From contig NZ_QGHL01000014.1 of assembly GCF_003171715.1 (NCBI RefSeq), forward strand, positions 1 through 64,000: a DNA stretch of 64,000 bases. Direction: 5' to 3'. Positions 1 through 64,000 of the stretch are shown here, piece after piece. How positions within the stretch are numbered: the stretch's first letter is position 1; each line of letters opens with the position of its first letter. A program made the translations under genes and the position numbers. The notes under the pieces were generated by a model. The model was not told where the DNA came from and ran no database searches. It saw only the letters and a program-made list of their open reading frames with translations. The stretch is from Novosphingobium meiothermophilum (GTDB lineage Bacteria; Pseudomonadota; Alphaproteobacteria; Sphingomonadales; Sphingomonadaceae).

Positions 1-878
1 GTGCCGCCGACATCGAGGGTGAGGATGTTGCGGATGCCCGCGTTGCGCCCCACCCAGATCGCGCCCGTCACCCCGCCCGCCGGGCCAGACATGAGGATGT
101 TGACCGGGTGCTCCTCGGCCTTCTCGGCGCTCATCAATCCGCCGTCGGAGCGCAGCAGCGAAAGCTTGCCGTTCATGCCCGCTTCGGCAAGGCGCGAGCG
201 CAGGTTCGAGACATACTTGCCCACGACCGGGCGCACGGCGGCATTGGCCACGGTGGTGAGGGTGCGTTCATACTCCTGCATTTCCGGCAGGACTTCGTGG
301 CTGAGCGAGACCGGAACGCCCGGCATGATTTCGGCGACAAGTTCGCCCACACGCCGTTCGTGCGCGCCGTTGGCATAGGCATTGATGAGGCTGACGGTGA
401 TCGCTTCCACACCGTTGGCCTTGAGCACCGAAATCTGGGTGCGGATATCGGCATCGTCGATCGGGCGGATCTCCTTGCCTTCGGCACTGATCCGGCCCCT
501 GATCGTGACCGTATCCTCAAGGGCGGCCAGCGGCTGCGGCTTGGGCCAGACGATCCATCCGGCAAGCCCGCCCGGCACGAAACTGCGGGCAATCTGCATG
601 ATGTGCCGGTAGCCTTCTGTGGTGACGAGGCCGACGCGCGCGCCCTTGCCTTCGAGCACGGCATTGGTGGCAACCGTGGTGCCGTGCAGGAAATAGTCGA
701 TATCGCCCGGCGTGATCCCGGCTTTCTCGCAGATCGCGCTCACGCCGTTCAGGATGCCTTCCGAACTGTCGTGCGGGGTGGATGGCGTCTTGTGCCGCCA
801 GAATGTGCTGCTCGCGGTATCGAACAGCAGGAGATCGGTGAAAGTGCCGCCGACATCGACGCCAAGGCGATAGCCCAT
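1..878 (-). CDS. Hydantoinase/oxoprolinase family protein, subunit A (3' part outside window)
   Basis: The first 292 residues are visible; the family usually runs near 690, so well over half of the gene lies beyond the left edge. Residues 5-13 carry the acetate-kinase-fold phosphate loop VDVGGTFTD. HGTTVATNAV and a second loop beginning LDVGGT at the very edge match N-methylhydantoinase A/acetone carboxylase-type ATP-dependent amidases and carboxylases. The ATG at 878 follows a good AGGAGT ribosome-binding site 7 bases after the stop of the lyase gene, so the two are surely cotranscribed. The family acts with a HyuB subunit, expected just outside the window. The substrate cannot be read from the sequence. 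Confidence 0.88.
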   Translation of the reverse strand, partial: MGYRLGVDVGGTFTDLLLFDTASSTFWRHKTPSTPHDSSEGILNGVSAICEKAGITPGDIDYFLHGTTVATNAVLEGKGARVGLVTTEGYRHIMQIARSFVPGGLAGWIVWPKPQPLAALEDTVTIRGRISAEGKEIRPIDDADIRTQISVLKANGVEAITVSLINAYANGAHERRVGELVAEIMPGVPVSLSHEVLPEMQEYERTLTTVANAAVRPVVGKYVSNLRSRLAEAGMNGKLSLLRSDGGLMSAEKAEEHPVNILMSGPAGGVTGAIWVGRNAGIRNILTLDVGG

Positions 879-885
879 TGTTCGG

Positions 886-1800
886 TTACTCCTGGACAGA
901 TTTCGGAAATGCAGGTGCCTGGGCCACCATTGCAGGAAGCTTGCGGTCCATCACGCCGGACAGCCAGCGGTTGGCCTCGATCAGTTGCGCAAGGTCCATG
1001 CCGGTGTCCACGCCTGCGCGGTGCAGCATATAGACCACGTCCTCGCTGGCGACGTTGCCGGCGGCGCCCGGCGCAAAAGGACAGCCGCCAAGGCCGCCGA
1101 GCGCAGCGTCCACAACGCTCGCGCCCGCTTCGATCGCCGCCCAGACATTGGCGTTGCCCGTGCCGCGCGTGTTGTGGAAATGAACCCGCACCGGCAGAGG
1201 GGCAATGGCCTGCACCACGCGCTTCACAAGGCGGGACACGTGCGCCGGATCGGCCACACCGATGGTGTCGGCCAGCGCGATTTCGGCCGGATCGGCCTTG
1301 GCAAGCGCGGCTGCCATGGCGACCACGCGGTCTTCGCTCACCTCGCCTTCGAACGGGCAGCCGAACGAAGCGCCGATCGTGACCTGCCCCTTCAGCCCGG
1401 CCGCCTTTGCCATGGCGATGATGCTGCTGGCCGCCGTCAGCGATTCGTCGCTGGTCTGCGCCTGATTGGCAATGGCAAAGCCGTCGGTCGAGACACACAC
1501 GGCGCCGAGTTCATGCAGGCGCCCGGTGGCAATCGCCCGCTCCGCCCCCTTCGCATTCATCACCAGCCCGATGTAGCTGACCCCGGCCGCATCGGGCAGC
1601 CCGGCGCAAACCGCTTCGGCATCGGCCATCTGCGGCACGCGCTTGGGATTGACGAAGCTCGTCACTTCGATGCGCCGCGCGCCCGCGGCAATGCTGCGGC
1701 GGATCAACTCCAGCTTGTCGGCTGTCGAGACGAGCGTCTTTTCATTCTGCAGCCCGTCGCGCGGGCCAACTTCGACGAAGCCGATCCTGCGCCCGCTCAT
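886..1800 (-). CDS. Hydroxymethylglutaryl-CoA lyase family protein
   Basis: 304 residues, the usual length for bacterial HMG-CoA lyases. The DRE-TIM barrel signature is clear: VGPRDGLQNE at residues 11-20, the metal-binding HFHN at 207-210, and the catalytic-cysteine loop GGLGGCPFAPGAAGN at 235-249. The family splits 3-hydroxy-3-methylglutaryl-CoA or close homologues into acetyl-CoA and acetoacetate, as in leucine and branched-chain or isoprenoid breakdown. It is first in a minus-strand operon with the hydantoinase A gene and faces a TonB receptor gene across a 334-base gap. Its exact acyl-CoA substrate is open, because paralogues with other substrates share these motifs. Confidence 0.88.
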   Translation of the reverse strand: MSGRRIGFVEVGPRDGLQNEKTLVSTADKLELIRRSIAAGARRIEVTSFVNPKRVPQMADAEAVCAGLPDAAGVSYIGLVMNAKGAERAIATGRLHELGAVCVSTDGFAIANQAQTSDESLTAASSIIAMAKAAGLKGQVTIGASFGCPFEGEVSEDRVVAMAAALAKADPAEIALADTIGVADPAHVSRLVKRVVQAIAPLPVRVHFHNTRGTGNANVWAAIEAGASVVDAALGGLGGCPFAPGAAGNVASEDVVYMLHRAGVDTGMDLAQLIEANRWLSGVMDRKLPAMVAQAPAFPKSVQE

Positions 1801-2134
1801 GCCGCGGGTCCGACATGGCTGGGGTCTTCGGGAAAGGGGTGGCGCGCCGGTATCATCGCTCTCGCTTTTCGTTTCAGATGCAAAATCGGATCGTATGCAA
1901 AATTACTGTGTGACCAATGGCCAACACCCTGAAACCTGCCCATAGGTGCAGGAATCTTCGTGCCTTGACCAATCGAGTTTGTATACAATAAGCTGCCTCT
2001 ACGACAAGCAGGCGTCAAGAGGGGGGTGAAAGCCCGAACGCCTGCCGGGTTTGTGATGTGCATCTTTGAAAAGGGTATCCGGTGAGTTCGCGCGGGATGC
2101 GCCGCCGCTGCCGGATCGAAAGGGAGGTTTGAGA
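1801..2134. promoter_or_regulatory. Divergent intergenic region with regulator sites
   Basis: 334 bases separate the divergent lyase and TonB-receptor genes. No convincing gene is present. The region holds the palindrome TTGTATACAA at 1979-1988 and a weaker relative, TCGTATGCAA, at 1891-1900 (8 of 10 bases shared). It should carry promoters for both directions, but I could not fix a -35/-10 pair with good spacing on either strand. Confidence 0.55.
1979..1988. promoter_or_regulatory. Candidate GntR/FCD operator, TTGTATACAA
   Basis: A perfect 10-base palindrome. FadR-subfamily GntR regulators commonly bind short palindromes of the form TNGTNNNACNA, and TTGTATACAA fits. A GntR/FCD gene lies downstream of the adjacent TonB receptor, which makes it the natural binding protein. 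A degenerate second copy is at 1891-1900. Binding is inferred. Confidence 0.5.
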
Positions 2135-4660
2135 ATGCGTGCCACCCGTCTTCTGTTGAACACCGCCGTGCTTGGTCTGCTGGCAGCCAGTGCTGCGCCT
2201 GCCTTTGCGCAGGAAGCCCCGCAGGATGCGACGGGCGCCGATGAAGCCGGCGATGCGATCATCGTCACCGCCCGCCGCCAGAACGAGCGGTTGCAGGATG
2301 TCCCGGCCTCGGTTTCGGTGCTGACGGCCAGCGCGCTCCAGAATACCGGTGCGGTCAAGGCCGAGGACTTCACCCAGCTCACCCCCGGCGTGACGATCGT
2401 GACCGGCACCGCCGAAGCAGGTGACACGCAGATCAACATCCGCGGGATCAACGGCGCGCGCGATGCCGAAAGTTCGGTGGCGCTGGTGGTGGACGGCATC
2501 CTCAAGACCAATACCGCCCAGCTCAACCAGCCGCAGGGCACGCTGACCCAGGTTGAAATCCTGAAAGGTCCGCAGGGCGCGCTTTATGGCCGCAATGCTG
2601 CGGCAGGCGCCATCGTGCTGCAAACGCAGAAGCCCACCGAAACCCTCAGCGGCGGGCTTCGCGCCAGCTATGCCAACGAGAACACGGTCGAGGCGACCGG
2701 CTACATCGCCGGGCCGATTGCCGAAAATGTCGGCTTCGTGCTTTCGGGATACTATTTCCAGACCGATGGCTGGTGGCGCAATGCGTTTCTGGGCAATTCC
2801 AAGACGGTCGACGACAAGAAGAACTGGTCGGTCGATGGCCGCCTGATGTTCGGACAGGGCACGGCCACGCAGGTTGACGTGAAGGCCCGCTATGCCGAGT
2901 TCAGCGGCGCCTCGCTGCCGTTCAATGCCTCGTTCCACCTCCCGCTGTTCGCGGCCGTGAACCCGGCCTTCTACGAGGACGTGAACAAGCACCAGTTCAA
3001 CTTCTACAACAACATCCGCGCCACCAACGACCAGAAGAGCTTCGATGCCTCGATCAAGCTCGATCACGAGTTCGGCAATGGCATGAAGGTGGCGGCCTGG
3101 GCGCTCTATTCCGACGTCAAGCAGGATCTGGTGGCCGACGGCACTTCGGCCGATTTCGCGCGCTTCATCAGCAATGCCGATCCGGCCGTGAACTCCTCGG
3201 TGGCAAGCTGCTTCTCCAGCACGGCAGCGCTCACGGGCTATCCGGTCAACCAGCCGGGCTTCATCGGCCAGATTCCGGTGCCCTTCATCTTTGCGCCCGC
3301 CAACGGTTCCACCTTCGGCCCATACAGCCCGACGACCTGCGACGGCACGCAATACCAGCTGCGCGAACAGGAAGACATCAGCGCCGAACTGCGCCTGCTG
3401 TCGAACGATGACGGCCCGCTGACCTGGCAGCTTGGCGCCTACTTCCTGCACATCAACCGCAAGACCGGGGTCAGCCTTGGCGCCGATACCGGGCAGGGCG
3501 TGATCAAGCAGCTCTACAACGCGCCCAACTCGGCCAATCCCACCTCGCTGCTGCTGGCCGACAAGTTCCGCACCAATGTCTATGCTGCGTTCGGCGCGGC
3601 GGAATGGAAGCCGTCGGAACAGTTCACCGCCGGGTTGGCACTGCGCTATGACATCGAGGACCGCGCTGCCAATTCGCTGGTGCCCAACGTGCTTGATCCG
3701 TTCACCGGCGGGCCGATCAACCCCGGCCTGGCCTTCGGCGCGTTCCAGCCGCAGAACGCCACGTTCAAGCAGCTTCAGCCCAAGGTCACGCTGAGCTATC
3801 GGCCGATGCCGACACTCAACCTCTATGCCAACTGGGGCATCGGGTTCAAATCGGGCGGGTTCAACAACCAGGGCTCGTCCGCCGTGGTGAACCAGAACTT
3901 CAACCAGTTCATCAATGCCGGCGTCACCATTGACGATCAGTATCGCAAGGAGCGGTCGAGCGCGTTCGAGGGCGGCGTGAAGGGCGAGCTGTGGGATGGC
4001 CGCATCACCTTCGATCTTGCCGGATATTACACCCGCGTCACCGATATGCAGTTCTTCGAGTTCTTCGTTGGCGGCTTCGGCCTGCTGCGCGTCGTCTCGA
4101 ACATCGACCGCGTGGACATCAAGGGCGCGGAACTGAACCTTTCCGGCAAGATCATCGATGGCTGGAAGGTCTTCGGCTCGTTCAACGTGACCGACAGCGA
4201 GATCAAGAAGAACCGTTCGCGGCCCTATACGGTGGGCAACAAGTCGCCCTATACGGCGGACTGGACGATCAACCTCGGCACCGAGATCAACGCGCCGCTG
4301 AGCGACAGCGCCAAGCTGCTCCTGCGCGCCGACTATCGCATCACCGGGCCGACGTGGTTCCATTCGGTGCAGGATCAGGAGCGCCCGACGCTGTTTACCG
4401 GCCTGCTTCCGATTTCGGCGCTGGCGCTGCCCGGCTTCGTCGGGAATGCGCGCTATGACGTGGCGCAGCGTGATGCCTTCGGCGTCCTGAATCTGCGCGC
4501 GGGGATCAACATGGACCGCTATCGCATTGCCGTCTTTGCCGACAACCTGCTGGACCGGCGCTATGTGTCCGAAGTGATTCCGGCGATCGAATTTGGCGGA
4601 TCGTTCATCACTCCCGGCGCGCGCCGCCTGATCGGGGTTGAAGTGGGCGCTACATTCTGA
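2135..4660 (+). CDS. TonB-dependent outer-membrane receptor
   Basis: 841 residues from the ATG at 2135, chosen because it has an AGGGAGG ribosome-binding site at 2121-2127 and begins a typical signal peptide ending APAFAQ near residue 26. A further upstream in-frame start at 2066 would put charged residues before the signal. The TonB box is DAIIVTA near residues 40-46, followed by a plug domain (VPASVSVLTA, then KGPQGALYGRNAAAGAI) and a long beta-barrel ending in phenylalanine, the usual outer-membrane assembly signal. It imports an unknown nutrient with TonB energy. Its position between the lyase/hydantoinase genes and a GntR regulator suggests it takes up the compound that pathway degrades. 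Confidence 0.93.
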   Translation: MRATRLLLNTAVLGLLAASAAPAFAQEAPQDATGADEAGDAIIVTARRQNERLQDVPASVSVLTASALQNTGAVKAEDFTQLTPGVTIVTGTAEAGDTQINIRGINGARDAESSVALVVDGILKTNTAQLNQPQGTLTQVEILKGPQGALYGRNAAAGAIVLQTQKPTETLSGGLRASYANENTVEATGYIAGPIAENVGFVLSGYYFQTDGWWRNAFLGNSKTVDDKKNWSVDGRLMFGQGTATQVDVKARYAEFSGASLPFNASFHLPLFAAVNPAFYEDVNKHQFNFYNNIRATNDQKSFDASIKLDHEFGNGMKVAAWALYSDVKQDLVADGTSADFARFISNADPAVNSSVASCFSSTAALTGYPVNQPGFIGQIPVPFIFAPANGSTFGPYSPTTCDGTQYQLREQEDISAELRLLSNDDGPLTWQLGAYFLHINRKTGVSLGADTGQGVIKQLYNAPNSANPTSLLLADKFRTNVYAAFGAAEWKPSEQFTAGLALRYDIEDRAANSLVPNVLDPFTGGPINPGLAFGAFQPQNATFKQLQPKVTLSYRPMPTLNLYANWGIGFKSGGFNNQGSSAVVNQNFNQFINAGVTIDDQYRKERSSAFEGGVKGELWDGRITFDLAGYYTRVTDMQFFEFFVGGFGLLRVVSNIDRVDIKGAELNLSGKIIDGWKVFGSFNVTDSEIKKNRSRPYTVGNKSPYTADWTINLGTEINAPLSDSAKLLLRADYRITGPTWFHSVQDQERPTLFTGLLPISALALPGFVGNARYDVAQRDAFGVLNLRAGINMDRYRIAVFADNLLDRRYVSEVIPAIEFGGSFITPGARRLIGVEVGATF

Positions 4661-4714
4661 TGAGGCCCGACAGAAGAAGGCCAGCCTGAAAAGGCCCGGC
4701 TCAAAAGGCCCGCA

Positions 4715-4746
4715 GGCAAGGGCAGGTTGACCGGCCTGTCCTTGCC
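4715..4746 (+). terminator. Strong hairpin between receptor and regulator genes
   Basis: GGCAAGGGCAGG (4715-4726) pairs with CCTGTCCTTGCC (4735-4746) over 12 base pairs with one G-T, around an 8-base loop. No T tract follows, so it may stabilise the receptor mRNA or weaken read-through into the regulator rather than act as a simple intrinsic terminator. Confidence 0.45.
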
Positions 4747-4766
4747 CGCATGACGCAGGAGCTGAC

Positions 4767-5429
4767 GTGTCCAAAGCCTCGCAGGAAGCCTATCGCAAGA
4801 TCCGCGCAGGCATTCTTTCAGGCCATTTTCCGGCAGGCCAGTTCGTGCCGGAAGACGAGTTCGCGCAATATTGCGGCCTTTCGCGCACCCCGGTGCGCGA
4901 GGCGATTGCCGAACTTGTGGCGGAGATGCTGCTCCAGCGCTCCGACACGAACCGGGTTTTCGTGCCTGTCTGGTCGGACGATGACGACGAAGAGCTGTTC
5001 ACCTTGCGCGCCATGCTGGAAAGCCATTGCGCCTCGCGCGCAGCAAGGCTCATCACCGACGATCAGATCGCCCGTTTGCGCGCGCACTGTGATTTCATAG
5101 ACCGCGCAATTGCCGCGCCCGGCGGCCCTGATGTTTCCGGTTTTGTCGAAGGCAACCGCCATTTTCATGACGTGATCCTTGCCGCCGCACAGTCGGAGCG
5201 GCTGGCGCAACTGATGAAGTTCGTCGTCAGCCAGATCGTGGTGCACCGCACTGCCGAGCAGTATTCGCGGGCGGACATGGAGCAGAGCCAGCGTGACCAT
5301 CGCGATCTGGTGAGCGCCTTCGAGTTGCACGACGCAGACTGGGCTCGCGCCGTTGCCAACACGCACATTCGCCGCGCGGCCAGCGTCTATCGCGCGATGC
5401 GGCAGGGCGCAGAGGCGCCTCAGGCTTAG
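4767..5429 (+). CDS. GntR family transcriptional regulator, FCD (FadR) subfamily
   Basis: 220 residues from a GTG start with an AGGAG site just upstream. A winged helix-turn-helix occupies roughly residues 5-68 ([12 protein letters not shown] is the recognition helix region). The C-terminal all-helical FCD domain has the expected ligand set N130, H134, H178 and H200, which usually binds a metal and a small carboxylate or acyl effector. It most likely represses the neighbouring receptor and lyase/hydantoinase genes through the palindrome at 1979-1988 and releases on binding the pathway substrate. Its stop codon overlaps that of the convergent ferredoxin gene. Confidence 0.9.
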
Positions 5430-5800
5430 GCCGCCGGGGGTTTCAGGCGGTATTCCTCGACTGGCACGCCGCCGATCACATGTTCCTGAAGGATGCGTTC
5501 CAGCACTGCCGGTGTGCAGGAATGATACCAGACATTGTCGGGATAGACGACCGCTACCGGCCCGGCGATGCAAACTCTCAGGCAGCCCACCTTGTTGCGC
5601 AGGATGCCTTGCGCTCCGCCCAGCTTGAGTTCGCCCATGCGGCGTTTGAGGTAGTTCCACGCCTCGTCGCCCACGCTGCGCGGCGCGCATTTGTCCTTTT
5701 CGGGGCCAGCGCAGAGCAGGATGTGCCGCTGCGGATTGAACCCGCCCAGCTTTTCAAGCGCGGCTTCCGCCTGCCGGATGTCTTCGGGCGATGCAGTCAC
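5426..5800 (-). CDS. (2Fe-2S) ferredoxin, thioredoxin-like fold
   Basis: 124 residues from a GTG at 5800; the reading frame stays open to a TTG at 5860, but that would overlap the PopZ gene and adds non-conserved residues. Cysteines at 30, 38, 73 and 77 in the pattern CAGPEKDKC ... CLRVC match the thioredoxin-like 2Fe-2S ferredoxins related to the NuoE cluster domain. C95 is extra. It is probably a cytosolic electron carrier; its partner is not evident. It follows popZ by about 40 bases in the same direction. Confidence 0.82.
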
Positions 5801-5840
5801 GCCACTGGTCCCTGCAAGGGCAACGCCGGGCGGCGCGGCT

Positions 5841-6263
5841 TCAACCGCGCTTGCCCGCAATCCGGGCGATTTCGGCGGCGACCATGCGTTCGACCATGGC
5901 CGGCAGATTGCGGTCCAGCCAATCGGCCAGCATCGGCCTCAAGAGATCGCGCACCAGCCCCTCCAGCGAGGTTTCGCCAGAGCGAACGATCTGCGGTGCA
6001 GCGCCCGGCTGGGCCAGCATGGAGAGCGCCGCGAGCGATTCGCGCATGGCGGTGGCGGCAGTATCGGCGATAAGGCCGCCGTCTTCCTCGTCCGCATCGG
6101 CGGTTTCGGTCAGTTCGAGAACGTCGGCACGCGGCACGGGGCGGGCTTCAGCGACGGGGCCAGGCCGGGACCGCGCGGCCAGATCGGCCCGGCTGTCACG
6201 CGCGATCACCTTCTTGATCGATTCGAGGATTTCCTCGACAGACGGTTCACCGGCCTGACGCAT
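5841..6263 (-). CDS. popZ: PopZ/DUF2497 polar organising protein
   Basis: 140 residues with the family's two conserved ends: an N-terminal interaction helix [15 protein letters not shown] (residues 6-20) and a C-terminal oligomerisation region, roughly 98-131, containing [18 protein letters not shown]. The linker between them is proline- and acid-rich, as in Caulobacter PopZ, which is somewhat longer. PopZ self-assembles at cell poles, anchors ParB/parS and recruits cell-cycle factors. A GAGGGG site precedes the ATG at 6263. The assignment rests on both end motifs and is firm at family level; polar function in this organism is inferred. Confidence 0.87.
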
Positions 6264-6329
6264 TGCACACTTGCCCCTCTAGCTTCCCTGTTGCCGCCAA
6301 TCCTTCTGCGACGTGCCGCGCGGCCTGTC

Positions 6330-7799
6330 TCAGCGCATCGGTGCAGGCGCGATTGTCGCATCCTGCGCGGGCGTGTCAACGGTGCGCGTGGACACGGCCT
6401 TCGGCTGGGGATCGCTGTCCCAGTCCCAGATGCGGTGGCGCACGCGCTCGTAGTTTTCCTGCGGATCGTAGAGCGTGCCGCCATCAAGGCCCAGATCGTC
6501 GGCATCCGCCTTGCCCATGGCCGCCAGCAGGTTGAAGCCCGCGACATAGGCATTGCGCCGCGCCGCCACGAGCTGCACCTGCGCCCGCAGGAGTTCCTGC
6601 TCGGCATCGAGAATGTTGAGGATGGTTCGGTTGCCCACGGTGTTTTCGGCGCGCACTCCTTCGAGGCTGAGTGCGGCGGCATCGACCGCTGTCTGGTTCA
6701 TGGCGATGATTTCGTTCGCGGCCTTCCACGATGCGAAGGCCGAACGGACCGCAGCGATGACCTGCCGCTCAACCCCGATTTCCTGTTCGAGCGAGGCTGA
6801 TTCGCGCGCCTGGGCCTGGCGGGTCTGGGCCGCGGGGCCACCACCCTGGAACAGCGGCACGCGCACGTTCACGCCCGCCTGGGCAGTGGTGATGCCTTGC
6901 CGCAGCACTTGCCCGGAGCCTTGAAAGCTGCCCTGAAACGCCTGATAGCTGGTGCTGGAGGACAGCGACACCGTGGGCTTTGCGGCTGCTTCGGCCACTT
7001 TCACGTCGAACCCGGCCGCCTTGCTGCGTTCGCGTGCGGCAATCAGATCGGGGTTGTTCTCAAGCGCAAAGTCCACCGCAGCGTCAGGCGTATCGGGCAG
7101 GCCCGGCAGGGGCGGGGGCGGCGCAAGGTTTGTCGGCGCCTTGCCGACGATCTGGATGAAGCGTTCTCGGCTGGCAACAAGGTTGACCTCGGCATTGCGC
7201 AATTCGCCCTTCGCCAGCGCAAGGCGCGAATTGGACTGCGCAACGTCGGTGCGCGTCACGTCGCCGATCTCGAAGCGGTCGCTCGTCGCCTTGAGGTTCA
7301 CTTCAAGCACGCCGACATTGTTGCGGTTGAGTTCCACGATCGCGCTGTCGCGGATCACGTCCATGTAGGCGGCGACGACATCGCTGAACACGCCCGATTC
7401 GGTGGCGCGCAGGTCTTCCTGTCCGGCTTCGACGCGGGTCTTGGCGGCGCGCAGGGCGTTCTTGACCGACCCGCCCGAATAGATCGGCAGGCCAAGGCTG
7501 ACGTCCACGTTCGCCGACCAGTCTGCCACGAGGAACGAGGCAGTATTGGGCTTGAGGATCTTGGTATAGTTCGCCTGCCCATTGAGGCTGGGCAGGGCGC
7601 GTGCGCGGGCGATCGGCACGCCTTCATCGGTGGCGCGCTGGTTGGCGCGGGCAGCCTGAAGGGTGGGATTGGAATTGTATGCGCTGACAAGCGCGTCGCG
7701 CAGATCGTCTGCACGGGCGGCGCCGATGACAAGCGGGGAGGCCGCAACCGTGGCGGCGCTGGCCGCCAGCAGCAGACGCAGCGCCATGGTCCGGGTCAT
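6330..7799 (-). CDS. tolC: TolC family outer-membrane efflux channel
   Basis: 489 residues with an N-terminal signal peptide of about 30 residues ending near GAARAD. Two homologous outer-membrane-factor halves follow; the second contains TVGNRTILNILDAEQELLRAQ, which is typical of TolC. The protein forms the trimeric outer-membrane duct for type I secretion and RND/MFS efflux systems. It lies 5 bases after the PIMT-like gene, a pairing widely seen in alphaproteobacteria. The C-terminal tail is proline- and threonine-rich. Confidence 0.93.
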   Translation of the reverse strand: MTRTMALRLLLAASAATVAASPLVIGAARADDLRDALVSAYNSNPTLQAARANQRATDEGVPIARARALPSLNGQANYTKILKPNTASFLVADWSANVDVSLGLPIYSGGSVKNALRAAKTRVEAGQEDLRATESGVFSDVVAAYMDVIRDSAIVELNRNNVGVLEVNLKATSDRFEIGDVTRTDVAQSNSRLALAKGELRNAEVNLVASRERFIQIVGKAPTNLAPPPPLPGLPDTPDAAVDFALENNPDLIAARERSKAAGFDVKVAEAAAKPTVSLSSSTSYQAFQGSFQGSGQVLRQGITTAQAGVNVRVPLFQGGGPAAQTRQAQARESASLEQEIGVERQVIAAVRSAFASWKAANEIIAMNQTAVDAAALSLEGVRAENTVGNRTILNILDAEQELLRAQVQLVAARRNAYVAGFNLLAAMGKADADDLGLDGGTLYDPQENYERVRHRIWDWDSDPQPKAVSTRTVDTPAQDATIAPAPMR

Positions 7800-7804
7800 G
7801 GGTA

Positions 7805-8428
7805 TCAGAAGCTCCAGGTCTTGGGCGCGGCGTATTCGGGCAGCACCGCGAAATCGGCATCGGCAAGCGCTGTGGCCACCACCCTGCCTGCGGCCTTGCG
7901 GGCAAGGGCGAGCCGGGTGACACCGCGGTCAACGATGCCGCAGACGATGCGGCCATCATCGGCCAGCAGGGCCGCAAGCGCATCGGGCAGGACTTCTGCT
8001 GCCCCGTCGATCAGGATCAGCGAATAGGGACCGCCCTTGGCATCGGCGAGGCTGTCGGCGCGGACCGTGGTGCCGGCCAGTTGCTCGGCAAGCGCGGCGA
8101 GATAGCCGTTGGGCGAGAGCACGAGCACCGAATCGGCAGTGGTCGGCACTGCTGCTTCCAGCATCTGGCCATATGTGAGCGCAGGCGAGAGCACCTTGCC
8201 CTCTCCCAGCGGAACCGCCCGGTCCATGTAGGCCACAGCGCGGCGTTCTGCGGGGACGAAATCCTCGCGCGGGACGGCCGCGAAGGCGGCAAGAATGGCA
8301 GGCGAATTGACGCCGCTCACGCGGAGCTGGCTGTCGATCATCGCGCGGCGGGCAACCTGAAAGTCTGCGGCCGAACTGTCTGCGGCAGCGTTGTTTGCAG
8401 CAGCCGGGCGATCTTCAACCACGGTCAT
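7805..8428 (-). CDS. Protein-L-isoaspartate O-methyltransferase-like protein, SAM motif degenerate
   Basis: 207 residues from the ATG at 8428, preceded by GAGGG; an ATG four codons upstream (8440) is possible. MIDSQLRVSGV, VPREDFVPAE and LTYGQMLEA follow the N-terminal half of Pcm. The SAM-binding loop that normally reads like VLEIGTGSGY is here VLVLSPNGYLAAL, so most glycines are gone. Activity as a repair methyltransferase is doubtful. It is cotranscribed with tolC, which suggests an envelope or secretion-related role, but none can be read from the sequence. Confidence 0.8.
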   Translation of the reverse strand: MTVVEDRPAAANNAAADSSAADFQVARRAMIDSQLRVSGVNSPAILAAFAAVPREDFVPAERRAVAYMDRAVPLGEGKVLSPALTYGQMLEAAVPTTADSVLVLSPNGYLAALAEQLAGTTVRADSLADAKGGPYSLILIDGAAEVLPDALAALLADDGRIVCGIVDRGVTRLALARKAAGRVVATALADADFAVLPEYAAPKTWSF

Positions 8429-8530
8429 TCGAACCCTCATCTTCGCTAGACGGACGCGCAAGACCCCGTGCGGGGCCGCGTTCCCAGGTGATCCAATGGC
8501 AGGAGCCTGTAGATTATCGATGTGCCCTTT

Positions 8531-8555
8531 CCAAGGGATTTGGCCAAGGGATTTG
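8531..8555 (+). repeat. Tandem 12-base direct repeat in fumarase leader
   Basis: CCAAGGGATTTG occurs at 8531-8542 and again at 8544-8555, one base apart, about 65 bases before the fumarase start codon. It could be a paired regulator half-site or a chance duplication. Confidence 0.5.
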
Positions 8556-8618
8556 CATGTCGCTCGTCGAAGCGTAAGGGGCGTTTGCAGTTTCTTGGGC
8601 TTTGAAGGAAATCCTAAA

Positions 8619-10142
8619 ATGGCCGAAATGGTGACGATCAAGGAAGCCGACCTGATCGAGAGCGTGGCGGATGCGCTGCAATACATCAGCTACTTCCACC
8701 CGATGGACTATATCCGTGCCCTGGGCGCAGCCTATGAGGCCGAGCAGGGACCGGCGGCCAAGGACGCCATCGCGCAGATCCTCACCAACAGCCGGATGTG
8801 CGCCGAAGGCCACCGTCCGATCTGCCAGGATACCGGCATCGTCAACGTGTTCATCAAGTGGGGGCAGGACTGCCGCCTTGAATCCGACCTTTCCCTGCAG
8901 GACGTGGTCGATGAAGGCGTGCGCCGCGCCTATCTGAACCCCGACAACAAGCTGCGCGCATCGGTTCTGGCCGACCCGGCCTTCACGCGCCGGAACACTC
9001 GCGACAACACGCCCTGCGTCCTGCACGTGGAGATGGTCAAGGGCAACAAGGTCGTCGTCGACGTGGCCGCCAAGGGCGGCGGCAGCGAGAACAAGTCGAA
9101 GTTCAAGATGATGAATCCCAGCGATTCGATCGTGGACTGGGTGATCGAGATGCTCCCGCAGATGGGCGCGGGCTGGTGCCCGCCGGGAATGCTCGGCATC
9201 GGTATCGGCGGCACCGCCGAACACTGCGTGCTCCTTGCCAAGAAGGCGCTGATGGAGCCGATCGACATGGCCCAGCTCAAGCAGCGCGGGCCACAGAACG
9301 ACATCGAGAAACTGCGCATCGAGATTTTCGACAAGGTCAACGCGCTGGGTATCGGTGCGCAGGGCCTGGGCGGCCTTTCGACGATCCTTGACGTGAAGAT
9401 CATGGATGCACCCTGCCATGCCGCGGGCAAGCCGGTGGCGATGATTCCCAACTGCGCGGCCACGCGCCACGCGCACTTCGTGCTCGACGGTTCGGGGCCG
9501 ACCTATCTCGAACGCCCGAACCTTGATGAATGGCCCAAGGTCCACTGGGCGCCGGATTCGGCGGCAAAGCGGGTCAACCTCGATACGCTGACGGCCGAGG
9601 AAGTGCAGAGCTGGAAGCAGGGCGATCGTCTGCTGCTCAACGGGCGGATGCTGACGGGCCGCGATGCCGCGCACAAGCGCATTCAGGACATGCTGGCCAA
9701 GGGTGAGCCGCTGCCGGTCGATTTCCGGGGTCGGGTGATCTACTACGTCGGCCCGGTCGATCCGGTGCGCGATGAAGTGGTTGGTCCGGCCGGCCCGACC
9801 ACCGCGACGCGCATGGACAAGTTCATGGACATGATGCTGGAGCAGGGCCTCCTAGCCTGCGTGGGCAAGGCCGAACGCGGCCCGGCTGCCACACAGTCCA
9901 TCGCCAACCACAAGAGCGCCTATCTGATGGCGGTGGGCGGCGCGGCCTATCTGGTGGCCCGCGCGATCAAGCAGTCGAGGGTTGTCGGCTTCGAGGATCT
10001 GGGCATGGAGGCCATCTACGAGTTCACCGTAGAGGACATGCCCGTGACGGTGGCGGTCGACAGCGAAGGGCGCAATGTCCACCAGCTTGCCCCGCTGGTA
10101 TGGAAGAAGAAGATTGCCGAGGAAGGCCTGCTGCCAGCCTAA
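8619..10142 (+). CDS. fumA: Class I (4Fe-4S) fumarate hydratase
   Basis: 507 residues from the ATG at 8619, with a GAAGGA site; the frame is open upstream but that part is not conserved. The cluster-binding cysteines of class I fumarases are visible at C69 (ICQDTG), C187 (GWCPPGM) and C279 (IPNCAATRHAHF). It interconverts fumarate and malate in the citric acid cycle and is oxygen sensitive, so it depends on Fe-S assembly such as the SUF operon about 9 kb away. The gene stands alone, divergent from the PIMT/tolC operon. Confidence 0.94.
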   Translation: MAEMVTIKEADLIESVADALQYISYFHPMDYIRALGAAYEAEQGPAAKDAIAQILTNSRMCAEGHRPICQDTGIVNVFIKWGQDCRLESDLSLQDVVDEGVRRAYLNPDNKLRASVLADPAFTRRNTRDNTPCVLHVEMVKGNKVVVDVAAKGGGSENKSKFKMMNPSDSIVDWVIEMLPQMGAGWCPPGMLGIGIGGTAEHCVLLAKKALMEPIDMAQLKQRGPQNDIEKLRIEIFDKVNALGIGAQGLGGLSTILDVKIMDAPCHAAGKPVAMIPNCAATRHAHFVLDGSGPTYLERPNLDEWPKVHWAPDSAAKRVNLDTLTAEEVQSWKQGDRLLLNGRMLTGRDAAHKRIQDMLAKGEPLPVDFRGRVIYYVGPVDPVRDEVVGPAGPTTATRMDKFMDMMLEQGLLACVGKAERGPAATQSIANHKSAYLMAVGGAAYLVARAIKQSRVVGFEDLGMEAIYEFTVEDMPVTVAVDSEGRNVHQLAPLVWKKKIAEEGLLPA

Positions 10143-10166
10143 CCTTTCGCTTCGATGAACGGCATG

Positions 10167-10202
10167 TTCCGCCCGACCGCCGTCATGGTGTGTCGGGCGG
10201 AA
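10167..10202 (+). terminator. Hairpin after fumarase gene
   Basis: TTCCGCCCGAC (10167-10177) and GTCGGGCGGAA (10192-10202) form a perfect 11-base-pair stem with a 14-base loop, 25 bases after the stop codon. No T run follows, so termination may be weak or Rho-assisted. Confidence 0.5.
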
Positions 10203-10224
10203 TGGCATTAGGCTCATACCCGCA

Positions 10225-11649
10225 ATGAGCGCAGCATTCGATCCCGCCAACCCGCGCGTGCCTGCCCGGCAGGTTATCCTTTCGGCAGCGGCCCTGTGGC
10301 TGTGCTATTTCCTGCTGGTCACGGTGCGCGGGCTGGTAGTGGACCTGGGCGATTTTGCCGATCTCCTGTGGCGGAGGGGGCTGGTAAGCGTGGCCGGTAT
10401 CGTGGTTACGGTGGCCTGCTGGCCGCTGCTGCGGCGCTTCGATGGCCGTGCGCTGTCAGTGCGGGTGGCGGCGGCGCTGGTGATCATGCTGCCTGCCGCG
10501 CTGGCCCTTGCGGCGATCAACCAGTGGGCCTTCGCGCCAGTGGAACAGCGCCTTCTGGAAAAGCTGGCCGAAGAGGAGACGAGGCTGCGGCAGGATGCAC
10601 CTGCACTGCCTTCCCTGCCTGCGCCCCCGACCGCACCTTCTCCGAAGGCTGCGCCTTCATCGCAGGTTCTGGTCATCGGCAAGGAAGGCCGGGGCGCCGT
10701 GAGCATTCGCCGCGATACCGCCGGGAACATGATGATCGACGTGCTGGACGAGGGCCTTGGCCCGTTGCCTACCCCGTCTGCGCCCCTGCCACCGGTGCCG
10801 CCGTCCGGCAGCGCAGCGGATGCGGCCAGACCGGTGCCAGCGACGCCGGCAGTTTCGGTGATCCGCAAGCTGGCCGAGAAGGAAGGGCTGTGGCGGCAGC
10901 TTACCGATGTGGCGCTGGGCCGCTATTTCCTGCTGATCGCGTGGGCCGCGCTCTACCTTGCGCTGGGCAACGGCGAACAGTTGCGCGCCGCCGAATACCG
11001 AGAGGGCGAATATCGCCGGGCGGCGAAGGCGGCGGAACTGCGTTCGCTGCGCTATCAGGTCAACCCGCACTTCCTGTTCAACGCGCTCAATTCGCTCTCG
11101 GCGCTGGTCATGGTGGGCCGGGCAGAGCAGGCCGAGCGCATGATCCAGTCGTTGTCACGTTTCTACCGGCACAGTCTGGCGGGCGATCCCACGGCCGATG
11201 TCCCGCTTGAGGACGAAATCGCGCTTCAGCGGCACTATCTGGAAATCGAGGCCGTGCGCTTTCCGGAGCGGCTGGTCTGCGAGTTCGATGTGCCCGCCCC
11301 GCTGTTGAGCGCCTGTGTGCCCGGCATGATCCTCCAGCCGCTGGTGGAGAACTCGATCAAGTATGGCGTTTCGGCAACGACCCGTCCGGTCACGATCCGC
11401 ATTTCTGCGCGCGAGGCCGGAGGATTTCTGGTGCTGAGCGTGGCGGATGACGGTCCGGGCGCCGCAGCTGTCGCAGCGCCGGGCCGGGATGCGGCGACAA
11501 TCGACAGCACCGGCATCGGTCTCGCCAACGTGAGGAGCCGCCTTGCCGCGCGCTTTGGCGAAGGCGTCGGCCGGGTGGAAAGCGGCGCTCTGCCAGCAGG
11601 CGGTTATGCCACGGTGCTGACCATGCCGCTGGTGCGCAACGAATGCTGA
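10225..11649 (+). CDS. LytS-type sensor histidine kinase
   Basis: 474 residues. About four membrane helices lie in the first 110 residues and at 230-248, separated by a proline-rich periplasmic or linker stretch at 125-210. The His_kinase box QVNPHFLFNALNSLSAL puts the phosphorylated histidine at H282, and a HATPase domain follows (LVENSIKYG, DDGPG, GIGLANVRSRL). The cognate LytTR regulator starts 12 bases downstream. The input signal is unknown. The long low-complexity segment between the helices is unusual for this compact class. Confidence 0.9.
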   Translation: MSAAFDPANPRVPARQVILSAAALWLCYFLLVTVRGLVVDLGDFADLLWRRGLVSVAGIVVTVACWPLLRRFDGRALSVRVAAALVIMLPAALALAAINQWAFAPVEQRLLEKLAEEETRLRQDAPALPSLPAPPTAPSPKAAPSSQVLVIGKEGRGAVSIRRDTAGNMMIDVLDEGLGPLPTPSAPLPPVPPSGSAADAARPVPATPAVSVIRKLAEKEGLWRQLTDVALGRYFLLIAWAALYLALGNGEQLRAAEYREGEYRRAAKAAELRSLRYQVNPHFLFNALNSLSALVMVGRAEQAERMIQSLSRFYRHSLAGDPTADVPLEDEIALQRHYLEIEAVRFPERLVCEFDVPAPLLSACVPGMILQPLVENSIKYGVSATTRPVTIRISAREAGGFLVLSVADDGPGAAAVAAPGRDAATIDSTGIGLANVRSRLAARFGEGVGRVESGALPAGGYATVLTMPLVRNEC

Positions 11650-11661
11650 TGGGGAGCTGAT

Positions 11662-12411
11662 GTGCGGACGCTGATTGTCGATGACGAACCCCTGGCGGTG
11701 GAGCGGATGCAGATCCTGTGCGCGCGCATACCCGCGTTGCAGGTGGCGGGCACCGCCACTGATGGCGCTGCGGCGCTTCGCCTGATCGAGGCGCTGGCCC
11801 CCGATCTCGTGCTGCTCGATATCACCATGCCGGAAGTGGACGGCCTCGGTGTGGCGCGGGCGCTTTCGGGCAAGGAGCATCGCCCCGCCGTGGTCTTCGT
11901 GACCGCGCATGATGACTTCGCGGTCGAGGCCTTCGATTGCGAGGCGGTGGACTATGTCCTGAAGCCCGTGGCGCAGGACCGGCTGGAACGGGCGGTGGAG
12001 CGCGCGCAGACGCGGCGCGGCGCAGCGCCGGCCGTTTCGCTCGAACCGGAAAAGCCGCATAGCGAATGGATAGAGGAGTTCTGGGTGCCGCACCGTTCGG
12101 AGCTGATCCGGGTGGCAGCCAGCGATCTTGAACGCATCGATGCCGAGCGCGACTATGTGCGCCTGCACGTAGGCCACCAGAACGGGCAGGGCCGTTCCTA
12201 CCTCATGCTGCACACCATTGCCGGGCTGGAGGCGCGTCTTGATCCGGAGCGCTTCATCCGGCTGCACCGGTCCACCATCGTGCGGCGCGATCGTATCGCA
12301 GGGCTGCGCCACGACGGGCTTGGCGTCTGGTCGGCCGAACTGGCCGATGGCACGGTGCAGCGCATCGGCCGGACCTATCTGGCCAAGGTCAAGGCAATGG
12401 CGGGCCGCTGA
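11662..12411 (+). CDS. LytTR family response regulator
   Basis: 249 residues from a GTG. The receiver domain has the acidic pair DDE at residues 7-9, the phospho-acceptor D53 in LLDITMPE, and a lysine in VLKPV. A LytTR DNA-binding domain fills the C-terminal half (ERDYVRLHV, FIRLHRSTIV). It is the partner of the kinase directly upstream. LytTR proteins bind short direct repeats at promoters; no targets can be named here. Confidence 0.92.
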   Translation: MRTLIVDDEPLAVERMQILCARIPALQVAGTATDGAAALRLIEALAPDLVLLDITMPEVDGLGVARALSGKEHRPAVVFVTAHDDFAVEAFDCEAVDYVLKPVAQDRLERAVERAQTRRGAAPAVSLEPEKPHSEWIEEFWVPHRSELIRVAASDLERIDAERDYVRLHVGHQNGQGRSYLMLHTIAGLEARLDPERFIRLHRSTIVRRDRIAGLRHDGLGVWSAELADGTVQRIGRTYLAKVKAMAGR

Positions 12412-12437
12412 GCAGCACACCTTTTCTCTGCCGAGCT

Positions 12438-14270
12438 TCAGCCCTTGTAGAGCGCGTCGATCCTAGCGCCATAGCGTTCGCGGATCTTGTGGCGGCGGAT
12501 CTTCATGCTGGGCGTCATCTCGCCGTTCTCGATGGTGAAGGCCTCGTCCGCGAAGGTGAACTGGCGCACCCTTTCGATCACCGAAAGATCCTTGTTCACC
12601 CGGTCCACCGCGGCGCGCACGGCATTGCGGAAGGCTGGCAGATCCTGCAGCGCCTTCATGTCGAAGGCTTCACCCTGCGCACGCGCCCATTCCAGCGCCC
12701 ATTCCGCATCGGGCACGATCAGCCCGACGATGTAGGGGCGCTTGTCGCCTGAGACCATGGCCTGCGCGATCTCCGGCTGGAGCGTCAGCATGCCCTCGAT
12801 CCGCTGCGGCGAGACATTGTCGCCCTTGTCATTGACGATCATGTCCTTTTTGCGGTCGGTGATGACGATGCGGCCCTTTGCGTCGAGATGGCCGATGTCG
12901 CCAGTGTGCAGCCAGCCTGCGTTCGGCCCTTCGCGCGGGATGGCGCGCAGGGTTTCGGCCTCGTTCTGCCAGTAGCCGTGCATCACCAGTTCGCCGCGCA
13001 CGAGGATCTCGCCGTCATCGGCGATCTTTACCTCCACACCTTCCATCGGCGGGCCGACGGTATCCATCTTCAGGCCGACCTTGGGCCGGTTGCACGAGAT
13101 CACGGGGCCAGCCTCGGTCTGGCCATAGCCCTGGAGCATGGTCAGGCCCATGGCATCGAAGAACACCCCCACATCGGGATTGAGCGGTGCGCCGCCCGAT
13201 ACCATCGCCTTGATCCGGCCGCCGAAGCGGGTGCGGATCTTGGGGCGCAGGGTGCGTTCGAGGATGAGATTCATTGGCGCATCGATCAGCCGCCCGCGTC
13301 CGGCCGCCTTGCGCGTGCCGATGGCCAGCGCCCGGTCCATAAGGTAGTTGGCGACCTTGCCCTGCTTTTCCACCTGCTTCATGATGCGCGTGCGCAGCAC
13401 CTCGAACAGGCGCGGCACCACAACCATGATGGTCGGGCGCACTTCCTCGATGTTCGAGGCCAGCTTCTCCAGCCCTTCGGCATAGAAGATCTGCGCGCCC
13501 ATGCCGATCGGCAGGAACTGGCCGCCGGTATGTTCATAAGCGTGGGACAGCGGCAGGAACGAGAGGAACACCTCTTCGCCCCAGCCGAAATCGTTGGCGA
13601 GGATTTCCGCCGCGCCAGCCACGTTGCACAGGATCGATCCATGGTGCAGGCGCACCCCGCGCGGGCTGCCGCCGGTGCCGCTGGTGTAGATGATGCAGGC
13701 CAGATCGTCCCGCCCGATTGCGGCGATCCGCGCATCCACCGTGCGCCGCGCCGCCGCGCCATCGCCGCCCGCCCCGTCCCTTGAGATCAGCGCCGACCAG
13801 TCGTGGAACGAAAGCTTGCCCGCCTGCATCTGGCGCAGCGGCTCCATGCCGATCACGTGTTCCACCCCCGGCGCGGCCAGCGCAGCGGGCAGAAGCGGCT
13901 GCGAAAGTCTGGCCGTGGAGACGATCACCGCCCGCGCGCCGGAGTTTTCGAGGATGTGCAGATGATCGCGTTCGGTGTTGGTCACATAGGTCGGGACCGT
14001 GACCAGTCCTGCCGCCATGATCGCGTGATCGGCGATGCACCATTCAGGCCGGTTTTCCGAGACCAGCGCCACACGGTCGCCGGGATTGAGGCCAAGCCCG
14101 CGCAGCGCCTCGGCCAGAACGCAGACCTGCCGTGCCGCTTCGGCCCAGCTTATGGCCTGCCACTGACCGTTCTGCTTGGCCGAGAGGAATGGCGCATCCC
14201 CGCGCGCATCCGCGCGATCAAGGAACATCGCCACCAGATTGGGGAAACCTGCGAAATCGGAAAGCTGCAC
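12438..14270 (-). CDS. Long-chain acyl-CoA synthetase (AMP-forming)
   Basis: 610 residues from a GTG with a GAGGAA site. The adenylate-forming signature YTSGTGGSPRG is at 195-205, and the later motifs GYGQTEAGPVIS and TGDIGHLDAKG plus ITDRKKDMIVNDKGDN are intact. It belongs to the FAA1/FadD15-like branch that activates long-chain fatty acids to acyl-CoA for lipid synthesis or beta-oxidation. It is a single gene, convergent with the LytTR regulator and about 110 bases downstream of nothing on its own strand. Confidence 0.92.
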   Translation of the reverse strand: MQLSDFAGFPNLVAMFLDRADARGDAPFLSAKQNGQWQAISWAEAARQVCVLAEALRGLGLNPGDRVALVSENRPEWCIADHAIMAAGLVTVPTYVTNTERDHLHILENSGARAVIVSTARLSQPLLPAALAAPGVEHVIGMEPLRQMQAGKLSFHDWSALISRDGAGGDGAAARRTVDARIAAIGRDDLACIIYTSGTGGSPRGVRLHHGSILCNVAGAAEILANDFGWGEEVFLSFLPLSHAYEHTGGQFLPIGMGAQIFYAEGLEKLASNIEEVRPTIMVVVPRLFEVLRTRIMKQVEKQGKVANYLMDRALAIGTRKAAGRGRLIDAPMNLILERTLRPKIRTRFGGRIKAMVSGGAPLNPDVGVFFDAMGLTMLQGYGQTEAGPVISCNRPKVGLKMDTVGPPMEGVEVKIADDGEILVRGELVMHGYWQNEAETLRAIPREGPNAGWLHTGDIGHLDAKGRIVITDRKKDMIVNDKGDNVSPQRIEGMLTLQPEIAQAMVSGDKRPYIVGLIVPDAEWALEWARAQGEAFDMKALQDLPAFRNAVRAAVDRVNKDLSVIERVRQFTFADEAFTIENGEMTPSMKIRRHKIRERYGARIDALYKG

Positions 14271-14380
14271 GTGTGATTCCTCGCCCCCGGCCCTTGGCGG
14301 GCCGCGTTATCATCAGGCGCGTGAACCTAGTGGGCCGCTGCCCTTACGGCAACATGTGTCGCAAGGGCAGTTCAGCACAA

Positions 14381-16138
14381 TCAGGGCGCAACGGCCGCAC
14401 CCTCGCTGCGCGGGTCGGCCGCCCCGCGCCAGCGCCCGCCCACCAGTTCGATGGCATTGGCCTTGAACGAGGGGGAACGGGCCGTGACCTGCGCGTGGCC
14501 CAGTGCCTGAAGCGCGGGAATCATGGCTTCGAGGCTGGTGCCCTGCTCCACGAAGACAGCATTGCCGCCGGGGGCATAGATCACCGGAAGGGCGATGGCA
14601 TCGCGCGCGGAAAGGCCCCAGTCGATCACGCCGATGATGGCCTTGGCCACCTGCGCGGGAATGGTTGTGCCGCCCGCCGCGCCGATGGCAAGCCGCAGCC
14701 GTCCGTCAGGCCCGTAGATCAGCGTGGGCGCCATCGAACTGCGCGGGCGCTTGCCGCCTTCGACGCGGTTGGCGGTGGGCTTGCCGTTGCGGTCGGGCAC
14801 GATGTTGAAATCGGTCAGCTCGTTGTTGAGGAAATAGCCGCCCACCATCAGTCCCGAACCGAAAGGCCCTTCGATGGTGGAGGTATAGCTGGCAGCATTG
14901 CCCCAGCGGTCCACCGCGACGAAATGGGTGGTGCCATGCTCTTCCTGCGGAGCGGGGCGCGCAAAGGCGAGCGTGGCGCCGGGCGGGGTGCCCGCTGTGA
15001 CCGAGGGCAGGGCGCGTTGCGCCGAGATCAGGGCCGAACGCTGTGCCAGATAGGCCGGATCGGTGAGGCCCCTGACCGGCACCTGCACGAAATCGGCATC
15101 GGCCAGATACTGTTCGCGGTCGGCATAGGCGAGGCGCTGCGATTCGGCGATGAGATGCCACGATGTAACGCTGGCCGGGCCAAGCGCCTTCATGTCGAAG
15201 CGTTCAAGCTGCTTGAGAATCGCGAAAACGGTGGTGGCCCCGGAACTGGGCGGCCCCATGCCGCAGATCCTGTGTGCGCGGTATTCGCCGCAAACCGCCG
15301 GGCGCCTCACCGCGCGATAGGCAGCAAGATCGGCCGTGGTCATGGGCGCGGGATTGCGCGGCGCGGTGCCGACCTTGGCGGCAAGGTTCGTTGCGTTCTC
15401 GCCGGTATAGAAACTGTCGGCACCGCGCGCGGCAATGCTCTCCAGCGTGGCTGCCAGCGCGGGGTTGCGCACCACGGTGCCTACGGGAAGCGGCTCGCCG
15501 TCGGCGCCGTAGAACAGCGCGCGTGCCGCCGGATCGAAGGCGCCTGTGCGGTTTGCCGCGCGCAGGATGGTTTGCAGGCGCGGCGTTATGGCAAAGCCGT
15601 CGCGCGCCAGGCGAATGGCGGGCTGGAACAGGGTGCGCCATGAAAGGCGGCCCTTTTCGTTGTGCGCCATTGCCGCCAGCCTGAGATTGCCGGGCACGCC
15701 CACGCTTTTTCCGCCGATCACGGTATCAGGCCAGACCAGCGGCTTCCCATCCACATGAAACCACAGCGGATGGGCCGCGGCAGGTGCAGTCTCGCGTCCG
15801 TCGATGGTCTCGACCGCGCCCGCCGCATCGCCCAGAACGAGGAAGCCCCCGCCGCCAATGCCAGAGCTTTGCGGCTCCACCACGGTCAGCGCCAGCATCG
15901 TGGCGATTGCAGCATCGGTGGCGCTGCCGCCAAGGCGCAGAATCTGCGCGCCCGCTTCGGCGGCGCGGGGGTCGGCGGCGGATACCAGCCCCGGACCATC
16001 AAGCGGCACGCCATCGCGCGCATCGGCAACCGGGGTGGCGCGCGGCGGCGCGATTGCGGCATCGGGCGGGGGAACGCAGGCCCCGGCAAGCAGGGCAAGC
16101 GATAGCGGCAGCAGGTGAAGCGGTTGGATCAGGGTCAT
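14381..16138 (-). CDS. ggt: Gamma-glutamyltransferase, predicted lipoprotein
   Basis: 585 residues from the ATG at 16138; an earlier in-frame start at 16174 would extend into pyrD and precede the signal. The N-terminus is a lipoprotein signal with lipobox LAGAC, so C21 would be the acylated residue. The autoprocessing nucleophile is T403 in HGTTHFVAVD, and SGIGGGGF and GGKRPRSSMAPT complete the Ntn-hydrolase pattern. It cleaves or transfers gamma-glutamyl groups, for example from glutathione, outside the inner membrane. The gene start is 11 bases from the pyrD stop. Confidence 0.92.
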   Translation of the reverse strand: MTLIQPLHLLPLSLALLAGACVPPPDAAIAPPRATPVADARDGVPLDGPGLVSAADPRAAEAGAQILRLGGSATDAAIATMLALTVVEPQSSGIGGGGFLVLGDAAGAVETIDGRETAPAAAHPLWFHVDGKPLVWPDTVIGGKSVGVPGNLRLAAMAHNEKGRLSWRTLFQPAIRLARDGFAITPRLQTILRAANRTGAFDPAARALFYGADGEPLPVGTVVRNPALAATLESIAARGADSFYTGENATNLAAKVGTAPRNPAPMTTADLAAYRAVRRPAVCGEYRAHRICGMGPPSSGATTVFAILKQLERFDMKALGPASVTSWHLIAESQRLAYADREQYLADADFVQVPVRGLTDPAYLAQRSALISAQRALPSVTAGTPPGATLAFARPAPQEEHGTTHFVAVDRWGNAASYTSTIEGPFGSGLMVGGYFLNNELTDFNIVPDRNGKPTANRVEGGKRPRSSMAPTLIYGPDGRLRLAIGAAGGTTIPAQVAKAIIGVIDWGLSARDAIALPVIYAPGGNAVFVEQGTSLEAMIPALQALGHAQVTARSPSFKANAIELVGGRWRGAADPRSEGAAVAP

Positions 16139-16148
16139 GCAGGCAGTG

Positions 16149-17198
16149 CTATTCGCTGCCGACCGCCTCGGCAATGGATGTCAGCCCTGCTTCGCGCACC
16201 TTTGTTTCAAGCCCCTTGACGATCCGGCGCGCCAGCCCCGGTCCTTCATAGACCATCGCGCTGTAGATCTGGATCAGGCTGGCCCCGGCGCGGATGCGCG
16301 CCCAGGCGTCTTCCGTCGATGCGATTCCACCCACCCCGATCAGCGGAATGGCGCCGCCGCTCGCCTTGCGGAAATCGCGCAGCCGCTGGAGCGCCAGATC
16401 GCGCAAGGGGGCGCCTGAAAGCCCTCCGGCCTGTCCGGCATGAACCGAGCGCAGCGGCGGGCGCGTGATCGTGGTGTTCGAGACGATCAGCGCGGCAAGC
16501 TGCCGTTCCAGCGCGATGCGGCAGATCGCATCGATATCGGCCGGCTCCAGATCGGGCGCTAGCTTGAGGAAGATCGGCACGGCAATGTTGCCGCGCGCCT
16601 CGATCACCGCATCGAGCAGCGCCGCCAGCGCGCCTTCATCCTGAAGCGCGCGCAGGCCGGGCGTGTTGGGCGAGGAGATATTGACCGTGAGATAGGATGC
16701 CAGCGGCGCCATCAGCCGGGTCATCTGCGCATAATCGGCGATGCGGTCGGCCGAATCCTTGTTGGCGCCGATATTGACGCCGACAATGCCGGGCAGGCCG
16801 TTTGTGCCGGTTTCCCGCCTGCGGATCAGGCGATTGGTGACAGCCTGCGCCCCTTCGTTGTTGAAGCCCATGCGGTTGATGACCGCGCGGTCCTCGACCA
16901 GACGGAACAGGCGCGGTTTGGGGTTGCCCTCCTGCGCCAGCGGGGTGACTGTGCCCACTTCGACAAAGCCGAAGCCCATGGCCAGCATGGCATCGGGCAC
17001 TTCGGCGTTCTTGTCGAAGCCCGGCGCCATGCCCACCGGATTGGGAAAGGCGATCCCCGCGACTCGCTGGGCCAGACTGGGCGTGGGCGCAAGCGGCGCG
17101 CCCGGTTGGGCAAGCGACAGGGCCTTGATCGTCAGGCGATGGGCGGGTTCTGCGGGAATGCGGAAGATCAGCGGGCGCAGCAGCGAATAAAGCGACAC
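16149..17198 (-). CDS. pyrD: Dihydroorotate dehydrogenase (quinone), class 2
   Basis: 349 residues from a GTG at 17198, giving the standard class 2 length; the frame is open upstream but the added arginine-rich residues are not family-like. The N-terminal helix SLYSLLRPLIFRIPAE is the membrane-contact region. FMN-site motifs GFVEVGTVTP, NRMGFNN, VNISSPNTPGLR and GVGGI follow. It oxidises dihydroorotate to orotate in pyrimidine synthesis and passes electrons to quinone. It lies upstream of the ggt gene in the same direction. Confidence 0.93.
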   Translation of the reverse strand: MSLYSLLRPLIFRIPAEPAHRLTIKALSLAQPGAPLAPTPSLAQRVAGIAFPNPVGMAPGFDKNAEVPDAMLAMGFGFVEVGTVTPLAQEGNPKPRLFRLVEDRAVINRMGFNNEGAQAVTNRLIRRRETGTNGLPGIVGVNIGANKDSADRIADYAQMTRLMAPLASYLTVNISSPNTPGLRALQDEGALAALLDAVIEARGNIAVPIFLKLAPDLEPADIDAICRIALERQLAALIVSNTTITRPPLRSVHAGQAGGLSGAPLRDLALQRLRDFRKASGGAIPLIGVGGIASTEDAWARIRAGASLIQIYSAMVYEGPGLARRIVKGLETKVREAGLTSIAEAVGSE

Positions 17199-17410
17199 AG
17201 GCAAACGGTTCCGGTACTGCGGACGGCGCGACCGCCGGGCCGCAAGTGTTGCAGCCGTCCGGCGTGAAGCGCGCGTGAAGGTTCTCAAGATGTCTTTGCG
17301 ACGAGTCTCGCCCGGTTCCAAGTGCCTTCTGTTCGATTCTGACAGCAATTGTCATTGAACGTGCAGGCAATGTTGCTCAAATGCCACCGAGATTGTCGAA
17401 TCCATACAAT
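17199..17410. other. Non-coding stretch upstream of pyrD
   Basis: No gene is supported here; the open frames are shadows. It should hold the pyrD promoter on the minus strand and, near its right end, the promoter of the possible small RNA. TTGAAC at 17355-17360 is a -35-like hexamer but has no good -10 partner. Confidence 0.4.
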
Positions 17411-17531
17411 TCACCTGCTGCTCTTTGCGGGTAGGAAGGCGCTGCGACCCGAAGGGCTCGGTGCAGTGATGTATCGGGTTCCTGACTTTCAAGGCGGCCG
17501 ATGACCCTGCGGGGCCGGCCGCCCTTTTTTT
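17411..17531 (+). ncRNA. Candidate structured small RNA ending in an intrinsic terminator
   Basis: A plus-strand terminator at 17493-17531 has no plus-strand gene before it, which points to a short untranslated transcript. Just upstream, AGGAA (17433-17437) pairs with TTCCT (17479-17483), CGCTGC (17440-17445) with GCAGTG (17463-17468), and CCC (17448-17450) with GGG (17454-17456), giving a long nested hairpin. An alternative pairing joins ACCCGA (17447-17452) with TCGGGT (17474-17479). The 5' end is a guess, placed after TACAAT at 17405-17410. I do not recognise the family; it does not look like 4.5S RNA. Confidence 0.5.
17493..17531 (+). terminator. Intrinsic terminator
   Basis: GGCGGCC (17493-17499) pairs with GGCCGCC (17517-17523), followed by C and a run of seven T (17525-17531). 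It ends the proposed small RNA and separates it from the SUF operon promoter. Confidence 0.75.
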
Positions 17532-17592
17532 CCGAGGCAGCAGGTCTGACGATGGCTTTCCGGGCGATTTTGCCGGGAGCATGGTTGCGCTC

Positions 17593-17621
17593 TTGTGCCA
17601 TGCCGCCCCTGCGCCTAGATA
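17593..17621 (+). promoter_or_regulatory. Candidate SUF operon promoter
   Basis: TTGTGC (17593-17598) and TAGATA (17616-17621) are 17 bases apart. Just downstream, CCGGAAC (17623-17629) and GTTCCGG (17656-17662) form an inverted repeat; its right arm runs into the GGAAAG ribosome-binding site of the Rrf2 gene. The repeat could be an operator or a leader hairpin. Confidence 0.5.
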
Positions 17622-17673
17622 ACCGGAACGATTCGGTCTGATTTGCAGATCGCCTGTTCCGGAAAGCTGTTCG

Positions 17674-18129
17674 ATGCGCCTGTCCAGCATGGCCGATTAT
17701 GCCGTTGTCACGATGAGCGCCGCCGCGCGCCACTGCGGTCTGTCGGGTGGCACGGGGCAGCGCATCTCTGCCCAGCAACTGGCCGATGAAACCGGTCTGC
17801 CTGCGCCAACGGTGCAGAAGCTGGTCAGCAAGCTTTCTGCCGCCGGACTGCTGAAGGCAGTGCGCGGCGCGCGGGGCGGGCTGAAACTGGCGCGCCCGGC
17901 GGCGGCTATCACTTTGGCGGATATCGTCGAGGCCGTGGAAGGCCCCATTGCGCTGACGCCGTGCAGCGAGCATGGGCGGCACGATTGCACGCTTGAGGCC
18001 GCCTGCACCGTCCGTCCGCACTGGCCTGCCGTGGATGCGGCGCTGCGCGGCGCGCTGGCGGGCATACCGCTTACCCAATTGTCCCGTCCTGCCGGTGCAG
18101 CGGCATTGTCGGCTGAGGTTATGGCATGA
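17674..18129 (+). CDS. Rrf2 family Fe-S regulator of the SUF operon (IscR/SufR-like)
   Basis: 151 residues. The winged helix at the N-terminus includes [20 protein letters not shown], and the cluster-binding segment has C97, C105 and C111 with H116 nearby, close to the C-x5-C-x5-C plus His pattern of IscR but with a longer first spacing. It is the first gene of the SUF operon and overlaps sufB (ATGA at 18126-18129). By family knowledge it senses cluster status and represses the operon when clusters are plentiful. The inverted repeat at 17623-17662 is a candidate site. Confidence 0.9.
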
Positions 18130-19607
18130 CTGATAACGTGGAAGTGAAGGATCAGGCTGCCCGCGAAGCTGCCGCCAGAGTGGCCGAATACGAGCATGGC
18201 TGGGTTGCGGACATAGAGCAGGAATACGGGCCGAAGGGCCTGTCGGAAGAGACGGTCCGCTTCATTTCGGCCAGGAAGGACGAGCCCGAATGGATGCTGG
18301 AATGGCGCCTGAAGGCCTATCGCCACTGGCTCACCATGCCCACGCCGGACTGGGCCAAGCTGAACATTCCCCCGATCGATTACAACGAAGCCTATTACTG
18401 GGCCGCGCCCAAGGCCAAGCCCAAGCTCGGCAGCCTTGACGAGGTCGATCCGGAAATCCTGCGCGTCTATGAAAAGCTGGGCATTCCGCTGGAAGAGCAG
18501 AAAGTGCTCGCCGGCGTGGAGGGCGCGCGCAAGGTGGCGGTCGACGCGGTGTTCGACAGCGTTTCGGTGGCCACCACCTTCCGCAAGGAACTGGAAGCGG
18601 CGGGCGTCATCTTCCGCTCGATCTCCGAAGCGATCCGCGAGTATCCGGACCTCGTGAAGAAGTGGCTGGGCAAGGTCGTGCCGATGCACGACAACTTCTT
18701 CGCCACGTTGAACTGCGCGGTCTTTTCCGACGGCACCTTCGTCTATATCCCCGAAGGCGTGCGCTGCCCGATGGAGCTGTCCACCTATTTCCGCATCAAC
18801 GCGGAAAACACCGGGCAGTTCGAACGCACCCTGATCGTGGCGGACAAGGGCAGTTACGTGTCCTATCTCGAAGGCTGCACCGCCCCTCAACGCGATGAAA
18901 ACCAGCTTCACGCCGCCGTGGTGGAACTCGTCGCGCTCGACGATGCCGAGATCAAGTATTCCACCGTTCAGAACTGGTATCCCGGCGATGCGCAAGGCCG
19001 GGGCGGCATCTACAATTTCGTGACCAAGCGTGCGCTGTGCCAGGGCGCGCGCAGCAAGGTTTCGTGGACGCAGGTGGAAACCGGCTCGGCCATTACGTGG
19101 AAGTATCCGAGCTGCGTGCTGAACGGCGAGGATTCGGTGGGCGAGTTCTACTCGGTCGCTGTCACCAACAACCACCAGCAGGCCGATACCGGCACCAAGA
19201 TGATCCACAATGGCAAGGGGTCGCGCTCGACCATCGTGTCGAAGGGGATCTCGGCCGGCAAGAGCAACAACACCTATCGCGGCCTCGTCCGCGTGGCCCC
19301 GCAGGCCGAAGGCGTGCGCAACTTCACCCAGTGCGACAGCCTGCTGCTGGGAGCCGAATGCGGCGCGCACACCGTGCCCTATATCGAGGTGAAGAACCCC
19401 AGCGCCACGATCGAACACGAAGCCACCACCAGCAAGATCAGCGACGACCAGCTGTTCTACGCCATGCAGCGCGGCCTCGATCAGGAAAGCGCGGTTGCCC
19501 TGATCGTCAACGGCTTCGCGCGCGAAGTGCTCCAGCAACTGCCGATGGAGTTTGCCGTGGAAGCGCAGAAGCTGCTCGGAATCAGTCTTGAAGGATCGGT
19601 CGGTTGA
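18126..19607 (+). CDS. sufB: Fe-S cluster assembly scaffold subunit SufB
   Basis: 493 residues, full length. It has the beta-helix core of the SufBCD scaffold with conserved stretches [37 protein letters not shown] and [11 protein letters not shown]-like sequence, and the functional cysteine region EGCTAP. SufB builds the nascent 4Fe-4S cluster together with SufC and SufD in the cytosol. The start overlaps the regulator stop and the stop overlaps the TTG of the next gene, so translation is coupled on both sides. Confidence 0.96.
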
Positions 19608-20113
19608 AGAAGACTCTCTCCATCCGCCCTGTCGGCGAACGTGCCGAAGCGCCCAAGATCCAGAAGAAGGGGCGCGGCTGGGCCATTTCAGGCTCGCGCC
19701 TTGATGCGATCCATGATCGTGCACGCCAGCTTCGCCGCGAACCGGACGAGGCGCATGTCGCGCTGGCAGAGGAACTGGCCAAGGAAGACCTCGGCAAATA
19801 CCGGTTCAAGCGCTATGCCGTGATCGGCTCGGCCATCGTCGATTTCGCCAGCCAGCCCTTGAAGCTGGTCGTTGCGCTTGATCGGGGCGAGGCGCCGGAA
19901 ATCGAGCGCCGCCGCGATGCCAGCCTTGCCGAAGTCGGCCTCAAGGTGATCCGCTATGATGCAGCCGAAGTGCTCGGCGATCCCGAAGGCGCCTGCGCGG
20001 CTGTCCTGCGCGAGATGAAGGCCCGCTACGACGAACTGCGCGCCGCCGCCCGGCCCAAGCGACCCTCCCAAACGCGCTCCGGCGCCCGCCCGCAGCGCAC
20101 CGTTCGCGGTTGA
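19604..20113 (+). CDS. DUF559 (very-short-patch-repair-like) protein inside the SUF operon
   Basis: 169 residues from a TTG that overlaps the sufB stop (TTGA). [28 protein letters not shown] and [14 protein letters not shown] match the DUF559 fold, a PD-(D/E)XK nuclease relative. D80 of the VDF motif is kept, but the normal ELDGGQH motif appears as ALDRGEAP: the acidic residue at 91 is alanine and the histidine is lost. The basic tail (residues 143-169) is arginine- and proline-rich. Its placement between sufB and sufC with overlapping codons means it is made with the SUF machinery. It may be a non-catalytic nucleic-acid-binding protein; the function is unknown. Confidence 0.75.
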
Positions 20114-20124
20114 AAGACAGACCC

Positions 20125-20868
20125 ATGCTCAAGATTGAAAACCTCCAGGCCACCGTTGCCGACAAGCCGATCCTCAAGGGTCTTTCGCTCACCATAAATG
20201 CGGGCGAGGTCCATGCCATCATGGGGCCGAACGGGGCGGGAAAGTCCACGCTGGGTTATACGCTTGGCGGGCGGCCCGGCTATGAAGTGACCGGCGGCTC
20301 GGCCACGCTGGACGGCGCCGATCTGCTGGCGATGGAACCGCACGAGCGCGCGGCGGCGGGCCTGTTCCTCGGCTTCCAGTATCCGGTCGAGATTCCGGGC
20401 GTATCGTTCGTCCAGTTCCTGCGCGAAGCGGCCAATGCGCAGCGCAAGAGCCGGGGCCAGGCACCGCTTTCGGGCGGAGAGTTCCTCAGGCTCGCCAAGG
20501 AGAAGGCCGCCCTGCTGCGCATGGACATGGAAATGCTCAAGCGCCCGGTGAACGTCGGCTTTTCGGGCGGTGAGAAGAAGCGCGCCGAGATGGTCCAGAT
20601 GGGCATTCTCGATCCCAAGATCGCCATCCTCGATGAAACCGATTCCGGTCTCGACATCGACGCGCTGCGCATCTGCGGCGAAGGCATCAACGCCATCATG
20701 CGCAAGAGCGACAAGGCCGTGCTGCTCATCACCCACTACCAGCGCCTGCTCGATTACGTGAAGCCGGATTTCGTCCACGTGCTGGCCGGTGGCCGCATCG
20801 TGAAGAGCGGCGGCCCGGAACTGGCGCTCGAACTTGAAGAGCACGGCTACGAGGCTGTCGCGGCATGA
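20125..20868 (+). CDS. sufC: Fe-S assembly ATPase SufC
   Basis: 247 residues from the ATG at 20125; a TTG at 20110 overlapping the previous stop would add five residues. Walker A is GPNGAGKST at 34-42, the ABC signature FSGGEKKR, Walker B IAILDETDSGLD. SufC binds SufB and SufD and drives opening of the scaffold by ATP hydrolysis. The stop overlaps the sufD start (ATGA). Confidence 0.96.
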   Translation: MLKIENLQATVADKPILKGLSLTINAGEVHAIMGPNGAGKSTLGYTLGGRPGYEVTGGSATLDGADLLAMEPHERAAAGLFLGFQYPVEIPGVSFVQFLREAANAQRKSRGQAPLSGGEFLRLAKEKAALLRMDMEMLKRPVNVGFSGGEKKRAEMVQMGILDPKIAILDETDSGLDIDALRICGEGINAIMRKSDKAVLLITHYQRLLDYVKPDFVHVLAGGRIVKSGGPELALELEEHGYEAVAA

Positions 20869-21602
20869 GCGAGGCTCTGGCCCTGCCCACGCGCAAGGAC
20901 GAAGCGTTCCGCTATTCCGATCTTGCCGCGCTGGAGACGCTCTGGCCGGTGCCCCGGCGCGACATCCATGTTGCGGCGGGCGAACAGGGCGCAAGCACCG
21001 TCGTGATCGATGGCGCCAATGATGCCGCGCAGGATATCGTCATCACGCTGGAGGACGGCGCGGAGTATGATCTGCGCCTGCTCAACGCCGGGTCCGCCTA
21101 TGGCCGCATTGCGGTCAGGGTCAGGCTGGGCAAGGGCGCGAAGTTCCATCTGGGAGCGGCGCAGATTGCAGGCGGCCAGCAGACCGCCGAGATCGTCACC
21201 GAAGTCGTCCATGCCGAGCCTGATGCGATCTCAAGCCAGGTCGTTCGCTCGGTCCTTGGCGGCAAGGCCACCGGCACATATCTGGGCCGTGTGGTCGTGG
21301 CGCGCGGGGCCATCGGCACTGATGGGGAGCAATCCATCCGGGCCATGCTGCTGGATCGCACCGCTACCGCCAATGCCCGCCCGGAGCTTGAAATCTTCGC
21401 GGATGATGTGAAGTGCGCGCATGGCTGCGCGGTGGGTGAACTGGACGCGCAGGGCCTGTTCTATCTGCAATCGCGCGGCCTGCCGCCCGCCGAGGCCAAG
21501 AAGCTGATGCTTCAGGCGTTCATCGCCGAAGCCTTTGTCGGCGCGGCCGACGAGGAGGCACTGACCAGAGCCGCATTGCAGGCGCTGGAGGCGCTGCTGT
21601 GA
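20865..21602 (+). CDS. sufD: Fe-S assembly protein SufD (short form)
   Basis: 245 residues, far shorter than the roughly 420 of E. coli SufD. The beta-helix core and the conserved C-terminal segment ADDVKCAHGCAVGELD and QSRGLPPAEAKKLM are present, while much of the N-terminal helical part is missing. SufD pairs with SufB to form the cluster scaffold and contributes a histidine near the SufB-SufD interface, here probably the H of KCAHG. Short SufD is expected in sphingomonads. The stop overlaps the sufS GTG. Confidence 0.92.
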   Translation: MSEALALPTRKDEAFRYSDLAALETLWPVPRRDIHVAAGEQGASTVVIDGANDAAQDIVITLEDGAEYDLRLLNAGSAYGRIAVRVRLGKGAKFHLGAAQIAGGQQTAEIVTEVVHAEPDAISSQVVRSVLGGKATGTYLGRVVVARGAIGTDGEQSIRAMLLDRTATANARPELEIFADDVKCAHGCAVGELDAQGLFYLQSRGLPPAEAKKLMLQAFIAEAFVGAADEEALTRAALQALEALL

Positions 21603-22810
21603 CCACCGCAACGCTTGCCCGCGATGCGATCTGGCCCGGATTAGTGAACCCGGAAGGTAGCCGCTGGCACTATCTTGATACCGCCGCCACCGCGCAGAAG
21701 CCGCAAGTGGTGATCGATGCCATGATCCGCGCGCTGGGCAGCGATTACGCGACGGTCCATCGCGGCGTCTATGCCCGCTCGGCCGACATGACGCTGGCCT
21801 TCGAGGCAGCGCGGCGCAAGGTGGCCGGCCTGATCGGCGGGGACGAGGGCGAGATCGTCTTTACGCGCGGCGCGACCGAGGCGATCAATCTCGTCGCCCA
21901 GACATGGGGGCAGGCGAATCTCAAGGCGGGCGACCGCATCCTGATCTCCACGCTGGAACACCATGCCAATATCGTGCCCTGGCAGATGCTGCGCGAGCGG
22001 ACCGGGGTTGCAATCGACGTATGTCCGCTGACCGATGACGGGCGCATCGATCTTGATGCGGCGGAGCGGATGCTCACCCCGGCGCACCGGCTGGTGGCGC
22101 TGGCACATGTCTCGAACGTGCTCGGCTCGGTGCTCGATGCGCCGTGCGCGGTGGCTCTGGCGCGCTCGGTCGGCGCGAAGATCCTGCTGGATGGCTGCCA
22201 GTCGGTTGCGCGCCTGCGCGTGGACGTGAAGGCGCTGGATGCCGATTTCTATGTGTTCTCGGCGCACAAGCTCTATGGTCCCACCGGCATCGGTGCCTTG
22301 TGGGCAAAGGCCGAGATCCTCGATGCCATGCCTCCGTGGCAGGGCGGCGGCGCGATGATCGACCGCGTCACCTTCGAGCGCACCACTTATGCCCCTGCGC
22401 CGCAGCGCTTCGAGGCGGGAACGCCTGCCATTGTCGAGGCCATCGGCTTCGGTGCAGCGGTCGATTTCGTGACCGGACAGGGGCTTGATGCGATCCATGC
22501 CCATGAATGCGCACTGGTGCAGGCCGCGCGCGAGGCGCTGCGCGGCATCAACGCGGTGCGCCTGTTCGGGCCGGAAGACAGCGCAGGGATTGTCAGCTTC
22601 GCGCTGGAAGGCGTGCATCCGCACGATCTGGGCACGATCCTTGACGAAGAGGGCGTAGCGATCCGCGCCGGGCATCACTGCGCCCAGCCACTGATGGCGC
22701 ACCTTGGCGTGCCGGCCACGGCGCGGGCCAGTTTCGGCATCTACAGCGATGAAAGCGATATAGCCGCGCTGGTGCGCGGGATCGAACGGACCAGGAGGAT
22801 CTTCGGATGA
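21599..22810 (+). CDS. sufS: Cysteine desulfurase SufS
   Basis: 403 residues from a GTG overlapping the sufD stop. The PLP lysine lies in FSAHKLYGPTGIG, and the catalytic cysteine in IRAGHHCAQPLM, in the class II arrangement, with RASFGIYSDESDI at the C-terminus. It takes sulfur from cysteine and forms an enzyme persulfide for the SufBCD scaffold. There is no sufE or sufU gene in this operon, so the sulfur acceptor must come from elsewhere or be unnecessary. Confidence 0.95.
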   Translation: MTTATLARDAIWPGLVNPEGSRWHYLDTAATAQKPQVVIDAMIRALGSDYATVHRGVYARSADMTLAFEAARRKVAGLIGGDEGEIVFTRGATEAINLVAQTWGQANLKAGDRILISTLEHHANIVPWQMLRERTGVAIDVCPLTDDGRIDLDAAERMLTPAHRLVALAHVSNVLGSVLDAPCAVALARSVGAKILLDGCQSVARLRVDVKALDADFYVFSAHKLYGPTGIGALWAKAEILDAMPPWQGGGAMIDRVTFERTTYAPAPQRFEAGTPAIVEAIGFGAAVDFVTGQGLDAIHAHECALVQAAREALRGINAVRLFGPEDSAGIVSFALEGVHPHDLGTILDEEGVAIRAGHHCAQPLMAHLGVPATARASFGIYSDESDIAALVRGIERTRRIFG

Positions 22811-23325
22811 GTGCAAGCGATCCCCGACAGGAAACAGGGTTTGCGGTGGAGGAAGTGGCGCAGGTCAGCCCGCCGCGCCGTGCGCGGGTTGATGACATTG
22901 CCGAACCGGCAGGCGATGCGGCAACCACCGAAACGGCTGCCGAAAAGCTTGAGCGCAAGCGCGACTATCTGGAAGGCTTCCTTGCCGCCAAGCCCGCAGG
23001 CGCTTCCCCCGGCGAGCCGGGCGGCGATCTTTACGAAGGAGTCATCGCCGCGCTGCGCGAGATTTTCGATCCGGAAATCCCGGTCAACATCTATGACCTT
23101 GGCCTGATCTACGGGGTAGAGGTTTCCGATGAAGCCGATGTCACCGTGACGATGACGCTGACCACGCCGCATTGCCCCGTGGCCGAATCGATGCCGGGCG
23201 AGGTGGAGCTGCGGGTCTCCTCGGTGCCCGGTGTGCGTGATGCCGAAGTCAATCTGGTGTGGGATCCGCCGTGGGATCCTGCCAAGATGAGCGACGAGGC
23301 CAAGCTTGAGCTGGGAATGCTCTGA
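22807..23325 (+). CDS. sufT: SUF-associated MIP18/DUF59 protein (SufT-like)
   Basis: 172 residues. A variable, charged N-terminal extension of about 70 residues precedes a DUF59 domain with DPEIPVNIYDLGLIYGVEV and TTPHCPVAESMPGEVE, which contains the conserved cysteine. In bacteria SufT-type proteins help mature or deliver clusters, especially 4Fe-4S. The start overlaps the sufS stop. The name SufT is used for the DUF59 protein of SUF operons; its exact role here is inferred. Confidence 0.88.
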   Translation: MSASDPRQETGFAVEEVAQVSPPRRARVDDIAEPAGDAATTETAAEKLERKRDYLEGFLAAKPAGASPGEPGGDLYEGVIAALREIFDPEIPVNIYDLGLIYGVEVSDEADVTVTMTLTTPHCPVAESMPGEVELRVSSVPGVRDAEVNLVWDPPWDPAKMSDEAKLELGML

Positions 23326-23360
23326 GCAATTTTCGAACAAGGCCCCATATAGGTGCTGCC

Positions 23361-23729
23361 ATGACGACCGAGACCCAGACCAGACCCCGCCGCCCGCGCC
23401 CTGCCGCCGTGGTGCTGACGCCCGCCGCCGAGGCGCGCATTGCCCATCTGATGGCCACCGCCCCCGAAGGCGCGATAGGGGTCAAGCTGTCCACCCCGCG
23501 CCGGGGCTGTTCGGGCCTTGCCTATTCGGTCGATTACGTGACCGAGGCCAGCCCGCTGGACGAGAAGATCGAGACGCCGGGCGGCCTGTTCTTCATCGAC
23601 AGCGCGTCGGTGCTCTATCTCATCGGCAGCACGATGGACTGGCAGGAGGACGATTTCACCGCCGGCTTCGTCTTCCAGAACCCGAATGCCAAGGGATCAT
23701 GCGGTTGCGGGGAAAGCTTCACCGTCTGA
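23361..23729 (+). CDS. sufA: A-type Fe-S carrier SufA
   Basis: 122 residues with the three A-type carrier cysteines at C50, C114 and C116 (RGCSGLAY and GSCGCGESF). The first 15 residues are basic and non-conserved. It accepts clusters from SufBCD and hands them to apoproteins. It is last in the operon, 35 bases after the SufT-like gene, the only real gap among these genes. Confidence 0.94.
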   Translation: MTTETQTRPRRPRPAAVVLTPAAEARIAHLMATAPEGAIGVKLSTPRRGCSGLAYSVDYVTEASPLDEKIETPGGLFFIDSASVLYLIGSTMDWQEDDFTAGFVFQNPNAKGSCGCGESFTV

Positions 23730-23775
23730 TCCGCCGGGCAGGTCTGATCCGTCATTAAAGGCTGCTTGCCACCTT

Positions 23776-23820
23776 GCGGTTCTCCCGGTTCAATCAGGCA
23801 GGTTGAACACCGGGAGCCGC
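23776..23820 (+). promoter_or_regulatory. Hairpin that encloses the ribosome-binding site of the MpaB-like gene
   Basis: GCGG, CTCCCGG and TTCAA (23776-23793, with a TT bulge) pair with TTGAA, CCGGGAG and CCGC (23803-23820, with a CA bulge) around a 9-base loop, 16 base pairs in all. The GGGAG ribosome-binding site (23812-23816) is inside the stem, 7 bases before the ATG at 23824. It could also act as the 3' end of the SUF transcript, but no T run follows. Confidence 0.6.
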
Positions 23821-23823
23821 GCG

Positions 23824-25179
23824 ATGCACAGCCTTGATGACCTGCGCCGGAAGGTTGAAAGCCAGAAGACCGGCAACCCCGCGATGTATGGCGGCATCGA
23901 TTTTGCCGCCCGGCCCGAACGCCTGCTGCCCCATGACCCGACCGGTGGGCAGGCGCATCTATCCGAACTGCGCGGGCGGTTCGCCGCCGATGCGCCGCGC
24001 CTGCTGGAAAACCGCGAACTGATGGGCCGCATGGCGCTCTACACCATGCTGGGCGATACGGTGGCCGATCCCTATGCCGCGCTCATGCCGCAGCGCGGCT
24101 TCCGCCCGCTGGTGGAGATGCTGGTGAGGGCCTGCGACGAGGGGGTGGAGGCCGTGACCGAGGCGCCGCCGGAACTGGTGCGCTTCATCCGCGCGATGGA
24201 AGACACGCCGCCGTGGGTGGACATGACGCTGATCGAGCGCGGGGCGCGCATCCAGCGCAATGCCATGGCCAATTTCGCGCCATGGGCAATTCGCGGCGGG
24301 TTCATCGCCACTTTCATGAACAAGTATGCCGCCCTGCCCATGGCGCTGACGGGCACGCTTTCGCACAAGACGGCGGCGCGCCGGATCAAGGAGACCGCCA
24401 CCTTCTTTGCCACCAGCACCCTGCCCGGCGCGCTCAGGCGCGATGGCGCGGGTTTCAAGGCGGCGGCGATGGTGCGCCTGATGCATTCGATGGTGCGTTT
24501 CAACGTGCTGTCGCAGGGCCGGTGGGACCAGACCGTCTATGGCATCCCGATCCCGCAGGTCGACCAGATGCCCGCCGGGCTAATCGGCGATTTCTTCCTG
24601 TCGTCAGGCGCCTTGCAGCAAGGGCGCAGCACCTTCAACGCGGATGAACGCGCGCAGGTGGAACTTTCGCGCTATCGCTGCTTCCTGCTGGGCCTGCCGC
24701 AGGATCTGTTGGGCGACAATCCGCGCGACGTGGTGGATCTCTGGAACGCGCGGATGCTATCCCTGCGTCGCGGATTCGACCCGCAAACCTGCGGCGCACT
24801 GCTGAAGGCCACGATGCAGGCGCGGCTGGGCGATACTTCAACCCCGGCGGGCGCGCTGCGCGAACGCTTCGAGCGGAGCTTTTCCAAGATCTACTTCCTG
24901 CAGAACTTCTGCGACGGCAGGGACGAGCGCGCAAAGGCCTTCGGCGTTCCGATAAGCGCGGTGGACAAGGCGCGCGCCGCCGTGGTGGGGGCGCATGTCT
25001 TTGGGCGGATGCGCGCCTATACGGCCGCCGCGAAAGTGCCGGTGCTGGGTGCGATTGCTGATCGGCGGCTGACCGCGCGGCTGCGACGCTACCTTGGCAC
25101 GCTTGGCCATGCCGAGTTCACCAGCGATGCAGCGCAATACCGGCCCGCGCCGCTGAAGGGCGAAGCTGCAACCGTCTGA
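23824..25179 (+). CDS. MpaB/Lcp family (DUF2236) heme-type oxygenase
   Basis: 451 residues from the ATG at 23824. The all-helical DUF2236 domain is recognisable by RNAMANFAPWAIRGGFIATF, RRIKETATFFA and AAMVRLMHSMVRFNV; the histidine of RLMHSMVR corresponds to the proposed axial heme ligand in latex-clearing proteins and fungal MpaB. Characterised members cleave polyisoprene or prenyl side chains oxidatively. There is no signal peptide, so it is probably cytosolic. It follows sufA by 94 bases and has its ribosome-binding site in a hairpin. Substrate unknown. Confidence 0.82.
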   Translation: MHSLDDLRRKVESQKTGNPAMYGGIDFAARPERLLPHDPTGGQAHLSELRGRFAADAPRLLENRELMGRMALYTMLGDTVADPYAALMPQRGFRPLVEMLVRACDEGVEAVTEAPPELVRFIRAMEDTPPWVDMTLIERGARIQRNAMANFAPWAIRGGFIATFMNKYAALPMALTGTLSHKTAARRIKETATFFATSTLPGALRRDGAGFKAAAMVRLMHSMVRFNVLSQGRWDQTVYGIPIPQVDQMPAGLIGDFFLSSGALQQGRSTFNADERAQVELSRYRCFLLGLPQDLLGDNPRDVVDLWNARMLSLRRGFDPQTCGALLKATMQARLGDTSTPAGALRERFERSFSKIYFLQNFCDGRDERAKAFGVPISAVDKARAAVVGAHVFGRMRAYTAAAKVPVLGAIADRRLTARLRRYLGTLGHAEFTSDAAQYRPAPLKGEAATV

Positions 25180-25199
25180 ACCTGCCGCCGAAGGGTGGT

Positions 25200-26144
25200 T
25201 CAGTCCCCGCCTTCTAGGAAGCGCAGCAGCGCCTGATCGAGCGGATCGACCTGATCGTTGGCGTCGATCTGCGATTCCAGCCAGAGCCGTTCGGCATCGG
25301 TCACGCCGTGGTCCCCGGCGGCTTCGGTGGCAATGTCGCGCATCGGCTGCTTGCGGCCGAAGGTCACTTCGCGCAGGCCTTGCGCAAAGCCGCTGGCGCT
25401 GGTGCTCGCCATGCGCCCGAAGAAGCGTCCGACGTGGCTCGTGCGGTCGTTCATGAAGGCTTCGAGTTCACCCGCGCGTTCGCGCGAAAGGCCCTTCGCG
25501 CCGTTCCAGCCCTGAAGGTAGTTGCCCACCCCCTGCACGAAGAGGCGCTCCCATTCCGGAGCATTGGGCGCGCCCAGCGTGCGGTCCTTGAGGCGGAAGA
25601 GCATTTCGGCCTCGCGCTGGCTGACGCCTGCCGGGCGCTCTCCGCCTGATGCGAAGATGGTGCGCCGGATCAGCGCACATTCGGCTGCGGTTATCACGCC
25701 GGGTTGCAGTTCGCCGCCGCAGCGGGTGGGGCCTTCACCGCTCAGCACTTCGCGTTCAAGCTGTTCAAGCACGAACAGGCGCAGCGCTTCGGGCGCGGAC
25801 AGCGCCTTTTCCAGCACGCGCACCAGCAGTTCCAGTTCGGTCAGGCTTTCCACCTTGCCATCGTGCGATACGCGCTCGATCAGCCAGCGGGCGTTCTCGT
25901 CCGAGACATGGCCGCGCGGCTCGGTGCCGTTGACGGTGAACTCCACCAGCGCCTCAAGGAAGAAATCCGACCATTCGCGCGTGGGTGCGGCAAGCTGGTC
26001 GTTCATGATGAAGATGGCCTCGGCCTCTTCGGGATCGATCTTGCCATCAGGCCACGCCGCGCGGCGCAGCGCAAGGATTTCGTCGGCGGAAATCGTGCCG
26101 TCCCCGGCGGCCTGCGCGGCCAGTGCGCGGAAATGCAAGGTCAT
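25200..26144 (-). CDS. Hypothetical protein with repeated EF-hand/TerB-like units
   Basis: 314 residues, no named family recognised. At least three similar units of about 100 residues can be seen, each with an acidic loop and helix: GDGTISADE near the start, PDGKIDPEEAEAIF, HDGKVESLTELELL, and NDQVDPLDQALLRFL at the end, plus two copies of an ND...W..FF or W..LF element. The loops resemble EF-hand calcium sites or TerB-like metal-binding segments. No signal peptide or membrane segment is seen. It is transcribed alone toward the MpaB-like gene; calcium or metal binding is a guess. Confidence 0.75.
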   Translation of the reverse strand: MTLHFRALAAQAAGDGTISADEILALRRAAWPDGKIDPEEAEAIFIMNDQLAAPTREWSDFFLEALVEFTVNGTEPRGHVSDENARWLIERVSHDGKVESLTELELLVRVLEKALSAPEALRLFVLEQLEREVLSGEGPTRCGGELQPGVITAAECALIRRTIFASGGERPAGVSQREAEMLFRLKDRTLGAPNAPEWERLFVQGVGNYLQGWNGAKGLSRERAGELEAFMNDRTSHVGRFFGRMASTSASGFAQGLREVTFGRKQPMRDIATEAAGDHGVTDAERLWLESQIDANDQVDPLDQALLRFLEGGD

Positions 26145-26209
26145 GCGTATCTGGTCCCTTCCTGCACCGGCGTGGCGGCGATCCTGCGCTGGGACTTAAG
26201 GGAAAGCGC

Positions 26210-26959
26210 TTAATTTGGGGTTATCAGCCTGACGACCGCCATCAGCCCCGAAAGCGCCAGCAGGAAGCCCACGAAACCGCGCCAGGCCGCATCGCTGACC
26301 TTGCCAAAGGCCATGGCCCCAAGGTGATTGCCCGCCAGAACGGGGCCGAACAGCAGCAGCGCGAAGATTGCCTGACGCCACGTGGCCAGACCCAGCGCGA
26401 GCGCGGAAAGCGTGCTGGCGACCGAGGTGAGGAGGAATACCGTGAGCATCGAGGCGCGTGCCACCTCGCGCGGGATCGGGCGGCGCAGGTAGAAGGGCAC
26501 CACGGGCGGCCCCGGCATTCCGGCAAAACCTGTCAGCAGGCCCGCTGCGGCTCCTGTCAGTCCGGTTTCCACCGCGCCGGGGGCATGGCCCGGACGGGCT
26601 GGCAGGAGAACCATGACAAAGGCCCCGATCGCCACCAGTGCAATGAGCACGCGCGCAAGGCCGGGCGGGGTGGCGAAAAGCAGCAGCAGCCCGGCAGGCG
26701 TCAGCAACACGGCCGCGCCGCCGATCATGCCCGCGCTCTTCTCGCTCTGCCGCCAGACCTTGCGTGCGCCGACAAGGCCGATCAGCAGCGCCAGCATGTT
26801 CGACACGACAACCGCTTCGCCCGGCGGGATCACCAGCGCGATCAGCGGCACCAGCAGGATTGCCATGCCAAAGCCCGCCAGCCCGCGCACGAATGCGGCA
26901 ACGAATGCCGCCAGCGCGCAGAGCGCGAGCGAGAGGAGCGGAAGGCCGAGCGCGGTCAG
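26210..26959 (-). CDS. TauE/SafE family membrane permease
   Basis: About 250 residues if translation starts at the CTG at 26959, or 226 from the GTG at 26890. The longer form is favoured because it supplies the first membrane helix ([18 protein letters not shown]) and the conserved FVRGLAGFG of the family, and because the CTG overlaps the thrS stop as CTGA. Seven to eight hydrophobic helices follow, with the second repeat [14 protein letters not shown]. The family exports or imports sulfonates, sulfite or related anions. It is translationally coupled to thrS; the substrate is unknown. Confidence 0.8.
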
Positions 26960-28950
26960 TGGCGCAGATCCGGCGGCGTTGCCTCGCCCTTCAGCAGGGC
27001 GATGGCCTCATCCAGCGGCATGATCTTCTGGTGCTGTTCCCCAAGGATGCGGATGGCAACCGTCCCCTCCTCGGCCTCGCGCTTGCCCACCACCAGCAGG
27101 TAGGGGACCTTCTGAAGCGAGTGTTCGCGCACCTTGTAGTTGATCTTCTCGTTCCGGAGATCGGTTTCCGCGCGGATACCGGCAGCCCTGAGCCGGGCGA
27201 GCGCGTCTTTCGCATAGTCGTCGGCGTCGGAAACGATCGTGGCGACCACGGCCTGGACCGGCGCGAGCCAGACCGGCAGGCGGCCGGCAAAATGCTCGAT
27301 CAGGATGCCGATGAAGCGTTCATAGCTGCCGAAGATCGCACGATGCAGCATGACCGGGCGGTGCTTTTCCCCGTCCTCGCCGATGTAGCTGGCATCGAGC
27401 CTTTCGGGCAGGACGCGGTCCGACTGGATCGTGCCCACCTGCCAGGTGCGCCCGATGGCGTCGGTCAGGTGCCATTCCAGCTTGGGCGCATAGAACGCGC
27501 CTTCGCCGGGCAACTCCTCCCAGCCATAGTCCGCCGTGGCAAGACCGGCGCGCACCACCGCATCGCGCAGTTCGCTTTCGGCCTTGTCCCACATTTCCTC
27601 GGTGCCGAAGCGCTTTTCCGGGCGCAGCGCCAGCTTGATCGCATAGGTAAAGCCGAAATCCCTGTAGATGCGGTCGGCCAGTTCGCAGAACGCCTGCACT
27701 TCGGCCACGATCTGGTCCTCGCGGCAGAAGATGTGGGCATCGTCCTGCGTGAACTGGCGCACGCGCATCAGCCCGTGCAGCGCGCCATGGGGTTCGTTGC
27801 GGTGGCAGCAGCCATTTTCATACAGGCGCAGCGGCAGATCGCGGTAGGACTTGATGCCCTGCCGGAAGATCAGGACGTGCGCCGGGCAGTTCATCGGCTT
27901 CAACGCCATCCAGTCGGCATCGTTCGAAACGATCGGGCCCTCGTCATCGACATTGGGCACTTCGTCGGGGATGACGAACATGTTCTCGCGGTATTTGCCC
28001 CAGTGGCCGGATTGCTCCCACTGGCGCGCGTCCATCACCTGCGGGGTCTTGACCTCGCGGTAGCCCGCGCCATCGATCGCGCGGCGCATGTAGGCTTCCA
28101 GTTCGCGCCAGATGAGATAGCCCTTGGGGTGCCAGAACACGCTGCCATGGGCTTCCTGCTGAAGGTGGAACAGGTCCATTTCCTGCCCCAGCTTGCGATG
28201 ATCGCGCTTTGCTGCTTCCTCAAGCCGGGTCAGGTGCGCATCAAGCTGCTTCTTGTTGAGCCAGCCGGTGCCATAGATGCGCGAAAGCATGGCGTTCTTC
28301 TGGTCGCCGCGCCAGTAGGCACCCGACACGCGCGTCAGCTTGAACCCTTGCGGATCAAGCTTGCCGGTGGAGGGCAGATGCGGGCCGCGGCACATGTCGA
28401 GCCAGTCATCCCCGCTCCAGTAAACCGTCAGTTCCTCGCCTTCGGGCAGTTCAGCGGCCCATTCGGCCTTGAAGCTTTCGCCCTGCTGCTTCCAGCGGCT
28501 GATAAGCTGCTCGCGGCTCCACACCTCGCGGCGCAGCGGCTTGTTGGCGGCGATGATGCGGCGCATTTCCGCCTCGATCGCGGGCAGATCCTCGTCGGTA
28601 AACGGGCGCTCTGCCGGGGCGAAATCATAGTAGAAGCCGTCGTCCGTGCTGGGGCCGAAGGTGATCTGCGTGCCGGGAAACAGCGCCTGCACCGCCTCTG
28701 CCAGAACATGCGCGTAATCGTGCCGGGCAAGATCAAGCGCCTCGGCCTCGTCCTTGGCGGTAATGAGCGCCAGCGCCGAATCCGTGGTGAGCGGGCGGGT
28801 GAGATCGACCAGTTCGCCATCCACCTTTGCCGCCAGCGCCGCCTTGGCAAGGCCGGGTCCGATGGCGGCGGCAATATCCGCAGGCGTGGTGCCGGGGGCA
28901 ACCTCGCGGAGCGAGCCATCGGGCAGGGTGATCTTCAGCAGTTCGGACAT
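26956..28950 (-). CDS. thrS: Threonyl-tRNA synthetase
   Basis: 664 residues from the ATG at 28950, with an AGAGA site; the open frame upstream is not conserved. Domains in order: TGS (residues 1-65), editing/SAD domain with [10 protein letters not shown], catalytic class II core with motif 2 region [20 protein letters not shown] and the zinc ligand cysteine in MNCPAHV, and the anticodon-binding domain ending near 655. It charges tRNA-Thr and clears mischarged serine. No E. coli-type operator hairpin mimicking the tRNA anticodon is obvious in the leader. Confidence 0.97.
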
Positions 28951-29336
28951 CGGGGTCTCTCTACAGCAATCTGGCCAAATCGATCTGGCAAACGCGATTT
29001 TGCCGGTGCCTTGCCACAGGAACAGGGCCGCCGGAAGGGTGCGCATCGGCTAAATCGGATCGGTTCGGGAGGCGATGCGCGAAATCCGCCCGGACCGGGC
29101 GGCGGCATCGCGGCGGGCCTCAGCCCTGCGGCGACCGCCCCCGGCCCGCGGTAGTAGTGCCCGCGTGCCGGGTAACGGCAAAAGTGGCGGCAGGTGTGAT
29201 GCTGGTGCGGTATGCCATTGTCCACGCCTCTAGCCGGGATTTGCGGCGGTGTCATTAGCTGCCACTCCGGATGTCGCGGCGCACTTGCTCCCGCCCTGTG
29301 GCCAGCGCCCTGTTGCCAGCAGAAGGGCGCCGCGCC
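28951..29336. other. Non-coding gap between thrS and a divergent hydrolase gene
   Basis: 386 bases without a supported gene. A GC-rich hairpin lies at 29140-29172: CCCGGC and CGCGG pair with CCGCG and GCCGGG around a 9-base loop, with one mismatch. On the minus strand it would be in the thrS leader. No clear promoter hexamers were found. Confidence 0.45.
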
Positions 29337-30083
29337 ATGACGGCAGGCATGACCGACATTGCCCGCTTCACCCTGCCGTCGGGCCAGCAGATGGCCTATC
29401 GTTTCCACCCCGGCCGATTGCCCGCTCTCGTTTTCCTGCCCGGCTACAAATCGGACATGGCGGGGGGAAAGGCGCAGGCCGTGCTTGCCTGGGCGCAGGC
29501 GCAGGGCCGCGCCTGTCTGCTGCTCGACTATACCGGTTGCGGGCTGAGCGACGGGGACTTTGCCGATGGCCGTCTTTCGCAATGGCGCGACGAGGTGGCG
29601 CTGCTGATCGATCATCTGGCTATCTCGGCGGTGCAGCTTGTCGGGTCGAGCATGGGGGGCTGGCTCATGCTGCTGATCGCGGAAAAGCTGGGCGAGCGGG
29701 TGGATGCCATGGTCGGCATCGCGCCCGCGCCCGATTTCACCGAATGGGGTCTTTCGCCTGCGCAGCGAATCGAACTGGCAGCCGGACGCACGATCTTCGA
29801 GGACAACCCCTATGGCCCGGAGCCGACGCCGACCCATGCCGGGTTCTTCTCCGATGCCGAACGGCACCGGCGGCTTGGTGGCGAGATCGTCTTCGATGGC
29901 CGGGTGCGGCTGCTGCACGGACAGGCCGATGCGGATGTGCCGTGGGAGATATCGCTGCGGCTGGCGCGCGCCCTGCGTTCAGCCGACGTGCAGGTCCATC
30001 TCATCAAGGACGGCGATCACCGGCTTTCGCGGGAAAGCGACATCGCGCTGCTCCTGCGGGAAATCGCCGGGCTGGAAGGATGA
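29337..30083 (+). CDS. Alpha/beta hydrolase
   Basis: 248 residues from the ATG at 29337 (an ATG at 29349 is also possible). Nucleophile elbow GSSMGG, an acid in HGQADADVPW and the histidine in DGDHRLS make a complete catalytic triad. The sequence order resembles ABHD10-type thioesterases and bacterial serine hydrolases. No signal peptide, so cytosolic. It starts a tightly packed plus-strand set with the TPR protein (8 bases away) and the luciferase-like oxidoreductase. Substrate unknown. Confidence 0.88.
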   Translation: MTAGMTDIARFTLPSGQQMAYRFHPGRLPALVFLPGYKSDMAGGKAQAVLAWAQAQGRACLLLDYTGCGLSDGDFADGRLSQWRDEVALLIDHLAISAVQLVGSSMGGWLMLLIAEKLGERVDAMVGIAPAPDFTEWGLSPAQRIELAAGRTIFEDNPYGPEPTPTHAGFFSDAERHRRLGGEIVFDGRVRLLHGQADADVPWEISLRLARALRSADVQVHLIKDGDHRLSRESDIALLLREIAGLEG

Positions 30084-30090
30084 TGCGACC

Positions 30091-31038
30091 ATGATCGATC
30101 TGCCCGTGCCCCAGTTTGCGCAGGAGGTTGTCTTTGTGCAGGCGCAGGAAGTGGCGCTGATGCAGGTTGGCGGCGGCACGATTCCCCGCCGCGAATCCGA
30201 ACTGCCGCTGCCGCACCGGCGCAAGGGCAAGGCCGATCCCGCCGCGGGCTGGAACGGGCAGGGTAAGCCGACGCTGGAACGCCCCGATCTTCCTGAACGC
30301 GATCGTCTGGCCGATTGCCTTGCCAAGGCCGCCAGCAATCCCGATGCCGCCATGGTCGAGGCGCAGGTCTGGCTGGGCGAAGGGCGCAGCGCAGCGCAGC
30401 AGGTGCGGGCCAACCACTGCCTTGGCGTGCTGCGTGCCAATGCCGGCGATTTTGATGCCTCGGCCGATGCCTTTGCCGCGGCAGTGGCAGGCATTCCGGC
30501 CGAGCAGGAAGTGGCGGCGGTGCCGCTCATGGCGATGGCGGGCAATGCTGCGCTTGCGGGCGGCAAGGCGGATGCGGCGCTGGGCTGGTTCGACCGGGCG
30601 CTGGCGGTGAAGGGCTATGCCGACGCGCCCGCGCTGGGGGCGATCCAGATCGACCGGTCGCGCGCGCTGGTGGCGCTGGGCCGCACGGTCGATGCGGCGG
30701 CGGCCCTGCACGAAGCGCACCGGCTGGCGCCCGCCGATGCCGAGGGCTGGCTGCTTTCGGCCACGCTCGCCCGGCGGCAGGGCAGCCTTGCGCTGGCGCA
30801 GCGCGATATCGAGACGGCGGCAGGGCTTGATCCGCGCGATCCGCGCATCGGGCTTGAGGCCGGGGTCATCGCCGTGCTTGCCGGGCGCGACGAGGCAGCG
30901 CGCAAGTCGTGGGAATCCGTGATCGCGATGGACCGGGACGGCGATCTTGCCCGCACCGCGCAGAGCTATCTTGACCAGCTTGGCCCGGTGGCCGACACTG
31001 CGACCCCTGCCGCGAAGGGGGAGAAGTCCGGCTCATGA
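30091..31038 (+). CDS. Tetratricopeptide-repeat protein
   Basis: 315 residues from the ATG at 30091. The first 80 residues are proline-rich and charged; from about residue 90 on, TPR-like helix pairs are visible (ANHCLGVLRANAGDFDASADAF, ALGWFDRALAVKG, AEGWLLSATLARRQGSLALA, RIGLEAGVIAVLAGR). No signal peptide or membrane helix. It sits between a hydrolase and an oxidoreductase whose start overlaps its stop (ATGA), so the three are probably made together. The partner protein is unknown. Confidence 0.8.
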   Translation: MIDLPVPQFAQEVVFVQAQEVALMQVGGGTIPRRESELPLPHRRKGKADPAAGWNGQGKPTLERPDLPERDRLADCLAKAASNPDAAMVEAQVWLGEGRSAAQQVRANHCLGVLRANAGDFDASADAFAAAVAGIPAEQEVAAVPLMAMAGNAALAGGKADAALGWFDRALAVKGYADAPALGAIQIDRSRALVALGRTVDAAAALHEAHRLAPADAEGWLLSATLARRQGSLALAQRDIETAAGLDPRDPRIGLEAGVIAVLAGRDEAARKSWESVIAMDRDGDLARTAQSYLDQLGPVADTATPAAKGEKSGS

Positions 31039-32039
31039 AACTGTCCGTTCTCGATCTGGTCAGCGTGGTCGAGGGCGGCACCGTGCGCGCGGCGCTGGAC
31101 AATGCAGCCGCCGCCGCGCGTCAGGCCGAGGCATGCGGCTACCAGCGCTACTGGGTGGCCGAGCATCACGGCATGGAAGGGCTGGCAGGCGCGGCCACGG
31201 CGGTGGCGCTGGCGCACATCGGGCAGGCCACAACCACCATCCGCATCGGTGCGGGCGGGATCATGCTGCCCAACCACAATCCGCTGGTGATTGCCGAACA
31301 GTTCGGCACGCTGGCAGCGCTTTTTCCGGGGCGGATCGATCTGGGGCTTGGGCGCGCGCCGGGGGCGGACCAGCGCATCGTGCGCGCCCTGCGCAAAGAC
31401 ACGAACCGCGCGGCCGAGGATTTCCCGCAGGACGTGGTGGAACTGCAATTGCAGTTCGCCGGCGATCCGCGCGTTCCCTTGCAGGCCCATCCGGGCAAGG
31501 GGGCGGATGTGGCGATCTGGATTCTTGGGTCGAGCCTCTATGGCGCGCAGCTCGCGGCCATGCTGGGCCTGCCCTATGCCTTCGCCTCGCATTTTGCGCC
31601 CGATCATCTTGATGCGGCGCTGAAGATCTACCGCGAACGGTTTCAGCCTTCGGCGGTGCTCGATGCACCCTATTGCGCGGCGGCGATCAATGTCGTGGCA
31701 GCCGATACCGACGCGGAAGCGCAGTTGATCGCTTCATCGATGGATCAGGCTTTCGTGGCGCTGCGCACCGGCAATCCGGGCAGACTGAAACCGCCCGTGC
31801 CGGGATACCGCGAAAGCCTGCCCGCGCCCGCGCGCGCCATGCTGGAGCATGTGCGGCAGGTAAGCGCCTGCGGATCGGTGACAACCGTGCGGGCGCAGCT
31901 TGCCGCCTTTGCCGCGCGCACCGGCGTGGACGAGGTGATCGTTGCGGGTTCGTTCTTCGATCAGGAGGCCCGGCTGAAGTCTTTGCGGCTTACGGCCGAG
32001 GCTGCGCGGGAACCCGTGGCCGCAAGCGTGGTTTCCTGA
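31035..32039 (+). CDS. LLM-class flavin-dependent oxidoreductase
   Basis: 334 residues of a luciferase-like monooxygenase TIM barrel, in the group-1 (YhbW-like) branch: GYQRYWVAEHHGMEGLAGAA is the signature region, followed by IRIGAGGIMLPNHNPLVIAEQF and LGLGRAPGADQ. These enzymes use reduced FMN or F420; FMN is likely here. The natural substrate cannot be predicted. Its start overlaps the TPR gene stop. Confidence 0.88.
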   Translation: MKLSVLDLVSVVEGGTVRAALDNAAAAARQAEACGYQRYWVAEHHGMEGLAGAATAVALAHIGQATTTIRIGAGGIMLPNHNPLVIAEQFGTLAALFPGRIDLGLGRAPGADQRIVRALRKDTNRAAEDFPQDVVELQLQFAGDPRVPLQAHPGKGADVAIWILGSSLYGAQLAAMLGLPYAFASHFAPDHLDAALKIYRERFQPSAVLDAPYCAAAINVVAADTDAEAQLIASSMDQAFVALRTGNPGRLKPPVPGYRESLPAPARAMLEHVRQVSACGSVTTVRAQLAAFAARTGVDEVIVAGSFFDQEARLKSLRLTAEAAREPVAASVVS

Positions 32040-32185
32040 CGAAATGGCGCAGGCCCTCGCTGCGGCATGATCCGCCGCCAGCACACGCCACAACGGAAGG
32101 GTTAAGCCACAGGCGCCATTGAACCGGACTTGAGCCGCCGACCGGGGTGGATTACCATCTGGAACAATGATACAAGTGCGTATTC

Positions 32186-32191
32186 TATAAT
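32186..32191 (+). promoter_or_regulatory. Consensus -10 box upstream of glutamate dehydrogenase
   Basis: TATAAT, identical to the bacterial consensus, 54 bases before the ATG at 32240, in an AT-rich patch. No good -35 hexamer is at the right spacing, so the promoter may rely on an activator or on flanking bases. Confidence 0.45.
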
Positions 32192-32196
32192 TACAA

Positions 32197-32226
32197 GAGA
32201 GAGCAATATACTCTCTCGCAGGAGAG
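32197..32226 (+). promoter_or_regulatory. Two mutually exclusive leader hairpins before glutamate dehydrogenase
   Basis: GAGAGAG (32197-32203) pairs with CTCTCTC (32211-32217). The same CTCTC (32213-32217) can instead pair with GAGAG (32222-32226) around a GCAG loop, next to the GGAG ribosome-binding site at 32229-32232. The two states compete, a layout typical of translational switches. Confidence 0.5.
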
Positions 32227-32239
32227 CTGGAGAAACGCC

Positions 32240-35200
32240 ATGGCGTCCCCGTCCGCACCCACGCTTGCCCCGTCTGAACCGTCTGCGACGCCGGGGGTGA
32301 ACAGCCTCGACATGCCCGGCGGCGATCTTGCCCACGCCCTGCTCGAACGGTTTTCGGCAGCGCTTCTGCCTGATGAGGCCCGCGATTTCGATGCAGCGCG
32401 CCTTGCCGAGGCGGCACGCTTCACCGCCGCGGCCGCCGCCGTGCGCAAGGCCGCCGAGCCTGCCATCGTCATCGAAAGCGTGAGCGCTGCCCGCGGGGCC
32501 GAGCGGCATCTGCGCATCGCCATCATCAACGATGACATGCCGTTCCTTGTCGATTCGGTCACATCGGCGATCACCGCGCAGGGGCTGGCGATCGATCGGC
32601 TGGTGCATCCCGTGGCCGCCGTGCGCCGCGATGGCGAGGGGCGGCTGATCGGCCTGCCTGCGGGCGATGCCAGCGGCGAGCGTCGCGAATCGATCATCTA
32701 TCTGGAAACCGAACGCGCCGATGCGCGCCAGCGCCGCGCGCTGGCAGGGGTGCTGTCAGAAGTGCTGGCCGATGTGCGCGCGGCCGTGGCGGACTGGCCG
32801 CTGATGCAGGCAGCCATGCGCGCCGATGCCGACGGACTGGCCGATCCAGAGGGCGCGGCGCTGCTGCGCTGGCTGGCCGACGGGATGCTGACCCAGCTGG
32901 GCAGCGTAACACGGCTGCGCGACGGCGCCAATGAACAGCCGCTGGGCATCTGCCGCGCCAGCGCCCGCAGCCTTCTGGCCGCGCCATCCTATGAGCGCGC
33001 GTTCGAGTGGTTCGACAGCGGCAAGGGGCGCGCGCCGCTGATCGTCAAGGCCAACCGCATTGCCAACGTTCACCGGCGCGTGCCGCTTGACCTGTTCATC
33101 GTGCCGCGCATCGAGAACGGCAAGGTTGCCGCGCTCAGCGTCCATGCGGGGGTGTGGACCAGCGCCGCACTGGCGGCCGCGCCCGACCGCGTGCCGCGCC
33201 TGCGCACCCAGCTTGCCGAGTTGATGGACCGGTTCGGCTTTGCGCCCAAGGGCCATGCCGGAAAGGCGCTGGTCCATGCCATGACCGCGCTGCCGCATGA
33301 TCTTCTCATCAGCTTTGCCGAAGCCGATCTGGAGCGCGTTGTGACAGCCACGATGAGCCTCGTGGACCGCCCGCGCCCGCGTCTTGCGCTGGTCGAGGCG
33401 CCTCTTGCGCGGCACCTCTTCGCATTCGTCTGGCTGCCGCGCGATCTGCTTTCGACACAGGTGCGCCTGTCGATCCAGGCGATGCTGGAAAGCGCCGCCG
33501 GGGCGCAGGTGATCGACTGGGCCTTGCAGGTGGAAGGCAGCACGCTGGCCATGCTGCGCTTCGTGCTCGACGTGCGCGAACAGTCCGATGCGGGCGCTGA
33601 CGAGGACGCCCTCGACCAGCAGTTGCAGGGTCTGGTGCGCGGCTGGGCCGGGGCGGTGGAAGCCGAACTGGCAAAGGCTGAGGAACCGGCGCGCGCGGCG
33701 GCGCTGGCGGCGCGCTATGCCGATGCCTTTCCGCTGGCGTTCCGCAATGCGTCCGGGCCGGAAGAAGCCGCAAGCGACATCCGCGTGCTGCGGACCTTGG
33801 CCGGATCGAAAGCCCCGCGCCGTGCCGCGCGCCTGCACCGCCATGCCGGGGAAGAAGCGCTGCGCCTCAAGCTCTACCAGCGCGAAGGCGCGATCGTGCT
33901 TTCGGATGCAGTGCCGGTTCTGGAAAACTTCGGCTTCCGCGTGCTGGAAGAAGTGCCGACCCCGCTGGCGGGCGGCAAGCTGGGCTATATCCATGATTTC
34001 ATCGTGGCCCATCCGGCAGGCAGCACGGTGGACGAACTTCTGGCGCGGGCAGCCTCGATCGAAGCCTCGCTGGCGGCCGTGCTCAATGGTGCGGCGGAAG
34101 ACGATGCCTTCAACCGCCTGATCGTGGCAATCGGACTTACCGCGACCGAGGCGAACTGGCTGCGCGCGTTCTACCGCTATCTGCGGCAGGCGGGCATGAC
34201 CTTCGGCATCCCCACTGTGGTCGATGCGCTGAGGTCTGCCCCGGCCGTAACGCGCGGCCTGATCGATGCCTTTTCCGCGCGCCATGATCCGGCCTTTGCC
34301 GGAGACCGCGAAGAGGCTTTTGCCGCCGCCGAAGAGCGGATCAGGACCGGTCTTGCCGCAGTGGCCGCGATCAACGATGATCGACTCCTGCGCGCCTTCC
34401 GTGCGCTGGTGGGGGCGATCCTGCGCACCAATGCCTTTGCGCCTGCGGCAGCCGAGGCGCTGGCCTTCAAGATCGATTCCGCACAGGTGCCCGGCCTGCC
34501 CAAGCCGCTGCCGTGGCGGGAAATCTTCGTCTATTCGCCGCGCGTGGAGGGCATCCACCTGCGCGCCGGGGCCGTGGCACGCGGGGGGCTGCGCTGGTCG
34601 GACCGGCGCGACGATTTCCGCACCGAAATCCTTGGCCTGATGAAGGCGCAGCGCGTGAAGAACGCGGTGATCGTGCCCACGGGCGCAAAGGGCGGTTTCT
34701 ATCCAAAGCAGTTGCCCGATCCGGTGCGCGACCGCGAAGGCTGGCTGGCGGAAGGCAAGGCCAGCTATCAGGTGTTCATCCGCACGCTGCTGTCGCTGAC
34801 CGACAACATCGTTGGCGGCAGGGTTGTGCATCCGGCAGGCGTGGTGGTGCGCGATGGGGAAGACCCCTATTTCGTCGTGGCCGCCGACAAGGGCACGGCA
34901 ACCTTCTCCGACGTGGCCAATGCCATTGCCCAAAGCCGCGATTTCTGGCTCGATGATGCCTTCGCCAGCGGTGGCTCCAATGGCTATGACCACAAGGCCA
35001 TGGGCATCACCGCACGGGGTGCGTGGCTTTCGGTGCGGCGCCACTTCCTTGAGATGGGCGTCGATGTCCAGACCGATCCGGTGCGCGTGGCGGGCTGCGG
35101 CGACATGTCGGGCGACGTGTTCGGCAACGGGATGCTGCTTTCGCGGACGATCAAGCTGGTTGCGGCTTTCGATCACCGGCACGTCTTCCTCGATCCCGAT

Positions 35201-36973
35201 CCCGATCCCGCCGCAAGCTGGCAGGAGCGCGCGCGCATGTTCGCGCTGCCCCGGTCAAGCTGGGACGATTACGACAGGAGCCTGATTTCGGCGGGTGGCG
35301 GGGTATTCCCGCGCAGCATGAAGGCAATCCCGCTTTCGCCGCAGGTGCAGGCCATGCTGGGGCTGGACGCAGCCGAGATCGATCCGGATTCGCTGATTTC
35401 GGCAATCCTGCGCGCCAAGGTGGACCTGCTCTGGTTCGGCGGGATCGGCACGTATGTGAAGGCGGGCCACGAGAACAACGTCGACGTGGGCGATCCGGCC
35501 AACGATGCCTTGCGCGTATCGGCCCATGAAGTGCGCGCCCGCGTGATCGGCGAAGGCGCGAACCTTGGCGTCACGCAGGCGGGCCGCATCGCCTTTGCGC
35601 TCTATGGCGCCGATGGCGCGGGCGGGCGCATCAACACCGATTTCATCGACAATTCGGCAGGGGTCGATTGTTCGGACAACGAGGTGAACATCAAGATCGC
35701 ATTGGCAGCGGCCAAGCGTGCAGGGCGGCTCGACGAGGCGGCGCGGGTCGAACTGCTGGCTGCCATGACCGACGACGTTGCCCACCTCGTGCTTGAGGAC
35801 AACCGCCTTCAGGCGCTGGCGCTTTCCATTGCCGAGCGCGGCGGTGCGGCGGCCATGCCTTCATGGTCGCGCCTGATCGATGTGCTGGAGGAAGGTGGCG
35901 ATCTTGATCGCCGGACCGAAGGGCTGGCCAGCGCCGAGGAACTGGCGCGTCGCGCCGCGGCAGGGCAGGGGCTGACCCGGCCCGAACTGGCGGTGCTGCT
36001 GTCCAGCAGCAAGCTGGCCTTGCAGCGCGCGCTCGAGGAAAGCGCGGTGGTGGACGATCCAGTGCTGGAAGCGGAACTGATCGCCGCGTTTCCGCCCCGG
36101 ATGCGCGAAGCCTTCCCTGCCGAGATCGCGCAGCACCGCCTGCGCCGCGAGATCATTGCAACCAAGCTGGCGAACCGCATCGTCAACCGCATGGGTCCGG
36201 TCATGCCCTTCGAACTGTGCGAGGAGGAGGGCGTTTCGCTGGCGCAGATGGCGGCGGCCTTCGTCGCGGCCGAACGGCTGCTCGATCTCGGCAGGACATG
36301 GGACATGCTCGATACGGCAGTCATGTCCGAAGCGCTGCGGCTCATGCTGTTCGAACGTGCGGCGCAGGGTCTGCGCGGCCATGTTGCCGATGTGCTGCGC
36401 GCGGGGCACGGTTCGCTGCAACCGGGCGCACTGATTGCCATGCTCGATGCCGATGTCGGCCTGCTTTCGGGCGCGGCGGCGGGGCTGCTGCGCGGCGAGG
36501 CGCAGGCACAGGCGCGCCAGATGGCCGATGATCTGGCCGCCGCCGGTGCGCCTGCCGAAGTTGCCGCGCGGCTTGTCCATCTGTTCGACATGGACGGCGC
36601 GGTGGGGCTTGCCCATCTGGCGGGCGACCTGGGCGTGGATGCCGCGCTTCTGACGAGGGCCTTTGCCGATCTGGGCGCAGAACTGGGGCTGGACTGGGCG
36701 CAGCAGACGACCCGCAAGCTTGCCGTGTCCGATACGTGGGAGCGCCTGCTGGTGGCGGGGCTGGGACGCGATTTCGAGCAGATGCGCCTCGATTTCCTTG
36801 GCCGATGCGGCGATGCCGGGCCAGACCGGTTCGCGCGCGAATGGCTGGCCGGCCATGCCGATGAAGTGCGCCAGTTCCGCGCGCTGGTGGCCCGTGCGCA
36901 GTCAGCACCGGCGGTCACGCCTGCCATGCTGGCGCAGGTGGCCAGTCAGGCCCGGACCCTGCTGGGGCGGTAG
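32240..36973 (+). CDS. gdhB: NAD-specific glutamate dehydrogenase, large (180 kDa) class
   Basis: 1577 residues, the expected size of the L-GDH180 family. N-terminal ACT-like and helical regulatory regions precede the catalytic core; the active-site lysine segment VPTGAKGGFYPKQLP and GGLRWSDRRDDFRTEI, then the NAD-binding region GEGANLGVTQAGRI, are intact. It deaminates glutamate to 2-oxoglutarate with NAD, mainly a catabolic step in amino-acid use. GGAG at 32229-32232 is a well-spaced ribosome-binding site. The gene stands alone and ends at an intrinsic terminator. Confidence 0.95.
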   Translation: MASPSAPTLAPSEPSATPGVNSLDMPGGDLAHALLERFSAALLPDEARDFDAARLAEAARFTAAAAAVRKAAEPAIVIESVSAARGAERHLRIAIINDDMPFLVDSVTSAITAQGLAIDRLVHPVAAVRRDGEGRLIGLPAGDASGERRESIIYLETERADARQRRALAGVLSEVLADVRAAVADWPLMQAAMRADADGLADPEGAALLRWLADGMLTQLGSVTRLRDGANEQPLGICRASARSLLAAPSYERAFEWFDSGKGRAPLIVKANRIANVHRRVPLDLFIVPRIENGKVAALSVHAGVWTSAALAAAPDRVPRLRTQLAELMDRFGFAPKGHAGKALVHAMTALPHDLLISFAEADLERVVTATMSLVDRPRPRLALVEAPLARHLFAFVWLPRDLLSTQVRLSIQAMLESAAGAQVIDWALQVEGSTLAMLRFVLDVREQSDAGADEDALDQQLQGLVRGWAGAVEAELAKAEEPARAAALAARYADAFPLAFRNASGPEEAASDIRVLRTLAGSKAPRRAARLHRHAGEEALRLKLYQREGAIVLSDAVPVLENFGFRVLEEVPTPLAGGKLGYIHDFIVAHPAGSTVDELLARAASIEASLAAVLNGAAEDDAFNRLIVAIGLTATEANWLRAFYRYLRQAGMTFGIPTVVDALRSAPAVTRGLIDAFSARHDPAFAGDREEAFAAAEERIRTGLAAVAAINDDRLLRAFRALVGAILRTNAFAPAAAEALAFKIDSAQVPGLPKPLPWREIFVYSPRVEGIHLRAGAVARGGLRWSDRRDDFRTEILGLMKAQRVKNAVIVPTGAKGGFYPKQLPDPVRDREGWLAEGKASYQVFIRTLLSLTDNIVGGRVVHPAGVVVRDGEDPYFVVAADKGTATFSDVANAIAQSRDFWLDDAFASGGSNGYDHKAMGITARGAWLSVRRHFLEMGVDVQTDPVRVAGCGDMSGDVFGNGMLLSRTIKLVAAFDHRHVFLDPDPDPAASWQERARMFALPRSSWDDYDRSLISAGGGVFPRSMKAIPLSPQVQAMLGLDAAEIDPDSLISAILRAKVDLLWFGGIGTYVKAGHENNVDVGDPANDALRVSAHEVRARVIGEGANLGVTQAGRIAFALYGADGAGGRINTDFIDNSAGVDCSDNEVNIKIALAAAKRAGRLDEAARVELLAAMTDDVAHLVLEDNRLQALALSIAERGGAAAMPSWSRLIDVLEEGGDLDRRTEGLASAEELARRAAAGQGLTRPELAVLLSSSKLALQRALEESAVVDDPVLEAELIAAFPPRMREAFPAEIAQHRLRREIIATKLANRIVNRMGPVMPFELCEEEGVSLAQMAAAFVAAERLLDLGRTWDMLDTAVMSEALRLMLFERAAQGLRGHVADVLRAGHGSLQPGALIAMLDADVGLLSGAAAGLLRGEAQAQARQMADDLAAAGAPAEVAARLVHLFDMDGAVGLAHLAGDLGVDAALLTRAFADLGAELGLDWAQQTTRKLAVSDTWERLLVAGLGRDFEQMRLDFLGRCGDAGPDRFAREWLAGHADEVRQFRALVARAQSAPAVTPAMLAQVASQARTLLGR

Positions 36974-36991
36974 CTGACCCCGACGTGCCCT

Positions 36992-37019
36992 GACCTCTGG
37001 CAAGAGTGGTCCCTTTTTT
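36992..37019 (+). terminator. Intrinsic terminator after glutamate dehydrogenase
   Basis: GACC and TCT (36992-36998) pair with AGA and GGTC (37003-37011, with a GT bulge) around GGCA, followed by CC and six T (37014-37019). Confidence 0.65.
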
Positions 37020-37088
37020 GATGCGAGTCAGTTGACGCAGGGCCGCTTTTGTCCAAACGGCTGAGCCATACCTGAGAGGATTCGACGG

Positions 37089-38330
37089 ATGGGCAGTGAA
37101 ATGGATCGCGCGGACGTTATTATCGTGGGTGCGGGACACGGCGGAGCGCAGGCCGCCATCGCATTGCGCCAGAACGGTTTCGAGGGGCGCGTTCTGGTGA
37201 TCGGACGGGAGCCGGAAATCCCCTACGAACGTCCGCCACTATCCAAGGAATATCTTGCGCGCGAAAAGACCTTCGATCGCATCTGCATCCGCCCTGCCCA
37301 GTTCTGGCAGGACAAGGGCGTGGAAGTGAAGCTGGGCGCAGAAGTCGTCTCGCTCGATCCGGCGGCGCACACGGTCACGCTGGGGGATGGTTCGCAGGTT
37401 GCCTATGGCAAGCTGATCTGGGCAACCGGTGGCGATCCGCGCAGGCTTTCATGCGCCGGGGTCGATCTTGGCGGCGTCCATGCCGTGCGCACCAAGGAAG
37501 ATGCCGACCGGCTGATGGCTGAACTGGACGCCGGAGCGAAGCGCGCGGTGGTGATCGGCGGGGGCTATATCGGGCTGGAAGCCGCCGCCGTGCTGACCAA
37601 GTTCGACGTGCACGTCACCCTGCTTGAGGCGCTGCCGCGCGTGCTGGCGCGCGTGGCCGGTGAAGCGCTTTCCCAGTTCTACGAGGCCGAGCACCGTGCG
37701 CACGGCGTTGACCTGCGCACCAGCGCGGCGATGGACAGCATCGTCGGCGAAAATGGGCGCGTGACCGGCGTGAAGATGCAGGATGGCGAAGTTCTGCCAG
37801 CCGACATCGTGATCGTGGGCATCGGCATCGTGCCCTGCGTGGGGCCGCTGCTCCAGGCGGGCGCGGCAGGCGGCAACGGGGTGGATGTCGATGAATATTG
37901 CCGCACCTCTCTGGCCGATGTCTATGCCATCGGCGATTGCGCGGCCCACGCCAATGCTTTTGCCGATGGCGCGGTGATCCGGCTGGAATCGGTGCAGAAC
38001 GCCAACGATATGGCCAATGCCGTGGCGAAGGCCATCTGCGGCAATCCGGTGCCCTATGCGGCCACCCCTTGGTTCTGGTCGAACCAGTATGACCTGAAGC
38101 TCCAGACTGTCGGCCTTTCGACAGGGCACGATCAGGCCGTGCTGCGCGGCGATCCGGCAGCGCGCTCTTTCTCGGTGGTTTACCTGAGGGCCGGCAAGGT
38201 CGTTGCGCTCGATTGCGTGAACATGGTCAAGGACTATGTGCAGGGCAAGAAGCTGGTAGAAGCGCGCGCCGCGATTGCCCCCGAACTGCTGGCCGATGCC
38301 AGCGTGCCGCTGAAGGAAATGGCGGTCTAG
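37089..38330 (+). CDS. FAD-dependent ferredoxin reductase (putidaredoxin-reductase type)
   Basis: 413 residues from the ATG at 37089 with an AGAGGA site. FAD-binding [11 protein letters not shown] at the N-terminus, NAD-binding [11 protein letters not shown] in the middle and the second FAD motif YAIGDCAAH are all present, followed by the C-terminal interface domain. Such enzymes pass electrons from NADH to a 2Fe-2S ferredoxin that feeds cytochromes P450 or ring hydroxylases; ArR of Novosphingobium aromaticivorans is a known example. The P450 at 41.7 kb is a plausible end user, but no adrenodoxin-type ferredoxin gene is in the window. Confidence 0.9.
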
Positions 38331-39376
38331 CCAAGGCGCTGCATGGCCCAGTGGGCGGCGTCGGCGATGGCCGGGTCAGGATCGTTCGCAAGGGCCTGCA
38401 CCGCGGGAAGCAGGGCCGGATCGGCGCTGTTGCCCGCAGCATAGAGGCAGTTGCGCACCCAGCGGTCGCGTCCGATGCGCTTGATCGGGCTGCCGCTGAA
38501 CACGCGGCGGAAGGCCGCATCATCAAGCGCCAGCATGTCGGCAAGGCGGGGCGCGGCCAGCTCCGCGCGCGGCAGGAAAGCGCGGTTGGCCTGTGCGGCG
38601 GCGGCAAAGCGGTTCCACGGGCAGGCGGCAAGGCAATCATCACAGCCATAGATGCGGTTGCCCATCGCGGTGCGGAACTCGTGCGGGATTGGGCCCTTGT
38701 GCTCGATCGTGAGGTAGGAAATGCAGCGCCGCGCATCGAGCCGGTAGGGCGCGGGAAAGGCATCCGTGGGGCAGGCCGTCTGGCAGGCGGAGCAGGTGCC
38801 GCAGCGATCGGCGTGGGGCTGATCGGGCGAAAGGGCAAGCGTGGTGAAAATCGCGCCAAGGAACAGCCACGAGCCATGGGTGCGGCTGACGAGATTGGTA
38901 TGCTTGCCCTGCCAGCCGATCCCGGCAAGCTGGCCCAGCGGCTTTTCCATGACCGGCGCGGTATCGACGAAGACCTTGACCTCTGCGCCCGGCTGGTCCG
39001 CCACCAGCCAGCGCGCCAGCGCCTTCAGCCCGCGCTTGACCACATCGTGATAGTCGGCCCCTTGTGCATAGACCGAGATGCGCGCGCGGTCAGGATGGGC
39101 TTGCAGCATCCGGGGATCGGCAGCGGGCGCATAACTCATGCCCAGCGCGATCACGCTTTGCGCCTCAGGCCAGAGCGAGCGCGGGCCGCGCCGGTGGTGG
39201 AGGCGCGTCTCCATCCATTCCATCGTGCCGTGGCAGCCATCGCCCAGCCATTGTTCCAGCCGACGCGCGCGCAGCGGATCATCCGCAGCAGGCGCAATGC
39301 CGCAGGCGGCAAAGCCGAGCGCTGCAGCTTCGGCCTTCAACCGGCTTTCCAGATTTCCTGCCGTGCCGTTAACCAA
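38327..39376 (-). CDS. queG: Epoxyqueuosine reductase QueG
   Basis: 349 residues. Two 4Fe-4S motifs are clear ([16 protein letters not shown] and [13 protein letters not shown]), with the cobalamin-binding N-terminal domain before them ([26 protein letters not shown]). It reduces epoxyqueuosine to queuosine in tRNA. The start codon is uncertain: the only candidate at the right place is a TTG at 39376 with a poor ribosome-binding site. Its stop shares the bases CTAG with the stop of the convergent reductase gene. Confidence 0.93.
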
Positions 39377-39422
39377 ACTTGTGGCCTCGCTCGTTCATTC
39401 GCTATCGCTAGGGGGATGAGCC

Positions 39423-40424
39423 ATGAAGATCGAGCTAGGGCAATGGCGGGCGGGAGGCAACTTGGCAGGCAACGGGGTTGACCTGACGGGCAGGGAACTC
39501 GCCATCGAGGCGCGCGGGCTGGTGAAGCGGTTTGACGGCTTTACCGCAGTGGACGGCGTGGACATCGCCGTGCCGAGGGGCGCGATCTACGGCATCCTTG
39601 GTCCCAACGGCGCGGGCAAGACCACCACGCTGCGCATGCTGCTGGGCATCATCGACCCGGATGAAGGCTATCGCCGCGTGCTGGGCGCGGAGCGGCCCAC
39701 CGATGTGGCGCGGCGGATCGGCTATCTGCCGGAGGAGCGCGGGCTATACCCTGCGATGAAAGCCTATGAGGCCATCGGTTTCCTTGCCGCGCTGCGCGGA
39801 GTGCCGCTGAAGGAAGGGCGACGGCGGGGGCGCGAACTGCTGGAGGCGCATGGCCTTGGCTATGCGGCAGACCGGCAGATCCGGCAGATGTCGAAAGGCA
39901 TGGCGCAGACCGTGCAGCTTCTGGGCACGCTGGTGCACGAACCCGATCTGGTGGTGTTCGACGAGCCTTTCTCAGGTCTCGACGCGCTCAATCAAGGCAA
40001 GCTGGAGCGGATGATCCGCGATCTGGCGGCGCGCGGCACCACGGTGATCTTCTCAACCCATGTCATCGCCCATGCCGAACGCCTGTGCGATCAGGTGGCG
40101 ATCATTGCGGGCGGCAAGGTGCCCTTCGCCGGTCCGGTGGACGTGGCGCGCGACCGGCTGCGCCCGCAGGTGCGGCTGGAAACGCGCGCGCAGGACGGGC
40201 CTTGGCGGGCGGCGCTTCCGGCGGATGCGCGCCATGAAGGCGCGTTCTGGTTCTTCACCCTGCCCGAAAGCGGCGTGGAGCCGCTGTTGCGGGCACTGAT
40301 CGAAGGGGATGCAGGCATTCTCAGCCTGTCGATCGAACGCGCAGGGCTGCACGATGCCTTCGTGGCGATTGCGGGCGAGGCGGCGGCAAAAGCGCTTGAG
40401 GAAAGCGCGGGAGAAACCCGATGA
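39423..40424 (+). CDS. ABC transporter ATP-binding protein (NatA-like)
   Basis: 333 residues. Walker A GPNGAGKTTT, a signature of the QMSKGMAQ form common in NatA-type exporters, and Walker B LVVFDEPFSGLD are present; a C-terminal accessory domain of about 100 residues follows. It drives the ABC-2 permease encoded next, with which it overlaps (ATGA). The likely role is export of sodium, a drug or a lipid; the sequence does not say which. Confidence 0.9.
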   Translation: MKIELGQWRAGGNLAGNGVDLTGRELAIEARGLVKRFDGFTAVDGVDIAVPRGAIYGILGPNGAGKTTTLRMLLGIIDPDEGYRRVLGAERPTDVARRIGYLPEERGLYPAMKAYEAIGFLAALRGVPLKEGRRRGRELLEAHGLGYAADRQIRQMSKGMAQTVQLLGTLVHEPDLVVFDEPFSGLDALNQGKLERMIRDLAARGTTVIFSTHVIAHAERLCDQVAIIAGGKVPFAGPVDVARDRLRPQVRLETRAQDGPWRAALPADARHEGAFWFFTLPESGVEPLLRALIEGDAGILSLSIERAGLHDAFVAIAGEAAAKALEESAGETR

Positions 40425-41653
40425 CCGGATGGACCGAGAAGCTGCGCGCCGCGCTGGTGATCGCACGGCGCGATTTCGTGGCCGTGGTCTTTTCCAAGAC
40501 CTTCATCTTCTTCCTGATCGGCCCGGCCTTTCCGGTGATCGTGGGCGGGCTTGCGGGCAGCATCGGCGACAAGGTGCAGCAGAACGTGGACCGGCCGACC
40601 ATCGGCCTTGCCATGAGCGCGGCCGATGCCGGACGCATGGTGGCGGCCCGTGCGGAACTGGACGGGCGGGTGCCGGGCACTATTCCTGAACTGGTGGTGC
40701 TGGCCGACGTGCGCCCCGGCGAGGCGTTCGATGCGCGCGCGGCGCTGGCCGATGGCGCAAGGCCGGTCGCGGCGGTTGTCGGCGGCACGCTCGACGCGCC
40801 GACGCTGACTGCCCCGCGCGAGCGGGCCCGCCAGTGGGTGGGCGTGGTTTCCAATCTTGCGGCGCGGGCGCGGGCAGCAGAACCGACCGTCTATCCCGAA
40901 GTTGCGGTAGAGGAAGTGGCCACATCGGTGGCCAAGGTGAAGACCGGCCAGACCTATACCGCGCAGGGCGCGCAGGTTCTGCTGTTCCTGTTGACCATGC
41001 TGCTGGCGGGCATGGTGCTTTCCAATCTGGTCGAGGAAAAGGGCAACAAGATCATCGAGGTTCTGGCCGCCGCCATTCCGATGGACGCGATGTTCATGGG
41101 CAAGCTCTTTGCCATGCTGGCTGTCAGCCTTGTCGGCATTGCGGTATGGGGCAGCGTGGGCGGGGCCATCGTGCTGGCGGGCGCCAAGAGCCTGCCTTCG
41201 GTGCCGGCCCCCGCCGTGGGCTGGCCGCTGTTCGCGCTGCTGGGCTTTCTCTATTTCGCCATGGCCTATCTGCTGATGGGATCGCTGTTCCTTTCCATCG
41301 GGGGCATGGCCACCACCGTGCGCGAAGTGCAGACGCTGTCGATGCCGGTCTCGATGTTCCAGCTCATGGTGTTCTTCTTTTCAAGCTATGCTCTGACCTC
41401 GCCCGGCACATGGGTGGAATGGTTCTCGCTGATCTTCCCGGTATCTTCGCCTTACGCCATGCTGGCGCGCGCGGCGCAGCATGGCGAAGTCTGGCCGCAT
41501 GTGCTGGCGCTTGGCTGGCAGGGTCTGTGGGTGATCGTGATCGTGCGGGCCGGGGCGCTCCTGTTCCGGCGGACAGTGATGAAATCCGGCCCGGCACAGG
41601 GAAGGCGCGGCGTCTGGGCACGACTTTTCGGAAAAGGCGCGAAGGCTTATTGA
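40421..41653 (+). CDS. ABC-2 type permease (NatB-like)
   Basis: 410 residues. One N-terminal membrane helix (FIFFLIGPAFPVIVGGLAG), a periplasmic domain of about 130 residues, and five further helices from about residue 185. The segment SNLVEEKGNKIIEVLAAAIP is diagnostic for the NatB/YhaP branch of ABC-2 permeases. It pairs with the ATPase directly upstream. The substrate is unknown. Confidence 0.9.
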   Translation: MTGWTEKLRAALVIARRDFVAVVFSKTFIFFLIGPAFPVIVGGLAGSIGDKVQQNVDRPTIGLAMSAADAGRMVAARAELDGRVPGTIPELVVLADVRPGEAFDARAALADGARPVAAVVGGTLDAPTLTAPRERARQWVGVVSNLAARARAAEPTVYPEVAVEEVATSVAKVKTGQTYTAQGAQVLLFLLTMLLAGMVLSNLVEEKGNKIIEVLAAAIPMDAMFMGKLFAMLAVSLVGIAVWGSVGGAIVLAGAKSLPSVPAPAVGWPLFALLGFLYFAMAYLLMGSLFLSIGGMATTVREVQTLSMPVSMFQLMVFFFSSYALTSPGTWVEWFSLIFPVSSPYAMLARAAQHGEVWPHVLALGWQGLWVIVIVRAGALLFRRTVMKSGPAQGRRGVWARLFGKGAKAY

Positions 41654-41746
41654 CAAGAATGTAGGTTGTGGCAGCTTGCATTGGCAAGGAGGACCGCGAG
41701 GCACAGGCGCGGCCGCCGCACGACGGACCCATTCCGGAGGATAGCC

Positions 41747-43084
41747 ATGGCAACGCAGCTTGCACCCGAAGCGCAGCAGTTCACCTACCGCAGTTCACCC
41801 ACCGCGATCGAAGCCTTCACCGCATGGCTGAAGGAAAACCCGCAGGCCATTCCGGCCCATACCCACAAGTGGGACGTGAGCCGGTCCGACATCTACCTTG
41901 AAGACCGCTGGCAGCCGATCTTTGCCGAGATGCGCGCGCAAGCCCCGGTCAACTTCGTGCCCGAATCGCCCTATGGCGCCTACTGGAACGTGGTGAACCA
42001 CAAGGCGATCCAGCACGTCGAATCGCTGCCCGAACTCTATTCCTCGTCGTGGCGCTATGGCGGCATCACCATTGGCGATCCGCCGGATGATGTCGATCCG
42101 GCGGTTCTGGCCGAGCGCCAGCTGCCGATGTTCATTGCCATGGACCGGCCCGAACACACCGGCCAGCGGCGCACCGTGGCCCCGGCCTTTACCCCCGCCA
42201 AGATGGTGGAGATGGAAGCCGACATTCGCCGCCGCACCGGCGAAGTGCTCGATTCGCTGCCCTGGGGCGAAAAGTTCGACTGGGTCGACAAGGTTTCGAT
42301 CGAGCTGACCACCGGGATGCTTGCCATCCTCTTCGGCTTTCCCTGGGCCGACCGGCGCCTCCTGACCTTCTGGTCGGACTGGGCGGGCGATGTGGAACTG
42401 ATCCTTGCGCGCGAACTGTCGGACATGCGCTTTTCGTTCCTGGGAGAGATGGCGCACTATTTCCAGCGCCTCTGGGCCGAGCGGATGCGGGCCGCGCCTT
42501 CGGGCGATCTCATCTCCATGATGATCCATTCCGAAGCGATGAACCACATGAGCCCGCAGGAGTTCATGGGCAATCTGGTGCTGCTGATCGTGGGCGGCAA
42601 CGATACCACGCGCAACACCATGTCGGGCATTGTCCATGCGCTCGACCAGTTCCCCGACCAGCGCGAACTGCTTGAACGCGATCCTTCGCTGATCCCGAAC
42701 GCGGTGCAGGAATGCATCCGTTTCGTGACCCCGCTGGCGCACATGCGCCGCACCGCCACGGCCGATGCCGAACTGTTCGGGCAGAACATCAAGGCGGGCG
42801 ACAAGCTGATCCTGTGGTATATCTCGGCCAACCGCGACGAGACGGTGTTCGAAAACCCCGACAAGCTGATCGTCGACCGGCCCAATGCCCGGCGGCACCT
42901 TTCCTTCGGCCACGGCATTCACCGCTGCGTGGGCGCGCGCCTTGCCGAACTGCAACTGCGCATCCTGCTTGAGGAAATGCACGAGAGGCGGATGCGGGTG
43001 CGCGTGGCCGGCACGGTGGAGCGCGTGCGCGCCAACTTCGTCCACGGCTTCCGCAAGCTGGAAGTCATGCTCGAAAAGCGGTAA
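41747..43084 (+). CDS. Cytochrome P450, CYP153-like
   Basis: 445 residues from the ATG at 41747 with a GGAGG site six bases upstream. The oxygen-binding I-helix is LLIVGGNDTTRN, the ERR-region EXXR lies in QECIRF, and the heme loop LSFGHGIHRCVGARLAE puts the thiolate at C394. TPLAHMRRTA and the C-terminal NFVHGFRKLEV are close to CYP153 terminal alkane and fatty-acid hydroxylases, though overall membership needs a phylogeny. Soluble, no membrane anchor. It needs a ferredoxin and reductase; a reductase gene is 3.4 kb upstream, but no ferredoxin is adjacent. Confidence 0.88.
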   Translation: MATQLAPEAQQFTYRSSPTAIEAFTAWLKENPQAIPAHTHKWDVSRSDIYLEDRWQPIFAEMRAQAPVNFVPESPYGAYWNVVNHKAIQHVESLPELYSSSWRYGGITIGDPPDDVDPAVLAERQLPMFIAMDRPEHTGQRRTVAPAFTPAKMVEMEADIRRRTGEVLDSLPWGEKFDWVDKVSIELTTGMLAILFGFPWADRRLLTFWSDWAGDVELILARELSDMRFSFLGEMAHYFQRLWAERMRAAPSGDLISMMIHSEAMNHMSPQEFMGNLVLLIVGGNDTTRNTMSGIVHALDQFPDQRELLERDPSLIPNAVQECIRFVTPLAHMRRTATADAELFGQNIKAGDKLILWYISANRDETVFENPDKLIVDRPNARRHLSFGHGIHRCVGARLAELQLRILLEEMHERRMRVRVAGTVERVRANFVHGFRKLEVMLEKR

Positions 43085-43234
43085 TTCGCCAGGCGTCGGC
43101 CTGTGCTATGCCGCAGGTCACGATTGGCAGGGCGGAACCGGGCTATTGCTTGCCCTGTCCTGTCGGCGGGCCACCGCCCCCCGGAGTTTCGCCTCCCGGC
43201 CAGTCGGCAGGACACCGGGAGGTTGCCGTCAGTC

Positions 43235-43747
43235 ATGCCCTCGTTCGCAGCCATGCCCCTATCCGCCATCGACCGCCGCCGCATGGTCGCGCTGCTTGTT
43301 GCCGGGGCCGCCATGCCGCTGGCTTCGGCCTGCGGCGCGCAGCCTGCCGGAAGGGGGCGTTATCCCGTTGAGAAAAGCGAGGCGGAATGGCGCAGGCTGC
43401 TCAGCCCCGCGCAATACCGCATCCTGCGCGAAGCGGGGACGGAGCGGCCCTTCACTTCGCCGCTTCTGAACGAAAAGCGCAAGGGCACGTTCACCTGCGC
43501 GGCCGATGGCACGGCGCTGTTTGCCTCGTCCACCAAGTATGACAGCGGCACCGGCTGGCCCAGCTTCTGGAAGCCGCTGCCGGGCGCGGTGGGCACCAGC
43601 ACCGATCGTTCGCTGGGAATGGTCAGAACCGAGGTGCATTGCCGCCAGTGCGGCGGGCATCTGGGCCATGTTTTCGATGACGGCCCGTCGCCCACGGGCC
43701 TGCGCTACTGCATCAATGGCCTTGCACTGAAGTTTGTGCCCGGCTGA
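43235..43747 (+). CDS. msrB: Peptide-methionine (R)-S-oxide reductase, exported lipoprotein form
   Basis: 170 residues from the ATG at 43235 (43253 is also possible). A twin-arginine-like DRRRM and a hydrophobic stretch ending LASAC suggest export and lipid attachment. The MsrB fold follows: KYDSGTGWPSFW, HCRQCGGHLGHVFDDGP and the catalytic cysteine in LRYCINGLALKF. The usual first CxxC zinc half-site is CAAD here, so one zinc cysteine is missing while the second pair is kept. It repairs oxidised methionine in envelope proteins. Confidence 0.9.
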   Translation: MPSFAAMPLSAIDRRRMVALLVAGAAMPLASACGAQPAGRGRYPVEKSEAEWRRLLSPAQYRILREAGTERPFTSPLLNEKRKGTFTCAADGTALFASSTKYDSGTGWPSFWKPLPGAVGTSTDRSLGMVRTEVHCRQCGGHLGHVFDDGPSPTGLRYCINGLALKFVPG

Positions 43748-43775
43748 ACGCCAAGTTCAAGCGCATAAGCAAGAA

Positions 43776-43806
43776 AAGCCCCCGTTCCGCGAGGGAAGGG
43801 GGGCTT
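43776..43806. terminator. Bidirectional terminator between msrB and rpmB
   Basis: AAGCCCCC (43776-43783) and GGGGGCTT (43799-43806) form an 8-base-pair stem. Read on the minus strand it is followed by TTTTC, serving rpmB; on the plus strand only TT follows. It lies between two convergent genes. Confidence 0.65.
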
Positions 43807-43837
43807 GATCTTGGTGCATCCCTTGCGGGATGGACAA

Positions 43838-44122
43838 TCAGGCAGCCGTGGCCTTCACCAGCTCGCGCTTCACCTTGAGGGCGCGCGGCGAAAGCTTGGC
43901 ATCCGACTGCTTGAGCAGCCAGTTGTCGAGACCGCCGTTGTGCTCGACCGAGCGCAGGCCATGGGTCGACACGCGGAACTTGAAGCTGCGCTCCAGCTTT
44001 TCGCTCATCAGCGTGACGTTCTGCAGGTTGGGCAGGAACAGGCGCTTGGTCTTGTTGTTGGCGTGGCTTACGTTGTGACCGACTTGGCGGCCCTTACCGG
44101 TCAGTTCGCAGATACGCGACAT
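43838..44122 (-). CDS. rpmB: 50S ribosomal protein L28
   Basis: 94 residues, a typical alphaproteobacterial L28 with [24 protein letters not shown] and LPNLQ. It is a structural protein of the large ribosomal subunit. A promoter (TTGACT, TAAGAG) precedes it on the minus strand and a terminator follows. It is divergent from tadA. Confidence 0.97.
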
Positions 44123-44169
44123 GGCTGAAATCTCGCTTGTGTTCGATAATACCTATCGGGAAGGCGCGG

Positions 44170-44197
44170 CTCTTATCGATTCATGGGCCGAAGTCAA
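44170..44197 (-). promoter_or_regulatory. Candidate rpmB promoter
   Basis: On the minus strand TTGACT (44197-44192) and TAAGAG (44175-44170) are 16 bases apart, about 48 bases before the rpmB start. Confidence 0.5.
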
Positions 44198-44208
44198 GGA
44201 TTCGGAGT

Positions 44209-44236
44209 TTGAAAGCGATGATCGGGCACTTATACC
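44209..44236 (+). promoter_or_regulatory. Candidate tadA promoter very close to the start codon
   Basis: TTGAAA (44209-44214) and TATACC (44231-44236) are 16 bases apart. Transcription would begin at about 44243, right at the ATG at 44244, with no room for a ribosome-binding site. Confidence 0.45.
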
Positions 44237-44243
44237 GCGCGCC

Positions 44244-44699
44244 ATGACCCGCTGGCCCCTGCCCGAACCGATGCGACTGGCGCTGGAGGAAGCAGCGCGG
44301 GCCGCGGCCGAGGGCGAAGTGCCGATCGGCGCGGTGGTCGTCAGGGACGGCAAGGTCATTGCCGCCGCGCACAACCAGCCCCGCGCCCTGAATGATCCCA
44401 CCGCCCATGCCGAAATGCTGGCGATTCGCGCGGCCGCTGCGGCACTGGGGCAGGAGCGTCTGGACGGGTGCGACCTGTGGGTGAGCCTTGAACCCTGCGC
44501 CATGTGCGCGGGTGCCATCGTTCATGCGCGCATCGCCCGCGTCTATTTCGGCGCCGCCGATCCCAAGGGCGGCGCGGTCGACCATGGCGCGCGGGTCTTC
44601 GACCAGCCAACCTGTCTGCACCGGCCCGAAGTCTATTCCGGCATGGGCGAGAGCGAGGCGGCAGATCTGCTGCGCGGCTTCTTCCGCGCCAGACGTTAG
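44244..44699 (+). CDS. tadA: tRNA-specific adenosine deaminase TadA
   Basis: 151 residues from the ATG at 44244; the frame stays open upstream, but the added residues are not family-like. The zinc deaminase motif is intact: H55 and E57 in THAEM-like AHAEM, and C85 and C88 in EPCAMC. It converts the wobble adenosine of tRNA-Arg(ACG) to inosine. No Shine-Dalgarno sequence precedes the ATG, and a promoter ends about 7 bases before it, so the mRNA may be leaderless. Confidence 0.92.
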   Translation: MTRWPLPEPMRLALEEAARAAAEGEVPIGAVVVRDGKVIAAAHNQPRALNDPTAHAEMLAIRAAAAALGQERLDGCDLWVSLEPCAMCAGAIVHARIARVYFGAADPKGGAVDHGARVFDQPTCLHRPEVYSGMGESEAADLLRGFFRARR

Positions 44700-44738
44700 A
44701 CGGACGTCGCTAGAGAGCTGTCGCCCGAAAAGGCCGCG

Positions 44739-45449
44739 CTAGAAGCTTCGCCAGATCTTCACGGGCACATTGTCAGCCGGACCGGTGCCCTTTGGACAGC
44801 GCGCAGGCTTCATGCGGCGCGAATGGCAAACGTGGATTTCGCGCAGCCAGCCGTCGCGGCCCAGCAGCAGGCGGATCATGTCGGGCCTGAGGCGCGGATT
44901 GGCGATGACCATGGCCTGGCGCACCTTGCCCGCGTTGAGGCCGGGCGTGCGTGAAAGACGGGCCATGTCGGGAAACTGCATCGCCTGAAACAGGGCGCGT
45001 CCCTGATCGAAATAGGCCGCAGGGTCATCGCTCATGCAGGTGCCATGCTTGGCCCATTCGTGCATGAGCAGATCGGCCGAAGGCGTGGTGCAGAAATTGC
45101 GGCGTAGCGTCTGCGCATCGGGCTGACGGCGGGCGGGGCAATATTGCGGATAGAGACCGTCCCGCCCATCGGGCCAGAGACCGTGGAGAATGAAGCCGAA
45201 GCGGCCATGCCGGCCTGAACACTGCGTGGCATGGCTCGGATCGTCCTTGCGCGTGCGGCAGAACTGAGGCGACCAGCTTATCGCAAGGGTATAGCCCGTG
45301 ATCGGCACGACGCGAGGCGGGCCGTCCGGCTCCGGCAGGGGCGGCACAGTGATCTGCGGCGGCACCTGGCACTGCCAGTCCTGCGCGGCTGCTGCCATGG
45401 GCGCCAGCGCAAGAAGCAGGGCGCAGCAGCTCCTCATGACGCCGGGCAT
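44739..45449 (-). CDS. Ribonuclease T2 family protein, exported
   Basis: 236 residues from the ATG at 45449 (45437 is equally possible). A signal peptide ends near AAAAQ. Both catalytic segments of the family are present: CAS I as FILHGLWPDG and CAS II as HEWAKHGTC, each with its histidine, plus several cysteines for disulfides. It is a periplasmic or secreted RNase that cuts RNA through 2',3'-cyclic phosphates, probably to scavenge nucleotides. It overlaps or abuts the small membrane-protein gene upstream. Confidence 0.9.
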   Translation of the reverse strand: MPGVMRSCCALLLALAPMAAAAQDWQCQVPPQITVPPLPEPDGPPRVVPITGYTLAISWSPQFCRTRKDDPSHATQCSGRHGRFGFILHGLWPDGRDGLYPQYCPARRQPDAQTLRRNFCTTPSADLLMHEWAKHGTCMSDDPAAYFDQGRALFQAMQFPDMARLSRTPGLNAGKVRQAMVIANPRLRPDMIRLLLGRDGWLREIHVCHSRRMKPARCPKGTGPADNVPVKIWRSF

Positions 45450-45454
45450 GGCGG

Positions 45455-45856
45455 TCAGGCCGCCTTGTCCTGCTTCAGCCACGCCGATGTGGCGGGCAGG
45501 AACATCAGCACCGCCGCCGCCAGCATCAGCAGGATGGCGATGGTCGAGAAGATGGCAAATGGCAGGCCGATCATCTTCGCGACCACGGGTATTCCGGCAA
45601 GTCCCACCGCATCGAGCGCGATGATGACCGCAAGGAACCAGCGCGCCACCCCGAAGCGTCCGCGCGTGATGACAAGGGTGAGGCCGATGGCGACAAAGGC
45701 ATTGGCAAAAGGCCCGATCAGAAGCTTGGTGCGATCAATGTCGAGTGCGGCGGCCATTGCCCCGGCATGAACCAGCACGTTGACAATGCGCAGCAACTGG
45801 CTGGTGATGACACCATATTCCAGGAGACGGACGGGGACGGGGCGCATATCGGCCAT
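45455..45856 (-). CDS. Small hypothetical membrane protein
   Basis: 133 residues with four predicted hydrophobic helices (roughly 12-37, 45-63, 70-92 and 98-122) and no soluble domain. I do not recognise the family. It lies 14 bases after nadC and just before the RNase T2 gene in the same direction, so it is probably cotranscribed with them. Confidence 0.7.
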   Translation of the reverse strand: MADMRPVPVRLLEYGVITSQLLRIVNVLVHAGAMAAALDIDRTKLLIGPFANAFVAIGLTLVITRGRFGVARWFLAVIIALDAVGLAGIPVVAKMIGLPFAIFSTIAILLMLAAAVLMFLPATSAWLKQDKAA

Positions 45857-45870
45857 GGCAGGGCGTTCCT

Positions 45871-46737
45871 TCAGGAAAGCGGGGTGAAATCAAGGCCGAT
45901 GTCGGCGGCAGGCGCGCTCTGCGTGAGGCGGCCGACCGAAACATAATCGACGCCCGATCCGGCAATGGCGGCGATCGTGTCGAGCCGGACACCGCCTGAC
46001 GCCTCGCATGGCACCCGCCCTGCCACCAGCGCCACGGCTTCGCGCAGAAGATCAGGTCCCATGTTGTCGAGCAGCAGGCGCGTGGCCCCGGCGGCAAGCG
46101 CGGGTTCGATCTGGTCGATCCGGTCAACCTCGCAGATCACGTCCTTCACGCCCGCGGCAAGCGCGCGGCGCACCGCTTCGGCAACGCCGCCTGCAACAAG
46201 GACGTGGTTGTCCTTTATCATCGCGGCATCCCACAGGCCCATGCGGTGATTGGTGCCGCCGCCCATGCGCACTGCATATTTTTCAAGGTGGCGAAGGCCC
46301 GGAATGGTCTTGCGCGTATCAAGCAGCTTTGCGCGTGTCTGGCCCATGGCATCGACATAGGCCCGCGTGAGCGTGGCCACGCCCGAAAGGTGCTGCACCG
46401 TGTTCAGCGCGCTGCGCTCTGCCGTCAGCATGGCGCGCGCATTTCCTTCAAGCCGCATCAGGTCCGATCCCGGCGAAACCCGCGCACCTTCTTCCGCCAG
46501 AATCTCGACCGTCATGTCCGGATCGAGCGCACGGAAGAACGCGGCGGCAATCGGCAGCCCGCAAACCGTGATCGCATCGCGGCTGTCCATCACGCCGGAA
46601 AAGCGCGCGTCGGCGGGAATCACGCTCTCGCTGGTGACATCATGCCCGCCGCACGGAAGGCCCTCGCCCAGATCCTCGGCCAGCGTTGCCGCGACGAAGG
46701 CTTCCACATCGAAGCCGGGAATGGAGAAGCTGCTCAT
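45871..46737 (-). CDS. nadC: Nicotinate-nucleotide pyrophosphorylase (carboxylating)
   Basis: 288 residues, standard length. Quinolinate- and PRPP-binding motifs are clear: LLDTRKTIPGLR, MGGGTNHRMGLWDAAMIKDNH, and EASGGVRLD near the end. It converts quinolinate to nicotinate mononucleotide in NAD synthesis. It heads a minus-strand group with the membrane protein and RNase T2; nadA and nadB are not in the window. Confidence 0.95.
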   Translation of the reverse strand: MSSFSIPGFDVEAFVAATLAEDLGEGLPCGGHDVTSESVIPADARFSGVMDSRDAITVCGLPIAAAFFRALDPDMTVEILAEEGARVSPGSDLMRLEGNARAMLTAERSALNTVQHLSGVATLTRAYVDAMGQTRAKLLDTRKTIPGLRHLEKYAVRMGGGTNHRMGLWDAAMIKDNHVLVAGGVAEAVRRALAAGVKDVICEVDRIDQIEPALAAGATRLLLDNMGPDLLREAVALVAGRVPCEASGGVRLDTIAAIAGSGVDYVSVGRLTQSAPAADIGLDFTPLS

Positions 46738-46804
46738 GCCCTCGCCCTATCGCTGCGGGGCGCGTGTGTCGAGCGGTGGCGCCTGCCTTACCGTGCCGCC
46801 AGCT

Positions 46805-46860
46805 CCAGTGAACCCGGCCCCAGTGAACCTGGCCCCAGTGAACCCGGCCTCAGTGAACGA
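46805..46860. repeat. 15-base tandem repeat abutting a stop codon
   Basis: CCAGTGAACCCGGCC at 46805-46819, one-base variant at 46820-46834, exact again at 46835-46849, and a partial copy (TCAGTGAACGA) from 46850 that contains the stop codon and last residues of the LytTR regulator. The array looks like duplication of the end of that gene. Confidence 0.85.
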
Positions 46861-47647
46861 AGCGCGCCACGACATCGCGATAGGAGCGCGATACCTTCAC
46901 CTCGGCGCCCGATGCCAGCACCAGGAAGCATTCGCCATTGGTGTGCGGACGGACCTGACGGACCTGATCGAGGTTGACGATCTTCGAGCGGTGGACGCGC
47001 TGGAACACGCGCGGATCGAGACGGCGCTCAAGATCCTTCATCGTCTCGCGCAGGATCAGCGAATTGTCGCCGGTGTAGATGCACATGTAATCGCCGGCCG
47101 CTTCGATGCGTTCGATGCTGTCGACATCGACGCGGAAGATCTGGCCGCGATCCTTGATGTTGATGAGCTTTTCGAAACGGCCTGCGGCCGGTTCGCCCTC
47201 GTCCTCGATTTCGGGCATGGCGCCGGGGGCCACTTCGGCCAGCACGGTCTTGAGCTTTTCGGCCTCCTCGCGCCCGCGCTTTTCCGAAATGCGGGTGCGC
47301 GCCCGGTCGAGCGCATCGGCCAGACGATCGGTCTCCACGGGCTTGAGCAGGTAATCGACTGCATTGGCCTCGAATGCCTTGATCGCGTGCTCGGAAAAGG
47401 CCGTCACGAAGATGAACAGCGGCGGGTCGATCTCCATCACGCCCTTGACCACGGAGAATCCGTCGAAACCGGGCATCTGGATATCACAGAAGACTAGGTC
47501 GGGCTTTTCGGTCTTGATCTTGCGGATCGCCTCGCGACCGTTCGAGCAGGTGTCGATCACCCCGACATCGGGAAAGGCCTGAAGGCGCAGTTGCAGCCCC
47601 TGGATCGCCAGCTTTTCGTCGTCGACGAGGATCGTGCGGATGGTCAT
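46850..47647 (-). CDS. LytTR family response regulator
   Basis: 265 residues. Receiver domain with DDE at 9-11, phospho-acceptor D55 in FCDIQMPG, and K in LLKPVET; a charged linker (around 120-155, rich in E and A), then a LytTR domain with EAAGDYMCIYTGD and RVHRSKIVN. The partner kinase gene lies 125 bases upstream on the same strand. The 3' end abuts a 15-base tandem repeat. Confidence 0.92.
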   Translation of the reverse strand: MTIRTILVDDEKLAIQGLQLRLQAFPDVGVIDTCSNGREAIRKIKTEKPDLVFCDIQMPGFDGFSVVKGVMEIDPPLFIFVTAFSEHAIKAFEANAVDYLLKPVETDRLADALDRARTRISEKRGREEAEKLKTVLAEVAPGAMPEIEDEGEPAAGRFEKLINIKDRGQIFRVDVDSIERIEAAGDYMCIYTGDNSLILRETMKDLERRLDPRVFQRVHRSKIVNLDQVRQVRPHTNGECFLVLASGAEVKVSRSYRDVVARFVH

Positions 47648-47772
47648 GCGGTTTCCTTGTTCACCCGGTAAATGGCATCACGTTGCGCCCCCGTGATGGT
47701 TCCCCCGTTGCGTCTGGATTTCGGCGATTGCCTTATCGCAGGACGATGAACCGGCCTTGAAGTTCCCGCACG

Positions 47773-48930
47773 TCATGCGATTGTTCCTGCGGGCCTGCGC
47801 GATGCGATCATGCCGGGCGCTGCGGCAGCGGGCGGTGCCTTTGCCTCGAAAGGCAATTCGAGCACGACCTGGAAGCCCCCTTCGGGCCGGTTGGAAATCT
47901 CGAAGCGCTGGTTTTCGCCATAAGCCTGAAGCAGCCGGTCGCGGATGTTGGCAAGGCCGATGCCGGTGGAATCGCTGCTGGCGCCAAAGACGCTGGCAGG
48001 GTCGGTGCCCGCAGGCAGACCCGGCCCGGTATCCGAAACCCTGACGCGCAGCATCGGGCCGACAAGTTCCGCCTCGACCGTGATCTCTGCCCCGTATTCC
48101 AGCGGGCTGACCGCATACTTGATGGCGTTTTCCACCAGCGGTTGCAGCAGCAGCGACGGCATGAGCGCGTTCATCACGGCATCATCGATGCGGAAATCGG
48201 TGCGCAGGCGATCCTCGAAGCGCATCCGCTCGATGTCGAGGTAGAGCTTGAGCGTCTCGATCTCCTGCGCCACCGTCACGCGCGCCGTCGGCTCGTTGAC
48301 GAGGGTGTAGCGCAGGAACGAGGACAGGCGCGAAAGCATGGCATTGGCCGGTTCCGTCTGCTTGAGCAGGACCAGCGTGGAAATGGAGTTCAGCGTGTTG
48401 AACAGGAAGTGCGGGTTGAGCTGATAGCGCAGCATCGCCAGTTGCGCGCTGGTGGCCTGTGCTTCCAGCCGCATGAGCTGATCGTTCTGTTCTTCCACCT
48501 GCAGGAAGAAGTTGATCGCGTAGTAAAGCCCCGTCCACGAAATCAGCAGCGTGAGATCGAGGTAGAACACGCCAAGGAAAAGCTGCGCGAAGCTGGCATC
48601 GCTGCCCTGCCGGTAAAGGCTGATGACCCATGAATCGATGAAGGCATAAAGCCCCACCGCCACCGACAGCGCGAACGCGGTAATGCCCCAGGTAATCAGC
48701 GGTCGGCGGTTGATGAGCGCCCGGTAGATCACCGAGAGGATCAGCGAGATCGAAAAGCCCGTGATCGTGGCGATCACCACGATGACAAGGAACGACCACG
48801 GCTGGCCGTTGGCGATCGAGGACATCGCGCGCAGCAGCATCGCGCCGCCCCAGCCAAGGAACTGCAGGCGCCAGAACGCGCGGTTCTTGTTGCCGAAGAA
48901 CGGCGTGGGTCTGAACGGCAGGGCTGCCAT
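47773..48930 (-). CDS. LytS-type sensor histidine kinase
   Basis: 385 residues with four membrane helices in the first 145 residues and no large periplasmic domain. The kinase box QLNPHFLFNTLNSIST places the phospho-histidine at H174, and LVENAIKYA, DTGPGLP and GIGLANIRDRL make a complete HATPase. It is paired with the LytTR regulator downstream. The small sensor suggests it detects a membrane-related signal. It is a second, separate pair of the type also seen at 10-12 kb. Confidence 0.92.
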   Translation of the reverse strand: MAALPFRPTPFFGNKNRAFWRLQFLGWGGAMLLRAMSSIANGQPWSFLVIVVIATITGFSISLILSVIYRALINRRPLITWGITAFALSVAVGLYAFIDSWVISLYRQGSDASFAQLFLGVFYLDLTLLISWTGLYYAINFFLQVEEQNDQLMRLEAQATSAQLAMLRYQLNPHFLFNTLNSISTLVLLKQTEPANAMLSRLSSFLRYTLVNEPTARVTVAQEIETLKLYLDIERMRFEDRLRTDFRIDDAVMNALMPSLLLQPLVENAIKYAVSPLEYGAEITVEAELVGPMLRVRVSDTGPGLPAGTDPASVFGASSDSTGIGLANIRDRLLQAYGENQRFEISNRPEGGFQVVLELPFEAKAPPAAAAPGMIASRRPAGTIA

Positions 48931-48963
48931 GGCGCTGGTTGTAACGACTGGTTCAGCCCAGCG

Positions 48964-49770
48964 CTAGAGCGCCTTGCCCGTGCGGGCCGCATCGATGGCC
49001 GACTGGAGATCGGCGGCCGGAACCGCGCCGTTGATGATGCGCCCGCCGATGATCCAGGCGGGCGTCCCGTTGATGCCAAGTTCGCGCGCGATTTCGAGGT
49101 TGCGCTGCAATTCGGCGGTCACATCCGCGCGCGCCGAGGCAGTGCGCGCGGCGGCCAGATCGAGACCTGCGGCAGTGGCGGCGGCGGCGATGCTGGACGG
49201 CGATGGGCGTTCGCCAGCGAACATGGCCGCATGATAGGCCGGATACTTGCCCTGCGCCGCCGCGGCGAGCGCCATGCGCGCGGCATCCTCGCTTTCGGGG
49301 GCGATGATCGGCAGTTCGCGCACCACCACCCTGAGATCGGGATTGGCGGCCACGAGCGCCTCGATCGCTTTCACGCTCTGGCGGCAGTAGCCGCAGGCAA
49401 AGTCGGTGAACTCGACCAGTGTCACGCGCCCCTTCGGATTGCCCAGAATTGCGCCGGGAAAGGGCTTCTCCACCTCGGCGCGCATGGGCGCCAGCCGGCT
49501 TTCGGCATCGCGGCGATGCAGGCGTTCCATCGCTTCGGGCAGGACTTCGGGATGATCGAGGATATAGGCGCGCACAAGGCTTTCGATGGCGGCGCGCTCC
49601 TTGCTGCTGATCCCGGCGCTTGCCAGGCTTGCTTCAAGCTGCGCATCTGCCGCATCGGGCGATCCGGCGCGGTGCTGCTGGAACCACCAGCCGGCCACGG
49701 CACCGGCAACGGCGAACATGGCGGCAGTGGCGGCGAAAAGGCCGAAGCGGCGGGGCTGGTGGTCGGTCAT
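48964..49770 (-). CDS. DsbA/Com1-like thiol-disulfide oxidoreductase
   Basis: 268 residues with one N-terminal membrane anchor (about 10-30). A ScsC-type N-terminal segment (ERAAIESLVRAYILDHPEVL) precedes the thioredoxin fold, whose active site is CGYC (C126, C129), with the cis-proline loop NGTPAWII. It forms or shuffles disulfides in periplasmic proteins. It lies 11 bases after the M48 protease gene in the same direction. Confidence 0.88.
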   Translation of the reverse strand: MTDHQPRRFGLFAATAAMFAVAGAVAGWWFQQHRAGSPDAADAQLEASLASAGISSKERAAIESLVRAYILDHPEVLPEAMERLHRRDAESRLAPMRAEVEKPFPGAILGNPKGRVTLVEFTDFACGYCRQSVKAIEALVAANPDLRVVVRELPIIAPESEDAARMALAAAAQGKYPAYHAAMFAGERPSPSSIAAAATAAGLDLAAARTASARADVTAELQRNLEIARELGINGTPAWIIGGRIINGAVPAADLQSAIDAARTGKAL

Positions 49771-49781
49771 TCTCGTCAGCC

Positions 49782-51191
49782 TTAGCGCGATCTGCGCTGG
49801 CGTTCCATCATGGCCCGCGCAGACATGGCGATATCCTGCGCGCGCAGCCAGTCGGGCGTGCCCTTGGGCAGCGCGGATTCGGCGGCTTCGGCGCTGCGCA
49901 GCGCGGCGGGGATCTGCCCGGTCATCAATTGCTGTTCGGCGCTGGCAAGGCGCGCCCGCGCGCTGTCGCCGCGCGCTTCATAGACCACGCCAAGCTGATA
50001 CCAGGCAAAGGGGTTTTCCTTGTCGCGCACAATGGCGGCGCGCAGCACCTTTTCGGCTTCGGCATAGTTGGCCTGGTCGTCGGTCGCGATCAGCGCATGG
50101 CCAAGCGTGGTGGCAATGAGCGGCGCATTGTCGGTGAGCGCCACGGCCTTTCGCAGGGGAGCAATCGCCTCGGCCGGACGTCCCGATTCAAGCAGGATCT
50201 GGCCTTCCAGTTCGAGGAAGTAGGGATTGTCGGGATCGCTGGCGATGAGCGCGCGCGATTCGGCAAGCGCCTTGTCGGGATAGGCGTCCTTGTGAAAGGC
50301 ATAGGCGCGGGCGTAGCGCGCGGGAACATCGGTCAGATATTCGGGGTAGGCGCGCAGCGTGTCCTGCGGGTCGGCAAGATAGCCGTAAAGCTTGGCCTTG
50401 ACGCGCAGGAACCGCGCCTGAAGATCGGGCGGCGAGGGCTTGTTCCACGCAGGATCCTGCTGATAGGTATCGAGCAGGGTGGCAAGGCGGTCTGCCGTCA
50501 TCGGGTGGGTGCGGTAGAACTCGGCATCGGGGTTGCTGCGCGCGCTGTAGCCATAGCGGTATTCAAGGTTCTGGAGTTTCTTGAAGAACTCGATCGAACC
50601 GCGTCCGGAAATGCCCGCATCGGCAAGAAACTTGGCTCCAGCGGCATCGGCGGAGGATTCCTGCGCGCGGCTGAAGGCAAGGAACTTGCCCATGGCGGCC
50701 TGCTGCCCGGCCATGAACACGCCCATTGCCGCCTCGGCCGATCCAGCGGCAGCGGCAAGCCCGCCCAGCAGCAGCGAAAGCACGGTGATGCCGGTGGCGG
50801 GCTTCAGCCCTTCATCGAAGCGCACGATGTGCCCGCCGGTGATATGGCCAAGCTCGTGCGCGATGACGCCTTGCAGTTCGTTCACGTCATCCGCCGCGCC
50901 GACCAGCCCGGAATGGATGTAGATGGCCTGCCCGCCCGCAACGAAGGCATTGATCGAACCATCGTTGAGCAGAACGAGGTCTATCGCCTGCGGATTGAAC
51001 CCGGCGGCGCGGAAGATCGGCGCCGAGGCATCGCGGAACAGGGCTTCGGTTTCGGCATCGCGCAGCACCGATTGCGCCGCCGCCGGTTGCACGCACAGCG
51101 AAAGCGCCGCGATCAATGCCAGCAGGCGGCCAATTGCGCGCGGGATCAGTGTGGCCGGGCGTGCGGCGGGGGGGATGGCGCGTTCCGTCAC
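49782..51191 (-). CDS. M48 family metalloprotease with TPR domain (BepA-like)
   Basis: 469 residues from a GTG at 51191; an upstream in-frame ATG overlaps the neighbouring hydrolase. A signal peptide ends near PAAAQ at about residue 40. The zinc motif is AHELGHITGGH, with the third ligand in QESSADAAG. TPR-like repeats fill the C-terminal half (from about residue 330). The arrangement matches BepA/YfgC, a periplasmic protease-chaperone that guards outer-membrane protein assembly. Confidence 0.9.
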   Translation of the reverse strand: MTERAIPPAARPATLIPRAIGRLLALIAALSLCVQPAAAQSVLRDAETEALFRDASAPIFRAAGFNPQAIDLVLLNDGSINAFVAGGQAIYIHSGLVGAADDVNELQGVIAHELGHITGGHIVRFDEGLKPATGITVLSLLLGGLAAAAGSAEAAMGVFMAGQQAAMGKFLAFSRAQESSADAAGAKFLADAGISGRGSIEFFKKLQNLEYRYGYSARSNPDAEFYRTHPMTADRLATLLDTYQQDPAWNKPSPPDLQARFLRVKAKLYGYLADPQDTLRAYPEYLTDVPARYARAYAFHKDAYPDKALAESRALIASDPDNPYFLELEGQILLESGRPAEAIAPLRKAVALTDNAPLIATTLGHALIATDDQANYAEAEKVLRAAIVRDKENPFAWYQLGVVYEARGDSARARLASAEQQLMTGQIPAALRSAEAAESALPKGTPDWLRAQDIAMSARAMMERQRRSR

Positions 51192-51201
51192 AGCCCCGAC
51201 C

Positions 51202-52173
51202 TTAGGCGCCGGGTGCCTGAACCGCAACTGAAGCAGGCGCTTGGCGGGCCGAGGTTGCCCGGCGCAGGAAGGGCAGCACGGCATCAAGCAGGCGTGTATC
51301 GCGCGAGAACGGGCGCGCCAGCATCATGATGATGCGTTCATGGCCTACGCCTTCGAGGATGACAGGCGCGGTAGGGGCGCCGGCCTCGGTCAGGAGCCGG
51401 GCCAGACGGCGCGAATTGCGCGGCTTGACGCGCGTGTCCTCGTCGCCCGTGACCAGCAGCAGCGGCGGGGCATCGGCGCGCACGAAATTGACCGGCTGGG
51501 TTGCGGCAGGGTCCGCCGCCTTGCCGAAGCTGTGGATCGTGGCGGGCGTATCAAAGGGGAGGAAATCGAAAGGGCCTGCCAGCGAGACCGTGCCGCCGAT
51601 CATTGCCGGATCAAGCCCCACGCCGCGCAGCCACTGCGGATCGAGCGTGAGCATGACCGCATTGTAGGCACCCGCCGAATGGCCCATCAGGGCAAGGCGT
51701 GACGGATCGCCCCCGCCCTTCGCGGCATTCTCGTGCACCCAGCGCAGCGCGGCCGCGCCATCTTCGAGCATGGCCGGAAACCGTGCCGCCGGATAGAGCC
51801 GGTAGCCTGCCAGAACCACGGCATAACCCTGCGCGCAGAAGGTGCGGGCGATGAAGCGGTAATCGTGCGGATCGCCGCTCGACCAGCCGCCGCCATGAAT
51901 GAACACCAGCACGGGCAGCGGGCCTTGCGCGTCTGCGGGCACAAACATTTCCAGCTTCTGTGCCGGGTCCGCACCATAGCGGGCGCTTGCAGAAAGACGG
52001 ATCGCACCATCGCCGCCGCTCAGCAGCCGGTCGGCCCCGTCGAGCACGGCGACCGCATTGTTGCGCATGGCATGGCGCCATGCGGCATGGCTGAGCGCGC
52101 CAAGCAGCACGAGGCTGAGCACTGTCCAGCCGATCCAGCCCATGCGTCGTCTGCCCTTTGCCGCTTCCGTCAT
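51202..52173 (-). CDS. Membrane-anchored alpha/beta hydrolase (carboxylesterase type)
   Basis: 323 residues from the ATG at 52173; other ATGs lie ten codons away. One N-terminal membrane helix (WIGWTVLSLVLLGALSHAAW) anchors a hydrolase with the oxyanion motif HGGGW, the nucleophile GHSAGA, the acid region GDEDTRVKP and the histidine in GVGHERI, like hormone-sensitive-lipase and BD-FAE esterases. Active site outside the inner membrane is likely. The substrate is an ester of unknown type. Confidence 0.88.
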   Translation of the reverse strand: MTEAAKGRRRMGWIGWTVLSLVLLGALSHAAWRHAMRNNAVAVLDGADRLLSGGDGAIRLSASARYGADPAQKLEMFVPADAQGPLPVLVFIHGGGWSSGDPHDYRFIARTFCAQGYAVVLAGYRLYPAARFPAMLEDGAAALRWVHENAAKGGGDPSRLALMGHSAGAYNAVMLTLDPQWLRGVGLDPAMIGGTVSLAGPFDFLPFDTPATIHSFGKAADPAATQPVNFVRADAPPLLLVTGDEDTRVKPRNSRRLARLLTEAGAPTAPVILEGVGHERIIMMLARPFSRDTRLLDAVLPFLRRATSARQAPASVAVQAPGA

Positions 52174-52245
52174 GGCAGCAGGGCTAGCAGGCTCCTGCCC
52201 GCAGGGCAAAGCGCCTCTCAGGTCAGGTCATTCCGGCAGGGGGAC

Positions 52246-53676
52246 TCAGCCGACAAGGTGGCGCGCGGCGCGTTCAATCAGCGCCGCATCGTCATGCACT
52301 TCGCCCAGCGCCACCACTTCCCCGTTCTCCAGACGGCGGACCATGACCAGCGCGAATTCGCAGCTTTCGGGCACGGCGATCCCGGCCACCTTGCGCGTGG
52401 GCAGGCTGCGCAGCGTTTCGGCCAGAGCTTCGGGCGCGCGCCGGGCCAGTGCCTTGCCCGCATCCTCGCGGCGCAGGCGGCGCTCGGCGTTGACCACACC
52501 CTTGAGGCCGCCGGGCGCATCGGAAAGATAGGCGGCGAGCTGGCCCCGGCCAAGGCCGATGCGCTGTGCATGGGTAAGCGCGGTGGCATATTCGGTCAGC
52601 CGCGTCTTGTCGTAATCGGCACCGAACACGAGCTTGACCACCGGGGTCATCGGCGCCCGCTCCTGCATCGTCAGGCCCGCATCGGCCAGCAGTTCGGCAA
52701 AGTCTCCCGGCGCATCCTGTGCGGCCAGCGCAAAGTCCCATGCGCGGCCGATGGCGGCATAGAGAGTCGCGCGGGTGCGGTCTTCGCTGGAATGGGCGGC
52801 ATTGGCAAGTTCGCGCGCTGCGGCCAGCCAGTCGGCCAGCGCTTCGGGTTCTGTCCCGGCGCCTGCATTGCCCGCACCTGTATCGGATGCCTTGCCGGAC
52901 AGCGGGAAGATGTCGTCGTCAAGGCCGAAGGCGGGCGCGGGAAAGCTGTCGAGATCAGGCGCGGCATCGGCCGATGCCGGGCCGTCGGCCCAGATGTCAC
53001 CCGCCTCGATCAGCGGGCGGCGCGGCAGTTTCCTTGCCGGAGCGTTTTCAAGCGCCTGTTCGATTTCCAGGAGCAGTTCGTCGGTCGTCGCCTGATCGGC
53101 CACTTCCTTCCAGTTGATGGCGCCCATGATGTAATCGATGGCGCTGCCATTGGACGAGAACGGCAGGAGGATGCCGCGATAGAGCACGGTGCGGCCGTGC
53201 TGGTTCACGAACTCCGCCTCGAACCCGATCGGCGCCTGATTGGCGATGATCTGGAGATAGTGGTCGGTGATGCGCGAAAGCAGCGAGCGTCCGGGCACAT
53301 CGCTCAGGCGCTGGATGGCGCTGCGGGTGCCGCATTCCTCGGCCAGCCTTGCGCCAAGGAAGGTGATCGCCGGATCCTCGATGCCGTTGTCGAAATGGAG
53401 CAGCACGAGATTTTCGGAAAAGTCAGGATGATCGCCTTCGAGGAACGAAGTGACCGAGGGGAAGGCATCCGTGCCCAGCAGGCTGGCCCAGTAATTGTAG
53501 GCGCGCACCTGCATCCGGCGTTCGTCCTGCCCCAACAAGGGCGGCGGTTCGCTGGCTGCGTCGTCTTCGGGCGCATCGGGTTCGCGCGTGACATGTTCGA
53601 AGCCGGAAAGATCGAGTTCGGCTTCCCTGTCCAGATCGAGGCTGGCGTCCCGATCAAATCCGCGCAACGTATCCAT
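52246..53676 (-). CDS. PAS-like domain protein of unknown function
   Basis: 476 residues. The region about 55-190 follows the PAS_5 pattern (YNYWASLLG, FSENLVLLHF, ITFLGARLAEECG, PGRSLLSRITDHYLQ, GFEAEFVNQHG). The rest is acidic and alanine-rich, without a recognisable output domain. The C-terminal helices (residues 370-476) resemble no family I know. It could sense a ligand and regulate a partner. Its leader contains two hairpins (53686-53709 and 53713-53749). Confidence 0.7.
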   Translation of the reverse strand: MDTLRGFDRDASLDLDREAELDLSGFEHVTREPDAPEDDAASEPPPLLGQDERRMQVRAYNYWASLLGTDAFPSVTSFLEGDHPDFSENLVLLHFDNGIEDPAITFLGARLAEECGTRSAIQRLSDVPGRSLLSRITDHYLQIIANQAPIGFEAEFVNQHGRTVLYRGILLPFSSNGSAIDYIMGAINWKEVADQATTDELLLEIEQALENAPARKLPRRPLIEAGDIWADGPASADAAPDLDSFPAPAFGLDDDIFPLSGKASDTGAGNAGAGTEPEALADWLAAARELANAAHSSEDRTRATLYAAIGRAWDFALAAQDAPGDFAELLADAGLTMQERAPMTPVVKLVFGADYDKTRLTEYATALTHAQRIGLGRGQLAAYLSDAPGGLKGVVNAERRLRREDAGKALARRAPEALAETLRSLPTRKVAGIAVPESCEFALVMVRRLENGEVVALGEVHDDAALIERAARHLVG

Positions 53677-53685
53677 CAGCTTTTC

Positions 53686-53749
53686 CTGATCCCCTTCTTA
53701 CCGGATCAGGTCTGGCGCAACTTCGTGAAGAAGTGCTTAAGTTGCGCCA
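53686..53749 (-). promoter_or_regulatory. Double hairpin in the leader of the PAS-domain gene
   Basis: TGGCGCAACTT (53713-53723) and AAGTTGCGCCA (53739-53749) form a perfect 11-base-pair stem; CTGATCC (53686-53692) and GGATCAG (53703-53709) form a second, 7-base-pair stem. On the minus strand the second hairpin ends next to the AGGAAA ribosome-binding site of the PAS gene. The first may also end the citE-like transcript. Confidence 0.55.
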
Positions 53750-53766
53750 ACAAGGCTTCCGACTGG

Positions 53767-54654
53767 TTAACGCGCGGCGATGGCCGCCGCCCGCGCCAGC
53801 AGGCGCTGCGCCTGCGCAAGATGCAGCAATTCCGCCATTTTGCCGTTGACGCGCAGCGCACCCTTGCCGGCATTGGCGGGGTTGGCAAAGGCTGCAACGA
53901 TTGCCTCCGCTTCGGCTATATCGGCATTACCGGGCGCGAAAACGCGGTTGCACACGGCAATCTGCGCGGGGTGGATCAGCGTCTTGCCATCGAAACCCGA
54001 ATCGCGCGCCTGCACGCATTCGGCTTCGAGCCTGCCTTCATCGTCGATTGCGTTGCATACCCCGTCGAGCACGACGAGACCGTTGGCGCGCGCGGCCAGC
54101 ACTGCCATTGTCAGCACCGGCACGAAAGCGGCGCGGCCCGGCAACTGGGCCATGCCGCTGTCCTTGGCCAGATCGTTGAGGCCAAGCACCATCCCGGCAA
54201 GCCGCGTCGTTGCGGCGCAATCGGCAATCCGTTCCAGCGCCAGCACCGCGCGCGGCGTTTCGATCATGACCCACAAGGCAACGGCGGCATCGAAACCTGC
54301 CGCGTCCATCGCGGCCGAAAGCGCCTGAACATCGGCCGCATCATCAACCTTGGGGGCAAGCACCGCCTCGACCGGGGCAGCGGCAAGGGCAGCAAGATCA
54401 GCGCTGCCCCATGGCGTTGCCAGCCCGTTGATCCGGGCAATCAGGCGCCGGTGCCCGAAACCGCCCGCCTGCGCTTCGGCCACCAGCGCGGCGCGCGCAT
54501 CGGCCTTGGCTTCGGGAGCAACGGCATCTTCGAGATCAAGGCAAACCGCATCGCAATCAAGACTGCGCGCCTTGGCCATGGCCCGCGCGTTGCTGGCGGG
54601 CATGTAGAGCATCGAGCGCAAGGGGCGGTCATCGCGGCAAGCGGCAACAGTCAC
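53767..54654 (-). CDS. HpcH/HpaI aldolase (CitE-like lyase)
   Basis: 295 residues from a GTG that overlaps the DUF2141 stop. RSMLYMPASNARAMAKA, DAVCLDLEDAVAPEAK and KTLIHPAQIAVCNRVFAP are the core motifs of the citrate-lyase beta/malyl-CoA lyase family; the acidic metal ligands and arginine are kept. It may cleave or form a C-C bond in a CoA thioester such as malyl- or methylmalyl-CoA. It is stand-alone, without other citrate lyase subunits. Confidence 0.85.
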   Translation of the reverse strand: MTVAACRDDRPLRSMLYMPASNARAMAKARSLDCDAVCLDLEDAVAPEAKADARAALVAEAQAGGFGHRRLIARINGLATPWGSADLAALAAAPVEAVLAPKVDDAADVQALSAAMDAAGFDAAVALWVMIETPRAVLALERIADCAATTRLAGMVLGLNDLAKDSGMAQLPGRAAFVPVLTMAVLAARANGLVVLDGVCNAIDDEGRLEAECVQARDSGFDGKTLIHPAQIAVCNRVFAPGNADIAEAEAIVAAFANPANAGKGALRVNGKMAELLHLAQAQRLLARAAAIAAR

Positions 54655-55082
54655 AGGTAACGGACCTTCATCTTTATGCGCATCGGCGCGCCGGTCACGT
54701 CGATGGCGGCGGCATCGAACTTGGGCGGAGACATCTTGACCGGCGCATCGCGCGAGAAGCCGAAGCCTTCCTTGGGCAGGAACAGTGCCTTGTCCATCTT
54801 CTTGTTGCCGTTTTCGTCATGCAACAGGACGATGGCATAGCGCCCCGGCATGACATCGCGCAGCACCAGCGGGCCTTCCTCGCCTGCCCTGATCGAGGCG
54901 ATGCGGCGCGCCGGATCCTTGTCGCAGCCTTCGGGAAACAGCCTGGCATTGGCGGTCATGCACAGATAGACCATGCCCTTGTCGTTGCGCAGGCCGGTGA
55001 CGTCCACCGTGATCGTGGTGGGAGCAGGGGCATTGCCCGCCAGCATGGCGATGGCGGCGATCGGGGCAAGGCGGCGGTTCAT
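54651..55082 (-). CDS. DUF2141 family protein, exported
   Basis: 143 residues from the ATG at 55082. A short hydrophobic N-terminus ends near AGNAPA. The DUF2141 signature is present: GMVYLCMTAN, GRYAIVLLHDENGNKKMD and GFGFSRDAPVKMSPPKF. These small periplasmic beta-sandwich proteins have no assigned function. The start overlaps the hydroxylase stop (ATGA) and its stop overlaps the lyase GTG, so three genes are translationally linked. Confidence 0.85.
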   Translation of the reverse strand: MNRRLAPIAAIAMLAGNAPAPTTITVDVTGLRNDKGMVYLCMTANARLFPEGCDKDPARRIASIRAGEEGPLVLRDVMPGRYAIVLLHDENGNKKMDKALFLPKEGFGFSRDAPVKMSPPKFDAAAIDVTGAPMRIKMKVRYL

Positions 55083-55789
55083 GGCTTGGACAGTCCCTTG
55101 TCGGTTCCGCACAACCGGTCCCAGAAGCGGAAATAGAGACCGTAGTTGCAGCGGTATTGTTCGTGATGGCGGTGGTGGTGGCTGGCGGTTATCAGCCACT
55201 GGCCTGCTGCGCCATGAACGAGCCGGCGCGGAAACATTTCCCAGCCCATGTGATTGGTCACGCCCATCACGGTCATGATGAGCAGAACCAGCCCCAGAAC
55301 GGCGATGTGGATGGGGATGAAGAACACGAGCACAGGGATGAGCAGCGAGACAATCGCCGCCTCTGCCGGATGGAAGTTCATCGCCGCCCAAGCCGTGGGC
55401 GGGCGGCTGGCGTGGTGAATGGCGTGAATGTGCCGGAACACGGCTGGCCGGTGCATCCAGCGATGGGTCCAGTAGAACCAGGTATCGTGGATGAACAGAT
55501 AGAGCAGCAGCGACAGGGGCATCCACCACAGCGGCAGCGCCTGCGGATCGGAATAGATGCGGGTCCAGCCGTGCTGTTGCCAGCCCCACGCCACAATGCC
55601 TGCCGGCACGCCATAGATGGCCGCCGTGGCAAGGCTCCAGCCGATTTCCGAACGGATCTGCGCCTCAAGACCGCGATAATGGCCGGGCCGCACGCGCCGG
55701 GTCAGCCATGCGAAAAGGCCGCTTGTGGCAAGATAGCGCACGGCAACGATCACGGTCATTGCAAGGGCCGAGGCAAGAACGCTTTCCAT
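55079..55789 (-). CDS. Fatty acid hydroxylase/sterol desaturase family protein
   Basis: 236 residues with several membrane helices. The di-iron histidine clusters are HDTWFYWTHRWMH, HIHAIHH and HHHRHHEQYRCNYG, with an extra NHMGWE. This family includes carotenoid hydroxylases and lipid hydroxylases; the membrane topology and histidine spacing fit either. It is first in a minus-strand group with DUF2141 and the CitE-like gene, which suggests lipid modification. Substrate unknown. Confidence 0.87.
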   Translation of the reverse strand: MESVLASALAMTVIVAVRYLATSGLFAWLTRRVRPGHYRGLEAQIRSEIGWSLATAAIYGVPAGIVAWGWQQHGWTRIYSDPQALPLWWMPLSLLLYLFIHDTWFYWTHRWMHRPAVFRHIHAIHHASRPPTAWAAMNFHPAEAAIVSLLIPVLVFFIPIHIAVLGLVLLIMTVMGVTNHMGWEMFPRRLVHGAAGQWLITASHHHRHHEQYRCNYGLYFRFWDRLCGTDKGLSKP

Positions 55790-55880
55790 CGCGCGGTGCT
55801 ATGCCAAGGTTTGCGCCGGGATGACAGCCCTGCCTTGGGGCAAGGCTGCCATGCAAAGGGGCCGGTGCGGCGGCGGGTCA

Positions 55881-57380
55881 TCAGCCCGCGCGGCGCACCT
55901 TGTGCTTGTGCGCGCCGACACCGGGGGCGCCGCGCGGGCGGAAGCTGCGCGGCTTGCCGCCGTCACGCTCGCCGCCGTTGGCGGTGGTATCGAGCACGGG
56001 GTTGCGCACCGGGCCGCGATCATGGGTGCGATCTGCATCCCGGCGTTCCTGACGCGGGCTGGTGTCGCGCGGACGGCCATCACGGCCTTGCGCGCGTCCG
56101 CCATGGCTCTGCCGACCGGTTCGGCCATCGCCGCCCCGTCCGCCATTGCCGCGTGCATCGCGTGCATCGCGGCGGGCGTCGCGTTCCTGTTCTTCGGGCT
56201 TGCGGCTGGGCGCTGGCAGGCGTGCCGCTTCGGTCGTGAAGTTTTCGGGCAGCGGCAGGGCGGCAATCTTCACGCGCGTCAGCTTCTCGATGTCCTTGAG
56301 ATAAGGCTTCTCGTCGGGCGCGCAGAAGCTGATGGCCATGCCGTCCGCTCCGGCGCGTGCGGTGCGGCCGATGCGGTGGACATACTGTTCGGGCACGTTG
56401 GGCAGTTCGAAGTTGAAAACGTGGGACACGCCCGAAACGTCGATCCCGCGTGCCGCGATGTCGGTGGCAACGAGCACCGGGCACGAACCCTGCCGGAAGG
56501 CTTCGAGCGCGGCGGTGCGCTGGGCCTGGCTCTTGTTGCCATGGATGGCGCGCGCGTCGATTCCGGCGGCGGAAAGGTGGCGCACCACGCGGTCTGCCCC
56601 GTGCTTGGTGCGGGTGAACACCAGCGCCCGGTCCAGTTCCTTCGATGCCAGCAGGGCGCGGATGCGCAGCGTGAGCAGCGCCTGCTTTTCAGCCTGGTTG
56701 ATGAAGGTCACATACTGTTCGACGCGTTCTGCCGTGGTCGATTGCGGCGCCACTTCGACGCGCACCGGGTTGACGATGAACTGCTTGCCCAGATCCTCGA
56801 TCGTCTTGGGCATAGTGGCCGAGAAGAACAGGCTCTGGCGGGTCTTGGGCAGGAGGTTGGCCACCCGCTTGAGCGCATGGATGAAGCCCAGGTCCATCAT
56901 CTGGTCGGCTTCGTCGAGCACGAAGATCTCGGTGCGCGAAAGGGTCAGCGCGCGCTGGTCGATCAGGTCGAGCAGGCGGCCGGGCGTGGCGACGAGCACA
57001 TCGACGCCGGGCACCAGACGTCGCGCCTGCTTGCCCACGGGCACGCCGCCGAACACGCAATCGACCGTCATGTTGAGGTTCTTTGCATAGCCCTTCATGT
57101 TGTCGGCAATCTGGGCGGCAAGCTCGCGCGTGGGCGAGAGCACGAGCATCCGGCACGAAGCGGGCTTGCGCGGCTTTGGATCGGCCGCGAGCCGGTGCAG
57201 CGAAGGCAGCGAGAACGCAGCGGTCTTGCCCGTGCCGGTCTGTGCGATGCCAAGCAGGTCACGGCCCTCAAGCAGGGCGGGAATGGCCTGGCGCTGGATC
57301 GGCGTCGGGTCGTTGTAGCCCTTCGATTCAAGCGCGCGCAGGATGGGTTCGGCAAGGCCGAGGTCGGAAAAATAGGACAT
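55881..57380 (-). CDS. rhlE: DEAD-box RNA helicase RhlE-like
   Basis: 499 residues. All helicase motifs are present: Q motif PTPIQRQAIP, AQTGTGKT, PTRELAAQ, TPGRLLDL, DEAD, SAT, and HRIGRTARAG. The tail from about 395 is rich in arginine, glycine and aspartate, a low-complexity RNA-binding region. It unwinds structured RNA, probably in ribosome assembly or RNA decay. The RBS is weak; ATGAAA and TTTCAT (57382-57396) form a small palindrome just before the start. Confidence 0.93.
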   Translation of the reverse strand: MSYFSDLGLAEPILRALESKGYNDPTPIQRQAIPALLEGRDLLGIAQTGTGKTAAFSLPSLHRLAADPKPRKPASCRMLVLSPTRELAAQIADNMKGYAKNLNMTVDCVFGGVPVGKQARRLVPGVDVLVATPGRLLDLIDQRALTLSRTEIFVLDEADQMMDLGFIHALKRVANLLPKTRQSLFFSATMPKTIEDLGKQFIVNPVRVEVAPQSTTAERVEQYVTFINQAEKQALLTLRIRALLASKELDRALVFTRTKHGADRVVRHLSAAGIDARAIHGNKSQAQRTAALEAFRQGSCPVLVATDIAARGIDVSGVSHVFNFELPNVPEQYVHRIGRTARAGADGMAISFCAPDEKPYLKDIEKLTRVKIAALPLPENFTTEAARLPAPSRKPEEQERDARRDARDARGNGGRGGDGRTGRQSHGGRAQGRDGRPRDTSPRQERRDADRTHDRGPVRNPVLDTTANGGERDGGKPRSFRPRGAPGVGAHKHKVRRAG

Positions 57381-57713
57381 TATGAAATGCTTTCATGGGC
57401 GCACCGGCAGGGTGCCGGCGCGCATGGGGAGTTCGCTGGGCGCAAGTGCCGCATGGACACGAGCGGGGTCGATCGTGCGACCCGTGCGTGAAAGGGGAAG
57501 CGGGCGGGGCAGGGACCGTTCATCCGGAGCGGAACCAGTGCCATCGCGGCAGGCTCTCACGCCAGCACCCGGATTGCAGCAGATAAGGCCTGCCACCGGT
57601 CCTGTTGCGGTGCACATAAGCAGGGCCTTGGCAAAAGGCAAGGAAATTGCACGAAAAAGGAGGTTGCATAGGCTGCGGGCCGGGGCCAACACCCTTTCGC
57701 AAAGGAGGGCATC
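57381..57713. other. Non-coding gap between rhlE and an M20 peptidase gene
   Basis: 333 bases with no supported gene; the open frames are shadows. It contains the palindrome at 57382-57396 and a GC hairpin CCGGCA/TGCCGG at 57404-57418, both in the rhlE leader. A GGAGG (57661 region) and AAAGGAGGG (57705 region) lie before the peptidase ATG at 57714; only the second is correctly spaced. Confidence 0.5.
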
Positions 57714-59036
57714 ATGCGGATCGTCTTGGGGATTGCCAGTGCTCTGGCGCTGTCGTGCAGTGCGGTTCAGGCCATGGCAAAGGGGCCGGAAAGCGGACCG
57801 GAAGCCCGCATGATCGCCACGATCGATGCCGAGCAGACCCGCACGCTGAAGTTCCTTGAAACGCTGGTCAACCAGAACTCGGGCAGCCGCAATCTGGAAG
57901 GCGTGCGCAAGGTGCGCGATCTGGTGATCCCTGAGTTTGCCGCGCTGGGCTTCGTTCCGCGCTGGATTCCCATGGAACACACCGGCCGCGCAGGCCATCT
58001 GGTGCTGACCCACAAGGGGCGCAAGGGCGCAAAGCGGCTTCTGCTGATCGGTCATCTTGATACCGTGTTCGAACCGGATTCCTCCTTTCAGACCTTCACG
58101 CTCAAAGATGACAAGGCCATCGGTCCCGGCGTGGGCGATGACAAGGGCGGCATTGCGGTGATCCTTGCGGCCGTGCGCGCGATGCAGGCGGCAGGCACGC
58201 TCAAAGGCGCCAACATCGAGGTCTTTCTGACCGGCGATGAGGAAGAGGCCGGATCGCCGACTGACGTGGCCCGCGCCGATCTGGTGGCGGCAGCCAGGGC
58301 CGCGGATGTGGCGCTCGATTTCGAAGGGTTGAGCCGCGTCGATGGCAGGGACATGGGCTCCATCGCGCGGCGCTCCTCGCAAAGCTGGGAACTGACGGTC
58401 GAGGCGCAATCGGGCCATTCCAGCGGCGTGTGGAGCGAGCTGGCTGGTGATGGCGCGATCTATGCCGCCGCAAGGATCATCACTGCCTTCCGCGAGGAAC
58501 TGCCCCAACCCAACCTCACGCTCAATGTCGGCCTGATTGCGGGCGGGGCCGAGGCGGACGTGGCGCAGGACAAGGCCCATGTTTCGGCACAGGGCAAGAC
58601 CAACATCATCGCCGGCAAGGCGGTGGCGCGCGGTGATCTGCGCACGCTTTCGCCAGAACAGAACCGGGCGGCGATGGCGAGGATGGAAGCCATCACGCAG
58701 CGCCCCTATCCCGGCGTGACGGCGGCACGCATCACCTTCAGCGAAGGCTATCCGCCCATGGCCCCGACCGAGGGCAACAAGGCCCTGCTGGCCCGGCTCA
58801 ACGCGGTGAACGCCGCCCTGGGCCTGCCCGCGATGGAGCCGCTCGATCCGATGAAGCGGGGCGCGGGCGACATAAGTTTCGTGGCGCAATACATTGACGG
58901 GCTGGTGGGGCTTGGTCCCTATTCCACCGGCGATCATGCCCCCGGCGAAACAGTGGATGTGCCCAGCCTGTGGACGCAGGCGAAGCGCGCCGCCCTGCTG
59001 ATGACGCGCCTTGCGGCAGAAAGATCAGCGCGCTGA
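57714..59036 (+). CDS. M20 family metallopeptidase, exported (glutamate carboxypeptidase type)
   Basis: 440 residues with a signal peptide ending near SAVQAMA. Metal-site motifs IGHLDTVFE, GPGVGDDKGG and TGDEEEAGS are intact, and the dimerisation domain follows at about 205-320. STGDHAPGE near the end supplies the last histidine. The family includes carboxypeptidase G2, which removes C-terminal glutamate from folates or peptides. It is periplasmic; the substrate is inferred from the family only. Confidence 0.9.
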   Translation: MRIVLGIASALALSCSAVQAMAKGPESGPEARMIATIDAEQTRTLKFLETLVNQNSGSRNLEGVRKVRDLVIPEFAALGFVPRWIPMEHTGRAGHLVLTHKGRKGAKRLLLIGHLDTVFEPDSSFQTFTLKDDKAIGPGVGDDKGGIAVILAAVRAMQAAGTLKGANIEVFLTGDEEEAGSPTDVARADLVAAARAADVALDFEGLSRVDGRDMGSIARRSSQSWELTVEAQSGHSSGVWSELAGDGAIYAAARIITAFREELPQPNLTLNVGLIAGGAEADVAQDKAHVSAQGKTNIIAGKAVARGDLRTLSPEQNRAAMARMEAITQRPYPGVTAARITFSEGYPPMAPTEGNKALLARLNAVNAALGLPAMEPLDPMKRGAGDISFVAQYIDGLVGLGPYSTGDHAPGETVDVPSLWTQAKRAALLMTRLAAERSAR

Positions 59037-59038
59037 CC

Positions 59039-59221
59039 ATGCCCGCACCCGCCAGCCCCTGCACCGGCGTGTGCCGCATTGCGCCGCACGACGGACTGTG
59101 CGCAGGCTGCGCACGCACCATCGGCGAGATCAGCGAATGGCCCGCCGCCAGCGCCGCGCGCAAGCGGGCGATCCTTGCCGCGGTGGCCCGCCGTCAGAGC
59201 GAGAGGATGAGATCCACATAA
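59039..59221 (+). CDS. DUF1289 small cysteine-rich protein
   Basis: 60 residues from the ATG at 59039, two bases after the peptidase stop. The motif PCTGVCRIAPHDGLCAGCAR holds the four cysteines typical of DUF1289, followed by the conserved TIGEISEW. It is probably a small Fe-S or zinc protein of unknown role. The 3' end overlaps the convergent outer-membrane barrel gene by 28 bases. Confidence 0.8.
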   Translation: MPAPASPCTGVCRIAPHDGLCAGCARTIGEISEWPAASAARKRAILAAVARRQSERMRST

Positions 59222-60540
59222 CCATAGCGGGCATTGCCCGTGGCAGGCGCATTGGGCGCATCGCGCAGCACTCCGCGTTTCAGCAGTAGCGCCGCCCCTG
59301 CATCCACCTGCAGCAGCTTCGGCACGATCCAGTGCCGCACGCGCCCCTCGATCTGATGTCCCGCGAGCGGGCCTGTCACGCCTTGCGGATCGCGCACCCC
59401 GGTGGCGCCGAAGGTATCGCGCACGTTTTCAGCCCAGGCCGTGCGCCAGGCGATGAACGCATCGGTGCGCGGCGATGGCGTCACTTCCAGCCGGGCCGAG
59501 GGTGCGATGATGTTGCTGCGGCGGAAAGGGCCGTAAAGGCCGTTTGGCCCGAACTCGAACCGGCGTGCCGAATAAAGCGGGTCGAAGCGGGTGAAGCGTC
59601 CCGGCTTTCCGCCATCACCGCTGGCGGCGTCGAAGGCAGCGACGATGCGCGGGCGCCATGCCGTTGGCAGCGTGCGGCCAGCTTCGGCATGGATGAACCA
59701 TGCCCGCACCTCCAGATCGGCCGTATCGCTGGCAAGCGTTGACCGGCGCGCCTTGCCCAGTTGCAGCGCGGCCTCAAGATCGTGATCCCAGCGCCCTTCG
59801 GCCGGAGCGCGGAAATGGCGCACTCCGAAAGTGCCGATGCGGCGGTTGGCCGTGGCAAGGCGCGGACTGTCCCGCTCGATCAAGCCGAAGGCGAATGGCT
59901 GCAAGGTGCCCCCCAGCACTTCGGGCAAGCTGCCGTGCGCCCCGAAGAAGACAACATCGAAGCTTTCGCGGTCCCACTTCACCCGGTCCGCCAGAATGCC
60001 CTCGCGGTCATCGGGCAGGCGCTGGTGGGGCAGCGCCAGCATGAGATCAAGCCTGCCTGCTCCCGCACCCGTTCCCCCCAGCGCAAGGTGCGCGCCGGTG
60101 AAGGCATTGGTGGTATTGCGGAAACGCTGGCGTGAAACCATGCGGCGATTGCCCAGATCGAGCGTGAACCGGCCCAGCCGGAGCAGGCCGCCATGGGCCA
60201 ATGGCACCTGCACATTGGCCTGGATCAGTTCGAAGGCATTCACTTCGGCGGTGCTGGCGGATGACAGCGGGTTCTGCCCCCATGCCCTTGCATCCCACAT
60301 CTCGGCCGCGAACCGCACCGCCCCCGCGTCATAGGTGAGCGCCAGTTCGCTGCGCAGCGAAAGCATGGTGTCGCTTTGCGGCGCAGGCGCAGGGCGGAAC
60401 TGGCCGTCGATCGTTTCGAAGCGCAGGCGCGCCGATGCGGAAACGCTCAGCGACTCGCCTTGTGCCGCGGCAGGGGCGCTGATGCCCAGCCCCGCAAGAG
60501 TGCCCAGCGCTGACACGATCAGAGCATGACGCCGAACCAT
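59194..60540 (-). CDS. Alginate-export-type outer-membrane beta-barrel
   Basis: 448 residues from the ATG at 60540, chosen because GGGGA precedes it; a TTG twelve bases earlier is in frame. The signal peptide ends near APAAAQG. The beta-strand pattern, LRLGRFTLDLGNRRMV and the long alternating strands fit the AlgE-like porin family, which transports polysaccharides or small hydrophobic compounds. The final residue is leucine rather than the more usual phenylalanine. It is divergent from the GDT1-type gene. Substrate unknown. Confidence 0.83.
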   Translation of the reverse strand: MVRRHALIVSALGTLAGLGISAPAAAQGESLSVSASARLRFETIDGQFRPAPAPQSDTMLSLRSELALTYDAGAVRFAAEMWDARAWGQNPLSSASTAEVNAFELIQANVQVPLAHGGLLRLGRFTLDLGNRRMVSRQRFRNTTNAFTGAHLALGGTGAGAGRLDLMLALPHQRLPDDREGILADRVKWDRESFDVVFFGAHGSLPEVLGGTLQPFAFGLIERDSPRLATANRRIGTFGVRHFRAPAEGRWDHDLEAALQLGKARRSTLASDTADLEVRAWFIHAEAGRTLPTAWRPRIVAAFDAASGDGGKPGRFTRFDPLYSARRFEFGPNGLYGPFRRSNIIAPSARLEVTPSPRTDAFIAWRTAWAENVRDTFGATGVRDPQGVTGPLAGHQIEGRVRHWIVPKLLQVDAGAALLLKRGVLRDAPNAPATGNARYGYVDLILSL

Positions 60541-60631
60541 CTCGATCCCCAATATCTATCAAATCAGTAGAGTTTATGACAGGCTTTGCACCCGATTGCC
60601 AGCCCCTTCGTGCAGGTTTACGGCGCGGGTC

Positions 60632-61207
60632 ATGCTCGAAGCCTTCACAACCTCGACCGCGATCGTCGCCCTCGCTGAAATCGGCGACAAGACGCAGTTG
60701 CTTGCCATCGTGCTGGCCGCGCGTTTCAAACGGCCCTTGCCCATCGTTCTGGGCATTCTGGCGGCCACGCTGGCCAACCATTTCCTCGCCGCGCTGCTGG
60801 GGGCAACGGCTGCGGCGTTTCTCGATGGCATGTGGTTCCGGCTGGCCATTGCCGTGGGTTTCGTGGCCATGGGCCTGTGGACACTGGTGCCCGACAAGCT
60901 GGACGAGGAAGAAGCCCCGCAGACCAGCGGCAGAGGCGCATTCCTTGCCACGCTTGTCGCCTTCTTTCTGGTCGAGATGGGCGACAAGACGCAGATTGCC
61001 ACTATTGCCCTCGGTGCGCGGTTCAACGATGCACTGGCCGTCACGGCGGGCACCACGCTGGGCATGATGCTGGCCAATGTGCCCGCGGTCGTCTTCGGCA
61101 ATGCCCTTATCCGGCGCGTCCCGCTCGATGTCGTGCGCATGGTGGCGGCGGCCCTGCTGGTGGCAACCGGCGCGTGGCTGTTCGTGCAGACGGTTGGCCC
61201 GTGGTGA
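60632..61207 (+). CDS. GDT1/TMEM165 (UPF0016) cation transporter
   Basis: 191 residues with six hydrophobic helices in two repeats, each carrying the family motif: EIGDKTQ at residues 16-22 and EMGDKTQ in the second half. The family moves Mn2+ or Ca2+, usually exporting manganese in bacteria. The cytosolic loop between the halves is short and acidic (DKLDEEEAP). No yybP-type manganese riboswitch is evident upstream. Confidence 0.92.
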   Translation: MLEAFTTSTAIVALAEIGDKTQLLAIVLAARFKRPLPIVLGILAATLANHFLAALLGATAAAFLDGMWFRLAIAVGFVAMGLWTLVPDKLDEEEAPQTSGRGAFLATLVAFFLVEMGDKTQIATIALGARFNDALAVTAGTTLGMMLANVPAVVFGNALIRRVPLDVVRMVAAALLVATGAWLFVQTVGPW

Positions 61208-61254
61208 TAGCCTGATCGCTTTACCTGTTCGATTTTTGTTCTTACTCTGCCGGG

Positions 61255-61743
61255 ATGAGCGAATCGATTCCGGCCAGCCGTGATGTGACTTTGTGCGATG
61301 CCCGCGCCGTGGCGCGGGGAATCTGCCGCCTGTTCGCGCGCAACGATATCTGGTGCCTTGCGGAAATGCCGCTGCGTTCGGGAAGGCGCGCCGATATCAT
61401 GGGGATTGATGCCAGGGGGCAGGTGGTGATCGTCGAGATCAAGGTCAGCCGTGCCGATCTGCTCGGCGATGCCAAGTGGACGGACTATCTTGACCATTGC
61501 GACCGGTTCTACTGGGGCCTTGCCCCGCATCTCGATCGTGCGGCGCTGGAAACGGCGGATTTCCTGCCGGATGCCTGCGGGGTGATCGTGGCCGATGGCT
61601 ATGACGCGGAAATCCTGCGGCCTGCGCCGATCTTGCCGCTGGCCGCCGCGCGCCGCAAGGCCGAGGTCGAACGGCTGGCCCGCACTGCCCTGCGCCGCCA
61701 GCTGGTCAGCCTTGATCCGGCCTGCGCCGTCTGGGGCCAGTAA
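61255..61743 (+). CDS. mmcB: MmcB family DNA-repair protein
   Basis: 162 residues. The nuclease-fold signature RADIMGID ... VVIVEIKVSRADL supplies D47, E61 and K63, the PD-(D/E)XK triad. MmcB was described in Caulobacter as an SOS-linked factor in mutagenic repair together with ImuAB and DnaE2. Those genes are not in the window. It is 47 bases after the GDT1-type gene. Confidence 0.87.
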   Translation: MSESIPASRDVTLCDARAVARGICRLFARNDIWCLAEMPLRSGRRADIMGIDARGQVVIVEIKVSRADLLGDAKWTDYLDHCDRFYWGLAPHLDRAALETADFLPDACGVIVADGYDAEILRPAPILPLAAARRKAEVERLARTALRRQLVSLDPACAVWGQ

Positions 61744-61776
61744 CCTGCGCCCGTCGGCCCCTGGTTATCTTTCCGG

Positions 61777-62199
61777 TCAGGACAGGCGCTTGATGCCCAG
61801 CGGCGGGATCAGCGCCAGAAGCGCCGCGCGCGCGGTGACGAACTCGTGCCAGAGCGCGGTTGCGGCCGCTGCCGGCGATACCCCGCGTGCCGACACTGCG
61901 AGCAGGGCGGCAAGGCCCGGCTCCATGATCGCAGCAAGGTCGTCCACCCCCTGCTGCGCCAGCTCATAGCGCCAGCCGCCCGTATCGCGCATGATCGCGG
62001 GAAAATTGCGCACTTCGGGCTTGCGGGTTTCTGGCTGAAGCCCTGCGAGCGAGCAGACCACGGCCGATGCATCAAGCAAGGCTGCCCATTTCATCGACAT
62101 GGCATTGCCCGCCGCCTGACCGAACGCGATCTGCCGATTGCTGGTGGCAGCGCTGGAACGGCCGGTCGAATCGCTGGTCGGGGCGGAAGGTGTCTGCAT
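61777..62199 (-). CDS. Hypothetical protein
   Basis: 140 residues from the ATG at 62199, with a poor ribosome-binding site; an open frame continues to 62286 but is less plausible. The N-terminal 25 residues are serine- and threonine-rich; the rest is helical with RDTGGWRYELAQQGVDDLAAIMEPGL and WHEFVTARAALLAL. No domain, signal peptide or membrane segment is recognised. It ends in a region convergent with mmcB. Confidence 0.6.
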   Translation of the reverse strand: MQTPSAPTSDSTGRSSAATSNRQIAFGQAAGNAMSMKWAALLDASAVVCSLAGLQPETRKPEVRNFPAIMRDTGGWRYELAQQGVDDLAAIMEPGLAALLAVSARGVSPAAAATALWHEFVTARAALLALIPPLGIKRLS

Positions 62200-62323
62200 G
62201 GCTCGCAGAGCTACGCCTGCGGCTGCTACCAAATTGCTAAACACCTGCGCACAGTCGGTCAAAGCGGCGCAGAAAATCGCTGGCAACCACGCCGCAGCGC
62301 TGCTAGGTGCGCCTCTGGCCCTG

Positions 62324-62400
62324 GCACCCGTAGCTCAGCTGGATAGAGCGTTGCCCTCCGAAGGCAGAGGTCACAGGTTCGAATCCTGTCGGGTGCGCCA
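62324..62400 (+). tRNA. tRNA-Arg (anticodon CCG)
   Basis: A complete 77-base cloverleaf with encoded CCA. Acceptor arms GCACCCG and CGGGTGC pair perfectly, the D arm reads GCTCAGCTGGATAGAGC, the T arm contains GGTTCGAATCC, and the anticodon loop CTCCGAA places CCG at the anticodon, so it reads CGG. The island-like sequence begins directly after its CCA, which makes its 3' end a likely integration site. Confidence 0.97.
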
Positions 62401-62429
62401 GATTCTTCAAGTAAAATCAGGGAGTTGGC

Positions 62430-62517
62430 CGTTTGCGCCGACTCGGAAAAATCGGCTCGGTGCACAGTATGTGCACATAACACGGATTTCCGACCCTCCA
62501 GACCGATGGCGCAAACG
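62430..62517. repeat. Nested inverted repeats upstream of the RepC-like gene
   Basis: CGTTTGCGCC (62430-62439) and GGCGCAAACG (62508-62517) form a perfect 10-base inverted repeat. Between them lies a perfect 17-base palindrome, GTGCACA-GTA-TGTGCAC, at 62460-62476. Such layout is typical of replication-control or operator regions. Confidence 0.7.
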
Positions 62518-62637
62518 AAAAACCGCCGGAAGGGCTGGCACCCTTCACAGCGGTCATTTCGATAGCGTAGAGGCTATTCTTCCCATTTACGCGACCCGCG
62601 AATCGGGTGCAAGGGCAAACCTTGCGGGAGGTGCTTC

Positions 62638-63816
62638 ATGAGCATCTCCTTGGCACATAACGGGCTTCCACCCGGCGTCACTCACTTCAGTCTGGCTGAT
62701 CTGATCGAGAAGATCGCGCCAGGGTCCCGCCGCGAGGAACGCCTGTCGGCGACCGCAGTGCGCGTCCTGAAGCACTACCTGCTCGGCTGCCGGTCGTCCG
62801 ACTTTGAGCCTGGCAGGATTTGCGGGGTGTGGGAGCAACCGCAGACCACGGCTCAGACGCTGCGGATCTCGACGAAGGTCCTGCACAATGCCGAAGCCGA
62901 GCTGGAGCGCGGCGGGTTCATTGAGCGGACCCATGTTCCTCATGCACGCCGAACTGGTCAGCGCCGTGACGGCGTCATCGTCAGCCTCGCTGGGATCAGC
63001 CTTCGCCCGCTCATCGATGGCTTTGGCCGGTGGAAAGCCCGGCTAGAGGCGATGGAGCTGCATGAGCGGGCGATGGCTTCACTGCGGCATGAGATTGTCA
63101 TGCTCGGCAGGGAGATCCGCGCGACGCAGGCGGCTTCGTTGATCGAGGAAGCAGAACGGATTCTGCCTCGCGGGCGCGTGTCCCGCATCAGCTCTGCCGA
63201 GAAGCTGGAAGCTTTGAAGGCCATGCTCGAGGCGCTGTTGGTGCAGCCAAAACTTCCCTCTGGTGACACGAAATCTTCCCACCGGACGGAAGAAATCTTC
63301 GCACCCAATATACCTGTCAAAGACTCGTTCAAAAACCGTAAGCGCGCGACCGGTGCTGACCGGTCGGACGAGGTCTCCCCGGCCTTGGCTGCAAGTCTTG
63401 CAAGCGCAGACTATCGAAGCCTCCTGCCATCCGATCGGGCACCGGGCTGGCCAGACATCGTCGATGCATCGGCGATCGCCTGCCGCTGGCACAATGTGTC
63501 GCAGCCGGCCTGGGCAGAGGCCTGCGAAAGGCTGGGTCGCGAGCGCGCGGCCCTCTGCCTCCTCGTCATCGACCGCAATGCGCGATTGCCAAGCGATCAC
63601 CGCTACCGAGCGCGGTCAGGCAGGAAATGCCTAAGCGGGCTGCTGCGGAACGCCTCCAGCCTCTTGCCCATGATCAAGGCTGCCAAGGGCTATCCAGAAG
63701 GGATCTTGCCGGACCTTCAGTTCGAACCGGAGCTGTCAGCCCCCAGAGCCGGCCAGAGCTTTGCGGGTGCATGTCTGTCGGCCTTGGCGAAGCTCTCGGG
63801 GGAGGTGCAGCCATGA
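62638..63816 (+). CDS. repC: RepC-like plasmid replication initiator
   Basis: 392 residues from the ATG at 62638 with a GCGGGAGG site. The N-terminal half (residues 40-125) is a winged-helix region (TAVRVLKHYLLGC, LRISTKVLHNAEAELERGGFIERT), followed by a coiled-coil-prone segment near 130-200 and a C-terminal domain with WAEACERLGRERAALCLLVIDRN and YFRGLLR-like YRARSGRKCLSGLLRNA, which is characteristic of RepC. RepC binds an origin, normally inside its own gene, to start replication of repABC plasmids. RepA and RepB are not upstream here. The stop overlaps the next start (ATGA). Confidence 0.85.
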   Translation: MSISLAHNGLPPGVTHFSLADLIEKIAPGSRREERLSATAVRVLKHYLLGCRSSDFEPGRICGVWEQPQTTAQTLRISTKVLHNAEAELERGGFIERTHVPHARRTGQRRDGVIVSLAGISLRPLIDGFGRWKARLEAMELHERAMASLRHEIVMLGREIRATQAASLIEEAERILPRGRVSRISSAEKLEALKAMLEALLVQPKLPSGDTKSSHRTEEIFAPNIPVKDSFKNRKRATGADRSDEVSPALAASLASADYRSLLPSDRAPGWPDIVDASAIACRWHNVSQPAWAEACERLGRERAALCLLVIDRNARLPSDHRYRARSGRKCLSGLLRNASSLLPMIKAAKGYPEGILPDLQFEPELSAPRAGQSFAGACLSALAKLSGEVQP

Positions 63817-64000
63817 CAGGAACGCGAACCACAAGCCTTTGGGCAGAGCTGGAGGCGGGCAACATCTGGTGGCCGTCCTACAAGCCCGGGCGAGACCCCG
63901 TTTTGAGCTGGCGTCATGCCGCCGCGATCCTGATGCGCGACATTGACCCGCAGCCGATCTTTGCTGCCCTGCCAGCGCTATTCGAGGGGATGTACGATCT
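63813..64000 (+). CDS. Unrecognised protein, cut by the window end
   Basis: 62 residues are visible, starting at an ATG that overlaps the RepC stop. The sequence is tryptophan-rich near the start (SLWAELEAGNIWWPSYKPG) and contains RHAAAILMRDIDPQPIF. I do not recognise the family. Tight overlap with repC suggests a replication- or element-related role. Confidence 0.65.
   Translation, partial: MTGTRTTSLWAELEAGNIWWPSYKPGRDPVLSWRHAAAILMRDIDPQPIFAALPALFEGMYD

Follow-up and report, generated by a model that had tools for sequence, protein, structure and literature searches.

The window, the whole stretch of 64,000 bases analysed here, very probably ends inside a Sphingomonadales IME that sits in the 3' end of tRNA-Arg(CCG) and that would excise, replicate by RepC under antisense control and be mobilized by a helper. 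It corresponds to G000:C3:1-64000, where G000 is the window's own genome and contig C3 ends at 76666; G labels denote genomes (G014 is N. nitrogenifigens), C labels contigs and L labels extracted loci. The element continues beyond the window on C3 and on a second contig, C11. Its excision, replication and transfer are predicted from sequence features.

The sole tRNA found in the window by ARAGORN is an intact tRNA-Arg(CCG) on the plus strand (62324..62400; Rfam score 69 bits), which is the integration target and forms the attL side. An mmcB-like chromosomal gene (61255..61743, plus strand; Pfam MmcB-like, 126 bits) lies 5' of it, and GDT1 and MmcB, both identified upstream by Pfam, adjoin the same tRNA in relatives too. 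The MmcB-tRNA stretch has a match in 61 of 61 genomes (own genome included), with distant genomes matching at the tRNA alone. The original prediction had placed a RepC-encoding element 3' of this tRNA, with core genes stopping at the tRNA and a replication gene less than 240 bases past it. ARAGORN, Rfam and Pfam bear this out: RepC starts 237 bases from the tRNA end, the GDT1/MmcB linkage recurs in relatives, and RepC has no match in 51 of 61 genomes or, in a larger set, in 287 of 296 (own genome among those matching in both sets). The G+C content is 61.3% on the C3 side of the element and 59.1% on the C11 side, against 65.8% in window 1-62323. The 3' end of tRNA-Arg(CCG) also has extra matches of 45-58 bases in at least 11 relatives among the matches listed (e.g. 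11 kb from the tRNA in G004 and 74 kb in G027), several of them on the tRNA's own contig and close to it, which may include partial matches to other tRNAs. This tRNA is likely a general integration hot spot.

The RepC-family replication initiator is a protein of 392 aa (62638..63816, plus strand), in which both N- and C-terminal domains score above the Pfam cut-offs (RP-C 33.0 against 24.4, RP-C_C 34.6 against 32.6). It is a distant RepC, since its score of 44 against NCBIfam RepABC_RepC is far under the equivalog cut-off of 150. The next ORF of the element, of 211 aa and without a family match, overlaps repC by 4 bases on the same strand and runs past the window end (63813..64000). That RepC stands without RepAB, as predicted, is correct for the operon only and does not extend to the element as a whole: a ParA ATPase is encoded 4.8 kb downstream of RepC, and one of two ParB-like proteins in the C11 half carries a plasmid RepB domain. 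On C3, RepC is followed by the 211-aa ORF, a MOBF relaxase with helicase (about 1,000 aa), ParA, RhuM and DUF4238, and then by an M78 peptidase with an HTH neighbour and a multiubiquitin-ThiF-DUF6527 set. In this last set, multiubiquitin, ThiF/DUF6791 and DUF6527 genes stand in a row (L011:12027-13936, equal to G000:C3:74026-75935) as a bacterial ubiquitin-like cargo set, of which PADLOC recognised the ThiF protein only, as a weak match to E1-E2.

A direct repeat of the tRNA 3' end and a tyrosine integrase had been proposed as things to look for beyond the window, and both are present on C11. The att core at 62353..62400 (plus strand) is identical at 46 of 48 bases to G000:C11:176613-176660 (minus strand), and the sequence around the two copies diverges sharply on either side. 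The integrase (C11:178359-179432; Phage_integrase 66 bits) lies 1.7 kb inside the second copy. The order from att is a RelB-like antitoxin, an excisionase-like protein (TIGR01764), a PIN-domain protein and the tyrosine integrase, followed by GmrSD, two methyltransferase-like proteins, a restriction-type helicase, a large serine recombinase and the two ParB-like proteins. The halves (14.3 and 16.6 kb) end at the C3 and C11 contig ends with a gap between them, so the element measures at least 30.8 kb. A single G028 contig (C9:190990-217211) carries both the RepC side and the serine recombinase-GmrSD side, each keeping its gene order, with identities to G000 of 92% for RepC, 89% for TrwC, 94-98% for ParB and 96% for GmrSD. 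Because this near-identical backbone is continuous in G028, the C3 and C11 ends are assigned to one element. The C23 end in G028 matches the sequence beside GmrSD (80% over 143 columns), and the G028 element probably spans from tRNA-Val(CAC) at C23:99713-99787 to a tRNA-Val fragment at C9:190776-190823, with a probable size of about 31.1 kb provided that the C23 and C9 ends abut. No such element was found at the tRNA-Arg site of G028. The large serine recombinase and two ParB-like proteins (L015:14529-18029, equal to G000:C11:188772-192272; ParB 94-98% identical in G028) look like a separate module, possibly a second mobility or partition unit.

Relatives lacking the insertion, another proposed check, were found in G028, G018 and G011. 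KatG, 86-87% identical to that of C11, lies 3.2 kb past the same tRNA in G028 and 4.4 kb past it in G018, and a bile-acid symporter (74%) lies 15 kb past the same tRNA-Arg in G011; no RepC occurs between the tRNA and these flank genes in the three genomes. The symporter alone is weak flank evidence, because its gene also adjoins an unrelated tRNA-Pro element in G006. No perfect empty site was found among the relatives, all of them other species, in which other genes stand between the tRNA and the flank genes. The second att copy, the integrase and the relatives without the insertion together support the predicted integrated element.

Searches for RepC outside chromosomes gave one relative in a plasmid collection of 72,556 records, at 31% identity, and two IMG/VR contigs in viral_contigs (L155 and L156), neither with a tRNA gene. 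Two attP patterns representing the excised junction had zero matches in viral_contigs. L155 and L156 match L092 at 100% identity over 8 kb, and with L090, L092, L100 and L123 they form a RepC subgroup (a supported set in the tree) without a tRNA end or hairpin leader; its members may be plasmids or phage-plasmids.

The association of RepC with tRNA genes is widespread in public genomes. Scanning genome_contigs with an alignment of 10 RepC sequences gave 54 loci, nearly all Sphingomonadales by title with one Hyphomonas MAG, which hold several loci per genome (five RepC matches in N. nitrogenifigens) and near-identical MAG copies. A strict motif of T-arm, acceptor and CCA, sought up to 1.2 kb upstream of RepC, placed a tRNA 3' end no more than 405 bases from RepC in 41 of the 54. 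Such tRNA ends do not lie beside RepC by chance, because the motif matched 42 times in the 63 kb upstream of RepC against 3 times in the 853 kb making up the rest of these loci. Permitting one stem mismatch added three loci (44 of 54), and ten had no tRNA end by RepC even with this looser stem. The CCA end is directed away from RepC, 251-405 bases off, in 41 of the 44, as expected of a displaced fragment. Fragments read by eye were of Val(CAC), Ser, Met(CAT), Glu(TTC) and Pro tRNAs, which with Arg makes six tRNA identities. The window shares its arrangement with L079, L083 and L128: the tRNA-Arg(CCG) is intact and stops 237-238 bases short of the RepC match, reading in the same direction; MmcB is ahead of it in L083 and L128 and was not seen in L079.

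Both att copies lie on one contig in three further elements: G061:C1:120239-153484 (33.2 kb), with the integrase beside tRNA-Val and RepC at the opposite end, G066:C12:101004-135260 (34.2 kb), with the same layout, and G001:C40:5449-34855 (29.4 kb). The G061 cargo comprises a type I restriction set (HsdM, S and R), Fic and a kinase-like protein. Of the G001 genes, only RepC, ParA and a CopG-like gene match the G000 element, and no match to the G000 relaxase or to either the Arg or the Val integrase was found there. This G001 element (L075, L057), in tRNA-Val, carries respiratory nitrate reductase, MoeA and ribonucleotide reductase genes, i.e. nitrate respiration as mobile cargo. In G014, two tandem RepC units (L061; C3:25292-39304) have tRNA-Val ends at 25292 and 39282 and offer a case for incompatibility study. 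No tRNA-Arg fragment was found near the RepC of G014 C7, though this contig does carry an integrase beside tRNA-Arg.

Comparison of these loci indicates that the att-integrase segment is a cassette swapped as a unit between elements, with the replication-mobilization backbone retained. The att arm of the tRNA-Arg class (62401..62513, by blastn) is common to L079 and L083 and, more weakly, L128, and the tRNA-Val class matches the window only from about 62514 onward (blastn). Similarity to L079, L083 and L128 begins at the tRNA, and for most other loci it begins at 62510-62519 (62483 in L088, 62495 in L113). The swap breakpoints fall at about window 62513 and about C11:179990. Among 11 genomes searched, relatives of the G000 integrase were 98% identical in the genomes of L079 and L083, where they adjoin a tRNA-Arg 3' fragment, amounted to a 40% fragment in that of L128 and reached at most 33% in the other eight; the two with 98% relatives are the only other Arg-class genomes with RepC above 89%. 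The G028 integrase has relatives of 89-99% in 8 of 14 genomes and of 61-62% in three more, and an intact tRNA-Val stands alongside this type in 10 of 11 loci (the eleventh, L147, has the 3' end only). BLASTP gave no meaningful relation between the G000 Arg and G028 Val integrases. Both match the PHROG profiles phrog_1 and phrog_216, which makes them distant members of one superfamily. Relatives with a 91-93% identical RepC have a tRNA-Val target, the opposite polarity and an integrase unrelatable by BLASTP. The exchanged cassettes also differ in toxin-antitoxin-like genes: HipA (150 bits) with, by eye, a HipB-like neighbour takes the place in the Val cassette (L068:10500-12199, in G028:C23) that RelB and a PIN-domain gene occupy in the Arg cassette.

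The tRNA target, as mapped on a RepC tree, does not track the replicon. The tree holds 46 of 55 sequences (omitting five that are short or cut, three that are near-identical, and L124, with a long fused frame), and 37 of its 46 rows have a tRNA label, read by eye from fragments unless the tRNA is intact. At least 17 changes of target are needed among the 37 labelled rows, against 17.1 in shuffles, the exact number being unsure on a tree with many weak forks and some long branches; starred branches alone require at least 5 changes for Val and at least 3 for Ser. Since the att-integrase cassette seems to be exchanged wholesale, target choice would be independent of replicon lineage.

The leader of RepC (62514..62637, plus strand) is conserved, as seen by leader comparison and blastn, and holds a candidate antisense (ct) RNA of about 61 nt on the minus strand (62517..62577), with a short hairpin and a terminator-like hairpin with a T run. 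Its candidate promoter, also on the minus strand (62584..62612), has a -35 box TTGCAC (62612-62607), a 17-base spacer and a -10 box TAAATG (62589-62584), and CTTG and TA at these promoter-like boxes are invariant across 33 aligned leaders. The common hairpin of these leaders has the shape of a minus-strand terminator and is accompanied by a smaller one. In the alignment 95.5% of cells are paired, against 29-60% for slid versions of the structure, and double changes occur in 17 cells, where shuffles give 4.2 and none of 500 reaches 17. Pairs changed on both sides, a weaker measure, number 5 against 2.7 (10 of 500 as high), and further pair types, a weak one, 15 against 13.7 (99 of 500 as high). 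The smaller helix has no double change. Two leaders folded singly lie 6.2 and 3.8 standard deviations below shuffles. A consensus promoter/terminator scan of 62300-62800 called nothing, and in Rfam the tRNA alone was above cut-off, with no ctRNA match. The alignment takes in 33 of 55 leaders, and the covariation counts do not cover the other 22. At least 8 of the 55 have no hairpin (L090, L092, L098, L100, L103, L111, L116 and L123), and the other 14 omitted are mostly similar to kept rows or have a degenerate hairpin (L079, L080, L082, L086, L087, L089, L099, L109, L110, L117, L119, L122, L127 and L130). Conservation and covariation make the antisense RNA a candidate in the RepC leader.

A candidate oriV lies within repC itself at 63250..63375, where strong synonymous constraint coincides with the 60-base stretch of repC richest in A+T (53% against 37%). 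In a codon test of 47 RepC sequences (723 pairs under 60% identity), the same codon was used at conserved amino acids in 80-85% of cases at 63250-63330 against 40-44% expected, with a peak at 63268-63312 (0.85 identical codons against 0.43 expected), and the excess stops after 63375. A lesser excess of up to 0.26 is seen at 62665-62745, and the rest of repC ranges from -0.10 to 0.12.

The original prediction also called for conjugation genes beyond the window; this was answered in part, with a MOBF relaxase but no mating-pore or coupling-protein gene. Because the relaxase alone was found, the element is considered mobilizable rather than conjugative: it has att repeats, its own recombinase and a relaxase without a mating pore (VirB4 and TrwB having been searched), as an IME does, and the type IV secretion genes of its own that would mark an ICE were found neither in sister elements nor in G000 as read outside the contig gap. 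It is very unlikely that the element is an ICE with its T4SS genes hidden in the assembly gap, even though the relaxase is of the TraI/TrwC type (NCBIfam MobF 261 bits against a cut-off of 100), a TraD/TrwB-like gene is present on another G000 contig (C14:131597), and in G062, assuming C4 to be the contig of L105, a TrwB follows one RepC at a distance of about 59 kb (the far end of that element is unmapped). VirB4 (PF03135), searched in ten genomes, is absent from G000, G028, G014 and G067, and in the six that have it never falls within an element of known ends. TrwB/TraD (PF10412) occurs in all ten, but never on G000 C3 or C11, nor in the G028 element or the complete G061 and G066 elements. 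Pfam likewise gave no T4SS family among 15 ORFs of the G061 element (14 cargo ORFs and a 268-aa ORF beside the relaxase). An ICE identity was rejected on the absence of VirB4, TrwB and T4SS families from elements with known ends. A co-resident F-type system could, we infer, be the helper for the G000 element. Related MOBF relaxases occur in 102 plasmid records (E up to 1e-50), all less than 60% identical, the best at 54% among the matches listed; in stretches of two such records no product is named RepC, and many ORFs there are unnamed.

Two other explanations concern the unity and the present state of the element. The halves lie on different contigs, and could represent two unrelated insertions, i.e. 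a RepC island at the window tRNA and another integrase island on C11 with a coincidental tRNA fragment. This is extremely improbable, as genes of both halves share one contig in G028 and the genomes of L079 and L083 repeat the pairing of RepC at the tRNA with an integrase at the fragment. The element could instead be a captured RepC plasmid that is now a fixed, decaying chromosomal island with RepC as a relic. The single RepC relative among the plasmid records, the lack of any free form seen and the few genes shared by the G001 and G000 elements would fit such decay, yet repC is open and conserved in 47 sequences with a constraint peak beyond the protein, the Arg integrases are 98% identical in three genomes, and presence is sporadic with many insertion sites. 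We consider a relic improbable, and retain the reading of an IME with a RepC replicon.

Under this IME reading, the integrase and the neighbouring excisionase-like protein would excise the element as a circle, whose replication RepC would start at an origin within its own gene while antisense RNA from the leader would restrain copy number. ParA, perhaps with the ParB proteins, may help to maintain the circle, and the relaxase would let a co-resident conjugation system carry it into a new host. Exchange of att-integrase cassettes between elements would change the tRNA target and leave the backbone unchanged. With a little more confidence than doubt, we propose more broadly that these Sphingomonadales replicons, almost only intrachromosomal, keep full plasmid copy-control under selection, change target by cassette exchange at a fixed seam upstream of the antisense hairpin independently of replicon lineage, and pass regularly through an extrachromosomal phase. 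On that proposal, the conserved control region would imply such a phase.

No published description of a RepC family at tRNA genes was found in the literature searched, which left most subscription journals outside. Features that seem to be new are how broad the family is and how rarely it occurs on plasmids, together with its conserved control region and the swapping of att-integrase cassettes. RepC replicons are known from plasmids, and the present ones seem to be an entire branch that became chromosomal and kept control elements sensible only outside the chromosome. This makes the family a testable case of the blurred boundary between plasmid and genomic island, a clean natural experiment on the swapping of integrases and tRNA targets, and a likely vehicle for sphingomonad defence genes and, in one relative (G001), for nitrate-respiration genes.

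Some known IMEs carry a RepA/RepC pair, which is probably of the IncQ type rather than a repABC-type RepC. Mobilizable islands with plasmid initiators are already known as a kind, and IMEs with replication genes include SGI1 and BcenGI2 (Rep_3), and GISul2, the IncP islands and the tet(O) fragment (RepA and RepC) (PMC5704250). Salmonella genomic island 1 is a mobilized island with plasmid-like replication when its helper is present (PMC7826253); it differs from this element in its IncN2/N3-related RepA (PMC7826253) and in integrating at trmE rather than at tRNA-Arg (PMC8409611). Closer in host is pPDL2 of Sphingobium fuliginis, like this element a sphingomonad mobilizable element with an integrase and an att site at a tRNA 3' end, its attP matching that of tRNA-Ser; it differs in being a plasmid that has RepA as initiator together with a CopG-integrase module, and RepC is not named in its description as far as consulted (PMC3516476).

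In its replication gene the element resembles the repC-family ('solo RepC') replicons of rhizobial and Paracoccus plasmids, such as pRmeGR4a, pSmeLPU88b repC2 (PMC10194956) and pYEE5 (PMC6209633). An antisense RNA of 55-59 nt lies upstream of repC in repABC plasmids, with a similar one in the repC family (PMC10194956). Like the solo-RepC plasmids, the present element has a RepC without a repAB operon, and it may share with them an antisense RNA upstream of repC (PMC10194956; PMC6209633); unlike those plasmid-borne replicons, its RepC is found in elements integrated by tRNA genes, and the plasmid collection has almost none of it. The repABC plasmid p42d, from Rhizobium etli, can replicate with RepC alone and has a ctRNA upstream of repC (PMC3155836). 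The element differs from p42d in having no repA-repB operon upstream, and its ParA lies downstream and belongs to another NCBIfam family. The oriV of p42d is an A+T-rich region at the centre of repC, which is the place of the constraint peak in the repC described here (PMC3155836).
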